IMG/VR virus record: IMGVR_UViG_3300029922_000181
Location: 1 to 36,511 of that record
Origin: a virus
DNA: 36,511 bases
Reading direction: 5' to 3' (one strand)
Position numbers and translations under genes: made by a program. This document shows positions 1 through 36,511 of this stretch, one piece after another (within the stretch, counting starts at the first letter, position 1; each line of letters starts with the position of its first letter). The notes below the pieces were generated by a model that worked only from the letters and a program-made list of their open reading frames with translations, was not told the origin of the DNA and searched no databases.

Positions 1-826
1 CGCAGGTAGTTATCGAACCTGGAGCTGGATTGAAATCCGAGTATGCAATCCACGCATTGAGTGCGGGTAGCAGAGTTCCATTTATGTATGCAATCGCGGC
101 GTTATTTTCTGCTTGATTTGTGGAATTAGGATCGTTGGTAGGAATTGCAGCAAGCTCTAAATTGATAATACTAATCAGGCTATTTACGGCTGCCACGAGG
201 TTCGTCTTCAGGGTAACTACTGCAGGAAATGAAGAAATTACATCTGGGCCAGGAGTCCAAATGCCACTGTTAGCGAGACAGGTAGTTTGATCCGTAAACA
301 GCGGAAGACTGCACGTACCGCTAGCTACGCAATGCTGACCGGTGGTATTCTCGATATCAAAATTTGCTGTAGCAGAAGAAATCAAACCAGTGATAGTGCT
401 TATCGCCGATCCTTCAAAAGACACAGTGCTGGGGTAGGTTTGGGAATAATTTAGGCCAAGAGCATACGTCAGGGCGAGTGGCGCAAACTGTGTCCACACG
501 TTGTGAGAACCAGACAAAGCTGGTACGGAAACGGTAGGATCATTGGGAAAGAAGTGGTTCTGTAGGATTCTGTTAGCAGCGTCCTGGATATCCTGCTCAA
601 CGATCGTGGTTCGCACATTGCCATCAAGATACTGGTATTCTAGCTGATACTCATTTATCAAAGAATTGGGCGGCGCGAAGAGGCGAGCATTCGCGTCGTC
701 TAGAGCCTGAGCGGCCACGATTTGTACCTGAATCTGAGCTTGCGCAGAATTGATTCCAGCAATTTGCTGAGTAGCCTGTACTTCAGCTAAGGAAAACGCA
801 ATTCTGTCTGCTTGTAATAGAGGCAT
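1..826 (-). CDS. Phage tail/baseplate structural protein (C-terminus outside window)
   Basis: An open frame runs leftward from an ATG at 826 and leaves the window still open after about 275 codons, so the C-terminus is missing. The protein starts MPLLQADRIAFSLAEVQ and is rich in Ala, Gln, Asn and Thr with long helical stretches. A central segment carries several Cys (QHCVASGTC, then TTC about 10 residues on). Its start lies 3 bases after the stop of the spike gene, so the two are co-transcribed. Position after tape measure, hub and spike suggests a baseplate-wedge or tail-tip component. I do not recognise the family; the function rests on context only. Confidence 0.7.
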   Translation of the reverse strand, partial: MPLLQADRIAFSLAEVQATQQIAGINSAQAQIQVQIVAAQALDDANARLFAPPNSLINEYQLEYQYLDGNVRTTIVEQDIQDAANRILQNHFFPNDPTVSVPALSGSHNVWTQFAPLALTYALGLNYSQTYPSTVSFEGSAISTITGLISSATANFDIENTTGQHCVASGTCSLPLFTDQTTCLANSGIWTPGPDVISSFPAVVTLKTNLVAAVNSLISIINLELAAIPTNDPNSTNQAENNAAIAYINGTLLPALNAWIAYSDFNPAPGSITTC

Positions 827-829
827 AGT

Positions 830-1897
830 TTAAGTCGCAAAAGTTTTAGTCGCATAACCAGAAATAGGGTTAGAAATTACTGGCATCCCTAAATTGCCCA
901 CACCCAGCATAACAGAGCTTAGAAGCAGAACTGGCAAGCCGCCAGCGCCACCCAAATAAGTCAGGCCATCTAAGGTGATCTGAGGTGCTTTGATATTTGC
1001 TAAACCTTGAGCTTCAACGCTGTACTGACTTCCTTTCATGCTAATACTAGAGTTTGCATTAACATTGAACTCTTGGCAAGCAAATGATGCGGTACCGGAC
1101 GCATTTACGACTAATTTTGCCATAGCAGCTGTCAAATCTTTGGTCGCTGTCAGATTTATGCCACCTGTAGCCGTAGCATTGAAGTCTTTTGTGGCAGTAT
1201 TATTGATGTTTCCGGTAGCCGTAAGACTAGCGTCGCCACCCTTATCGAATCTTTGCGTAATGGTCTTATGCGACACCTGATAAGAACCATCTTTTTCTAC
1301 TCTAATTTCTGTAGGGCCTTGGCTGGTATCAATTATATTGCCACTGTTATCTGTAGCGCCTTTGAAGGTGAAAGTAGTACTACCGTCAGAATTCACGACT
1401 ACGTGAACTCCATTGTATTCGCCTTCGAGGTGAGGGTCGGCATCGACGAGAGTAGTTTTACGATCTGGATGGCTCAAAGAGCCAATAATAACCCCGGTAT
1501 CCGACATACCATTGAGACAAAAAAGAAGAACGATGGCGCCATCTTGGCCAGAAGGCTGCGGGGTTACCCCTTTGCTAGTCTTGTTCTTGAGCATTCTAAG
1601 ATTTGCTTCAAAGAAATCTGCAATAGATCCAAATCCAGACGCTGCTGGACAATGTTTATAAGTAATCGTCGTTGATCCTTGATCTTCATGCTGTTCAAAG
1701 GTCATTACGTCGTATTCTGCAAAAACTTTGCTAATATTGCTGTCGTCGCCAATAGCATAAGATTTGATCACTATACCAACACGCAGAGCTGTGTTTTGAT
1801 AAGTCTTCTTAAAAGCATCATTCATTTGCGAGGAGGTGCCGCTTAAAAGCCCAAAGGGTAGTACTGTACCGTTTTCTAGTATGTTACTCACTGTCAT
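830..1897 (-). CDS. Baseplate spike / tail-puncturing protein (gpV/gp5-like)
   Basis: This 355-residue protein has the architecture of phage spike proteins. An N-terminal part (residues about 10-160) contains an OB-fold-like stretch with VLLFCLNGMSDTGVIIGSLSH. The C-terminal half is built of short polar repeats (TATGNINNTATKDFNATATGG) ending in KAPQITLDG, as in triple-stranded beta-helix spikes. It overlaps the hub gene by 14 bases, the usual hub-spike order. A GGAGG directly abuts the ATG at 1897 but lies 6 bases from an in-frame GTG at 1891, so the true start may be that GTG. Family assignment is by architecture and neighbourhood. Confidence 0.75.
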   Translation of the reverse strand: MTVSNILENGTVLPFGLLSGTSSQMNDAFKKTYQNTALRVGIVIKSYAIGDDSNISKVFAEYDVMTFEQHEDQGSTTITYKHCPAASGFGSIADFFEANLRMLKNKTSKGVTPQPSGQDGAIVLLFCLNGMSDTGVIIGSLSHPDRKTTLVDADPHLEGEYNGVHVVVNSDGSTTFTFKGATDNSGNIIDTSQGPTEIRVEKDGSYQVSHKTITQRFDKGGDASLTATGNINNTATKDFNATATGGINLTATKDLTAAMAKLVVNASGTASFACQEFNVNANSSISMKGSQYSVEAQGLANIKAPQITLDGLTYLGGAGGLPVLLLSSVMLGVGNLGMPVISNPISGYATKTFAT

Positions 1898-3779
1898 CCT
1901 CCGTTTCTTTTACTGGCTTAATTACTTGGCCAGGCTGGGCGAATGGCCTATCATTTTTGTTAATTTCGGCCAACGTAGGACCGGGGCCGGAAGGCCTATA
2001 GGTAGTGTCTTGGTCTTCTGATACGCCAGGTAAAGACTGGTTGCCGGTATTGTAATTTGCCTTTCTATCTTGATATCCGCTCGTATGTAGCATTTCTGGA
2101 TATGCAACTCCGGTTCGCGTATCAGATATGGAAACACCATGGCTTACCCTTATGATAGTACGAAATATTTTTACACCAGATTCAGGGCTAATGGAACAGG
2201 TATGGTTAACTTCTTCAATGTGGTACACGGTTCCATCGTATTCTAGGTTATCTCCAACAGAGATGGGGTCGGTAATACCAACAGATTCGATGGTACCGTT
2301 CAATTTCAGATGCTCTCCGATAACTGAATCTCCGAGTATGTATGCACACTTTTTGCCAATATTTAGGTCGTTTGCTATGGTTAAATCTTCAAAGGAAGTC
2401 GTTATAACCATGGGGCGAAGGCCGCTTCTAGTTACATCGTTTATGTCATATACATAATTCTTAGAAGCAGTTTGAGCAGAAATATAGCTATCTGGCTTAC
2501 CAATATCAGAGGGTGGCTGAGCGTAGTATTGTACAAAATTGATTCGGGCGGCTTCGTCTCTTCCTAGATCGGTAGATGTGATTAGTCCAGTACTAATTTT
2601 CCATCGTGGCAAACTCAAAAATTTAGTTACCGTAGCGTCAGTGTCAAACGGAGCAGTTCCAAAACCTTCCGAACTGAAAGGAATTTGTCTAAATACTACC
2701 GTAGGCATAACTTTGCCATCTGGCGAAAGTCTAAAACAAGTGTAAAGCTCGTTAAGAGGAGAATTCGTATACTGATTTATAATCGCCCACGCTTTCTGTT
2801 GGTTCCAATATTCTGCTTTTAAAAGAGTCGTACCTACGCACGCGGTATCTGTATAGTAAAATCTACTGTTTGGGGCAAGCAAGTTTACAGGATTTACTCC
2901 AGCAGCAAGACTTACATTGGGGGAACCCGCATATTGCTGTATGCCGAACAGGTAATTATATACATCCTTTGCAGACGTAGCCTTGACGCCTAAAAATGTA
3001 CCAACCTGTTGAGGAACGTAAAAGTGTGGGTTAGCCGTAATAAGTGCGCCGCTGACGGTCGTCGCTCCTTGGTCATTCACCCCTACACCAATGAAAGACT
3101 GAATCAGAAGTTTTATGATATCTTGACACTTTGGGTTGGTTTTAGGATTTATAAGCTGAGCATAATCTGAACCTAAATTGGTAGGGAAAAGAAGGTTGTC
3201 CTTATCAGTGCCCTGATTATCTCGTCTAAGGTATGGATTGAAATAAATTGAATTGTTAAATTCTGTAAAAGCAAATCCCGTAATGGAAATGAAAACTCTC
3301 TTGATTCCGTTAGCATCTGTATTCAACTTTTTCCTGACGCTTTGAACTTTAAAAACACCCTTGAACCCGTCGTTTTGTTTGTTTATTTGTCCTATGTTTT
3401 TGCTTCTGCCAATGAGAGCAATCCTTCGAGCGTCTGCATCCCAATTAAGCATGTTAACGAATACAAAGTCTCCTGGAGCAATTGCCGTGGCATAATTTAC
3501 ATCAGTTTCAAGCAATGTAGCCTGCATAGAATGCGTCAGGTTAGACTTGCTTACACTAACAGATAGCTGGACACAATCGTTCTCGACCACTAAAGGCTCG
3601 CGAACAGCGACTAGTTCTGTTCCTAATCCAGTAGAAGGAATGGCCCTTAGCGTGTCCCTTACGTTCCAACGAACGAAGGTTAGTACCCACGATGGACTAG
3701 ATTGATTAACGAAATTTGATTCGCTATCGTTGGTGCCGTTAGCGCCAATAAATTTTGTAAAGGCCTTACTTGTAGACAT
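1884..3779 (-). CDS. Baseplate hub protein (gpD/gp27-like)
   Basis: This 631-residue protein lies between tape measure and spike, where the baseplate hub sits in contractile-tail phages. Visible support includes an N-terminal segment with LLETDVNYATAIAPGDFVFV and a C-terminal beta-rich segment with SVGDNLEYDGTVYHIEEV, a pattern typical of hub domains that hold the spike. The last 70 residues are polar and Pro-rich, probably flexible. The ATG at 3779 directly follows the TAA of the tape measure. The hub would form the ring that joins tail tube and spike. No transmembrane segments are seen. Confidence 0.7.
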   Translation of the reverse strand: MSTSKAFTKFIGANGTNDSESNFVNQSSPSWVLTFVRWNVRDTLRAIPSTGLGTELVAVREPLVVENDCVQLSVSVSKSNLTHSMQATLLETDVNYATAIAPGDFVFVNMLNWDADARRIALIGRSKNIGQINKQNDGFKGVFKVQSVRKKLNTDANGIKRVFISITGFAFTEFNNSIYFNPYLRRDNQGTDKDNLLFPTNLGSDYAQLINPKTNPKCQDIIKLLIQSFIGVGVNDQGATTVSGALITANPHFYVPQQVGTFLGVKATSAKDVYNYLFGIQQYAGSPNVSLAAGVNPVNLLAPNSRFYYTDTACVGTTLLKAEYWNQQKAWAIINQYTNSPLNELYTCFRLSPDGKVMPTVVFRQIPFSSEGFGTAPFDTDATVTKFLSLPRWKISTGLITSTDLGRDEAARINFVQYYAQPPSDIGKPDSYISAQTASKNYVYDINDVTRSGLRPMVITTSFEDLTIANDLNIGKKCAYILGDSVIGEHLKLNGTIESVGITDPISVGDNLEYDGTVYHIEEVNHTCSISPESGVKIFRTIIRVSHGVSISDTRTGVAYPEMLHTSGYQDRKANYNTGNQSLPGVSEDQDTTYRPSGPGPTLAEINKNDRPFAQPGQVIKPVKETEDDSE

Positions 3780-6233
3780 TTATTGACCCTTTGGCTTATT
3801 CGCTTGAGGTTGCAAAATAGGCCCAAAAATATCTGAACCATAGGCATTGCCCTTTGGCTGAGTGGCTTGTCTTGCGGTAGCAGTATTGTGTAGAGCGGTA
3901 GCAGCGGGGGCCAATTGACTCGTTAGCTCGTCTGCCGCTGCTCCTATTGCCTGTAAGGCTGGAAGAAGTTTCATAAAATTCTCACGGGCAGCATCGGCGC
4001 CTTCTGCAGCTTTTGTGTTGAACGTATCTTCTACTCTACCGTTCTTATTTTCTAATCTTCCTTTAGCTGCATCTTTATCAGCCGTATTTGTCATAACGTT
4101 TCCGCTCAAAAATTCACCTGTTGCTGCTTCGGAATCGCTTACATTTAGGCCCGTGCCTTCTTCTTGATTACCCAAAATATCCATTCTACCAAGAGCATTG
4201 TCTACGTCGGCAGGAAGCTTTCCAGCTCTCGATTGCTCTCTTAATTGGCTATAGGTCAACCCTTTATCTTGCATGTACTTTTGTACAACGCTTTTCTTGT
4301 CAGCCATCTTATTTCTATTAGATGGAATCAATAGCCTAGCACTATCCGTACCTTTCTTAAGAGCTTGCTTGAGTTGACCCACAGCGTCTTTACCTGTAAA
4401 GCCAGCATCTGCGGCAAATGTTCTTGCAGCCGCACTGTCCTCTCTAATTTGGTCAGGTCTCATTCCTAAAAGCTCTGCTAGCTCGCCTTGGTCTAGCTTA
4501 GAAAGATTTGGATCTTGTCTTGCGCTCATCATACGCATAGCGCCGCGACGACCGCCTAATTGCGATCCCCTTTCTTGAGATTTCTCGTAAGCAGTTCCTG
4601 CGGCCTCGACGCCCCTATTTGTGCGTTCTCCTAGAAATTGACCAAGAGCCTGAGTGAGCTTGTCTTGATCTCCCTCAGTCGTTGCACCTGACTTACCAAT
4701 TATGTTAGCGGCAGCCTGTGTAAACTTTCTATTTTCTTCTGCAAAATCTGTATCATCTAGGCCGATCTTAAAAGCCTCAGCCATGATACTGATGGTGGCG
4801 CGCTTAGTAGATTCTGGGCTTTGAATAGAACCGCTCATGGAGCCAAGAATGCTACCTGCGTTCGTCAGACCAGAACGTTCCATCTTGAGACCAAAATCAG
4901 ACTGCTGACCCATTCGGGCAGAGCCACCTGCGCCAACGATTTGACCGGCCATGCCAGCCATCTGATCGTTCATAAAACCGGCCTTAGCGCCTCTTTGCTG
5001 AAAGCCACCTTCACCATAGAAACCTTGATTGCTAAGACCAAGAGTTCTTTGGGTGCCTACGTTTGCTCGACGTTCTGATTCAAATTTATCCATAGACAAT
5101 TTCTTGCCTGGATCTTGATCCATCAAATTTTGAAGCGCTTGTTCTTTATCTTGTGCTTGTTGACCAGCTAATAGCTGATCGTATTCTTTGCCGCCCAAGA
5201 TACCCTTGCGGGATCTGTCATTGGAAAGACCGCCGACACCGCCACCAAACATGGCCGCGCCGCTCGCCATCATACCGCCTGCGACTGGAAGTCCTAGGGC
5301 CGAGCCACCAGCTGTGAAGGGAGTGCCCGCGAGCGATGCTGCGCCGACCACTGCGCCACCTGCCATCAAAGCTCCACCCGCGACCATGCCGCCAATGGAG
5401 CCGATACCCTTCATGCGATCCGTAACACGGTTACGGCCTGCCTTCTGAGCAGCTAAGCCTGCTGCCTCAGTCCTTTCAGGCATCCAAGCAGCTTCAAATG
5501 GCGATCTGCCGCCATAAATATTTGCTAAGTCTTTCCCGGCAGTTCCAGAAACCGCTGAGCCCCTGGCGCCTTCTAAGCGCATTCCATAACCCGTAAACTG
5601 TTCGGCGGCTGCGCCCGCTCCACCGACCATACCTGCAGCTGCGCCTAAGCCACCCGCTATAGAGGCGCCCATGCCCATAGGATTAGCTTTAAAAGCACCG
5701 GGAACCTGGGACATACCATATTTCAGGCCACCGCTCTTGAAAGCTTCTAGTAGGCCAGGCATACCATTAGGAGATATCGACTGTCTAGCACTAAGTGTTT
5801 GATTTAATACACTTTCTCGTTGTTTATAGAATTCGTTCTGTTTGGAAATGTTTTCTTTGACGCGGCCAATTTTCTCAACAATTTCGAGTTCTTCTTTAGA
5901 GCCTCTAACTAACTCTTTTTGTTGATCTTTTAGACTTTTAAGCTTTTCTTCTCTTTTGATAATGAGCTTAGAGAGCTTTTCTTGGTTCTGGTATTCTTCC
6001 TTGAGAGACGAATCCAATTCCTTCCTAGAACGCTGCATGTTCCTTTGGTACGCTTCTTGGCTTGGTCCTTGGACGTTGATGCCCATTTGGTTCATCTTTT
6101 GAGCCATCTGGGTCTGCGAACGCACTTGGTCAGCGGGCGCGTACAGGTCTTTTAGCCTGTTTTGCATCCTATCTACTGACTTGTCAAAATCGCTGGTGTC
6201 AAACTTGGCGGATATTGTTAATTCTTTTTTCAT
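3780..6233 (-). CDS. Tail tape-measure protein
   Basis: This 817-residue protein sets tail length and is threaded inside the tail tube. Residues 1-150 are charged and strongly coiled-coil (EYQNQEKLSKLIIKREEKLK). Residues about 185-340 are Gly/Ala/Met-rich and hydrophobic, the membrane-active segment typical of tape measures. The rest is helical and polar, ending in a Pro/Gln-rich tail. From the general rule of about 0.15 nm per residue, a tail near 120 nm would be expected. It is short for a very large phage. Its ATG shares one base with the TAA of the upstream GIY-YIG gene (TAATG). Confidence 0.85.
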   Translation of the reverse strand: MKKELTISAKFDTSDFDKSVDRMQNRLKDLYAPADQVRSQTQMAQKMNQMGINVQGPSQEAYQRNMQRSRKELDSSLKEEYQNQEKLSKLIIKREEKLKSLKDQQKELVRGSKEELEIVEKIGRVKENISKQNEFYKQRESVLNQTLSARQSISPNGMPGLLEAFKSGGLKYGMSQVPGAFKANPMGMGASIAGGLGAAAGMVGGAGAAAEQFTGYGMRLEGARGSAVSGTAGKDLANIYGGRSPFEAAWMPERTEAAGLAAQKAGRNRVTDRMKGIGSIGGMVAGGALMAGGAVVGAASLAGTPFTAGGSALGLPVAGGMMASGAAMFGGGVGGLSNDRSRKGILGGKEYDQLLAGQQAQDKEQALQNLMDQDPGKKLSMDKFESERRANVGTQRTLGLSNQGFYGEGGFQQRGAKAGFMNDQMAGMAGQIVGAGGSARMGQQSDFGLKMERSGLTNAGSILGSMSGSIQSPESTKRATISIMAEAFKIGLDDTDFAEENRKFTQAAANIIGKSGATTEGDQDKLTQALGQFLGERTNRGVEAAGTAYEKSQERGSQLGGRRGAMRMMSARQDPNLSKLDQGELAELLGMRPDQIREDSAAARTFAADAGFTGKDAVGQLKQALKKGTDSARLLIPSNRNKMADKKSVVQKYMQDKGLTYSQLREQSRAGKLPADVDNALGRMDILGNQEEGTGLNVSDSEAATGEFLSGNVMTNTADKDAAKGRLENKNGRVEDTFNTKAAEGADAARENFMKLLPALQAIGAAADELTSQLAPAATALHNTATARQATQPKGNAYGSDIFGPILQPQANKPKGQ

Positions 6234-6718
6234 TACAATACCTTAGCTTTCAAAGCTGATTTATTGCCCAGATGTGAAATCGATAGTTTCCTTCTATGTT
6301 CTGCAGAAAACTTCTTACCAAAATTCACGTTACGACTGCCGCTTCTTGCGGCAGCTTGTTTTTTAATAGTTTCTTCGCTTTGTTTGTATTTCTTGCGAGA
6401 AGCAGACATTTTTTCTTTAGATTCTTCAGAAAACTTTGGCGCAGATCCACCAGTCTTCAAATTATAACCATTTGGAGCTAAAGTATTAAAATTATTAATG
6501 AATTCTTCTTCTTTTTTATTAAGTTCTTCTAAGGATTCAGCATTAAATATAGATTCTACAGTGAAATTCTCTGCACCATATTTATCTATGGCAGATTTTA
6601 TAGCTAAACATCTGCTCCTGCCGCTTTTATGGCTACTCCAACGAGAACTCAGGGAACGAACAGTCTGCCCAATGTACCGTTTCCCGTTGATTTTATTGGT
6701 TATCATGTAAATGATCAT
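6233..6718 (-). CDS. GIY-YIG homing endonuclease with NUMOD3-type DNA-binding repeats
   Basis: This 161-residue protein begins MIIYMITNKINGKRYIGQT, the GIY and YIG core motifs, followed by an Arg in SSRWSSH and the PNGYNLKTGG end of the catalytic domain (residues 1-92). The C-terminal part holds two NUMOD3-like segments (FSEESKEKMSASRKK, then NFGKKFSAEHRRKL) that bind DNA in free-standing homing endonucleases. It is the first gene of the tail row and overlaps the tape-measure ATG by one base, so it is translationally coupled. It would cut an allele lacking it and promote its own spread. Confidence 0.9.
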   Translation of the reverse strand: MIIYMITNKINGKRYIGQTVRSLSSRWSSHKSGRSRCLAIKSAIDKYGAENFTVESIFNAESLEELNKKEEEFINNFNTLAPNGYNLKTGGSAPKFSEESKEKMSASRKKYKQSEETIKKQAAARSGSRNVNFGKKFSAEHRRKLSISHLGNKSALKAKVL

Positions 6719-6856
6719 ACAGAGTAAAGATTCCGTTGTGCAAAGAATTGTCCTTTTCCTTATATATCATATAGTTAAAGAGCATCAAAATAATCAGGTA
6801 ATGGAATTTGACTAAAATAGTGAGCTATGGCATTATCTTTATAGGAAGAAGGACAC
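6719..6856. promoter_or_regulatory. Divergent intergenic region with a rightward sigma70-like promoter
   Basis: This 138-base AT-rich gap separates the leftward tail genes from the rightward dUTPase operon. On the + strand TTGACT at 6808-6813 and CATTAT at 6831-6836 are 17 bases apart, and a purine-rich ribosome site (AGGAAGAAGGA, 6843-6853) precedes the ATG at 6857. On the - strand a TATGAT lies at 6766-6771 without a convincing -35. Promoter calls rest on matches to the sigma70 consensus only. Confidence 0.5.
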
Positions 6857-7069
6857 ATGGCAACCAAAAAGAAGTCCCGTAGCAAAAAAGCCCCTAAAAT
6901 CAAAAAGGTAGTGTATAAGGATATTTCTGAACAGGAGCACATTGAGCTGTGTATCAAGTTCAGCGAACGCTGTATCGACAATAGCGGCAATAGCATCGAC
7001 GAATTCTTCAAAGGCCAAGTGGCCAGACAGCGCCAGAAGCTGGCCGACCTTAAAACTAAAAAAGCGTAA
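6857..7069 (+). CDS. Small basic protein of unknown function
   Basis: This 70-residue protein is very lysine-rich at its N-terminus (MATKKKSRSKKAPKIKK) and helical afterwards, ending KLADLKTKKA. It could bind nucleic acid or the virion interior, but no family is recognised. It is the first gene of the only rightward operon in the left 31 kb, with a strong ribosome site 4 bases before the ATG. A 134-residue frame on the opposite strand (6775-7179) lacks a ribosome site and is judged a shadow. Confidence 0.7.
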   Translation: MATKKKSRSKKAPKIKKVVYKDISEQEHIELCIKFSERCIDNSGNSIDEFFKGQVARQRQKLADLKTKKA

Positions 7070-7075
7070 ATCTTG

Positions 7076-7105
7076 TTGACATTTTGGGTCGTATCAGCCA
7101 ATAAT
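7076..7105 (+). promoter_or_regulatory. Putative internal promoter (TTGACA-18-AATAAT)
   Basis: A perfect TTGACA at 7076-7081 is followed 18 bases on by AATAAT (7100-7105, 5 of 6 to TATAAT). It lies between the first and second genes of the rightward operon. A start about 7 bases downstream would leave almost no leader before the ATG at 7111, so either the message is leaderless or the promoter serves genes further on. Confidence 0.4.
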
Positions 7106-7110
7106 GGTTG

Positions 7111-7476
7111 ATGCAAGAAAATTATGAGAAACTTTTTAGGCCAAAGACTGCGGCTGAAATTGCCGATCAAATGATCCAAATGTTACCGCATTACATTGGA
7201 CAGAAATGTGAGCCTGGTTCAAATTTCATGGCAATGATTGAAATGTTTGCTTTGCAGCTGCATGAACGCGATCTTATGATGGCGCAGTTGTGGAATCAAT
7301 ATAATCCTGTAACAAATAACGAGCAGCTTAAGCAACTTGACAACCTAGAGATATGCGAGCCTCTTTATAGCGAAGAAAAGCCTAAAGTAATCGCCAAAGA
7401 GTGCGAGTGCGGTAAGGAGAAACATGGGTTCGCTGCCCACGCTACTTGGTGCAAAAAGTGGAACCAGGGAGCTTAG
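7111..7476 (+). CDS. Unknown protein with C-terminal Cys/His cluster
   Basis: This 121-residue protein has a helical N-terminal two-thirds and a C-terminal cluster CECGKEKHGFAAHATWCKKW (residues about 98-117) that could bind one zinc ion. ATG at 7111 is preferred to the in-frame TTG at 7108. There is no clear ribosome site. It overlaps the next gene by about 30 bases, suggesting coupling. No family is recognised; adaptor or DNA-binding roles are possible but unproven. Confidence 0.65.
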   Translation: MQENYEKLFRPKTAAEIADQMIQMLPHYIGQKCEPGSNFMAMIEMFALQLHERDLMMAQLWNQYNPVTNNEQLKQLDNLEICEPLYSEEKPKVIAKECECGKEKHGFAAHATWCKKWNQGA

Positions 7477-7733
7477 ACACATACGTCTTTCTAATCGTGT
7501 TCTTTGGGTTTATCATAATTGGCATAATCGCTATGGTAGAACGTGATGGACAATCTTTTTGGCTTTACAAGAAGCTAAGATGCAAGCTACGATTACACAA
7601 GTGGAATAAAGGTTTTGGAGCTAACAAAACCAAAAAATACCGTTGTGCGTTTTGCAAAAAATCTAGAAATCACCCAAAACTTAAGCTAATCAAAGGCGAC
7701 AAACGAGACTTCAAAGGAGACTGGATAGCATGA
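7446..7733 (+). CDS. Small membrane protein with cytoplasmic zinc-like motif
   Basis: This protein of up to 95 residues has one strong hydrophobic segment (YVFLIVFFGFIIIGIIAMV, residues 13-31) followed by a basic domain with CKLRLHKWNKG and a CAFCKK pair (CxxC) near residues 66-71. The start is uncertain: TTG 7446, GTG 7449 and GTG 7458 are in frame and none has an ideal ribosome site, so translation probably depends on coupling to the upstream gene. Its stop overlaps the dUTPase ATG (ATGA). Function unknown. Confidence 0.65.
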   Translation: MVQKVEPGSLDTYVFLIVFFGFIIIGIIAMVERDGQSFWLYKKLRCKLRLHKWNKGFGANKTKKYRCAFCKKSRNHPKLKLIKGDKRDFKGDWIA

Positions 7734-8176
7734 GAGTACAAATTAAGAAACTGCATCCCGACGCTGTTATTCCCAAATACCAAACCAAAGGAGCGAGTGG
7801 GTTCGACCTGCACGCTCTTGAGGATGTTGAAATTTCTTATGGAGAAACCAAACTAGTTAAAACTGGGTTGGCTGTAGCGGTACAAGAAGGCTTTGAACTT
7901 CAAGTTCGTCCTCGCTCTGGGCTGTCTCTAAAAACTGGACTTAGGGTAGCTAATGCACCAGGTACCGTTGACTCAGATTACCGTGGCGAATGCTGCGTCG
8001 TAATGCATCACACTTTTAATAACTTGCAATATGGTAAACCCATTTTGATCAAAAAAGGCGACCGGATTGCTCAAGGTGTAATCTGCCCTGTGGTACAGGC
8101 CGAACTTGAAGTGGTATCTGAACTAGATGAAACTGTTCGTGGAGCAGGCGGTTTCGGATCAACAGGCTCTAACTAG
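7730..8176 (+). CDS. dut: Deoxyuridine 5'-triphosphate nucleotidohydrolase (trimeric dUTPase)
   Basis: It hydrolyses dUTP to dUMP and pyrophosphate, keeping uracil out of DNA and supplying dUMP for thymidylate synthesis. At 148 residues all five motifs of trimeric dUTPases are present in order: GASGFDLHA (21-29), RPRSGLSLKTG (60-70), GTVDSDYRGE (78-87), KGDRIAQGVICPV (109-121) and RGAGGFGSTG (137-146, the C-terminal arm). A ribosome site AAAGGAG precedes the ATG, which overlaps the upstream stop (ATGA). The product dUMP would be used by the ThyX encoded at 11784-12692. Confidence 0.97.
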   Translation: MRVQIKKLHPDAVIPKYQTKGASGFDLHALEDVEISYGETKLVKTGLAVAVQEGFELQVRPRSGLSLKTGLRVANAPGTVDSDYRGECCVVMHHTFNNLQYGKPILIKKGDRIAQGVICPVVQAELEVVSELDETVRGAGGFGSTGSN

Positions 8177-8184
8177 GAGACAAA

Positions 8185-8415
8185 ATGAAAAAACTGATTA
8201 TTCTTGCATTACTGCTTACCGGGTGTGCTAGCACGCCAATGACCAACAATCAATGTAAAGAGATGGGTGGCGACACGGCTGTCAAGCTTGATGGCCAGGT
8301 GCGCTGTTGCAAGATCGTAGAGGTCAACAAAAAGACTTACTGCGAGGAAGTAACCCCAGTACAGCAGAAGCATGTGCCTCGTGAATTTGGGCCACATGGC
8401 TCGAATCGCCCTTAG
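8185..8415 (+). CDS. Small outer-membrane-type lipoprotein
   Basis: This 76-residue protein begins MKKLIILALLLTGCAS, a short signal peptide ending in the lipobox LTGC with the lipidated Cys at 14. The mature part has four further Cys (CKEMG, RCCK, YCEE) and a Pro-rich end. A strong ribosome site TAGGAGACAAA precedes the ATG 8 bases after the dUTPase stop. Phage lipoproteins of this kind often block superinfection or interfere with the envelope; here that is inference only. Confidence 0.75.
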   Translation: MKKLIILALLLTGCASTPMTNNQCKEMGGDTAVKLDGQVRCCKIVEVNKKTYCEEVTPVQQKHVPREFGPHGSNRP

Positions 8416-8454
8416 TTATTCGGATATATCGATTATTCGGTTAATCCGAATAAT
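8416..8454. repeat. Three copies of TTATTCGG, two forming an inverted repeat
   Basis: TTATTCGG occurs at 8416-8423 and 8433-8440 in direct orientation, and its complement CCGAATAA at 8446-8453. The last two form a perfect 9-bp inverted repeat (ATTATTCGG, 8432-8440; CCGAATAAT, 8446-8454) with a 5-base loop. The direct copies are 17 bases apart. It begins right after the lipoprotein stop. It could be an operator or a weak transcription stop; there is no clear T-run. Confidence 0.6.
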
Positions 8455-8475
8455 TCGTTTATCTCAATAAAACTA

Positions 8476-8513
8476 GGCAGGCTAGTAAACTGTATATCAA
8501 CCGCTAGCCTGCC
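8476..8513. terminator. 10-bp inverted repeat, possible terminator for leftward transcription
   Basis: GGCAGGCTAG (8476-8485) and CTAGCCTGCC (8504-8513) are perfectly complementary across an 18-base loop. On the - strand the hairpin is followed by TAGTTTTATT, a weak T-rich tract, so it may end leftward transcription coming from 9214. On the + strand no T-run follows. It lies between convergent gene groups, where a terminator is expected. Confidence 0.5.
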
Positions 8514-8603
8514 CCTCGGCATATACCTGTTTTGAAATCTGCGTAGAATGTCTACTGTACGTAAGATTATGTCTGATTGATTTTACTGAATAATTCAACA
8601 TAA

Positions 8604-8720
8604 GTAGGACGCGACTCCTACAAGGGGGTGGTAATCCCTCTTTCGTCGCACCTTCTCTTTCGAGCACCGACGACCCACTGAATCCTTGATTACCCTGATG
8701 CGTGTCTCTTAGTGTCGTCG
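8604..8720. ncRNA. Candidate structured RNA with interlocking helices
   Basis: The segment has four perfectly complementary pairs. GTAGGA (8604-8609) pairs with TCCTAC (8616-8621). The loop between them, GCGAC (8611-8615), pairs with GTCGC (8645-8649), giving a pseudoknot. GGTAATC (8630-8636) pairs with GATTACC (8688-8694). CGACGAC (8668-8674) pairs with GTCGTCG (8714-8720). No credible reading frame crosses it on either strand and no clear promoter is seen. The pairs fit RNA from either strand, so the strand is not assigned. The family is not recognised; it is not an ordinary tRNA. Confidence 0.45.
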
Positions 8721-8869
8721 CCTTTACCCCATTTAAGGATGGTCTTGCCGCCCACAGCTTTCCACGCCGCTATGTTGAAAATCTAAGCTGGTGCGGGTCC
8801 ATCTTCTACAGCATCCGAATGGCTCATCTTCTAGATAGCGCCCATTCCGCAATGCCAACCCCGCAGCTT

Positions 8870-9214
8870 TTAAATCGTAGTGTTCTGGAACGCCTGGGTC
8901 AGCGCATCTTGAAGGCGCTGATTGGGCGAATTCGTGAAAGTAAGGCCAGCAGTAGGGGCGCTGAACTTGCGTCCTACAGCTTCTGCAACCTGCAGAGCAG
9001 TAACTTGTTTGGTGGTATCAAGCGTGTAGCCGCCGCCTGGGCCTCGAATAGAGGTCACGATGCCAGCAACATGCAGGTTACGCATGATCTGCTGCAAGAA
9101 GTGCAGCGTAGTGCCGATTTCAGTGGCAAGGTCAACGGTACGTGTTGGCTTACCGCGCTTCTTAAGGGCCTCTACCGCACTGATTCCGAGTTCTAATTTT
9201 TTGTTAAGTTTCAT
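8870..9214 (-). CDS. Rrf2-family transcriptional regulator
   Basis: This 114-residue protein matches the Rrf2 fold throughout. Residues 8-50 form the winged helix-turn-helix with LELGISAVEALKKRG and IGTTLHFLQQIMRNLHVAG. The wing RGPGGGYTL follows, then VTALQVAEAVG, the long dimerisation helix. Chromosomal members such as IscR, NsrR and RirA carry three Cys for an Fe-S cluster; this protein has no Cys at all, so it should be a cluster-free repressor or activator. It has its own promoter-like element at 9234-9260 and a good ribosome site (TAGGAGACAAAT). A 164-residue frame on the other strand is its shadow. Confidence 0.88.
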   Translation of the reverse strand: MKLNKKLELGISAVEALKKRGKPTRTVDLATEIGTTLHFLQQIMRNLHVAGIVTSIRGPGGGYTLDTTKQVTALQVAEAVGRKFSAPTAGLTFTNSPNQRLQDALTQAFQNTTI

Positions 9215-9233
9215 ATTTGTCTCCTACTCAAAG

Positions 9234-9260
9234 AGTATACCAAAACAATACGGTTTGCAA
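9234..9260 (-). promoter_or_regulatory. Putative promoter of the Rrf2-type gene
   Basis: Reading leftward, TTGCAA (9255-9260) and TATACT (9234-9239) are separated by 15 bases; written another way, TTGCAA-N16-ATACTCT. The same arrangement, TTGACA-N16-ATACTCT, occurs at 23869-23897. The TATACT ends 19 bases before the ATG. The shared spacing and 7-base identity suggest a phage promoter class. Confidence 0.45.
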
Positions 9261-9261
9261 A

Positions 9262-9690
9262 CTATTTTAATGGCTTTTTCAGCATATCTACGGCCAAATC
9301 AACCTCTTTGCTGGTTAGCCCCACGAACATGCTGGTTTTTACTAGCTTATGCATTAGAGGGTCCATATCAGATTCGTCGTCGAGAATCACCATGCTGGTA
9401 ACGCCAGGATTACGGTCTAGCCAGCATTGAATCTGGTATCCGCGCTTGCCATTCTCTTGGCCAGTACAGTCGATAATGCGGGTTTCGTCAAGGCCATTCT
9501 TTATAAAAACTTTCTTCATATAGAGTGCGCCCCAGATACGCCATGCGCTAGAAATCACGATCTTGAGGTCTGGCTCACGAGCCAAAAGAGAGCTGAGGGC
9601 TTGGATAGCAGAGATAGAGAAATTATCTTTGAAGTTGCGAGAAGTGAAATTGTTCATCACACCGTCAATGTCAAGAAATAGTACTTTCAT
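9262..9690 (-). CDS. HAD-superfamily phosphatase of the RNA-repair (HAD_SAK-like) type
   Basis: This 142-residue protein begins MKVLFLDIDGVMNN with the HAD nucleophile Asp7 and acid Asp9. Motif II is VISSAWR (45-51) and the Mg-binding acidic motif is MVILDDESDM (about 115-124). Compact HAD domains with FLDIDGV and SSAWR occur fused or next to RNA ligases and kinases, where they remove terminal phosphates. That fits the RNA-repair genes at 14608-18927, though here it lies 5 kb away. It overlaps the upstream gene by ATGA. The substrate is inferred. Confidence 0.8.
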   Translation of the reverse strand: MKVLFLDIDGVMNNFTSRNFKDNFSISAIQALSSLLAREPDLKIVISSAWRIWGALYMKKVFIKNGLDETRIIDCTGQENGKRGYQIQCWLDRNPGVTSMVILDDESDMDPLMHKLVKTSMFVGLTSKEVDLAVDMLKKPLK

Positions 9691-9944
9691 ATTGGTGATC
9701 CTGGAGGCTTGTTAAGAATCTTAGTATATCCATAAAAGTCCATTAGCGTTTTGACATGTACTACCATTTCTGGTGGCCATTCGGTAAGCTCGCCGATCCA
9801 ATAGGCAATCACGACGCAAGGGACCATGGTAGACACGGCTAAGGTAGATACCGCGTTGCCTGGGGTATATTCCCTTTTGTTCTTTTCCCACCATTGGCGA
9901 ACAAACCACTTATTTAGCTTATAACTGTCAATGTCAATTACCAT
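9687..9944 (-). CDS. Unknown small protein
   Basis: This 85-residue protein starts MVIDIDSYKLNKWFVRQWWEKN, is Trp-rich, and has a weakly hydrophobic centre (STMVPCVVIAYWIGEL). It could associate with membranes but lacks a convincing full transmembrane helix. Its stop overlaps the HAD ATG (ATGA) and its ATG meets the stop of the HNH-AP2 gene upstream, so the three are one translational unit. No family recognised. Confidence 0.65.
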   Translation of the reverse strand: MVIDIDSYKLNKWFVRQWWEKNKREYTPGNAVSTLAVSTMVPCVVIAYWIGELTEWPPEMVVHVKTLMDFYGYTKILNKPPGSPI

Positions 9945-10411
9945 TATTTCGCCCTAGCAAATTCGCCAAAATATTTTATAGCAGCTTTTACATAGGCTTC
10001 ATGAGCAGCTTCTTTTGTACTAAAAGTGCCAAGATAAAGTGATTTACCGTGCCAAATGTAGGCTTCGTATTTGTCTTTTCTACGACGAACGCCTTTTAAG
10101 CCTGCTTTGTTGCGCGTATGGACTCTAATATTAGCCTGATTTTGTGAAGGATTGCAGAGTCTTAGGTTAGATTTCCTATTATCTAACTTATTCAAATTTT
10201 TATGGTCTACATGAACTTTAGGATCAGTAACTTTCATTATAACACGATGCATTTTTACTGGACTTTGTTTTCCATTACAATCTCTAGGTCCAGAAGATTG
10301 AGCGTGACCGTCAAAATTTACGTGCCAAGCTCTTTGACTTAAATAGTCAAAATCTTCTTCGTCTACAAGAATTTCTTCACCTTTTTTAGTAAATATTTTA
10401 TTTCTTTCCAT
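9944..10411 (-). CDS. HNH homing endonuclease with AP2 DNA-binding domain
   Basis: This 155-residue protein has an N-terminal HNH_3-type nuclease (MHRVIMKVTDPKVHVDHKN, then LDNRKSNLRLCNPSQN) and a C-terminal AP2 domain (GLKGVRRRKDKYEAYIWHGK to EAAHEAYVKAAIKYFGEFA). The ATG at 10411 is chosen over the in-frame TTG at 10426. It begins inside the last 14 bases of the GMP reductase gene, so it is inserted without a gap. A close relative sits at 15839-16306. Confidence 0.92.
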   Translation of the reverse strand: MERNKIFTKKGEEILVDEEDFDYLSQRAWHVNFDGHAQSSGPRDCNGKQSPVKMHRVIMKVTDPKVHVDHKNLNKLDNRKSNLRLCNPSQNQANIRVHTRNKAGLKGVRRRKDKYEAYIWHGKSLYLGTFSTKEAAHEAYVKAAIKYFGEFARAK

Positions 10412-11468
10412 GTGGCGTGCCTTCAAGATATCCAGGAGATGTGATCCTTACAAACTCAACTCTAGCATGAAATTCTCTTAGATTTCGGGCACCTACGTAA
10501 CAAAAAGAGGAACGTAGGCCACCTTCGATATCTTGCAAAACTTCTACTACAGGCCCCTTATAGGGTACAAAGAAGGATTCGCCCTCCGCAGTGCGATGTG
10601 CGGCGTTTTTGCCCTGTACATCATAAGATTCCTGCGAGGCGGAACCACGGTACTTTTTGAACGCGCTTTTAGTATTCACAAAAAATGGCAAATCTTCTTT
10701 AAAAATTTCAGCACCGCGAGCGTCCGTTAGTTTACCAGGCGTTTCGTCGGTACCAGCTAGCATTCCACCTACCATTACCATGTGGGCGCCCGCGCCCAGA
10801 GCCTTAGCGATATCGCCAGGCTTCTTTAGGCCACCGTCTGCGATTACGACTACTTCTGTGTTCCTTAGCGTTCCTACAACGTCCATAATGGCCGCTAGCT
10901 GTGGGACGCCGACGCCAGTCTTGATCCTAGTGGTGCATGCGCTGCCGGGGCCGATCCCGACCTTGATACCGTCTACTGTATTTCCAGTATACTCAAGGAA
11001 GTCTCTTACGCTTTCGCCAGTAGCGAAATTGCCTACAATCACGTTTGAGTAAGGCCCTACAATTTTACGCAGCTCAAGCACTTGTTCAGCTACCGAAAGC
11101 TGGGCACCGTGAGCTACGTCCACCACGAAAGTATGAGCGCCAGCCTTGAATAAAGCCTCTGCACGTTCAAGTTCAGCGGTTCCAAGACCAATAGAAACCA
11201 TGGCACCGTCGCGCATAACGTTTGTACGCATGAATGCTGCTACTGTTTCAGCAATGCTGTTAAAACGATGGATGCAAGCCTGTGCGCCATAATCCAGCAT
11301 AGCATGTGTCATTTCGGGGCCAGTTACTGTATCCATGTTTGCCGAGATAATAGGCAATGAAATGTCCAGGCCACGAATGTGTGTCTTAAGGTCTACGTCC
11401 TTTCTGCTTTTGATCTTAGAAAATCTAGGCTTAATCAGAACGTCATCAAAAGTCAATAGTTCTTTCAT
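10398..11468 (-). CDS. guaC: GMP reductase / IMP dehydrogenase family enzyme
   Basis: This 356-residue TIM-barrel enzyme would convert GMP to IMP with NADPH. The start MKELLTFDDVLIKPRFSKIKSR and ISANMDTVTG are typical. The catalytic loop GIGPGSACTTRIKTGVGVPQ carries Cys178. The phosphate site ADGGLKKPGDIAKALGAGA and GGMLAGTDE follow. It has no CBS domains, and the segment between YRGSAS and AEG is short as in GuaC, not the long flap of IMP dehydrogenase; the KTGVG after the Cys loop also favours GMP reductase. ATG 11468 has AGGAGAAA upstream and overlaps the deaminase stop (ATGA). IMP dehydrogenase activity cannot be excluded. Confidence 0.88.
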   Translation of the reverse strand: MKELLTFDDVLIKPRFSKIKSRKDVDLKTHIRGLDISLPIISANMDTVTGPEMTHAMLDYGAQACIHRFNSIAETVAAFMRTNVMRDGAMVSIGLGTAELERAEALFKAGAHTFVVDVAHGAQLSVAEQVLELRKIVGPYSNVIVGNFATGESVRDFLEYTGNTVDGIKVGIGPGSACTTRIKTGVGVPQLAAIMDVVGTLRNTEVVVIADGGLKKPGDIAKALGAGAHMVMVGGMLAGTDETPGKLTDARGAEIFKEDLPFFVNTKSAFKKYRGSASQESYDVQGKNAAHRTAEGESFFVPYKGPVVEVLQDIEGGLRSSFCYVGARNLREFHARVEFVRITSPGYLEGTPHGKK

Positions 11469-11827
11469 TTCATTTTCTCCTGCTTGTACGAACCTTCGTA
11501 AGAATACACCACTTGCTTGATCCCGCAATCCATTAAAAACTTCCAGCAGGTCGGACAGGGCTTCGCAGCTGCCTGCGAGCCATTCTTATGTTGGCGATAG
11601 ACATAGGCTGTAGCTCCAGCGACGTTGCAATCGGCGTTGAGATATGCCATGAACTCAGCATGAACTTGATGAAACGGATTGGGACTTTTAGGATGAGTTT
11701 TAAGTACATTGTATCCAGTCCCAAGAACTTCGGAGCCTTTGGCTATGATACAGCCAAGTTGATGCCTATGGTGATTGGATTTCTTACTTGCCTTTTTCGC
11801 CAGCGATAGGTAGTAACTGTCCTTCAT
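11465..11827 (-). CDS. Cytidine/deoxycytidylate deaminase family protein
   Basis: This protein of about 120 residues carries the zinc-dependent deaminase signature: HAEF (His56, Glu58) and PCPTCWKFL (Cys91, Cys94). The likely reaction is dCMP to dUMP, feeding ThyX encoded just upstream. Start choice is between ATG 11827 and ATG 11836; 11827 gives the usual N-terminus MKDSYYLSLAKKAS. The gene begins about 44 bases inside the end of thyX and its stop overlaps the GMP reductase ATG. The family is clear but the exact substrate (dCMP, cytidine or other) is not. Confidence 0.85.
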   Translation of the reverse strand: MKDSYYLSLAKKASKKSNHHRHQLGCIIAKGSEVLGTGYNVLKTHPKSPNPFHQVHAEFMAYLNADCNVAGATAYVYRQHKNGSQAAAKPCPTCWKFLMDCGIKQVVYSYEGSYKQEKMK

Positions 11828-12692
11828 CTGTACCATTATACTCGTACACGTTCTCGTTTTCAATGCTTTTACGGTATTGATGCCAGCCACGGAAATTGCC
11901 AGAACGTACTATAGGATTATAGTCAGCTTCAGCCTGATGCTCTGCGGGAGAGGCGTGGATCGGCACATTTCCCAGCAGTTTATCGTAGAGTTCCAAATCT
12001 TGCTTGATAGTATTCTTGGTGCCATCATGATTCTTATATGACACCCTGGCACATTTGGCCACAGAACGCTTGATAGCGAGTTGCAGAGCTTCTTTGGAGT
12101 CTCGCAGGCAGGTAACACCAAACTGAGCAGAGCATTCTTCCATCTCTTCTTTAGAAACCAAAGGCAGGTGCCATTCTCCGTCACTGCGGAATTCTGGCGA
12201 GGAAGCCTTGTATTCCCTATACATCTGTGTAGCAAGCTCACAGATTTCTGGCTGAGCGGCAGGGTGAATACGAAGGGCAAAGAAGTTGGCCCAATCGGTC
12301 GCTGAACAAATCACCGTGATATGAGCGAAAGGCTCCAAGATGCGATTTGCATACTGCTTATGGATATCCATAGCGACCATCGCTCTAGCCTGCATTACTG
12401 CGGCATCACGGGCAGCTAGCCAAACGGCTACTGCGGCGTCTTGGTCGTCCAACAGGTCGCCAGCTTGCATCCCCTTCTGGTTCTTACGGAAGGCCAAAGG
12501 AATGGCTGGATTATCGATCACTTCCTGAATCTGTTTGGTTACGGGGATAGCCCTAGACGACGATGCGTTGCGAGACAACATTCTATGGGTCATTAGTTCT
12601 GCATGGATAAATCTAGGATATGTCAATACGAAAGTGGTAAGTCGGAATCCAGAAGATGCCAGCGAATCGCATACAATTTTTGCATTAATCAT
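11784..12692 (-). CDS. thyX: Flavin-dependent thymidylate synthase, ThyX family (divergent)
   Basis: It would methylate dUMP to dTMP using methylene-tetrahydrofolate and FAD. At 302 residues it is somewhat longer than typical ThyX. The signature appears as MTHRMLSRNASSSRAIPV (34-51), matching RHRxxSxNxxSxRY with Thr in place of the first Arg and Ala-Ile in place of Tyr. Further ThyX-like parts are ILEPFAHITVICSATDWANF and the conserved region near HASPAEHQA. It lies next to the deaminase and overlaps the upstream nuclease gene by ATGA. Divergent residues mean activity is likely but unproven. Confidence 0.82.
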   Translation of the reverse strand: MINAKIVCDSLASSGFRLTTFVLTYPRFIHAELMTHRMLSRNASSSRAIPVTKQIQEVIDNPAIPLAFRKNQKGMQAGDLLDDQDAAVAVWLAARDAAVMQARAMVAMDIHKQYANRILEPFAHITVICSATDWANFFALRIHPAAQPEICELATQMYREYKASSPEFRSDGEWHLPLVSKEEMEECSAQFGVTCLRDSKEALQLAIKRSVAKCARVSYKNHDGTKNTIKQDLELYDKLLGNVPIHASPAEHQAEADYNPIVRSGNFRGWHQYRKSIENENVYEYNGTDEGQLLPIAGEKGK

Positions 12693-13087
12693 TGAAAACT
12701 CCAGTTGTTTTTGAATTCTTCATATTTTTTACACAAAGTGATACAGGTGGTAACTCCCTTTTCTATCGGGATAAGGTACCAATCTCCATTAGAAGTGAGG
12801 CCTATGATGTAATCAATATCATTCTTGTCGTAGTTATGTCTTTTGGCTACACGAGAGGAATTTCCTTTAAAACAGGTAAGCCTAAAATTGCCGCTAGGAT
12901 TTTTGCAAGAAGTATATTTGACTTGAACTTTTAGCAGTTTCCCACTTACGTCGATGATGTAATCATACACGCTTTTAGGATGAATTGGCTTAGAAATAGG
13001 AATTTTTCTGCTAATGCACTCTAGCTCAAATTTAAGCTCGGCAATTAGTCCCTTGTCAGATGCTTCGCTTTGGTTTCTATCTGACAC
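12689..13087 (-). CDS. PD-(D/E)XK endonuclease (homing-endonuclease-like, PDDEXK_5 type)
   Basis: This 132-residue protein contains the nuclease core: Glu in LIAELKFELECI, Asp in VYDYIIDVSGKLL, and VQVKYTS (Q-x-K), followed by a beta-rich C-terminus with DIDYIIGLTSNGDWYLIPIEKG. The layout resembles small PD-(D/E)XK homing enzymes such as I-Ssp6803I. It starts at GTG 13087 (TAGTG overlap with the upstream stop) with AGGAAAAAGAAG before it, and ends on the thyX ATG (ATGA). It may home into a site in this metabolic block. Confidence 0.75.
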   Translation of the reverse strand: MSDRNQSEASDKGLIAELKFELECISRKIPISKPIHPKSVYDYIIDVSGKLLKVQVKYTSCKNPSGNFRLTCFKGNSSRVAKRHNYDKNDIDYIIGLTSNGDWYLIPIEKGVTTCITLCKKYEEFKNNWSFQ

Positions 13088-13233
13088 TACTTCTTTTTCC
13101 TTTTTTCTTGATAGGCTTTAGTTAAAGAATAAATGGCAACAGCTACTAGGCCACCAGGGATGATGGCAGCGGCAATCCATGCTGGTTTGGGCAATTTGGC
13201 GGCGGTTATCGCTGCATCTTTTAGGATCTTCAT
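13087..13233 (-). CDS. Small single-pass membrane protein
   Basis: A 48-residue frame: MKILKDAAITAAKLPKPAW, a hydrophobic stretch IAAAIIPGGLVAVAIYSLT (residues 20-38), and a strongly basic tail ending QEKRKKK. The ATG at 13233 overlaps the deformylase stop (ATGA) and its own stop overlaps the GTG of the nuclease gene, so it fits exactly into the chain. Positive charges after the helix suggest a cytoplasmic C-terminus. Function unknown. Confidence 0.65.
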   Translation of the reverse strand: MKILKDAAITAAKLPKPAWIAAAIIPGGLVAVAIYSLTKAYQEKRKKK

Positions 13234-13727
13234 TTTGCTTTGAATCCCCATTTGTGGGCAAGTTCGATTCTGCGTTTCTTGCCAAGGCTGCGGGCCTGCA
13301 AGTGAGATTTACCGTCTAAATGATCTAGCTCATGTTGCGCGCACACAGAGAAAATGGCTTGGAACATTCTTTTTTGAGGCTCACCTTTTTCATTCTGAAA
13401 CTCTAAAGTTACCCAAGAGGAACGGTCGGTCAGGGTAAGGAACTCTCCTGGAGCACTAAGACAGCCTTCTTTTAAATTGGCTGGCGCTATAGAGCGTGCG
13501 GTAATTTTTGGATTTATCACGAAAAGCTTATCTTCATCTAGAGTCTGCATCACAAACATGCGATGGGTCAGACCTACCTGATTAGCCGAAAGGCCCATAC
13601 CTCTTTGGGCTACCATCGTCTCATGCATTGAATCAAGAAGAGCCTTAAGCTCTGGACCAAAGACAGTTACTTCTTTGCAGACTTTGAAAAGAATAGGATC
13701 AGGATATTTGAGGATTACCATTTCCAT
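13230..13727 (-). CDS. def: Peptide deformylase
   Basis: It removes the N-formyl group from nascent proteins. The three motifs are present: GMGLSANQVG (43-52; the usual GxGxAAxQ with Ser for the first Ala), EGCLS (87-91, metal ligand Cys89) and QHELDH (131-136, His132, Glu133, His136). At 165 residues it is near full length, unlike many shorter phage deformylases. ATGs at 13727 and 13721 are both possible starts. The gene overlaps its upstream neighbour by 13 bases. Phage deformylases can speed maturation of viral proteins; that role is inferred. Confidence 0.95.
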   Translation of the reverse strand: MEMVILKYPDPILFKVCKEVTVFGPELKALLDSMHETMVAQRGMGLSANQVGLTHRMFVMQTLDEDKLFVINPKITARSIAPANLKEGCLSAPGEFLTLTDRSSWVTLEFQNEKGEPQKRMFQAIFSVCAQHELDHLDGKSHLQARSLGKKRRIELAHKWGFKAK

Positions 13728-14056
13728 ATGAAATTTAATGTATAAGACTTGTCGGTTATCTTGTTACTGACCGTATCGGCTATTCCCATATTTGGCAACT
13801 TGAAGTCGATACTTCTTGCTTTGTAGACATTGTAGATGAATACGCCCGACGAAACAGCTGCTACAGGAGTGGTACCAAGGTTATCGACAGCCGTTTTCTT
13901 GGCTAGGTCAAGACTTTTGTTTTCCACATTATCAGCCTGCTGTTTGATACCAGCCTGTTGAGTGCCAGCATCTAAAGCTTTATTGCAAGCGGTATTGTAT
14001 TGACCGCTAGTGCTTACACACATAAATACGAGTGCTTGTCCAAATAATCCTGCCAT
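13715..14056 (-). CDS. Unknown hydrophobic-start protein
   Basis: This protein of about 113 residues starts MAGLFGQALVFMCVSTSGQYNTACNKALD, a weak signal-like segment, and continues with a helical stretch and a hydrophobic patch TTPVAAVSSGVFIYNVYKA. ATG 14056 with GAAGAG upstream is preferred to GTG 14062. It overlaps the neighbours on both sides. It may be membrane-associated or a minor structural protein; no family is recognised. Confidence 0.6.
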   Translation of the reverse strand: MAGLFGQALVFMCVSTSGQYNTACNKALDAGTQQAGIKQQADNVENKSLDLAKKTAVDNLGTTPVAAVSSGVFIYNVYKARSIDFKLPNMGIADTVSNKITDKSYTLNFIWKW

Positions 14057-14058
14057 AT

Positions 14059-14277
14059 TCACTCTTCGGTATGAGTTTCCTCATGCCACTTTTGATCTAA
14101 TTCTTCGTCAGCATCGGCCATTGGCACTTCTTTGTCGAGAATTTTCTCAACTACACCGTAGTAGTGCTTGTGCCTTTTGCTATCTGCGGTACTCTCGCCA
14201 ATAAGTTCGCCTAATATATTCAGGGCTTCTTTATTCGTCAACTTGCCCATTTCCCACTCAACACATACCTTACACAT
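14059..14277 (-). CDS. Unknown small acidic protein with N-terminal CxxC
   Basis: This 72-residue protein starts MCKVCVEWEMG (CxxC at 2 and 5) and has an acidic C-terminal end (DADEELDQKWHEETHTEE). The stop abuts the downstream start, consistent with coupling. The paired Cys could bind a metal with another chain or act in redox; nothing else identifies it. Confidence 0.6.
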   Translation of the reverse strand: MCKVCVEWEMGKLTNKEALNILGELIGESTADSKRHKHYYGVVEKILDKEVPMADADEELDQKWHEETHTEE

Positions 14278-14283
14278 TGGAAC

Positions 14284-14607
14284 CTATTTTGTCCTTAAAT
14301 TACCGGCTAGTAGCGTAATTATCTTTGCTGTCAACCTTTCTACTAAGAAGGCAAAATTTGCATCTGCCTGAGTTTGTTGGTTTATCGTTGTTTTGAAGTA
14401 ACCAGGGCACATTGCCTCGGCTCTTAAAAGAAGGCGATTGCCCTCCTCTTCTAAATCTATATCATACCAGTCATGGGCAAGGCAAGTGAATCCTTGAGCT
14501 TTTTCTTCTTTTGTCAAAGATCGGTCCTGGCTCACTATAGCTTCCTGGGCAAGAAGTGCAGTGGCCAAGGACCGATGTTCTTCTGACATATCGCCAGGAT
14601 TTTTCAT
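14284..14607 (-). CDS. Unknown protein
   Basis: This 107-residue protein is mostly helical: MKNPGDMSEEHRSLATALLAQ, then GFTCLAHDWYDIDLEEEGNRLL and FAFLVERLTAKIITLL. The ATG directly follows the TAG of the RNA ligase gene (TAGATG), so it is co-translated with it. The second half resembles small tetratricopeptide-like helices but no repeat is clear. A ligase partner role is possible only by position. Confidence 0.6.
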   Translation of the reverse strand: MKNPGDMSEEHRSLATALLAQEAIVSQDRSLTKEEKAQGFTCLAHDWYDIDLEEEGNRLLLRAEAMCPGYFKTTINQQTQADANFAFLVERLTAKIITLLAGNLRTK

Positions 14608-15846
14608 CTAGTGGAAGTCCGTGTTCTTATCATCGGAGAGATAGTCTTCAGAAACCCACTTCAGGGCCTTCTTGTTGCCATCTACGTCGTATCCTTCGGC
14701 AGCCTTGACCACCAGACCTTCACGGACCTTGGTCTTGGCGTCGTAGGCGCTAGGGCCTTTGGTGAGGCCATAGGTCAGCTCTTGGTTGTACGGGCCAATA
14801 TAGAGCACGGGCACATACTCGAAGCCGCGCTCTTTGCAGAACGTTTCCACTTCGCTAGGGTTCAGCCAGCGGAACTTACCATCTTCTTGAAGCACCTTGG
14901 CGTCAAAAACTACGAAACGGTGCTCAGAGAGGCCATATTCGTAGCCTGCCTGAATTTTAGGACCAATGATTTCACCATAAACGATCTCGCCCACTTTGAG
15001 CTTGCTGAACACGTCCATAGCAGAGAAGCACTTACCGTAGATATCTTCGCCATAGAAACCTTTGTATTCGGTAGCGGCAGAGATATCTACGTTGTTGGAC
15101 CCATAGCAGTTCTCGGTCTTAGAAGCAAGGCCAAAGAGCTTCTTGAGCTTCTTGCGCCAGGTGTTCGCCATGAAAGGCAGTACGGACGCGCGTGCGTTGG
15201 TACCATGAAGCTTCTCTTGGAGGACAACCTGATCGCCTCCCTTGAACATGTTCGGGAACCACTTGATGTTGGACAGGCCGTTGTACTTATGGAACAACGG
15301 ATGCTCATGTTTCTTATTGCGGTTCTTAGCAAGGCCCTGCGTATGGGAAGGTCCACGTTGAGGCGGCTCATACTTCGTCACACCAAGGATGGCGGCGAGG
15401 TCTTGTTCCAACTTCAAATAGTCAGGATTGACCTTGGAGGTCACGTCAACAGGGTCCAGGAGCATACCTTGGGAGGCAAGGCCACGAAGCTTGATCTGGC
15501 GCACGCGGTGATGGTGAAGCTTCACCTTGGAGTCAGGCGGAAACACTTCGTCTTCCAGCCATTGAGGGAGAAGCGAGTCGATCGGAATGTAGATCACCTT
15601 GTCGCCAACCTTGTATTGGCCCTTACGCACGATCACTTGGAAGCCATAAACCGTAGCAAGTTCAAGGCGTTCCGCGTTGTTGTGAGGATTGAGTTCGAGA
15701 ATGGTTGTCAGAGGAACTTTGTAAAGACTGCCTCCATCTTCCGAAGTGGTAGGGGCTACTTCCACTACGGTTCCAGACGAAAGATCTACGATTTCTTCTT
15801 TGGCAGCTTTTTTCAACCAGCGATCAGTAAAATTAAGATTAAACAT
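14608..15846 (-). CDS. RNA ligase with N-terminal OB-like domain (DraRnl/DRB0094 type)
   Basis: This ATP-dependent ligase would seal 5'-phosphate and 3'-OH RNA ends. ATG 15846, after AAGGAG, gives 412 residues. Residues 1-150 form an extra N-terminal domain (ELNPHNNAERLELATVYGFQ, YKVGDKVIYIP) as in Deinococcus Rnl. The nucleotidyltransferase core follows: motif I KLHGTN with adenylated Lys212, motif III VYGEIIG (289-295), IIIa FVVFDAKV (311-318), IV REGLVVK (375-381), V KALKWV (393-398). It starts 8 bases inside the HNH-AP2 gene that separates it from the kinase-phosphatase, its likely partner. Confidence 0.92.
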   Translation of the reverse strand: MFNLNFTDRWLKKAAKEEIVDLSSGTVVEVAPTTSEDGGSLYKVPLTTILELNPHNNAERLELATVYGFQVIVRKGQYKVGDKVIYIPIDSLLPQWLEDEVFPPDSKVKLHHHRVRQIKLRGLASQGMLLDPVDVTSKVNPDYLKLEQDLAAILGVTKYEPPQRGPSHTQGLAKNRNKKHEHPLFHKYNGLSNIKWFPNMFKGGDQVVLQEKLHGTNARASVLPFMANTWRKKLKKLFGLASKTENCYGSNNVDISAATEYKGFYGEDIYGKCFSAMDVFSKLKVGEIVYGEIIGPKIQAGYEYGLSEHRFVVFDAKVLQEDGKFRWLNPSEVETFCKERGFEYVPVLYIGPYNQELTYGLTKGPSAYDAKTKVREGLVVKAAEGYDVDGNKKALKWVSEDYLSDDKNTDFH

Positions 15847-16306
15847 ATAAGGACTCCTTAAAATTAAGCTTAGCGTATTTTCCAAAATATTGCAATGCAG
15901 CTTTGTCGTAAGCCATAGCTGCTTGTTTTTCTTCAACAAAAAATCCAAGATGGGTTTCTTTGTACTCTACTTTTATTCTAGCTCTCCATTTACCGCTCTT
16001 TGAGTCAAAATTTACACCCTTATATTTTGAAGACTTATTTACACTTTTTGAACGATTTTTAGTATTCTCAGAATGGGAACAAATCCTAAGATTTTGTTTT
16101 CTGTTATCTAATTTGTCTCCATTTATATGGTCTACGGAAAGAATTGTTTCGCCAACTACGGTCTTATGCATATACTCTGTCTTGTTGCCATTTTTTCTAG
16201 TAGCATAGCCGCCCGAACTACAACACCATGTTTTAGAAGATAAACGCGCAAAATCTTCATCATCTACTACAGCAACAGTGTTTCTGGTCAACTTTATAAT
16301 GTTCAA
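15839..16306 (-). CDS. HNH homing endonuclease with AP2 domain
   Basis: This 155-residue protein has HNH_3 residues YMHKTVVGETILSVDHINGD and LDNRKQNLRICSHSENTKN, then an AP2 domain (KYKGVNFDSKSGKWRARIKV to AAMAYDKAALQYFGKYAKLNF). It is a paralogue of the enzyme at 9944-10411. The ATG overlaps the kinase-phosphatase stop (ATGA) and the end overlaps the RNA ligase start by 8 bases, so it sits between two RNA-repair genes without breaking the operon. Confidence 0.92.
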   Translation of the reverse strand: MNIIKLTRNTVAVVDDEDFARLSSKTWCCSSGGYATRKNGNKTEYMHKTVVGETILSVDHINGDKLDNRKQNLRICSHSENTKNRSKSVNKSSKYKGVNFDSKSGKWRARIKVEYKETHLGFFVEEKQAAMAYDKAALQYFGKYAKLNFKESLYV

Positions 16307-17199
16307 AAGTCACCATTTGCACAATGTAAGCAAGTAAAACCGCGACGACGCCACATCGCTACAACTCTTGCGCGGTCGTCGATCATAAAAAAAGGAGTAA
16401 AACGGGTTAGAATCTCGAAATCCAAAATGATCTCTTTTACGATGCTATCCTCACGGTGATCTGATCTGGGGCGCATATAGAGATGGGGTTTCGTGGGAAA
16501 AACTGCTGGATCGAGCATTCCGTACTTGCCAAGCCACTCCGCAGTCTCTCCACCAAAGGAATCGGGGCGCCCTGAGGCGTACACGATTACGTGGTTCTTG
16601 GCCATGCCTTGTACAAGCTCGGCGCACCACAGGTTAGGGGTGTCAAGGTACATATTTGCAAAAAAATCTTTCCAGTTTTTCTTGCCAATGCCACCATGGC
16701 TATCAGGTTTCACGAAGTGAAAGCGATGATCTAGATTGCATAGGGTACCATCCAGGTCGCATACTACTGCAGAGGGCTTGGGGCCTTCTGGATAGCGAAA
16801 CTCCACCGAGTCAGCTTCGTCTTCGGTAGGACGCTCGTAGCTCTTAAAGAAGAAGTCAAGGGCGATCCTGGCGGTCTTGTCGTCTTTGACAGTAGGATGA
16901 TCCTTACGCGCGTTAGCGCGGTCAAGGCAGGTCTTAAAAGACTCGTGCAGTACGATAATTTTGGACGTATATCCATTTTGCTTGGCCAGGGAAAGATAGT
17001 TGTTGCGCTGATTCCTGTCGAAATTCATGCGATCAACGACAATGCACTTGCCTTCGGCAACAGCTTTCTCGAAAATCTGGCGCTGGCCAACTTTACCTTG
17101 ATCGTCAGTGTTCACGCGAACATAGCCTTGTTCAACGTATTGTTTAGACAGCGTTGACTTCCCGCTTCCAGGAGGGCCTACCAAAATAGTGATTATCAT
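16303..17199 (-). CDS. pseT: T4-type polynucleotide 5'-kinase / 3'-phosphatase
   Basis: This bifunctional RNA/DNA end-healing enzyme phosphorylates 5'-OH ends and removes 3'-phosphates or 2',3'-cyclic phosphates. The 298 residues match T4 Pnkp layout and length (301). The N-terminal kinase has P-loop GPPGSGKST (8-16) and Asp in VNTDDQG. The C-terminal HAD phosphatase has DLDGT (148-152), SGRPD (Arg211), RSDHREDSIVKE (Lys255), MIDDR (273-276) and a T4-like ending MWRRRGFTCLHCANGDF. It overlaps the neighbours by ATGA on both sides. With the ligase downstream it reconstitutes tRNA repair as in T4. Confidence 0.95.
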   Translation of the reverse strand: MIITILVGPPGSGKSTLSKQYVEQGYVRVNTDDQGKVGQRQIFEKAVAEGKCIVVDRMNFDRNQRNNYLSLAKQNGYTSKIIVLHESFKTCLDRANARKDHPTVKDDKTARIALDFFFKSYERPTEDEADSVEFRYPEGPKPSAVVCDLDGTLCNLDHRFHFVKPDSHGGIGKKNWKDFFANMYLDTPNLWCAELVQGMAKNHVIVYASGRPDSFGGETAEWLGKYGMLDPAVFPTKPHLYMRPRSDHREDSIVKEIILDFEILTRFTPFFMIDDRARVVAMWRRRGFTCLHCANGDF

Positions 17200-17408
17200 T
17201 CTTCATCCCATCCATATGTAATTTCGCCATTACATTGAGAGCAACCAGGACAGCCTCCAAGTTCTGGGGGCATAAGGCCAGCATCCAACAGTGCCCTAAG
17301 AATGTTCTGTGCGCTTTTTTCAAGGTCTAGATTAGCTTGAGCATCTGTATCTGTATCTATAGTGCCAATATTATTTTTAATTAATTCTATTGCTTCGCTT
17401 CGTTTCAT
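17196..17408 (-). CDS. Unknown small protein, tandem paralogue 2
   Basis: This 70-residue protein begins MKRSEAIELIKNNIG and ends YGWDEE. A central helix (NLDLEKSAQNILRALLDAGLMPPE) is followed by CPGCSQC, possibly metal binding. The upstream gene shares the start MKRSEAI, the MLPP/LMPP turn after the helix and the WDEE end, so the two arose by duplication. It overlaps the kinase ATG and the paralogue by ATGA. Function unknown. Confidence 0.7.
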   Translation of the reverse strand: MKRSEAIELIKNNIGTIDTDTDAQANLDLEKSAQNILRALLDAGLMPPELGGCPGCSQCNGEITYGWDEE

Positions 17409-17641
17409 TCTTCATCCCATACACGTTGAGCAGGGCCGTGCTTTTCGCCGCCGTGATAGGTGTCTGAAACCATCTTGCAGGTCTGTGTAGGCGGCAGCAT
17501 TCCTAGCTCTTTTTCAATAAAATCCAACAAATTTTTAGCTCTCATCTCGTAAATACCAGCGTCATAATTCTCTTTAGTTATGATCTCTACAGGGCTAATG
17601 ACCTTGTGCATTAATTTATTGATAGCTTCGCTACGTTTCAT
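17405..17641 (-). CDS. Unknown small protein, tandem paralogue 1
   Basis: This 78-residue protein begins MKRSEAINKLMHKVIS and ends QRVWDEE. The helix YEMRAKNLLDFIEKELGMLPP aligns with the helix of the following gene. The CxxC pair of the paralogue is not conserved; a lone Cys lies in QTCKMVSD. It overlaps the genes on both sides by four bases. Similar short MKRSEAI proteins are likely a phage family, but I cannot name it. Confidence 0.7.
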   Translation of the reverse strand: MKRSEAINKLMHKVISPVEIITKENYDAGIYEMRAKNLLDFIEKELGMLPPTQTCKMVSDTYHGGEKHGPAQRVWDEE

Positions 17642-17925
17642 CCGTTGCCCCTAATGTAGGTTGAGGGTACAGGTACCCAATGCTTACCTATAATACACAT
17701 TATCAGTTTTCCATCGGCCTTGCCAGTGAATTTGTTGGTGCCGTTAGTATGCTGTATACTTTTCTTATTTTCGTCCAAACGCTTCCTAATGTGATCTGGA
17801 AGCAATGTTTCATTCCAAAACACAAATAGAAGGGTTCCAGGATGAAACTCCACCATGTCGTCTGGGCCACCAGACGGTGGGAAAAATCTTATGCTTTGCT
17901 TGAGGGAGTACTCTGGAAGCTTCAC
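17638..17925 (-). CDS. Unknown protein
   Basis: This 95-residue protein is beta-rich and slightly basic: MKLPEYSLKQSIRFFPP, GGPDDMVEFHPGTLLFVFWN, then GKLIMCIIGKHWVPVPS. The pattern suggests a small barrel or SH3-like fold, without a recognised family. The ATG directly follows the stop of the RlaP-like gene (TAGTG-like junction at 17926), so it belongs to the RNA-repair operon. Confidence 0.6.
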   Translation of the reverse strand: MKLPEYSLKQSIRFFPPSGGPDDMVEFHPGTLLFVFWNETLLPDHIRKRLDENKKSIQHTNGTNKFTGKADGKLIMCIIGKHWVPVPSTYIRGNG

Positions 17926-18927
17926 TTAGCCTTCTTTCACTATATTGCTGTATATCTGATAAATGAAATCATTTGCCCAATCATAGTCAGGCTCTGCTCG
18001 CATGGTAGATTTAGCCTGTTCCTCATGGAGTTCAGCTACGCCAATCTCAATGAGTTCTGCCACCTTATCCCATTCCATCCTAGCTTCCTTAATTTGAAGA
18101 AGAAGCTCACGATCAGGACGTGGGAACGTAATACGGCCAGTCTTTAGAAGCTCTAGGGCCTCAGTATTCACACGTACAGCGTGGGAGATAGCTTTCCAGT
18201 CTTTGCCGCCTGCGAGGTTCGCTTTGATAGCTCTATCGCCGTAGCCAGCCAAAATCTTGCCAAAGCAGTCCTTGGCTAGTTTAACCGTAGAAGTAAAGCC
18301 GATCTTGCGGCCACAAACTACGAGGTGAGGAATCATTTCGTCTTTGCCAACGGCAGGAATGTCCTGAATCTCGATTAGAGGCGTTTTCTCAAGCGAAACT
18401 AACTCTTTAGAATCGGCCACTAGCTTATGGATGGCATCTGCGTGCATTTCTAATTTTTCGTAGTTGTTAAAAGTCTCTAGGAGTGCAACGGTATTCTTGA
18501 GAGCATCCATTCGGGTGCCCTTGATGCCGTATTTAGCGGCCTGCTTACGCGCATAGCCTACGAATGCGTTGATGTTCTTGGTAAGCAGACGATCTTTATT
18601 CAAAAAGATTTCTGACATGATATCGGCGCCTTCACCGATGCAGCCGCCGTTCTGCCAAGGAGCAAACAAAATATCCAAAGCAAAGGTTTGGCCTTCCATG
18701 AGTTGATCGAGGAAGCGGTCCAGACTGAAGATTTCAATGTCGATATCGTCTTTAGTATTGCGCTCGCCCTCTTTCTTTTGGCGAGTAATGACTTCGGTCT
18801 TTTTGTAGGTATGTAGTACGATATCTCTGGCGGTAGGCAAATAGATCGCCTTGAAATCCAAATCAGAATTCTCGTTGTTCGTACCGTATAGGTGGGAACC
18901 GAATTTGATCTCAAGAATTTTGTTCAT
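17926..18927 (-). CDS. RlaP-like nucleotidyltransferase (RNA-repair DNA polymerase beta family)
   Basis: This 333-residue protein starts with the nucleotidyltransferase core FGSHLYGTNNENSDLDFKAI: Gly10-Ser11 and the metal-binding Asp22 and Asp24, with a third acidic strand in DDIDIEIFSL. The rest is helical. It fits the COG3541/RlaP family, seen with RNA ligases, kinases and HAD proteins in RNA-repair clusters and predicted to add nucleotides to damaged RNA ends. Here it lies four genes before the kinase-phosphatase, in the same operon. Overlap with the phosphatase gene is 17 bases. Biochemical role is inferred. Confidence 0.85.
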   Translation of the reverse strand: MNKILEIKFGSHLYGTNNENSDLDFKAIYLPTARDIVLHTYKKTEVITRQKKEGERNTKDDIDIEIFSLDRFLDQLMEGQTFALDILFAPWQNGGCIGEGADIMSEIFLNKDRLLTKNINAFVGYARKQAAKYGIKGTRMDALKNTVALLETFNNYEKLEMHADAIHKLVADSKELVSLEKTPLIEIQDIPAVGKDEMIPHLVVCGRKIGFTSTVKLAKDCFGKILAGYGDRAIKANLAGGKDWKAISHAVRVNTEALELLKTGRITFPRPDRELLLQIKEARMEWDKVAELIEIGVAELHEEQAKSTMRAEPDYDWANDFIYQIYSNIVKEG

Positions 18928-19345
18928 CGGCAGGTGCTTTCTTTTCTTCCTTAGACTTAAGTAGTTCTGCGGATTCCTGATCGTAGGTGTTACGGATGAG
19001 TTCCATAAGCTGTGGATCGCGGTAAGCGAAACTGTCTTCGATGTTCAAGCAGATCACGTTAAGACCTGGACGGGCCATATTTTCCAGCGTCTTCTTTTGA
19101 TCCGAAGTCATACACACAACTTCATCAGCCCACATCATGAGCACCTTGTCAACAGGCACCAGAGCGAACTCAGGTACCAGACCTGCGGCGCGAGTGTTGA
19201 AGTTGTACGGAGCCTGAGAGAGAACTACAGCCGTGGTTGGCGAGCGCAGCAGGCCAGCAGAGCAAACGCAAAGAACTCGCTTGAAGCTCCCCTGATAGCT
19301 ATTTTTGCAGTTTCCCAGTCGATTCATCAAATATTTATCGCTCAT
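18911..19345 (-). CDS. Low-molecular-weight Cys phosphatase-like protein
   Basis: This 144-residue protein has VLCVCSAGLLRSPTTA, the CX5R loop with Cys28 and Arg34 followed by Ser, as in low-molecular-weight tyrosine phosphatases, and a late IEDSFAYRDP that may supply the general acid Asp. ATG 19345 is preceded by AAGGAG at ideal distance and is preferred to the upstream ATG 19372. The acidic C-terminus is probably flexible. Location in the RNA-repair operon raises the chance that its substrate is a nucleic-acid or nucleotide phosphate; protein phosphotyrosine is the default. Confidence 0.82.
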   Translation of the reverse strand: MSDKYLMNRLGNCKNSYQGSFKRVLCVCSAGLLRSPTTAVVLSQAPYNFNTRAAGLVPEFALVPVDKVLMMWADEVVCMTSDQKKTLENMARPGLNVICLNIEDSFAYRDPQLMELIRNTYDQESAELLKSKEEKKAPADEQNS

Positions 19346-19490
19346 CTTCGCACTCCTTGTTGTAGTAAACAAATAAAACGTTACAAATCGTCAAGAATCG
19401 GCAACCACAGCAGCCCTTCATGTACTCAAACCAAAGGAACTCTGGTTTCACATTTTCCCACTTGCCGATCTCTAGCCTACCTATTCTCAT
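19335..19490 (-). CDS. Small Cys-rich protein
   Basis: A 51-residue frame starting MRIGRLEIGKWENVKPEF and containing YMKGCCGCRFLTICNV and NKECEDE, with five Cys. A GGATAA lies before the ATG at 19490 and the stop overlaps the phosphatase ATG by 11 bases, filling an otherwise empty gap of 168 bases. The composition looks protein-like. Zinc binding or membrane association (LTICNVLFVYY) is possible. No family recognised. Confidence 0.55.
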   Translation of the reverse strand: MRIGRLEIGKWENVKPEFLWFEYMKGCCGCRFLTICNVLFVYYNKECEDER

Positions 19491-19513
19491 GTTATCCTAT
19501 TGATTTTGTCAAA

Positions 19514-21505
19514 TCAAGTCAATTCGCACTGGCCACCAGAGCACGCTAGGGACTTGGCGCCCTCAGTGTTGTCTTCCTGTTCGTATGCGCTAAGCTTAGA
19601 ATAGTCTAACTTAGGGAAATCTTTTAGCATTTTCTCATACTCTTCTTTTGTGATCTTCTCGTATGGTGCCTGTTCGTAGACATGCTCTTGATGAGGCAAG
19701 AACGAAATTCCGTTGACGATGCTCCAATTCTTATATACCCAGTCACCTACAGAAAGCCACTCTTCAGGCTTTACGTAGACGGTAATCGAAGCATTGTGCT
19801 CACACCAGTTCTGCTGGATCTTTTTGTACCATTCCAGCTGTTCCTGGGCGGTCGCGTCCTCTGCTGTCACAGCCGTTTTAGGTGCAGCCACAGGAAAGGA
19901 GGCTACCCAAGTATTTACCAGGTCTTCGTTCCATCCTTCGTTGTCGAAAATGGGGCACGTAGACTTAGCCACAGACATAGCTGCTACTGGCGTCAATCCT
20001 TCCTTAAGGCCCGAATCGTAGATGCGCGATGCCTTCACGTAATCCTGCTTCCTTTGGCCATTCTCAGGCGATACGGGCACGCCCTGGTCACGGATCATAC
20101 GGAACAAGGGGTCGCCAGCAGAGATGCGGTAACGGCGAATGCAGTATTTGAAGATACGTCGGTGTAACCCAGAAGAAGACTCGACTAGCTGGCTCACCGT
20201 TCCAGAAGGTTTTACGCAGGTAATGGCCGCTGGCATGGGGATACCCATGATTTGGGAGGCTTTCTTGGCGATCTTGATAGCCTTTGCCTTGTACGCGCGC
20301 AGGACCTCTTCGCTAAACAGATGCGGAGCATCCATCTGGCCAGTGATCGAGACGCCTAGGAGACGTTCCTCTTCGCAGTTTTTCTTCCAGCTATCGCTGA
20401 GATAGGGGAAGTGCGTGAAGCAGGCCTGGATAATGCCCATCCAGGTAGCAGTCTCGATCTTTTCTAGGATATCGTCGATGGTATCTTCCGCTCTGGCGAC
20501 CACTTCAGATAGATTACAGAAGGAATCTCGGCGCAAAAGGATCTCGGCGCAAGGGTTAGTACCTAGGATAAGGGCTGAATTGCGACGCTTTGGAGCCATC
20601 AGGCGGGCGGCTTCGAGGTTGAAGATGCCACGTTCTCCAGAGCCAGAGGCGATCAGACTGCTCCACTCGTTCATAAACGTAACAATGTCGGGCTTTGCGT
20701 AGTATACGGCAGAGTTGTTCGCCATATAGCGACGAACAGGGAAGTTACCGCTCTTGGCGTTCCTCATACGAGCACTATTTAGGTCAGATTGAGAGATTTC
20801 ACTGGACCGGCGAACACCGCCTACCACTACAATGGAGGCCTCTTCGCACAGAATATCGTGGCATTCTTCGTCTGTAAGCTGTCTTCCACGCGCGGCGTAG
20901 AACACGCCCTTGACGAAAGAGTGAAGTTGAGCCAAAGGGCCAGGGCCTGACGCTCTGCCACCCATGGTCTTGAGGCGGGCACCGGCCTTCCTGACCTTAT
21001 TGTAGCGCATCTCGATATCCTGACCTTCATATAGGCCATTCATGAGCACCTTGAGGGAATCTGCCCATCCATCTTTGGAGTCTTCTACTTCATGGAATTG
21101 GCCATTTGGCGTGATTTGAGCTGGAACCGCAGGAAGTAGGCTAATATACTTGTTCTCTACAGAGAAACCGTATCCGGTACCACACATGAGGATATAAAGG
21201 GCCTCGGCGAAGGCTTCAACCCTGTCGATAACGGCGAAAGAGCAGTTGTAAATGGTGGTATTGTCTTGTTCTGCAGGATCGCCAGCGGCCCAAAGGAAGC
21301 GCATAGAGGGCATTACTTCAAATGCCAGCACTTTCTCTTCGATTTTCCTGAGAACCTTGGGCGGAATCTTGTCGCCATGGTGTTTTGATACGAAATCGAT
21401 GTATCTTTTGACGGTTTCCGGCCAAATTTCTCTACGGCCAAGGCTATCGAGCCAACGGGAATAGGTGCGAACGTAAACGAACTCTGCTGCAGGGGATCTG
21501 AACAT
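19514..21505 (-). CDS. nrdJ: Adenosylcobalamin-dependent (class II) ribonucleotide reductase
   Basis: It reduces ribonucleotides using a B12-generated thiyl radical, needing neither oxygen nor a second subunit. The 663 residues match the monomeric Lactobacillus-type enzyme: NPCAEI with thiyl Cys319 and Glu321, the redox pair Cys88 (YNCSF) and Cys330 (FCNLSE), and the C-terminal reducing pair in CSGGQCELT (655, 660). The 11-residue spacing of Cys319 and Cys330 is as in that enzyme. CGGAG precedes ATG 21505. It supplies dNTPs for replication together with dut, thyX and the deaminase. The host must provide cobalamin. Confidence 0.95.
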   Translation of the reverse strand: MFRSPAAEFVYVRTYSRWLDSLGRREIWPETVKRYIDFVSKHHGDKIPPKVLRKIEEKVLAFEVMPSMRFLWAAGDPAEQDNTTIYNCSFAVIDRVEAFAEALYILMCGTGYGFSVENKYISLLPAVPAQITPNGQFHEVEDSKDGWADSLKVLMNGLYEGQDIEMRYNKVRKAGARLKTMGGRASGPGPLAQLHSFVKGVFYAARGRQLTDEECHDILCEEASIVVVGGVRRSSEISQSDLNSARMRNAKSGNFPVRRYMANNSAVYYAKPDIVTFMNEWSSLIASGSGERGIFNLEAARLMAPKRRNSALILGTNPCAEILLRRDSFCNLSEVVARAEDTIDDILEKIETATWMGIIQACFTHFPYLSDSWKKNCEEERLLGVSITGQMDAPHLFSEEVLRAYKAKAIKIAKKASQIMGIPMPAAITCVKPSGTVSQLVESSSGLHRRIFKYCIRRYRISAGDPLFRMIRDQGVPVSPENGQRKQDYVKASRIYDSGLKEGLTPVAAMSVAKSTCPIFDNEGWNEDLVNTWVASFPVAAPKTAVTAEDATAQEQLEWYKKIQQNWCEHNASITVYVKPEEWLSVGDWVYKNWSIVNGISFLPHQEHVYEQAPYEKITKEEYEKMLKDFPKLDYSKLSAYEQEDNTEGAKSLACSGGQCELT

Positions 21506-21535
21506 CTGCGAACTCCGAAATGAACTGTTTGGGTG

Positions 21536-21817
21536 TTAAGATTCTAAAATTTTCTTTAATTCTTCTTTGGCGTCGTTCTCTACGTCGATAAGCTCAAGAC
21601 GCATGAGTCTGAAAATCAAAATGGCATTGGCAATGGCCATCACAAAGACAAAACTTTGATTATGGACGTATGCAACGTCTAAGCCTACTACTACGGCGTT
21701 AGCTAGGAACATGAAAGTACCGGCTTTGGCTCCGACCAATCCGGTCTTGAGCATAAATCTGTTTCTCAGCTTTGAAATCTTCTTTTTATGTTCTTCGGTC
21801 AATACTTTTTGTTCCAT
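21536..21817 (-). CDS. Small two-helix membrane protein
   Basis: This 93-residue protein has a charged start (MEQKVLTEEHKKKISKLRNR), two hydrophobic helices (about AGTFMFLANAVVVGLDVAYV and FVFVMAIANAILIFRLM) and a charged end. Its ATG shares one base with the stop of the gene upstream (TAATG). Topology would place both ends in the cytoplasm. Function unknown. Confidence 0.7.
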   Translation of the reverse strand: MEQKVLTEEHKKKISKLRNRFMLKTGLVGAKAGTFMFLANAVVVGLDVAYVHNQSFVFVMAIANAILIFRLMRLELIDVENDAKEELKKILES

Positions 21818-22482
21818 TACTTCTTTTTCCTGCGCTTGGGCTCACCGGGAGCGGTTTTAAAACTGTATTTACCGTCGTGTCCATGTGCCTGAGCTTTCAG
21901 TTTATCCGAAACTGGCAGAGGTTCGGGGCTTCTGGAGCCGAGGACACCGGACAAGTACATTTGAATCTCTTGAAATGCAATGACAGGGTGTTTCTCTTTG
22001 TAAAACTCAATATCTTTTAAGTTTGGATTCAAAACAAGAGTGTAATACTCCTTTTCTGGTCTCCAAGTATAGCGTCGAACATGGGTAGGATTGAAAGCGA
22101 AAACTGGAACCTTTTGTTCGTGATAAATCTTTTCTAGATTTGGATACTTTCGATCAAAGAACCTTCTAATACCAAGTTCGTCGTTAAGTTCGTCACCACC
22201 CCAATAATAGCGATGTTTCTTGGTTGGCAGCGTGACGACAGCCTTCTCTACGTCCCAAATTATGTTGCAAACATAGGAATCTCTTGTGTAATATACGAAT
22301 GGATAAAAATTACCGCAGAATGCTAAAACCCCAGTATCCCAGCCATCACTTGTCGAGGGACGTTTCGATGGGAAAAAGCTACCCTCTACAAAAACAGTTC
22401 GCCTATCGTAAACAACAGATTTATCCACGCCAAGCTTCATGCCTACGTCGTAGTAATCGTGGAATTTGGACACAATAAGCAC
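21817..22482 (-). CDS. Unknown conserved-looking phage protein
   Basis: This 221-residue protein starts at GTG 22482 (TAGTG junction) as MLIVSKFHDYYDVG. It is aromatic- and beta-rich (CGNFYPFVYYTRDSYVCNII, RYYWGGDELNDEL) and ends in a very basic tail EPKRRKKK. A VLNPNLKDIEFYKE segment precedes a helix FQEIQMYLSGVLG. No catalytic motif is recognised. The neighbours suggest a metabolic or host-modifying role rather than a structural one. Confidence 0.7.
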   Translation of the reverse strand: MLIVSKFHDYYDVGMKLGVDKSVVYDRRTVFVEGSFFPSKRPSTSDGWDTGVLAFCGNFYPFVYYTRDSYVCNIIWDVEKAVVTLPTKKHRYYWGGDELNDELGIRRFFDRKYPNLEKIYHEQKVPVFAFNPTHVRRYTWRPEKEYYTLVLNPNLKDIEFYKEKHPVIAFQEIQMYLSGVLGSRSPEPLPVSDKLKAQAHGHDGKYSFKTAPGEPKRRKKK

Positions 22483-22658
22483 TAGCGCTCTCCATCACGT
22501 TCCATAAGGATTTTTACGTATTCCATCATTTTCATGGGGTCAATACCCTCATTCTTAATGATAGTGGCGAAGACTTCCACCGCTTTTTGCGGCTCAACTT
22601 CACCAAGCTTAAACATCAAGTATTCGACTTCTCTTTTACTGAAATGAATCTTGGACAC
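22482..22658 (-). CDS. Small helical protein
   Basis: A 58-residue frame from GTG 22658: SKIHFSKREVEYLMFKLGE, then AVEVFATIIKNEGIDPMKMM and a charged end MERDGER. It is amphipathic helical and fits exactly between the macro-domain stop (ends 22659) and the next start (TAGTG overlap). The start GTG has only a GGGGAATTAA before it. Role unknown. Confidence 0.6.
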   Translation of the reverse strand: MSKIHFSKREVEYLMFKLGEVEPQKAVEVFATIIKNEGIDPMKMMEYVKILMERDGER

Positions 22659-23102
22659 TTAATTCCCCAATACATACACCGTTATATCATGGTCAGTGAA
22701 AATTTTCTTCAGTATACCTTCAATTTTATTCCAATCACCGCCAGCAAGTCCAGCACCAATTTTGGGAATCGCAACTGACATGTTGTTTTGCTTTGCGAAG
22801 TCCTTAACAAGTTTCATCGCCTTTTCAATGGCAGGATAATCAGCGTGACAGCGACCCCGTGGCATATAGGCGTGTTGGGTAGCAGAATTGGCAATGATCT
22901 TGCCTGGGCAATAAACAAACTGTACGTCGCCAAGAGTCCAGCCTTCGCCGTTGAACTTCTCGTAATAGGCTTTCCTAGCCTTTGGATATTGTTCACCCAT
23001 GGTCTTGGCTACGCCAGAACCGTAGCCACCAACGCAATTGCAGCCATGGGCGATGATATCGGCATCTGTATCAAAAAGATCACCCTTTACGTATTTGATC
23101 AT
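22659..23102 (-). CDS. Macro-domain protein (ADP-ribose binding/hydrolysing)
   Basis: This 147-residue single macro domain starts MIKYVKGDLFDTDADIIAHGCN, with the ADP-ribose loop HGCNCVGGYGSGVAKTM and the second loop IPKIGAGLAGGDWN. Such domains remove or read ADP-ribose, or dephosphorylate ADP-ribose-1''-phosphate arising from tRNA splicing and 2'-phosphate removal. Both roles suit this phage: reversing host ADP-ribosylation defence, or completing RNA repair with the kinase, ligase and RlaP proteins. ATG overlaps the upstream stop (ATGA). The closest type appears to be Poa1p/ALC1-like. Confidence 0.9.
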   Translation of the reverse strand: MIKYVKGDLFDTDADIIAHGCNCVGGYGSGVAKTMGEQYPKARKAYYEKFNGEGWTLGDVQFVYCPGKIIANSATQHAYMPRGRCHADYPAIEKAMKLVKDFAKQNNMSVAIPKIGAGLAGGDWNKIEGILKKIFTDHDITVYVLGN

Positions 23103-23239
23103 GTGCGACCGCCGCAGTCCGACCCAACGAACAAAAGGGCGCAGATGGCTGCGATGGCAATGCAGTTATGGTGCGTATAATGCTGAACGCCAGCATATAC
23201 CCCGACCAAAAGTAATAGGTTAAATAGAGATGGTCTCAT
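23099..23239 (-). CDS. Small membrane protein
   Basis: A 46-residue frame: MRPSLFNLLLLVGVYAGVQH, a polar turn YTHHN, and a second hydrophobic stretch CIAIAAICALLFVGSDCGGRT. It probably spans the membrane twice as a hairpin. Its stop overlaps the macro-domain ATG (ATGA). Not identified; membrane perturbation or lysis functions would be guesses. Confidence 0.6.
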   Translation of the reverse strand: MRPSLFNLLLLVGVYAGVQHYTHHNCIAIAAICALLFVGSDCGGRT

Positions 23240-23246
23240 TTGTATC

Positions 23247-23597
23247 TCACTTCTTTTTGGACTTGCGACGTTTACTAAGCTTATCTTTGAGACTCTGAAC
23301 CGTATCAGTCAGATCGCAAATTTCGCTAGCGCGACCTAATGCGTCAGACTTAGCTCTATCTAGCTCAAAGCTTAGAGTGGCTAGCTGAGATTGCACCGAT
23401 GAGACTTTACCCATGAGCATGACGTTATCTGCTTTGAGCTTAGAATTCTCCGACGCAGTAAATTCGACACGGGCTGCTAACGTCTCGGCTTTATATATTC
23501 TATCGGCAAGCTTCACGTTGTCAAATTTTAGACGTTCATTCTCTTTCTCTAGAGAAGATTCGTCTTTTTCTAGTCCTAAAAGTTTCAAAAGTCCCAT
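23247..23597 (-). CDS. Coiled-coil protein
   Basis: This 116-residue protein is one long coiled coil (LEKENERLKFDNVKLADRIY to VQSQLATLSFELDRAKSD and LTDTVQSLKDKLSKR) with a Lys/Arg-rich tail RRKSKKK. The N-terminus MGLLKLLGLEKD is a short amphipathic helix. It would form rods or dimers; the basic tail may contact nucleic acid. No family recognised. Confidence 0.7.
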   Translation of the reverse strand: MGLLKLLGLEKDESSLEKENERLKFDNVKLADRIYKAETLAARVEFTASENSKLKADNVMLMGKVSSVQSQLATLSFELDRAKSDALGRASEICDLTDTVQSLKDKLSKRRKSKKK

Positions 23598-23605
23598 AAT
23601 ATCTC

Positions 23606-23854
23606 CTATTTATCCAGTGAAATGTCTACGAAGCAGTCGCCACGAGCCAAAATAAAATGGCCGTTATCCGCTTGCTGAAATGCTAAAAAACCGCCATTAA
23701 AAGTCTCTACTTTGTTCTTGGCCATACCGTGATACACCTGCTTGCCACCATTGAAGCAAGTGACTTCTCGCTGCTGAGCCATAGAATTTGCGTCGCCGTA
23801 ATTATCGATACTGCATCCGGTGAGTAGTAAAGGAAGTAGAAAAAGTAGTTTCAT
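23606..23854 (-). CDS. Small lipoprotein
   Basis: This 82-residue protein begins MKLLFLLPLLLTGCSID: a short signal peptide and lipobox LTGC with Cys14. The mature part has two more Cys (EVTCFNGGKQ, RGDCFVD) and is beta-rich. A strong ribosome site (GGAGG) and the promoter at 23871-23897 lie directly upstream. It would be anchored in the envelope; the role could be superinfection exclusion, by analogy only. Confidence 0.75.
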   Translation of the reverse strand: MKLLFLLPLLLTGCSIDNYGDANSMAQQREVTCFNGGKQVYHGMAKNKVETFNGGFLAFQQADNGHFILARGDCFVDISLDK

Positions 23855-23870
23855 AAAGCCTCCATATCAG

Positions 23871-23897
23871 AGTATCTGAACTAAATTAGTCTGTCAA
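23871..23897 (-). promoter_or_regulatory. Putative leftward promoter
   Basis: TTGACA (23892-23897) and GATACT (23871-23876) are 15 bases apart; in the wider form TTGACA-N16-ATACTCT it repeats the element at 9232-9260. It starts in the last codons of the gene at 23894-24130 and would drive the lipoprotein and the genes after it. Confidence 0.5.
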
Positions 23898-24130
23898 GAG
23901 CCAGGGTGATGTTTCTCGAAAAACTTTATGCCTTCGGCAGTGATTTTGCCATCTTTCAGGAGCCAACCGTAACCTGGGTGCCAGAGGTCTTGGGCTGCAC
24001 CCATGTTCTCTGCAGATTTTACTGCGACCTCTTCTAACGCTCTTAGCTGCTCTGCTGTAAGGTCCGTTGGCGTGTCGGTCTCTTCGATGCCTAACGCCCT
24101 GTTATAGTGGGCTTTCTTGAACAATTTCAT
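23894..24130 (-). CDS. Unknown small protein
   Basis: This 78-residue protein starts MKLFKKAHYNRALGIEETD, then TAEQLRALEEVAVKSAENM (helix) and HPGYGWLLKDGKITAEGIKF. The end resembles a small winged-helix or YdbC-like segment but is too short to assign. Its ATG overlaps the upstream stop (ATGA). Confidence 0.6.
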   Translation of the reverse strand: MKLFKKAHYNRALGIEETDTPTDLTAEQLRALEEVAVKSAENMGAAQDLWHPGYGWLLKDGKITAEGIKFFEKHHPGS

Positions 24131-24477
24131 CTGATTACCTTAATAAGCGGGTGGCCATCCTGATCTTTTGGGCAGGATACTTGCTCATATCTAGAATCGT
24201 TATATTCAATATTTAACGAATTAGTAGAAGGTAGCGCTAAATTCGTTTCTGGTTCATACCACAAAGTTTGATATTCTTTTTTGCCAACCTTCAGGACTAT
24301 ATAGCACAGGGAATTCTTTTTGAACTCATCGGAAAGATCAGTGCAAATACAGGAGCCCTCCTTGAACTTTGGTTTGGTAATACCTAATTCATATCGATGC
24401 GAATGGACTATCATGCCTCCTACGAGGAGGACATACGCAGCGGTAAATACCACCATAAATTTTTGCCGATTATTCAT
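24127..24477 (-). CDS. Membrane-anchored unknown protein
   Basis: This 116-residue protein has a single N-terminal hydrophobic helix (FMVVFTAAYVLLVGGMIVHS, residues 7-26) and a polar, probably periplasmic domain with four Cys (CICTDLS, LCYIVLK, SCPKD) that could form disulfides. The stop overlaps its downstream gene and it begins 8 bases inside the histidine phosphatase end. Function unknown. Confidence 0.65.
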   Translation of the reverse strand: MNNRQKFMVVFTAAYVLLVGGMIVHSHRYELGITKPKFKEGSCICTDLSDEFKKNSLCYIVLKVGKKEYQTLWYEPETNLALPSTNSLNIEYNDSRYEQVSCPKDQDGHPLIKVIR

Positions 24478-25075
24478 TTGAACCTTTGACCTTTCTTACA
24501 ATCACTTCGCCGTTGTTAGGGTGAGGAACATTATCGGAGTCAATGCCATCTATCAATGATAGGGCCATTTTGATGAAAAGACCATGGGAAACTACTACGA
24601 TATTCTCCCAATCAGACCCGGAGCAGTCTTTCAGGAAGGCGGCAGCTCTATCCTTTACGTCGGCCAAGGATTCGCCGCCATCGTACTTAACGTCTATATG
24701 GTCTAGATGCTTCCAGCCAGATTTCTCGTAGTCTTTGAACCTTTTCCAGTTTTCTGGATTGCCGACAAGATTCATCTTGTGTTCTACGATCTCTTCTACG
24801 AGGTCCACGGCATACTCTACTCCAGGATCGTTGACGCCAGCCACTGCTGCAATGCGCTCAAACGTCTGGCGGGTGCGCCTGTATGGGGAAACCAAGAAGA
24901 TGAAGCTCTCTGGGGGAGCATTTTTAAGATGATCTTCTAGCACCCAGCCAGCTCTAACAGCGTCCAGCTTGCCTTTCTCGGTCAGTTTTACGTCCTCGTC
25001 TTGGGTGTTTTGTAAAATGTCGTAGTTGATATTGGCTTCACTCTGTCCGTGTCTAATAAAATACAGTGTCTTCAT
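24470..25075 (-). CDS. Histidine phosphatase (phosphoglycerate mutase-like)
   Basis: This 201-residue protein opens MKTLYFIRHGQSEAN with the catalytic RHG (His9), followed by LTEKGKLDAV, SPYRRTRQTFE (second Arg), DGGESLADVKDRAAAF and VVVSHGLFIKMA with the second His. The branch-1 histidine phosphatase fold is complete. Substrates range from sugar and nucleotide phosphates to proteins, so none can be chosen. Two Cys-based phosphatase genes also lie in this run. It overlaps the upstream gene by four bases. Confidence 0.92.
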   Translation of the reverse strand: MKTLYFIRHGQSEANINYDILQNTQDEDVKLTEKGKLDAVRAGWVLEDHLKNAPPESFIFLVSPYRRTRQTFERIAAVAGVNDPGVEYAVDLVEEIVEHKMNLVGNPENWKRFKDYEKSGWKHLDHIDVKYDGGESLADVKDRAAAFLKDCSGSDWENIVVVSHGLFIKMALSLIDGIDSDNVPHPNNGEVIVRKVKGSNE

Positions 25076-25263
25076 TTGTTCTCCAGAAGCTTCTTTATGG
25101 TGTCTACGTCACCTGGGCCTAGGCGAACCCATTCGTAGTTAGCTGCCGCCCTAATCATGTAGGACAGGCGTTTCTTTTCAAAATCAGTTAAGCAGTTAAT
25201 GGGATGAGCTACGGCTTCCTCTGTAGTCATTTCACATTCGCATTTTGCACACACGAAGCTCAT
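25072..25263 (-). CDS. Small zinc-binding-like protein
   Basis: This 63-residue protein starts MSFVCAKCECEMTTEEAV with CxxCxC and then a His and Cys in AHPINCLTDFEKK, a possible zinc site. A helix RLSYMIRAAANYEWVRLG follows. Its stop overlaps the histidine phosphatase ATG. Unknown role. Confidence 0.65.
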   Translation of the reverse strand: MSFVCAKCECEMTTEEAVAHPINCLTDFEKKRLSYMIRAAANYEWVRLGPGDVDTIKKLLENK

Positions 25264-25271
25264 TCCTTCTC

Positions 25272-25511
25272 CTAGTTCGTAAAATCGTTTGCGTCTTTAT
25301 AATATTCTTGCCAAAGTTTCTTAGACTCTTCCTCGGTAATACCTGGTATTACCGCCTTGCAGCAAAGGCAAACCCTAGTTGGACTCATTGCTTCTGGGCG
25401 CCAGGAATATAGAGCTGTTTCATAGGAAATATGTGGGCACACCGATTGGATAATCTTGATGTGTTTTTGAATCTCTGCTATCTCTGCTTGTAGTTCTGGT
25501 ACCGTTTTCAT
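25272..25511 (-). CDS. Small zinc-binding-like protein with N-terminal coiled coil
   Basis: This 79-residue protein begins MKTVPELQAEIAEIQKHIKI, a short coiled coil, followed by SVCPHISYE and RVCLCCKAVIPGI, which together offer Cys, His, Cys, Cys for one zinc. The acidic end contains KLWQEYYKDAND. The ATG overlaps the stop of the zinc-ribbon gene upstream. Not identified. Confidence 0.65.
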   Translation of the reverse strand: MKTVPELQAEIAEIQKHIKIIQSVCPHISYETALYSWRPEAMSPTRVCLCCKAVIPGITEEESKKLWQEYYKDANDFTN

Positions 25512-25672
25512 TTCTTCTCCTTGGGCCTAAAATCCTTCTCATAGTTTAACCATTCTAGGTACAAATGTCCACATTTGGGACAAGCTGTCTCAACATCTTT
25601 GGCCCGCTGAACAGGTCCGGGTTCGCCATCGAACTTGTGGCGGCAGCGTAGGCATTTGTACTTGGCCTTCAC
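25508..25672 (-). CDS. Zinc-ribbon protein
   Basis: A 54-residue frame from GTG 25672 with two CxxC knuckles: YKCLRCRHKFDGEPG and TACPKCGHLYLEWLNYE, the layout of rubredoxin-like zinc ribbons. The start overlaps the stop of the upstream phosphatase-like gene (GTGA) and the stop overlaps the next ATG, so it fills the gap exactly. Such ribbons often bind nucleic acid or proteins; the target is unknown. Confidence 0.72.
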   Translation of the reverse strand: MKAKYKCLRCRHKFDGEPGPVQRAKDVETACPKCGHLYLEWLNYEKDFRPKEKK

Positions 25673-26256
25673 TCCCTCTCCCTATCGTTATAATATCTGT
25701 GAGCACCGGCATTGCCTTCCTTCTGAAAAGCCTGCACAAGCTCTTTTACTCCAGGATCGCGGCGTAATGAATATCGTAGGTATTTATCAGCCCTAGACCT
25801 ATTAGCAAATTCAAAAGAATTTTCGCTATACTCTGCATTGTGGCAAATCTTAAGCATGGTTTTTACTGGAAAATGAGTTACCAGATATAACCCAAAGAAT
25901 GTCGGCGCCCGCATCGTAGACGAATCGCAATGAAGCCAAATAGAACCCGGCTCTTTAGAATTGACGTAATGATCTAATAGCGTACAAGAAGCGTATACGC
26001 ACTCAAGTGGGATATTTAAGCACGGTGCCCATGGGTACCAGTGTACCGGTGGGTCGTTCGGAGGGCGTTCTACCATGTCGTCGGTGTACTGGAAGCGCAC
26101 GATGGGCTTCTTCTCGGCAATGAACTCTTGTACGGAACTTGGCTTGGCAGAATCGGGGCGTTGTGTCAAATAGCACTCACGGCCATTTGTGAGTACATAT
26201 TTCGTCCATCGCATATGACTGAAGTACTCTTCGGGGTCTTTGATATCACGTCTCAC
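25669..26256 (-). CDS. PTP/DSP-like phosphatase
   Basis: This 195-residue protein carries WLHCDSSTMRAPTFFGLYL (residues 107-125), an HCX5R loop with Cys110 and Arg116 as in protein tyrosine and dual-specificity phosphatases, although the usual Gly residues are replaced (SSTM). The preceding strand and CTLLDHYVNSKEP fit the helix-loop before the P-loop. It starts at GTG 26256 (GTGA overlap). A substrate among proteins, RNA caps or phosphoinositides cannot be decided, and loss of the Gly may weaken catalysis. Confidence 0.68.
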   Translation of the reverse strand: MRRDIKDPEEYFSHMRWTKYVLTNGRECYLTQRPDSAKPSSVQEFIAEKKPIVRFQYTDDMVERPPNDPPVHWYPWAPCLNIPLECVYASCTLLDHYVNSKEPGSIWLHCDSSTMRAPTFFGLYLVTHFPVKTMLKICHNAEYSENSFEFANRSRADKYLRYSLRRDPGVKELVQAFQKEGNAGAHRYYNDRERE

Positions 26257-26723
26257 AAATCCACCAGAGGTTGGTCAGCTCTTATATAAAGAGGGTGCTT
26301 AGGCTGACCGCTCTTAGTAATTCCTAGACACTTGAATGGTCCGAACTTGGCCCGCACTTCCATGCCACGTTCCTTGGCCATAGGGAAAGTGCCCCAGGCA
26401 GCAACAACGATACCTAAGCTATGTTGATCAACCATCTCTTCGATTCTCTGATCGTTAAGAGGACCAATAGGATCAGCGGCATTTTTAAGCTCTTTAGGGT
26501 TAGTAGCGCGTAGAGCGAATAGATTCACTACCGTAAGGCTTGTGCATTTCTCGCGATCAGCGAACCCCATGCAGCGACGAATAGTTGGATCGTCCTGTAC
26601 CGCATCTGCTGTACTGGGGTTGAGCATGATAAAGAGGCAGGGTTTTACCCATCTAACTGGTTGACCGATTTCCCTGCGTAGGGTATATCGGTACAGGCCG
26701 CATTCGCTAATTTCTGCTTTCAT
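26253..26723 (-). CDS. DUF1643 protein
   Basis: This 156-residue protein shows the DUF1643 pattern: SECGLYRYTLRRE, LFIMLNPSTADAVQDDPTIRR, VVNLFALRATNPKEL, GIVVAAWG and a C-terminal KHPLYI. Members occur widely in phages and bacteria and resemble small nucleotide- or base-processing enzymes, but no reaction is established. ATG 26723 is preferred to an upstream TTG because it forms an ATGA overlap with the previous stop. Confidence 0.88.
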   Translation of the reverse strand: MKAEISECGLYRYTLRREIGQPVRWVKPCLFIMLNPSTADAVQDDPTIRRCMGFADREKCTSLTVVNLFALRATNPKELKNAADPIGPLNDQRIEEMVDQHSLGIVVAAWGTFPMAKERGMEVRAKFGPFKCLGITKSGQPKHPLYIRADQPLVDL

Positions 26724-26989
26724 TTGCAATCTCTACCAGTATATTTGGTTATCACTCTTTTGCCATTCTCATTATTGCAGACGCAAATTCCTGGACCTGT
26801 CAGTGCTGGATAAGAATATCCAGATTCAGAAGAGCTACAAAAATTATTGCAGGATTCTTCAGCAGATTGCCAGGTTTGAAAGAAAGGACGCTCAGGATGG
26901 TTTTTGTGTGCAACGATAGCCATTATAGCTAGGACAACGATGCCTACCACTAGGCAACATTTTAGAATTTCCATAGCAGGCTCTTTCAT
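26720..26989 (-). CDS. Membrane-anchored Cys-rich protein
   Basis: This 89-residue protein has an N-terminal hydrophobic helix (LKCCLVVGIVVLAIMAIVAH, residues 9-28) and an exported domain with six Cys (ESCNNFCSSS, GICVCNNE, GRDCK among them), suggesting disulfides outside the cytoplasm. AACAGGAG precedes the ATG. It is the first gene after the operator cluster at 27055-27133 and may be the direct target of that control. Confidence 0.68.
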   Translation of the reverse strand: MKEPAMEILKCCLVVGIVVLAIMAIVAHKNHPERPFFQTWQSAEESCNNFCSSSESGYSYPALTGPGICVCNNENGKRVITKYTGRDCK

Positions 26990-27030
26990 AAAAATCTCCT
27001 GTTACAAACTTACCACAAACCAACAAAGAG

Positions 27031-27036
27031 TGTCAA
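27031..27036 (-). promoter_or_regulatory. TTGACA -35-like element without a good -10
   Basis: A perfect TTGACA reads leftward at 27031-27036, 42 bases before the ATG at 26989. The expected -10 position holds GTAAGT or TAAGTT, at best 3 of 6 matches. A weak -10 and upstream operator copies are what an activator-dependent promoter looks like; this is inference. Confidence 0.35.
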
Positions 27037-27054
27037 GAATGTTACTCGCCATAA

Positions 27055-27133
27055 GTGTCCTTTAAAAGACACAAAAGGGCCACTTTGTATCATTTAATGT
27101 CCTATATAGGACACTTTTGTCCCATAGTGGACA
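27055..27133. promoter_or_regulatory. Cluster of three TGTCC-N6-GGACA operator copies
   Basis: Three 16-bp palindromic sites occur: TGTCC-TTTAAA-AGACA (27056-27071, symmetric to GTGTC/GACAC at 27055-27072), the perfect palindrome TGTCC-TATATA-GGACA (27098-27113) and TGTCC-CATAGT-GGACA (27118-27133). Their centres are 42 and 20 bases apart, about four and two helical turns, so all face the same side of DNA. They lie upstream of the leftward TTGACA at 27031 and just beyond the end of the HNH-HTH gene. This is a site for a dimeric regulator; the Rrf2-type protein is one candidate. Confidence 0.65.
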
Positions 27134-27185
27134 AATTCCACAATACACGAAATAGACACTAATGGCTATAACGCGCATTGTTGAA

Positions 27186-27752
27186 TCAAAGTTGATCAAT
27201 TAGCTCTGATAACTTTTTTAGCAAAAATTTGATCTCATTTTTGATACTTTCGTCTGAAGACACAGGAATCAAATTAGAGACGAATCCTTTGTATTCTCCT
27301 GCACGAGCTTTTTGAACGATCCTATTTACGGTTCTAGTCGAAAATCCATATTTCAAGGACAAATCGTAAATAGTTGAATCGCCAATGTCATACTCGACAG
27401 CTATTTTAGATGCAATATCTCTAGGAACCTGCTTTATTTTCTTGCCCTTGTTAGATCGCCCTCTATCTACCATATCCTGAGAGTTATCTTTGGTATAACC
27501 AAGAACCAAGTGGCTTGGATTTACGCAAGAAGTGTTGTCGCATTTATGCCTTACGATGCACGATTTAGGGATAACGGTCCAATGCAACTCATAAGATAGC
27601 CTATGGGCTCTTACTTGCTTTCCTTTATGGAAAATTAGCCCATAGCCATCTCTATCTTTTGGGCCGTTCCATAGCCAACAAGTTGGCGTCTTGGATAGAG
27701 AGTCCCAGAATTTGGGAACTTCTGCGTAAGGAACATCTCTATTAAATTCCAT
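27186..27752 (-). CDS. HNH endonuclease with C-terminal helix-turn-helix
   Basis: This 188-residue protein has an HNH_3-like nuclease: PTCWLWNGPKDRDGYGLIFH, RAHRLSYELHW, then SCIVRHKCDNTSCVNPSHLVL. The C-terminal part has a helix-turn-helix (STIYDLSLKYGFSTRTVNRI) for site recognition. Between them a basic linker GRSNKGKKIKQ. It is a free-standing homing-type enzyme. The 196-base gap downstream holds the operator cluster. Confidence 0.88.
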   Translation of the reverse strand: MEFNRDVPYAEVPKFWDSLSKTPTCWLWNGPKDRDGYGLIFHKGKQVRAHRLSYELHWTVIPKSCIVRHKCDNTSCVNPSHLVLGYTKDNSQDMVDRGRSNKGKKIKQVPRDIASKIAVEYDIGDSTIYDLSLKYGFSTRTVNRIVQKARAGEYKGFVSNLIPVSSDESIKNEIKFLLKKLSELIDQL

Positions 27753-27754
27753 AA

Positions 27755-27937
27755 CTACTTCTTGTCGGGGTTATTGCCGACTTCCATCTTGAGCTTGTCA
27801 ATCGCCTTCTCCGTTTTGGAGAGGTCGATCTTCAAGAAAGACGTGTTATCACGCTTAGGGAAGTTCTTGCTGGCCAGACGGTCACGAAGGTTTTGGGCGT
27901 ACTTATTGAGGCTTGCGAGTTTTTCTACTTTGTTCAT
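27755..27937 (-). CDS. Unknown small charged protein
   Basis: This 60-residue protein is helical and charged (MNKVEKLASLNKYAQNLRDR, DLSKTEKAIDKLKMEVG). It lies 2 bases before the HNH gene ATG in the direction of transcription and overlaps the upstream gene by 35 bases, which is long for this phage, so one of the two starts may be misplaced. Not identified. Confidence 0.55.
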   Translation of the reverse strand: MNKVEKLASLNKYAQNLRDRLASKNFPKRDNTSFLKIDLSKTEKAIDKLKMEVGNNPDKK

Positions 27938-28097
27938 ATGCTTCCTTTAATCCAATTTCAATTGAGTTTCTACAAAAATTCTTATAAGTTTGAAATTGAT
28001 GGTCATCTTTTTTGCGTTGGATATCACGAGCTTCTTGGGCAGTTACCGCAAACGCGCTGTTTGAAACCAACAGTATCGCTAAGATAAGGTATTTCAT
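27903..28097 (-). CDS. Small secreted protein
   Basis: This 64-residue protein begins MKYLILAILLVSNSAFAVTAQ, a classical signal peptide with an AFA signal-peptidase-I site near residue 17. The mature 47 residues are helical and charged (EARDIQRKKDDHQFQTYKNF, one Cys). It would act in the periplasm. The ATG overlaps the upstream stop (ATGA). Function unknown. Confidence 0.65.
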   Translation of the reverse strand: MKYLILAILLVSNSAFAVTAQEARDIQRKKDDHQFQTYKNFCRNSIEIGLKEAYEQSRKTRKPQ

Positions 28098-28477
28098 TGG
28101 CCGTTGACGTACTTGGACACTTCTTCGATCGTGCCAGCAACGTATACCTCTGTCTCTTCCAGGTTGCAGCGTTGCTCAAGGTGAACGGTCGTATAGACGT
28201 TCTGGAAATCATCGGTATCTTGGCTGAAATGGGAAATGTCGGTCTTCTTGATGGATAGCTTCCTGTTCAGGTCCGTTAACTTGTTTTTTGCTCCATAGCC
28301 AAGGAAGCCACCGCCAACTTGCTCAAGCCCTTTAAGAGTAAAGCTGATAAAGGGATTATGGCCTGTACCATCCAGCTTTTCCTCTGCCGCATTCCTGGCC
28401 GCTCGCGCCTGTCTGGCCGCATCGCTCGCACTGGAAGCCGCTGAAGCACTCATTACATCTGCAAATAAATCACTCAT
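28094..28477 (-). CDS. Unknown protein with Ala-rich N-terminus
   Basis: This 127-residue protein has an Ala/Ser-rich helical N-terminus (SASAASSASDAARQARAARN), a Gly-rich middle (LEQVGGGFLGYGAK) and a beta-like end (VYTTVHLEQRCNLEETEVYV). GGAGAAAAA precedes the ATG. It may bind membranes through the middle segment. No family recognised. Confidence 0.62.
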   Translation of the reverse strand: MSDLFADVMSASAASSASDAARQARAARNAAEEKLDGTGHNPFISFTLKGLEQVGGGFLGYGAKNKLTDLNRKLSIKKTDISHFSQDTDDFQNVYTTVHLEQRCNLEETEVYVAGTIEEVSKYVNGQ

Positions 28478-28498
28478 TTTTTCTCCTTTTGTCAGTTT

Positions 28499-28735
28499 TT
28501 AAAGTTTCGTTTCGATACATTTCAGAACCTTGTCTCTAACTATCGCCTTTAGGACTTGCTTCTGATTGTGCTTAGAAAGCCTAAATAGTTCAAATTCCAA
28601 AACGTACTGATCTGATATACTATCTGGATTAACGTCGGCGCTGCAATAAACGAAGACACTGTGGAAATCGACAGGTTGGGGTGGCGGAAAAGGCTTAGAG
28701 CATCCAAGGAGGATGAACGGTATTAGATATTTCAT
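28499..28735 (-). CDS. Small lipoprotein
   Basis: This 78-residue protein begins MKYLIPFILLGCSKPFPPPQ: a very short signal peptide with lipobox ILLGC (Cys12) and a Pro-rich linker. The mature domain has two further Cys (VYCSADVN, LKCIETK). Third lipoprotein of the window. The ATG overlaps the upstream stop (ATGA). Confidence 0.7.
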   Translation of the reverse strand: MKYLIPFILLGCSKPFPPPQPVDFHSVFVYCSADVNPDSISDQYVLEFELFRLSKHNQKQVLKAIVRDKVLKCIETKL

Positions 28736-28938
28736 AAACCAGTTACTACCTTGAGAGCTACCTTGCCCCAGTCACCCAAATGACTCGTGGGATCGTATGT
28801 TCCCCAGTTGATTAAGTGTAGTGCGTCTGAAATCGTTTTTTCTTTCTCATTTTCAAGCAATGGAGCATCTTTTATACGCTCTAAGGCCATGGTAGCAACT
28901 TTAAGTTTTTGTCTTTCTGATAGCTCAAAAGCGTTCAT
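28732..28938 (-). CDS. Unknown small protein
   Basis: This 68-residue protein is helical: MNAFELSERQKLKVATMALE, then EKEKTISDALHLINWG and HLGDWGKVALKVVTGL. A good ribosome site (TTGGAGATAAA) lies between it and the T-run ending the tRNA-like RNA, so it is the first protein gene downstream of that RNA and may be expressed by readthrough. Confidence 0.62.
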   Translation of the reverse strand: MNAFELSERQKLKVATMALERIKDAPLLENEKEKTISDALHLINWGTYDPTSHLGDWGKVALKVVTGL

Positions 28939-28952
28939 TTTATCTCCAAAAA

Positions 28953-29152
28953 TGTGTATTGGGTAGGATTCGACACCTACTAGAACTCAAGCAACTAGAT
29001 TAATCATACATGCTGCTAGCACAACGTATGATCGGTTCCGACTCCAGCTTATCGCGTGTCTCATTTTTCCAGCTAGGCTCCGTTACCATATTGAGCCTAT
29101 TCTAATCCTCGCCCCTCGGAAGGGTTCGGCACTGTATCCACGCCGCCAATAC
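28953..29152 (-). ncRNA. Candidate tRNA-like / tmRNA-like structured RNA
   Basis: Read leftward, GTATTGG (29146-29152) pairs perfectly with CCAATAC (28956-28962), giving a 7-bp acceptor-like stem. Directly before the 3' strand is a T-arm-like hairpin, GTAGG (28976-28980) and CCTAC (28963-28967), with loop TGTCGAAT; ACA and TTTTT follow. Directly before the T-arm, TTGAGTTCTA (28981-28990) pairs with TAGAA (29100-29104) and CTCAA (29091-29095), as the long helix of tmRNA does. Inside lies ATCATAC/GTATGAT (29026-29032, 29003-29009). The 5' end falls at the predicted start of the promoter at 29159-29187. Against tmRNA: no G3:U70 pair, an 8-base T-loop, no encoded CCA and no clear tag. Confidence 0.55.
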
Positions 29153-29158
29153 CTAGCA

Positions 29159-29187
29159 AGTATGGCAGACCGGAACGGTCGTGTCAA
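29159..29187 (-). promoter_or_regulatory. Sigma70-like promoter for the tRNA-like RNA
   Basis: TTGACA (29182-29187) and CATACT (29159-29164) are exactly 17 bases apart on the - strand. A start 7 bases after the -10 would be the G at 29152, the first base of the acceptor-like stem. The -35 overlaps the end of the T-run of the preceding terminator. The transcript could continue into the genes from 28938 leftward. Confidence 0.7.
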
Positions 29188-29221
29188 ATAAAAAGAGCCT
29201 CCGTTTTATTTACGGAAGCTC
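29186..29221 (-). terminator. Rho-independent terminator
   Basis: On the - strand GAGCTTCCGT (29212-29221) and ACGGAGGCTC (29195-29204) form a 10-bp stem with one G-U pair and a 7-base AT loop, followed by TTTTTATTT (29186-29194). It ends transcription of the genes at 29248-30117 and insulates the RNA gene that starts just after it. Confidence 0.85.
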
Positions 29222-29247
29222 CTGTAGCGGCTGACTGATTTAGTCTA

Positions 29248-29601
29248 TTAGGGAATGAGCCAAGAAATTATGATGCGGGCTGGGTTCTTGATTTCGGGCG
29301 GAACGCCGTTTAGGCGCCAGTAGTCAAACCAGGCTTGGCCAAAGAGTTGGGCGGGCTGCATATTGAACAGGATGGAGTCTGGGAACGTCACAACGTACCC
29401 AAGGGCGGCGAACGTGGAGGCGATGGTGGCAAGGTCACAGTTCTCGAAAGACGTGACTGAGACCTGGTATACGCCCCTTAGAATGGCATCGTTTATAAGG
29501 TCCGTGGTCAAAGCAATGAACTTAGCATTAGCCGCCACCTGGAGGGCAGTTAGGTCAGCTAAGGTCGAGGCATGAGCAGTGGCATTGTTTGGTAAACTCA
29601 T
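29248..29601 (-). CDS. Unknown protein, possibly virion-associated
   Basis: This 117-residue protein has a Thr/Ala-rich helical start (ATAHASTLADLTALQVAANA), then SFENCDLATIASTFAALGYV and a hydrophobic end (ARIIISWLIP). The repeated 'ILRGVYQVSV' style segment with a later YVVTFPDSI suggests a small alpha/beta fold. The terminator at 29186-29221 follows. No recognised family; structural or decoration protein is a guess. Confidence 0.62.
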   Translation of the reverse strand: MSLPNNATAHASTLADLTALQVAANAKFIALTTDLINDAILRGVYQVSVTSFENCDLATIASTFAALGYVVTFPDSILFNMQPAQLFGQAWFDYWRLNGVPPEIKNPARIIISWLIP

Positions 29602-29619
29602 ACCTATAAGATTCGTCTG

Positions 29620-30117
29620 TTATACTTCAGGGCCTACGCAGCCTTCTTCCGTAAAGGATTCAGGCTTATTGGCTTTTACGTATTTTGCACCTTTTTTAGT
29701 CAGGTGAGGGAAAATGAATACGGCGTGAGGAAGATCGGTCAAATTTTCTGAGAAAAGCCTAATTTTGCCCAATGGGGCTAAAAATCCATACACGAAACCA
29801 CGATCAACCAAATCGTTTATAACAGATATGAGCTTTTCACAAGCCTTATCCATATTTTCTTCTTTACGAACATGATAAGAGAAAAATATGGTCTTACATC
29901 TGACCCTAACGTACTCGTTGTTGCCCAACATTTGATTCATTTGAGGGTCCAGCTCTTTTACGATGTTTCCGAGTTTTTCTTTAGTTTTCTCTGAAAACAG
30001 GTGTCTATATTTCCCTTCCAAGTTCTCTACTTGCAGGGCTGGCCCCAAGTCTGGCAGTGGTTTTTCCAGCGAAGCGCAAATTTCATCAACTTCTTTTTTC
30101 ATTTTCTTCAAGTTCAT
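29620..30117 (-). CDS. Unknown protein
   Basis: This 165-residue protein begins MNLKKMKKEVDEICASLEKP and is mixed alpha/beta: KTIFFSYHVRKEENMDKACE, LISVINDLVDRGFVYGFLAP and LPHAVFIFPHLTKKG. It is preceded by an extended -10 promoter and an inverted repeat (30136-30173), so it may be separately controlled. No motif identifies it. Confidence 0.65.
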   Translation of the reverse strand: MNLKKMKKEVDEICASLEKPLPDLGPALQVENLEGKYRHLFSEKTKEKLGNIVKELDPQMNQMLGNNEYVRVRCKTIFFSYHVRKEENMDKACEKLISVINDLVDRGFVYGFLAPLGKIRLFSENLTDLPHAVFIFPHLTKKGAKYVKANKPESFTEEGCVGPEV

Positions 30118-30135
30118 TTTAAACCTCTTTAGGTG

Positions 30136-30173
30136 ATTATATCATGATAAGTTTTTAGCACCATAAACTTATC
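30136..30173 (-). promoter_or_regulatory. Extended -10 promoter with adjacent 9-bp inverted repeat
   Basis: Reading leftward, TGATATAAT (TATAAT at 30136-30141) forms an extended -10, about 19 bases before the ATG at 30117, with no clear -35. Four bases upstream of the -10, GATAAGTTT (30146-30154) and AAACTTATC (30165-30173) form a perfect inverted repeat with a 10-base centre, covering the -35 area. That position suits a repressor operator. Confidence 0.55.
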
Positions 30174-30202
30174 AAAAGGCACCCGTCAAACTGGACTGAA
30201 TC

Positions 30203-30234
30203 GATTTAATAACGTCTATATTGCGTATTAAATC
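30203..30234. repeat. 9-bp inverted repeat
   Basis: GATTTAATA (30203-30211) and TATTAAATC (30226-30234) are perfectly complementary around a 14-base centre. It lies in the 228-base gap between 30117 and 30346, between the operator-like repeat and the hairpin at 30286. It may be another protein site; no gene is seen here. Confidence 0.5.
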
Positions 30235-30285
30235 AAAATGGCCCACAAGCGACGATCGCGCCAAAAGGTTCTTGTAATAGAAGAC

Positions 30286-30309
30286 AAAGTTGCTTATGTG
30301 CAACTTTTT
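30286..30309. terminator. Hairpin, possible terminator
   Basis: AAAGTTGC (30286-30293) and GCAACTTT (30300-30307) form an 8-bp stem with loop TTATGT; on the + strand the stem runs into TTTTT. On the - strand the T-rich tail is weaker. It lies just after the end of the HNH gene at 30346 and may stop leftward transcription, or rightward antisense transcription. Confidence 0.5.
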
Positions 30310-30345
30310 GACCTAGCGCGTAGCGCCCTGCAAAGAAAGTGGCCT

Positions 30346-31026
30346 TTATGCAACCTTCGTGTGTTTCTTTAAATTGTCGGTCGCCCATAGCGGCTGTAAA
30401 TTCGTATAATGAGAAGCCTTAGCGAATGCTTCTGATCCTTCTTCATAGGCTACAGATAGTGGATGTTTATGGTCAATATGCCATTCTGGATAATTGTCCC
30501 AGCTCATTCCTAGCTGAAATTGAGCTTCAATATGAGCTTTGAATTCCTTCAATGTGCAACCTAAATGCTTGGAGAATCGCCCCTTCCCCTTCAAAAAACT
30601 GTTCAATCTATTGCGTACATTTCGGCACGCCCTGAAAGCTGGGTCACTCCGAAGCCTTTGTCGTTGGTAGTCCCTATTCCAAATTTTATAGGAGGCTTGC
30701 CTCTGTTTCTTAACCTCTTCTAGAGCAACTTCTTTTTTGCCCTCTGCGAGGGCTATCAATTGGTCGTACTTTCCTTTAGAGATTTGGTTAAAGGCTAGTC
30801 TTCGGCCAGCCGATCTTATAGCTTCGTCATAGGCCCGCATTTGAGTTTGGAACTTGGTGGGCTCCTTTTTAGGCCTAGGGTCGGCTCGGCGTGAGCGAGC
30901 CTGTCTGGCGCTGTCTATGGGCTTCTGACATGCTTTGCATGTGTACTCAAGACCGTCTATATTTCGAGCCCTTTTATAAAACATCTCTGGCGGCTTGGCT
31001 ATACCGCATTTGTTACACGTTTTCAT
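30346..31026 (-). CDS. HNH endonuclease with N-terminal zinc finger
   Basis: This 226-residue protein, from ATG 31026, begins MKTCNKCGIAKPPEMFYKRA with CxxC and a second CKACQ, an N-terminal zinc ribbon common in phage HNH proteins. A basic helical middle (SARQARSRRADPRPKKEP, KQRQASYKIWNRDYQRQRLR) leads to the HNH core WHIDHKHPLS and HYTNLQPLWATDNLKKH. An upstream ATG at 31092 without ribosome site was not chosen. It is the last leftward gene before the gene-free region. Confidence 0.88.
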   Translation of the reverse strand: MKTCNKCGIAKPPEMFYKRARNIDGLEYTCKACQKPIDSARQARSRRADPRPKKEPTKFQTQMRAYDEAIRSAGRRLAFNQISKGKYDQLIALAEGKKEVALEEVKKQRQASYKIWNRDYQRQRLRSDPAFRACRNVRNRLNSFLKGKGRFSKHLGCTLKEFKAHIEAQFQLGMSWDNYPEWHIDHKHPLSVAYEEGSEAFAKASHYTNLQPLWATDNLKKHTKVA

Positions 31027-32294
31027 ATATGAAAGATTACCATTGAACCGATATGTTGGCAATATTACAGAAAAAAATTTTTTATCGGGCACAAGATAAA
31101 GTGTTTATTGGGATCGGTAAAAAGATCGGCATAGGACTAGAGCAAAAAGTGAATTTCTATATGAAACTATTGATGTTTTTAAAACAAGTGCATCGGCATA
31201 ATCGTGGGGAAGGGGATTCTGAAAAAATTCTTTTTTGAAGGAGAGGCCGTGTTCTAGTACATAAGGGCTTTAGGGCAAGATCCATGCCATTAGCGGGGAA
31301 GCGGTATTTATGTCTGATATCAGGTACTTAGGGGGGCCTGTCTCACCGTGGCTGCGCCCTCTTATAGCCATGTCAATCTGACCAGCTTATAGACGCCTAT
31401 ACGTTAGACAGATACATCTCCGCTTGGATTAGTCAGTGATATCACACGCGTACATCCTGTACGTATCTTGCATCTATCTCATGTCTCATATAAACGCATA
31501 CAGCCTAATGGCCTATGTATTGCATAGAGACGTAGCGCACGCGCCTATCGCGTAGCGTGGCACGTAGTGCCTAGTCTATAACGCTTATTAGGTTACATAG
31601 CATTAGGGCCTGTTAGGCATGGGTTAGGCTTAGCGTGTATGGCATAGCCACGCTTGCAGCGTAACGCACTGTTAGGTAACGCATATAGGCCAAAGGGTTA
31701 GGTAGGTGAGTGTAGAGGCATGCTATATGCAGGGCTATGCATAGGCGCTTGCGCTAGGTTAGCCAAAGGGTTAGACGCAGGAATACCCGCACCAGTGAAT
31801 GCAGGAAAATTGAGTTAGGTTAGGCCACACGTAGCGCGGCGAAACGCGGTTTTTCCGCCTCAATTAGACTAATGCACCTTAGCATTTTGCCGTGATTAGG
31901 CCTAAATAGGTGCGCTAAGCGCCCGTATTAATTGACGTTTTTGCGTGCATTTAAGCCTAATCATGTTTTCCCATGCTATATAACGTAGCGCTAGCGCCGT
32001 GAGTGTTAGCATAGTTTTTGCATCCTGTATCTTAGGGGATATAAGCTACCGTGTTCCCATGGGCGTCTGGTAGCAATGCGATAGCCGCCTATTGGATAGG
32101 TTAGGCTAGCCGCACTAATGCCTCTTTAAGATTGTATGGTACGTTTGGCATAGGTCATGCAAGGCCTTATAGTTGAGTGTGGGAAACGTGTAGCTAGCGT
32201 GTAGTGGGGCCTAATAACTGCTAATATTAACTAATGGCACTAACATTGCATTAATGGAGTATGGCATAGCTATTGTATGCTAAAGAATAATGGG
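31027..32294. other. Gene-free region with shifted word usage, between leftward and rightward modules
   Basis: No credible frame with a ribosome site is seen in these 1.27 kb on either strand. From about 31240 the sequence becomes rich in TAGG, CCTA, CTAG and GCGC words, a style shared with the genes to its right but not with the left 31 kb. It holds palindromes CTGATATCAG (31314-31323), GTGATATCAC (31436-31445) and GCGCTAGCGC (31988-31997), and a hairpin AGCGTG/CACGCT (31632-31654). Position between opposite gene directions suits an origin, terminus or packaging-related region; no iteron array is seen. Confidence 0.5.
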
Positions 32295-32801
32295 CTAATG
32301 GTCGATAGGGTCTAATGCGTGAATATTGTTATGTAGCTTGTCAATCCAAAGGATAAAATCGGCATAGCTACGTTTCCCCTTAGCTCTATTGCACCACACG
32401 CAACACGATACGCAATTTAGGAGAGTGTAGCCTAGCGCTGAATCAATTCTATCTATACCATTATATTTGACTTTCGTTCTGCTATCCACGTTAGCGGGCA
32501 AGGTATTGCAATAGTGGCACGGTTTTTGAAACAGAGCGATTGCATCGGTATCGGATAACTCCCAAAGGAGACGCCTTTCGGTGGCCTGTCTCTGATACCG
32601 ATAGATAACGGTATTATATGCGCCTGTTTCCTTATAGATACAGCCACAAGATTGTACTTTATTATTTAATAGATAGGAGACATTGACGGTGCGCGACGCG
32701 CCGCAATCGCATTGACATAACCAATAGTTACGATTATGTTTCATATAGGAGACAGAGATAGCGGTGAGACGCCCGAAACGTGTATTGGCTAGGTTTTTCA
32801 T
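32295..32801 (-). CDS. HNH endonuclease (phage type)
   Basis: This 168-residue protein has the two-part layout of many phage HNH enzymes: an N-terminal zinc-binding part (RFGRLTAISV, WLCQCDCGA, QSCGCI) and a C-terminal HNH with CHYCNT, NGIDRIDSALGYTLLNC and CVWCNRAKGK. Its word usage matches the right arm. It faces the gene-free region and points away from the rightward genes, so it has its own promoter, not identified. Confidence 0.9.
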   Translation of the reverse strand: MKNLANTRFGRLTAISVSYMKHNRNYWLCQCDCGASRTVNVSYLLNNKVQSCGCIYKETGAYNTVIYRYQRQATERRLLWELSDTDAIALFQKPCHYCNTLPANVDSRTKVKYNGIDRIDSALGYTLLNCVSCCVWCNRAKGKRSYADFILWIDKLHNNIHALDPIDH

Positions 32802-32899
32802 ATGTATAAGATTATATCACACGCTATTCTATTAGGATACAGTGTATCATGGCATGATTCGTGCGATTGCAAGCCCTGGCCCATAGCGCGGATTAGCTA

Positions 32900-32959
32900 T
32901 GTATAGGTGTAAAAAGATAAGCTATTGAATTTATTAACTATGTATATTAGTTCTACATT
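32900..32959 (+). repeat. 60-bp repeated element, copy A (promoter-like)
   Basis: This 60-bp stretch matches 35672-35731 at 54 of 60 positions. Shared parts include TGTATAGGTGTAAAAAGATA, CTATTGAATT and ACTATGTATAT. It is AT-rich and lies 67 bases before the gene at 33027. The leader between them can fold: ATTGAT/ATCAAT arms enclose GCGCTAGCGC (32969-32978). The region 32802-32899 shows nothing else recognisable. Conservation only outside genes and upstream of two rightward units points to a promoter or regulator site. Confidence 0.75.
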
Positions 32960-33026
32960 ATTGATTAGGCGCTAGCGCGTGTTATCAATGGGTTAGCTAT
33001 GGCAAGGCTAATGCATAGATTAGAGT

Positions 33027-33230
33027 ATGCAATACAAGGTAACTTTTATCGGGTCAGGTGAGCGATGCATACGCCCTAACGTAACCGTAGCTAATAACGC
33101 GGGTATAGTTAAGGCATTGCGCGACGCACAATGCTTGCCTAGCGGCAAGTTTGACGTAACCGAACGAAACGGTTTGGTTTTCGTTTCCAAGGGCGAAAAG
33201 GCCCTATTTGAATTAACCAAAATTAGCTAG
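33027..33230 (+). CDS. Unknown small protein
   Basis: This 67-residue protein begins MQYKVTFIGSGERCIRPNVT, continues VANNAGIVKALRDAQCLPSG and ends with two beta strands (GLVFVSKGEKALFEL). It is an alpha/beta small fold without a recognised family. First gene of the rightward module downstream of copy A; ribosome site weak (TTAGAG). Confidence 0.65.
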   Translation: MQYKVTFIGSGERCIRPNVTVANNAGIVKALRDAQCLPSGKFDVTERNGLVFVSKGEKALFELTKIS

Positions 33231-33239
33231 GGGGATTCT

Positions 33240-33647
33240 ATGCGTATTATCGAAAAGCGTGCATCGGGTGTATCGGTTAGTTTCGAGCATAACTATGGGC
33301 AAGCTAACGCTAAGGGCGCGATAGAGCTATCCTATGGTTTTCCCTGCGATGCAATGGGCGTTATCTTGCCTCTACAGTATGAGGCGGCACGCGCTAACCT
33401 TGCAAAATGCATTGCGGGCCTTGACGGTATCGTGTCTATGGGCGTTAGGGAATATCGCCACACTTTTACCCTTCCCGCTATCGGCGAGTGTGAATGCAAG
33501 GCCCATGTAGTGCTTAGCGGTTTTACCAATACCTGCGATTGTGGTGCGGATTATAATATGTCAGGCCAAAGGCTTGCCGATAGAGCACAATGGGGCGAGG
33601 AAACGGGCGAAACGGCTAGCGATATACTCAACTATGAGAGGGAATAG
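33240..33647 (+). CDS. Unknown zinc-like protein of phage/plasmid type
   Basis: This 135-residue protein has a beta-rich N-terminus and a C-terminal metal-like cluster ECECKAHVV then TCDCGADYN, followed by GQRLADRAQWGEETGET. The CDCGADYN...GQRLA..QWGEETGE pattern recurs in hypothetical proteins of phages and plasmids, though no function is known. AGGGGGA precedes the ATG. Confidence 0.75.
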   Translation: MRIIEKRASGVSVSFEHNYGQANAKGAIELSYGFPCDAMGVILPLQYEAARANLAKCIAGLDGIVSMGVREYRHTFTLPAIGECECKAHVVLSGFTNTCDCGADYNMSGQRLADRAQWGEETGETASDILNYERE

Positions 33648-33649
33648 CT

Positions 33650-34159
33650 ATGTTTATCGACAAGCGCTTAATACCATTGCTTAATCCCTCAATTTTGCGT
33701 ATGATAGAGCGCATGCGCGTTAGCGTATACGTTTCCGATGCTATGCCTAAAAACGTATCTATGCGATTAGGCGGCGCGTCGTTTTTCGTTCGGTCTAACG
33801 CTTGCTATATCGCAGGTGCAGGGTTTGACTGTATCGTTTTTGCCAAACGTATCATTGACGATACATTCCAGGTTAATTTCGTTATGTTGCACGAATTAGG
33901 CCATGCTACTGGTAACTTTAACAGACTATTTCGCCCATTAGGCAAGGTATATGCAAGTCAAGAGGAGCATAATATCGCGCTATGCACGGAGGAGCATATA
34001 GCAGAGTTAAGCGCCGTTATCATGGCCAAACGATTAGGCCTAGACCAATGGGCATTGGAAGAGAAGTCAAACAAATATATGCGCTACTATTGCTTAGCTG
34101 ATAAGGCGCGGGTATTGCATGAGGTAGCTAAAGTAGTAGACTATTTAGGAGGTATCTAG
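33650..34159 (+). CDS. Zincin-like metallopeptidase resembling the ArdC C-terminal domain
   Basis: This 169-residue protein has VMLHELGHATGNFNR with the HExxH motif (His81, Glu82, His85) and then CTEEHIAELSAVIMAKRLGL, which supplies the third ligand Glu. This is the arrangement of the C-terminal domain of ArdC antirestriction proteins; the N-terminal ssDNA-binding domain of ArdC is absent. It starts 2 bases after the upstream stop. A role in protecting incoming phage DNA or cleaving a host defence protein is an inference from the family. Confidence 0.82.
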   Translation: MFIDKRLIPLLNPSILRMIERMRVSVYVSDAMPKNVSMRLGGASFFVRSNACYIAGAGFDCIVFAKRIIDDTFQVNFVMLHELGHATGNFNRLFRPLGKVYASQEEHNIALCTEEHIAELSAVIMAKRLGLDQWALEEKSNKYMRYYCLADKARVLHEVAKVVDYLGGI

Positions 34160-34161
34160 TT

Positions 34162-34422
34162 ATGAGTAAACTTGAGGCATACAAGGCAGAGCGCACGCGC
34201 GTTAATAAAATAGCAGGCAAGAATAGTGCCAAACCGCGCTATGTTATCGTGTGGGGAAACCTGTTTCGAGAGTATACGGGCACCACGGCATGCACTGGCT
34301 TGCAGAGCGTGAGTGTATCAACTAAGAGAGAGGCCATAGCGAAAGTGAATCAACTATGCGACGAAGTGTCATTCTTGATACACGTTATAGACCTTAAAAC
34401 AGGGAAACAGGCCGATATTTAA
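34162..34422 (+). CDS. Unknown small protein
   Basis: This 86-residue protein has a basic N-terminus (MSKLEAYKAERTRVNKIAGK), a beta stretch YVIVWGNLFREYTG and an alpha/beta end KREAIAKVNQLCDEVSFLIH. It lies 2 bases after the zincin stop and is in its operon. No family recognised; small size and charge allow a protein-inhibitor role but nothing shows it. Confidence 0.62.
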   Translation: MSKLEAYKAERTRVNKIAGKNSAKPRYVIVWGNLFREYTGTTACTGLQSVSVSTKREAIAKVNQLCDEVSFLIHVIDLKTGKQADI

Positions 34423-34460
34423 TAGTGGACTAACCCGATAGGCCATGGGAAACTAGTACT

Positions 34461-34886
34461 ATGAAACTATTAATCGCATGCATCCTTAGCCTTTGTTTTA
34501 CGTGGTGCGCTAGCGCCGCCGATAGCAAGCTATCAATAGAGGCGGTTAGGGCCATAGTGCAAGCGGCTAACGCCTATGGAATAGACGCGCAAGCGCTTGT
34601 TAAGATCGGCTATGTAGAATCGCGCTACAATCAAGGGGCGATTAGGCATAACAAAAACGGCACTATTGACGTAGGCATGTTTCAGGTTAATAGCGTGCAT
34701 TGGTCAAAGGAATGCAAGGGCCTTGACGTAACCACGCTACAAGGGAATGCCGATTGTGCTGCTAAACTGATAGCAGGGCACGCGACGCATGCGGCTACTG
34801 ATAGCGCGTGGTTAGGCCGATATCATTCTAAAACGCCTAGCAAAAAGCTCTATTATGCTAAGCAATTGGATAAGGCGGGCCTATGA
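34461..34886 (+). CDS. Secreted lytic transglycosylase (SLT/VirB1-like)
   Basis: This 141-residue protein starts MKLLIACILSLCFTWCASAA, a signal peptide with an ASA cleavage site. The mature SLT domain has YVESRYN with catalytic Glu53, then NKNGTIDVGMFQVNSVHW, and a late AGHATHAATDSAWLGRYHS. It cleaves peptidoglycan strands in the periplasm. The small secreted form is closer to VirB1/IagB-type enzymes than to phage lysins, so local wall opening for entry or assembly is more likely than lysis. It overlaps the next gene by four bases. Confidence 0.88.
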   Translation: MKLLIACILSLCFTWCASAADSKLSIEAVRAIVQAANAYGIDAQALVKIGYVESRYNQGAIRHNKNGTIDVGMFQVNSVHWSKECKGLDVTTLQGNADCAAKLIAGHATHAATDSAWLGRYHSKTPSKKLYYAKQLDKAGL

Positions 34887-35107
34887 TTAAGCAATTGATT
34901 TTTACACTTGAGGCTATCGGCGCGGTACGCCATGAGTTAGAGCATGCCGAAAGTGTGGGCGATATCGCAGGTGCAGCTAATGCCTATGATAGGCTATGCA
35001 ATTTGTATGCCTCTATTAGTACGGAAACGCTTGTATCTGAATTGAAACAGGTAACAGGCGATAACGTGCTAGTGGGCAATTTTCAGGCCAAACGAAAGGC
35101 GGGCTAA
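34883..35107 (+). CDS. Unknown small helical protein
   Basis: This 74-residue protein is helical: FTLEAIGAVRHELEHAESVG, IAGAANAYDRLCNLYASIST and a basic end QAKRKAG. The ATG overlaps the transglycosylase stop (ATGA) and its stop overlaps the next ATG (TAATG). Unknown function. Confidence 0.65.
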   Translation: MIKQLIFTLEAIGAVRHELEHAESVGDIAGAANAYDRLCNLYASISTETLVSELKQVTGDNVLVGNFQAKRKAG

Positions 35108-35205
35108 TGCGTGGGGCCTATCCTATTCTAATCCTGTATCTAGTGCTAGGCGCTATCGCCATAGCGCAAATTGTAAAAACGCTAATGCAATGGAAGGGGG
35201 CCTAA
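35107..35205 (+). CDS. Tiny single-pass membrane protein
   Basis: A 32-residue frame: MRGAYPILILYLVLGAIAIA followed by QIVKTLMQWKGA. One transmembrane helix with a short basic tail. It overlaps the genes on both sides as TAATG, so it is translationally linked. Too short to assign; its exact fit in the chain is the main support. Confidence 0.55.
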   Translation: MRGAYPILILYLVLGAIAIAQIVKTLMQWKGA

Positions 35206-35363
35206 TGCCTAACTATACTCGAAACGTGTGGACTAACGCACCGCGCGCCGTGGGCGATATCGTGCAGGTAGACGGTAAACCGTACAAGGTGCTAGAATGT
35301 TTTCATATGGCGTCGCCTAACTATTATGGGAAACGCTATCAATTGAGAGTGTTAGCGGTTTAA
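35205..35363 (+). CDS. Unknown small protein
   Basis: A 52-residue frame: MPNYTRNVWTNAPRAVGDIV, then QVDGKPYKVLECFHM and GKRYQLRVLAV. It looks like a small beta-barrel (SH3/KOW-like, VGDIVQVDGKPYKVLE). The ATG shares a base with the stop of the gene before it. Last gene of this translational chain. Confidence 0.6.
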   Translation: MPNYTRNVWTNAPRAVGDIVQVDGKPYKVLECFHMASPNYYGKRYQLRVLAV

Positions 35364-35364
35364 T

Positions 35365-35383
35365 ATTAGTTGACCGAACTAAT
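35365..35383. repeat. Short inverted repeat
   Basis: ATTAGTT (35365-35371) and AACTAAT (35377-35383) are perfectly complementary across 5 bases, directly after the stop at 35363. No T-run follows. It may be an operator or an mRNA 3' hairpin between two genes. Confidence 0.4.
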
Positions 35384-35420
35384 GGGCCTTGATATGATTT
35401 AGAGATAGGGAGTAACTTTT

Positions 35421-35582
35421 ATGGTGCTTATCTCTTTTACCTTCGGGAACACTCTGAATAGCAAGCAAGTTACCGTCAAGGGTAGCTGTATGCGAAACGC
35501 TATGCATGGCGCGGCGTATCGCATGGGCGTAAAAGAGTGTAACCTAGTGTTTATTTGTATCGCCGATAAACTAGCGGCATAG
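35421..35582 (+). CDS. Unknown small protein
   Basis: A 53-residue frame: MVLISFTFGNTLNSKQVTVK, then GSCMRNAMHGAAYRMGVKEC and a beta-like end NLVFICIADKLAA. AGGGAG lies 8 bases before the ATG, and a strong terminator follows 14 bases after the stop. Not recognised; the beta-alpha-beta layout suggests a small folded domain. Confidence 0.62.
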   Translation: MVLISFTFGNTLNSKQVTVKGSCMRNAMHGAAYRMGVKECNLVFICIADKLAA

Positions 35583-35596
35583 TTTTTGCTTATAAC

Positions 35597-35630
35597 GCCC
35601 ATAGCCTTAATTGGTTATGGGCCTTTTTTT
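35597..35630 (+). terminator. Rho-independent terminator
   Basis: GCCCATAGCC (35597-35606) and GGTTATGGGC (35613-35622) form a 10-bp stem with one G-U pair and loop TTAATT, followed by CTTTTTTT. It ends the rightward operon that begins at 33027 and separates it from the DUF932 unit. Confidence 0.9.
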
Positions 35631-35671
35631 GCCTTGCCTGACTCCTAAATGAGATATGTCCTAGCGCGTAC

Positions 35672-35731
35672 TGTATAGGTGTAAAAAGATAAACTATTGA
35701 ATTAATTGACTATGTATATAAGTTCGACGTT
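35672..35731 (+). repeat. 60-bp repeated element, copy B (promoter-like)
   Basis: Second copy of the element at 32900-32959, 54 of 60 identical. It lies between the terminator and the DUF932 gene, 105 bases before its ATG. This copy has ATTGACTATGTATATAAG at its centre. The arrangement terminator, element, structured leader, gene is what a promoter would show, though sigma70 hexamers with normal spacing are not obvious. Confidence 0.75.
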
Positions 35732-35735
35732 TTCG

Positions 35736-35821
35736 CCTTAACCGCATTGATTAGATATCAAATAGATTCGATAGGTTAAGGTTTGGCATAACCGCTGCAA
35801 TACATAGGGAGTAACCAAACC
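35736..35821 (+). promoter_or_regulatory. Structured 5' leader of the DUF932 gene
   Basis: Two perfect long-range pairs lie in series: CCTTAACC (35736-35743) with GGTTAAGG (35774-35781), and GGTTTGG (35780-35786) with CCAAACC (35815-35821). They share GG at 35780-35781, so they compete at the junction. The second arm ends 3 bases before the ribosome site AAGGGG (35825-35830). Such a leader could control translation of the gene. Confidence 0.5.
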
Positions 35822-35836
35822 AAAAAGGGGAATCTA

Positions 35837-36511
35837 ATGAATACCAAACCTATCGTATTGACTGGTAGCTATCTCCAAACCGATAAGCACGCTATCGTAT
35901 CGGATAAGTTTAACGTGGTGCAAGCGGCTAGCGTGGGCGACGCTATGCAGCGCAATGGCTTGCAATTGGTTAGCCTTTCGACGGGCAAGGCCCGCCATGG
36001 GGATAAGGCTAATTTTCAGCGTACTCTTAGCCGTTATCGCGGGCCTAAGATCGGAGACGAAAACGGTTTACCTATTCACCTTGACGTTATCTATGATTCT
36101 AAGCATATGGGGCGCGGGTCGGATAAAATCTTGCTAGGCGTTTACCGCATGGTATGCACTAATGGCCTTTTCGTGGGGAGTAACTTCTTTACTCACGCTA
36201 TCCGCCATAGTGGTCAAACCTATGATAGCTTGAATGAGGGTATCGCCGCTGCATTGGATAGCGCCGCGCGTCTCACTGAATTGATTAACCGCATGCGCGG
36301 CGTGGTATTGACGCCCGACGAAACACAAGCCTTTGCCTTGGAAGCGGTTAAGCTTCTAACGCCCGAAAACGCGGTGCAAGTTATGCACCGTTTGCTTAAG
36401 CGTCAAAGGGAAGCGGATAACGCTAATGACCTTTGGAGTGTGTATAACGTGGTGCAGGAAAACGCCATGCGGGGCCATAGCATTGGTTACACGCTTGCCG
36501 GTACCGATGCA
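35837..36511 (+). CDS. DUF932 phage/plasmid-like protein (C-terminus outside window)
   Basis: The frame is open from ATG 35837 to the window end (225 codons). DUF932/TIGR03299 features include an N-terminal VSDKFNVVQAASVGDAMQRN, the LSRYRGPKIG segment, then HLDVIYDSKHMGRGSDKILLG, RMVCTNGLFVGSNFFTHAIRH and a helical part. Members are common early genes of phages and plasmids; no reaction is established. AAGGGG lies 6 bases before the ATG. Word usage is that of the right arm. The partial C-terminus prevents length comparison. Confidence 0.85.
   Translation, partial: MNTKPIVLTGSYLQTDKHAIVSDKFNVVQAASVGDAMQRNGLQLVSLSTGKARHGDKANFQRTLSRYRGPKIGDENGLPIHLDVIYDSKHMGRGSDKILLGVYRMVCTNGLFVGSNFFTHAIRHSGQTYDSLNEGIAAALDSAARLTELINRMRGVVLTPDETQAFALEAVKLLTPENAVQVMHRLLKRQREADNANDLWSVYNVVQENAMRGHSIGYTLAGTDA

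What the first reader, a model, noticed from the sequence alone, without database searches (positions are those of the whole stretch)
28953..29152. Roughly 200-nt RNA gene with tRNA-like ends and tmRNA-like topology
A 7-bp acceptor-type stem closes the ends, a 5-bp T-arm-like hairpin abuts its 3' strand, and a two-part helix precedes the T-arm, as in tmRNA. A TTGACA-17-CATACT promoter predicts a start at the first base of the stem, and TTTTT follows the 3' end. An internal 22-codon frame (28987-29055) starts with Ala (GCG) after an A-rich stretch and ends Leu-Val-Ala-stop, reminiscent of a tmRNA tag, but this is weak. It may be a divergent tmRNA, a tRNA mimic or a new phage RNA class.
Basis: partly seen in the sequence, partly recalled or inferred. 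Interest (0 to 1): 0.85.

Follow-up and report, generated by a model that had tools for sequence, protein, structure and literature searches.

The report
New family of tRNA-like phage RNAs
The 200-base stretch is a real RNA gene and one member of a previously unlisted family of small phage RNAs that copy the ends and elbow of a transfer RNA but carry a long, ever-changing arm where the anticodon should be; what it does is not yet known.

Summary
It is not a tmRNA. A relative phage (177 kb) carries a homologue with a different acceptor and T-arm, and from it the family opened up: about 116 places scoring at least 43 bits in viral contigs and (pro)phage regions of host genomes. All share one frame: 7-bp acceptor stem, CG, D-like hairpin GCGUG-GAUGGA-CACGC, a 50-150-nt variable arm in place of the anticodon arm, one A, and a 5-bp T-arm with an 8-nt URUCRARY loop abutting the acceptor. 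In 78 aligned members 98.9% of the frame pairs form and 11 of 17 show two-sided changes (0/500 shuffles). A covariance model built without the window finds the window element exactly (33 bits, E 5.6e-4), with an 80-nt D-loop insertion. Promoters end 6 nt before the first acceptor base in many members, as here, so it is probably transcribed on its own. No Rfam family, ARAGORN call or held paper matches. tmRNA hallmarks fail: no G3-U70, no UUCGAC, 8-nt T-loop, and the "tag" frame starts inside the D-stem. Best reading: a stand-alone phage tRNA mimic with a diversifying effector arm, probably for host takeover or counter-defence (function inferred).

The parts
28956..29152 (-). tRNA-like RNA gene, 197 nt (plus ACA 28955-28953)
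   Evidence: covariance model R1, built without it, matches 1-139/139, 33.0 bits, E 5.6e-4; homologue in relative phage G001
29159..29187 (-). sigma-70 promoter TTGACA-17-CATACT with extended -10; start predicted at 29152
   Evidence: -10 box at the same spacing in many members
29193..29223 (-). intrinsic terminator of the upstream gene 29248-29601, separating it from this unit
   Evidence: 12-bp stem followed by T-run
29146..29152 (-). acceptor stem, 5' strand GTATTGG
28956..28962 (-). acceptor stem, 3' strand CCAATAC
29139..29143 (-). D-stem 5' strand GCGTG (after CG 29145-29144), followed by GAT
29059..29138 (-). enlarged D-loop (80 nt; 6 nt in most members), holding a 7-bp hairpin TAGGCTC/GAGCCTA
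   Evidence: alignment to R1
29054..29058 (-). D-stem 3' strand CACGC
28982..29053 (-). variable arm in the place of the anticodon arm: P3 AAGCTGGA/TCTAGTTGCTT with inner hairpin ATCATAC/GTATGAT
   Evidence: sequence and MFE; no homologue with a similar arm was found
28981..28981 (-). invariant A before the T-arm
   Evidence: invariant in the 78-member alignment
28963..28980 (-). T-arm GTAGG-TGTCGAAT-CCTAC, 8-nt loop of type URUCRARY
28948..28952 (-). T5 run after the 3' end
   Evidence: TTT within 12 nt of the 3' end in 20/97 members against about 5.5 further downstream
8597..8776 (-). second, more divergent copy: AACATAG-CGGCGTGGAA...GAGACACGC...GTAGG-AGTCGCGT-CCTAC-TTATGTT, also with an enlarged D-loop
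   Evidence: descriptor scan, sequence; not found by R1

Best explanation
It is a stand-alone phage RNA gene, one member of a new family of tRNA-like RNAs. Shown by comparison: the conserved frame (acceptor stem, D-like hairpin, T-arm with 8-nt loop) and its compensatory changes; homologues in unrelated phages; a promoter placed to start the RNA at the first acceptor base. Inferred: the D- and T-loops dock to form a tRNA elbow, so host tRNA-handling proteins (RNase P, tRNase Z, CCA-adding enzyme or other elbow/acceptor binders) bind, trim and protect the RNA. Inferred and least certain: the arm replacing the anticodon arm, which differs in almost every phage, is the effector. The RNA would act in trans as a tRNA mimic or decoy against a changing host factor, most likely a defence or translation component.
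For: Unbiased test: of 79 viral pattern matches, fixed only at CGGCGTGGAT and GGTRTCRARYCC, 71 have at least 6/7 acceptor pairs, 75 have the outer T-stem and 72 have ACACGC; 48 distinct acceptors. RNAalifold on a MAFFT alignment finds exactly acceptor, D- and T-arm; 11/17 pairs change on both sides, 0/500 shuffles, slid controls fail. The model without the window hits the window and its relative G001 (76 bits). -10 boxes end 6 nt before the acceptor in 17/83 members against about 0.8 at other offsets. In six members a tRNA gene starts 8-9 nt downstream on the same strand. The annotated phage examples lie where no gene is annotated. No recurrent neighbour gene and no preference for the downstream strand argue for action in trans. 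Sparse in genomes: 10/120 Acetobacteraceae, 4/249 Pseudomonadota. Some phages carry two copies.
Against: No transcript, processing, binding or phenotype data. The window's model score (33 bits) overlaps with chance 17-mer sites in host genomes (24-35 bits), so its membership rests on the whole set of features and on G001. The variable arm is only marginally more stable than shuffles (mean z -0.29). About 16 members have the acceptor extended by 6-16 bp, so free tRNA-like ends are not universal. CCA is encoded in 1/99.
Confidence: 0.5

Rival explanations
1. Decoy for host tRNA-cutting defence: the RNA is a sacrificial tRNA mimic that soaks up an anticodon nuclease or another tRNA-targeting toxin, and the variable arm tracks which nuclease the host has.
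For: The window phage also encodes an RNA ligase, a polynucleotide kinase and an RlaP-type nucleotidyltransferase, an RNA-repair set. Four of 95 distinct arms hold a canonical T-arm (shuffles 0.0), and L037 and L174 hold anticodon-like hairpins.
Against: Anticodon-like hairpins occur in only 7/95 arms against 2.2 in shuffles, and three of those are T-arms. No recurrent defence gene nearby.
Confidence: 0.2
2. Base-pairing regulatory RNA: the tRNA-like frame only protects the ends, and the variable arm is an antisense sequence against host or phage mRNAs.
For: Own promoter and arm diversity fit trans-acting small RNAs.
Against: The arm has no more exact matches in its own locus than shuffled arms (9.83 against 10.18 nt); the related arms seen keep pairing by two-sided changes (L123/L220; L033/L133/L169).
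Confidence: 0.15
3. 5' leader of the downstream gene 28938-28732 (riboswitch or thermosensor type) rather than an independent RNA.
For: In the window the RNA ends 14 nt before the ATG, with T5 then GGAG between.
Against: Across the family the downstream gene is on the same strand in 39 and the opposite strand in 54 cases and no gene family recurs. The relative G001 has a homologue of the RNA but no detected homologue of this ORF.
Confidence: 0.07
4. Divergent tmRNA with a 22-codon tag.
For: Same topology: acceptor, D-domain, long insert with a P2-like helix, T-arm; a GCG frame ending LVA-stop.
Against: No ARAGORN or Rfam tmRNA hit; G3-U70 absent in 78/78; no UUCGAC; 8-nt T-loop; the GCG lies in the conserved D-stem strand CACGC; arms do not align between members.
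Confidence: 0.03
5. A DNA-level element (attachment site, origin, packaging signal) or packaging RNA.
For: Some neighbours are terminases, endolysins or integrases; palindromic stems.
Against: Compensatory changes include G-U pairs, the T-loop motif is strand-specific, promoters point into the element, and the neighbours are mixed.
Confidence: 0.05

Closest known systems
tmRNA (ssrA; Rfam tmRNA families)
   Same: 7-bp acceptor, D-domain without anticodon arm, long insert with a helix before the T-arm, T-arm abutting the acceptor, encoded also by some phages (own knowledge).
   Different: No UUCGAC D-domain, a true D-stem GCGUG/CACGC, 8-nt T-loop, no G3-U70, no conserved tag frame; half the size; not detected by ARAGORN or Rfam.
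tRNA (RF00005)
   Same: 7-bp acceptor, 2-nt linker, D-arm with GG, 5-bp T-arm with a T-loop consensus plus one inserted base; sometimes directly upstream of tRNA genes.
   Different: No anticodon arm; a 50-150-nt arm of no fixed sequence; T-loop 8 nt; not detected by ARAGORN or Rfam.
YrlA (bacterial Y RNAs with a tRNA-like module)
   Same: Non-coding RNA built on a tRNA-like elbow (own knowledge).
   Different: No Rfam hit to any such family; here the elbow frame closes the ends of the RNA.
GOLLD and ROOL large ornate phage RNAs
   Same: Structured RNAs of phages and prophages, often near tRNAs, some with tRNA-like inserts (own knowledge; PMC12286853 for the structures, abstract only).
   Different: Much larger; no Rfam hit; different frame.
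Viral tRNA-like structures (tymovirus type)
   Same: tRNA mimicry by a viral RNA.
   Different: Those are 3' ends of RNA genomes; no match of this family to RF00233.

Membership tests
This new tRNA-like phage RNA family (model R1) | 7-bp acceptor immediately followed by CGGCGTGGAT | tested here: met
   GTATTGG-CGGCGTGGAT in the window, TTGGTGG-CGGCGTGGAT in G001
This new tRNA-like phage RNA family (model R1) | D-stem GCGUG/CACGC | tested here: met
   both strands present, but with an 80-nt instead of a 6-nt loop
This new tRNA-like phage RNA family (model R1) | 5-bp T-arm with 8-nt URUCRARY loop abutting the acceptor, A before it | tested here: met
   A-GTAGG-TGTCGAAT-CCTAC-CCAATAC
This new tRNA-like phage RNA family (model R1) | hit by a covariance model built without it | tested here: met
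   33.0 bits, E 5.6e-4 in 36.5 kb; but chance 17-mer sites reach 24-35 bits
tmRNA | recognised by ARAGORN or the Rfam tmRNA models | tested here: not met
tmRNA | G3-U70 alanine identity pair | tested here: not met
   0/78 at pair 3; window has A-U
tmRNA | UUCGAC D-domain | tested here: not met
   GCGUGGAUGGACACGC instead in the alignment
tmRNA | conserved tag reading frame | tested here: not met
   window frame starts in the D-stem; arms do not align between members; frames of other members were not translated one by one
tmRNA | alanylation and SmpB binding | not testable with these tools
   needs biochemistry
tRNA | anticodon arm with 7-nt loop at the right place | tested here: not met
   no ARAGORN call in 99 members; anticodon-like hairpins in only 7/95 arms
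tRNA | acceptor stem plus T-arm geometry | tested here: met
   7 bp + 5 bp, abutting; T-loop one base longer
YrlA / Y RNA | match to an Rfam model; Ro60-binding stem | tested here: inconclusive
   no Rfam hit in the window or in 24 member loci; the Ro60 stem was not tested

The most novel reading that the evidence does not exclude
Phages of many Pseudomonadota, and at least one cyanophage, carry a modular RNA weapon: a fixed tRNA-elbow frame that plugs into the host's tRNA machinery, with a swappable arm that is rebuilt from phage to phage in an arms race with a host defence or translation factor.
Probability: 0.35. Interest if true: 0.92.

Novelty: categorically new. Interest (0 to 1): 0.85.

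Why it matters
A structured RNA family with more than 100 places in phages of several bacterial groups, unannotated in every phage record examined and absent from Rfam, adds a third tRNA-shaped bacterial RNA type beside tRNA and tmRNA. It is short, has its own promoter, and exists in annotated phages with known hosts (Caulobacter DMCA, Komagataeibacter phiKX1, Iodobacter phiPLPE, Alcaligenes QDWS595), so expression and function can be tested at once. A fixed frame with a diversifying arm is what an arms race would leave, which makes it a lead on RNA-based counter-defence or translation takeover.

Tried and rejected
Direct DNA search in phages and own-sequence pattern in viral contigs: nothing. 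Flanking proteins as bait: almost nothing; the RNA ligase found the relatives. Plus-strand reading of the element: rejected after finding the promoter on minus. Single-sequence folding: unconvincing. Rfam, ARAGORN: no family. tmRNA tag: rejected. Cis leader: rejected on orientation and neighbours. Antisense arm: no signal in the own locus. Arm as anticodon arm: not general. Most exact 17-mer hits in actinobacterial genomes lack the T-arm and are chance. Literature: no paper found describing the family, and none containing its conserved strings; only open-licence papers were searchable.

Full report
WHAT IS THERE. The features lie on the minus strand. From 29187 downwards there is TTGACA, 17 nt, CATACT with an extended -10, then an RNA whose first base, 29152, is the predicted start. 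It reads GTATTGG-CG-GCGTG-GAT...GA-CACGC-arm-A-GTAGG-TGTCGAAT-CCTAC-CCAATAC, ending at 28956, then ACA-TTTTT-GGAG and the ATG of a 68-aa ORF at 28938. The upstream gene (29248-29601) is closed by a terminator at 29223-29193, so the unit has its own promoter.

IS IT MORE THAN CHANCE. Taken alone, barely: a loose acceptor plus T-arm descriptor gives 0.84 hits per shuffled window and the fold z-score is -1.84. ARAGORN and Rfam find nothing. Comparison decides it.

HOMOLOGUES. The RNA ligase of the window found a 177-kb relative (G001), colinear with the window. It carries TTGGTGG-CGGCGTGGAT...GTCGG-TATCAAGC-CCGAC-CCACCAA. A 20-nt piece of that RNA hit Pseudanabaena phage Pan3 and Caulobacter phage DMCA in places without annotation; both hold the full frame. 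A pattern fixed only at CGGCGTGGAT and GGTRTCRARYCC then hit 79 viral contigs, and the exact 17-mer hit more than 119 stretches in host genomes, of which about 37 are true members and the rest chance.

STRUCTURE TEST. In the 79 viral matches the acceptor and D-stem 3' strand were not part of the pattern, yet 71 have at least 6/7 acceptor pairs, 75 the outer T-stem and 72 ACACGC, with 48 different acceptors. RNAalifold on 78 members, without the window and G001, returns exactly the three frame helices. 98.9% of cells pair, 11/17 pairs change on both sides, 0/500 shuffles reach this, and sliding by one base drops pairing to about 32%. The D-stem is nearly invariant and says nothing by covariation. 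The MAFFT alignment shows no conserved sequence in the arm; related arms keep pairing by two-sided changes where this could be seen (L123/L220; L033/L133/L169).

THE WINDOW AS A MEMBER. A covariance model from those 78 finds the window at 28956-29152(-), full length, 33.0 bits, E 5.6e-4 in 36.5 kb. Because chance sites with the exact 17-mer score 24-35 bits, membership also rests on the 12/12 Watson-Crick frame pairs, the T-loop, the invariant A, the promoter spacing and the close relative. A second, more divergent copy with the same enlarged D-loop lies at 8597-8776(-), and G001 has its counterpart (L021:3134-3362).

TRANSCRIPTION AND ENDS. In 83 members without an extended acceptor, a TA...T hexamer ends 6 nt before acceptor base 1 in 17 cases, against about 0.8 at other offsets; the window's CATACT sits at this position. 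TTT within 12 nt of the 3' end is enriched (20/97 against about 5.5). In six members a tRNA gene begins 8-9 nt further on. This is consistent with a short transcript with tRNA-like ends; no transcript data exist. About 16 members instead extend the acceptor by 6-16 bp, and in a set of nine such loci the extension also changes on both sides.

CONTEXT. Neighbours are ordinary phage genes without recurrence; the downstream gene is on the same strand in 39 and the opposite in 54 cases. Both temperate and lytic phages carry it (lifestyle partly from own knowledge). 10/120 Acetobacteraceae and 4/249 Pseudomonadota genomes have it, mostly one copy: an accessory, phage-borne element.

MECHANISM. Shown: a conserved, covarying tRNA-like frame in many phages. 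Inferred from established tRNA architecture: D/T-loop docking (GG in the D-loop; U-[R]-U-C-R-A in the T-loop, the tRNA consensus with one inserted base) and handling by tRNA enzymes. Inferred with less confidence: the arm is an exposed effector that changes quickly and the RNA acts in trans as mimic or decoy. A specific role against tRNA nucleases is possible, as the window phage carries RNA ligase, kinase and RlaP-type genes, but anticodon-like loops in the arms are rare.

KNOWN OR NEW. Not a tmRNA (no G3-U70, no UUCGAC, 8-nt T-loop, frame in the D-stem), not a tRNA (no anticodon arm), and in no Rfam family tested. No held paper was found that describes it or contains its conserved strings; subscription papers could not be searched, so prior description cannot be excluded.

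Noticed in passing
window 8597-8776 (-) and L021:3134-3362 (-): Second, divergent copies of the RNA in the window phage and in G001, with enlarged D-loops and T-loops AGTCGCGT / AGTAGCGA; model R1 does not find them.
   Followed up: partly
L020:12500-12568 (-): Another unannotated tRNA-like element ending in CCACCA between the family RNA and tRNA-Ile of G001; weak match to the tymovirus tRNA-like structure (18.1 bits, E 0.26).
   Followed up: no
L035, L037, L133, L145, L178, L181, L203, L227 flanks: Subtype with the acceptor extended by an inverted repeat (e.g. CCATCACA/TGTGATGG); in several loci the 3' strand has a second possible partner 70-100 nt downstream, as if a switch or a second tRNA-like unit follows.
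   Followed up: partly
L029, L166, L179, L197: A canonical tRNA T-arm, in Pan3 and L197 apparently a whole degenerate tRNA, sits inside the variable arm.
   Followed up: partly
L077:2111-2186 (+): tRNA called 'Stop' by ARAGORN (apparent ochre suppressor) starting 9 nt after a family RNA with a near-perfect promoter, in Novimethylophilus.
   Followed up: no
L080, L095, L220, just downstream of the RNA: tRNA-Met (CAT) genes 8 nt downstream that look like initiator tRNAs (C1-A72 mismatch by eye).
   Followed up: no
window 14608-18927 (-): RNA-repair set: RNA ligase, polynucleotide kinase and RlaP-type nucleotidyltransferase.
   Followed up: no
window 31093-32294: A 1.2-kb stretch with almost no ORFs (one of 61 aa on the + strand at its low end) and recurring words such as CTAACC and ATGCCTA.
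   Followed up: no
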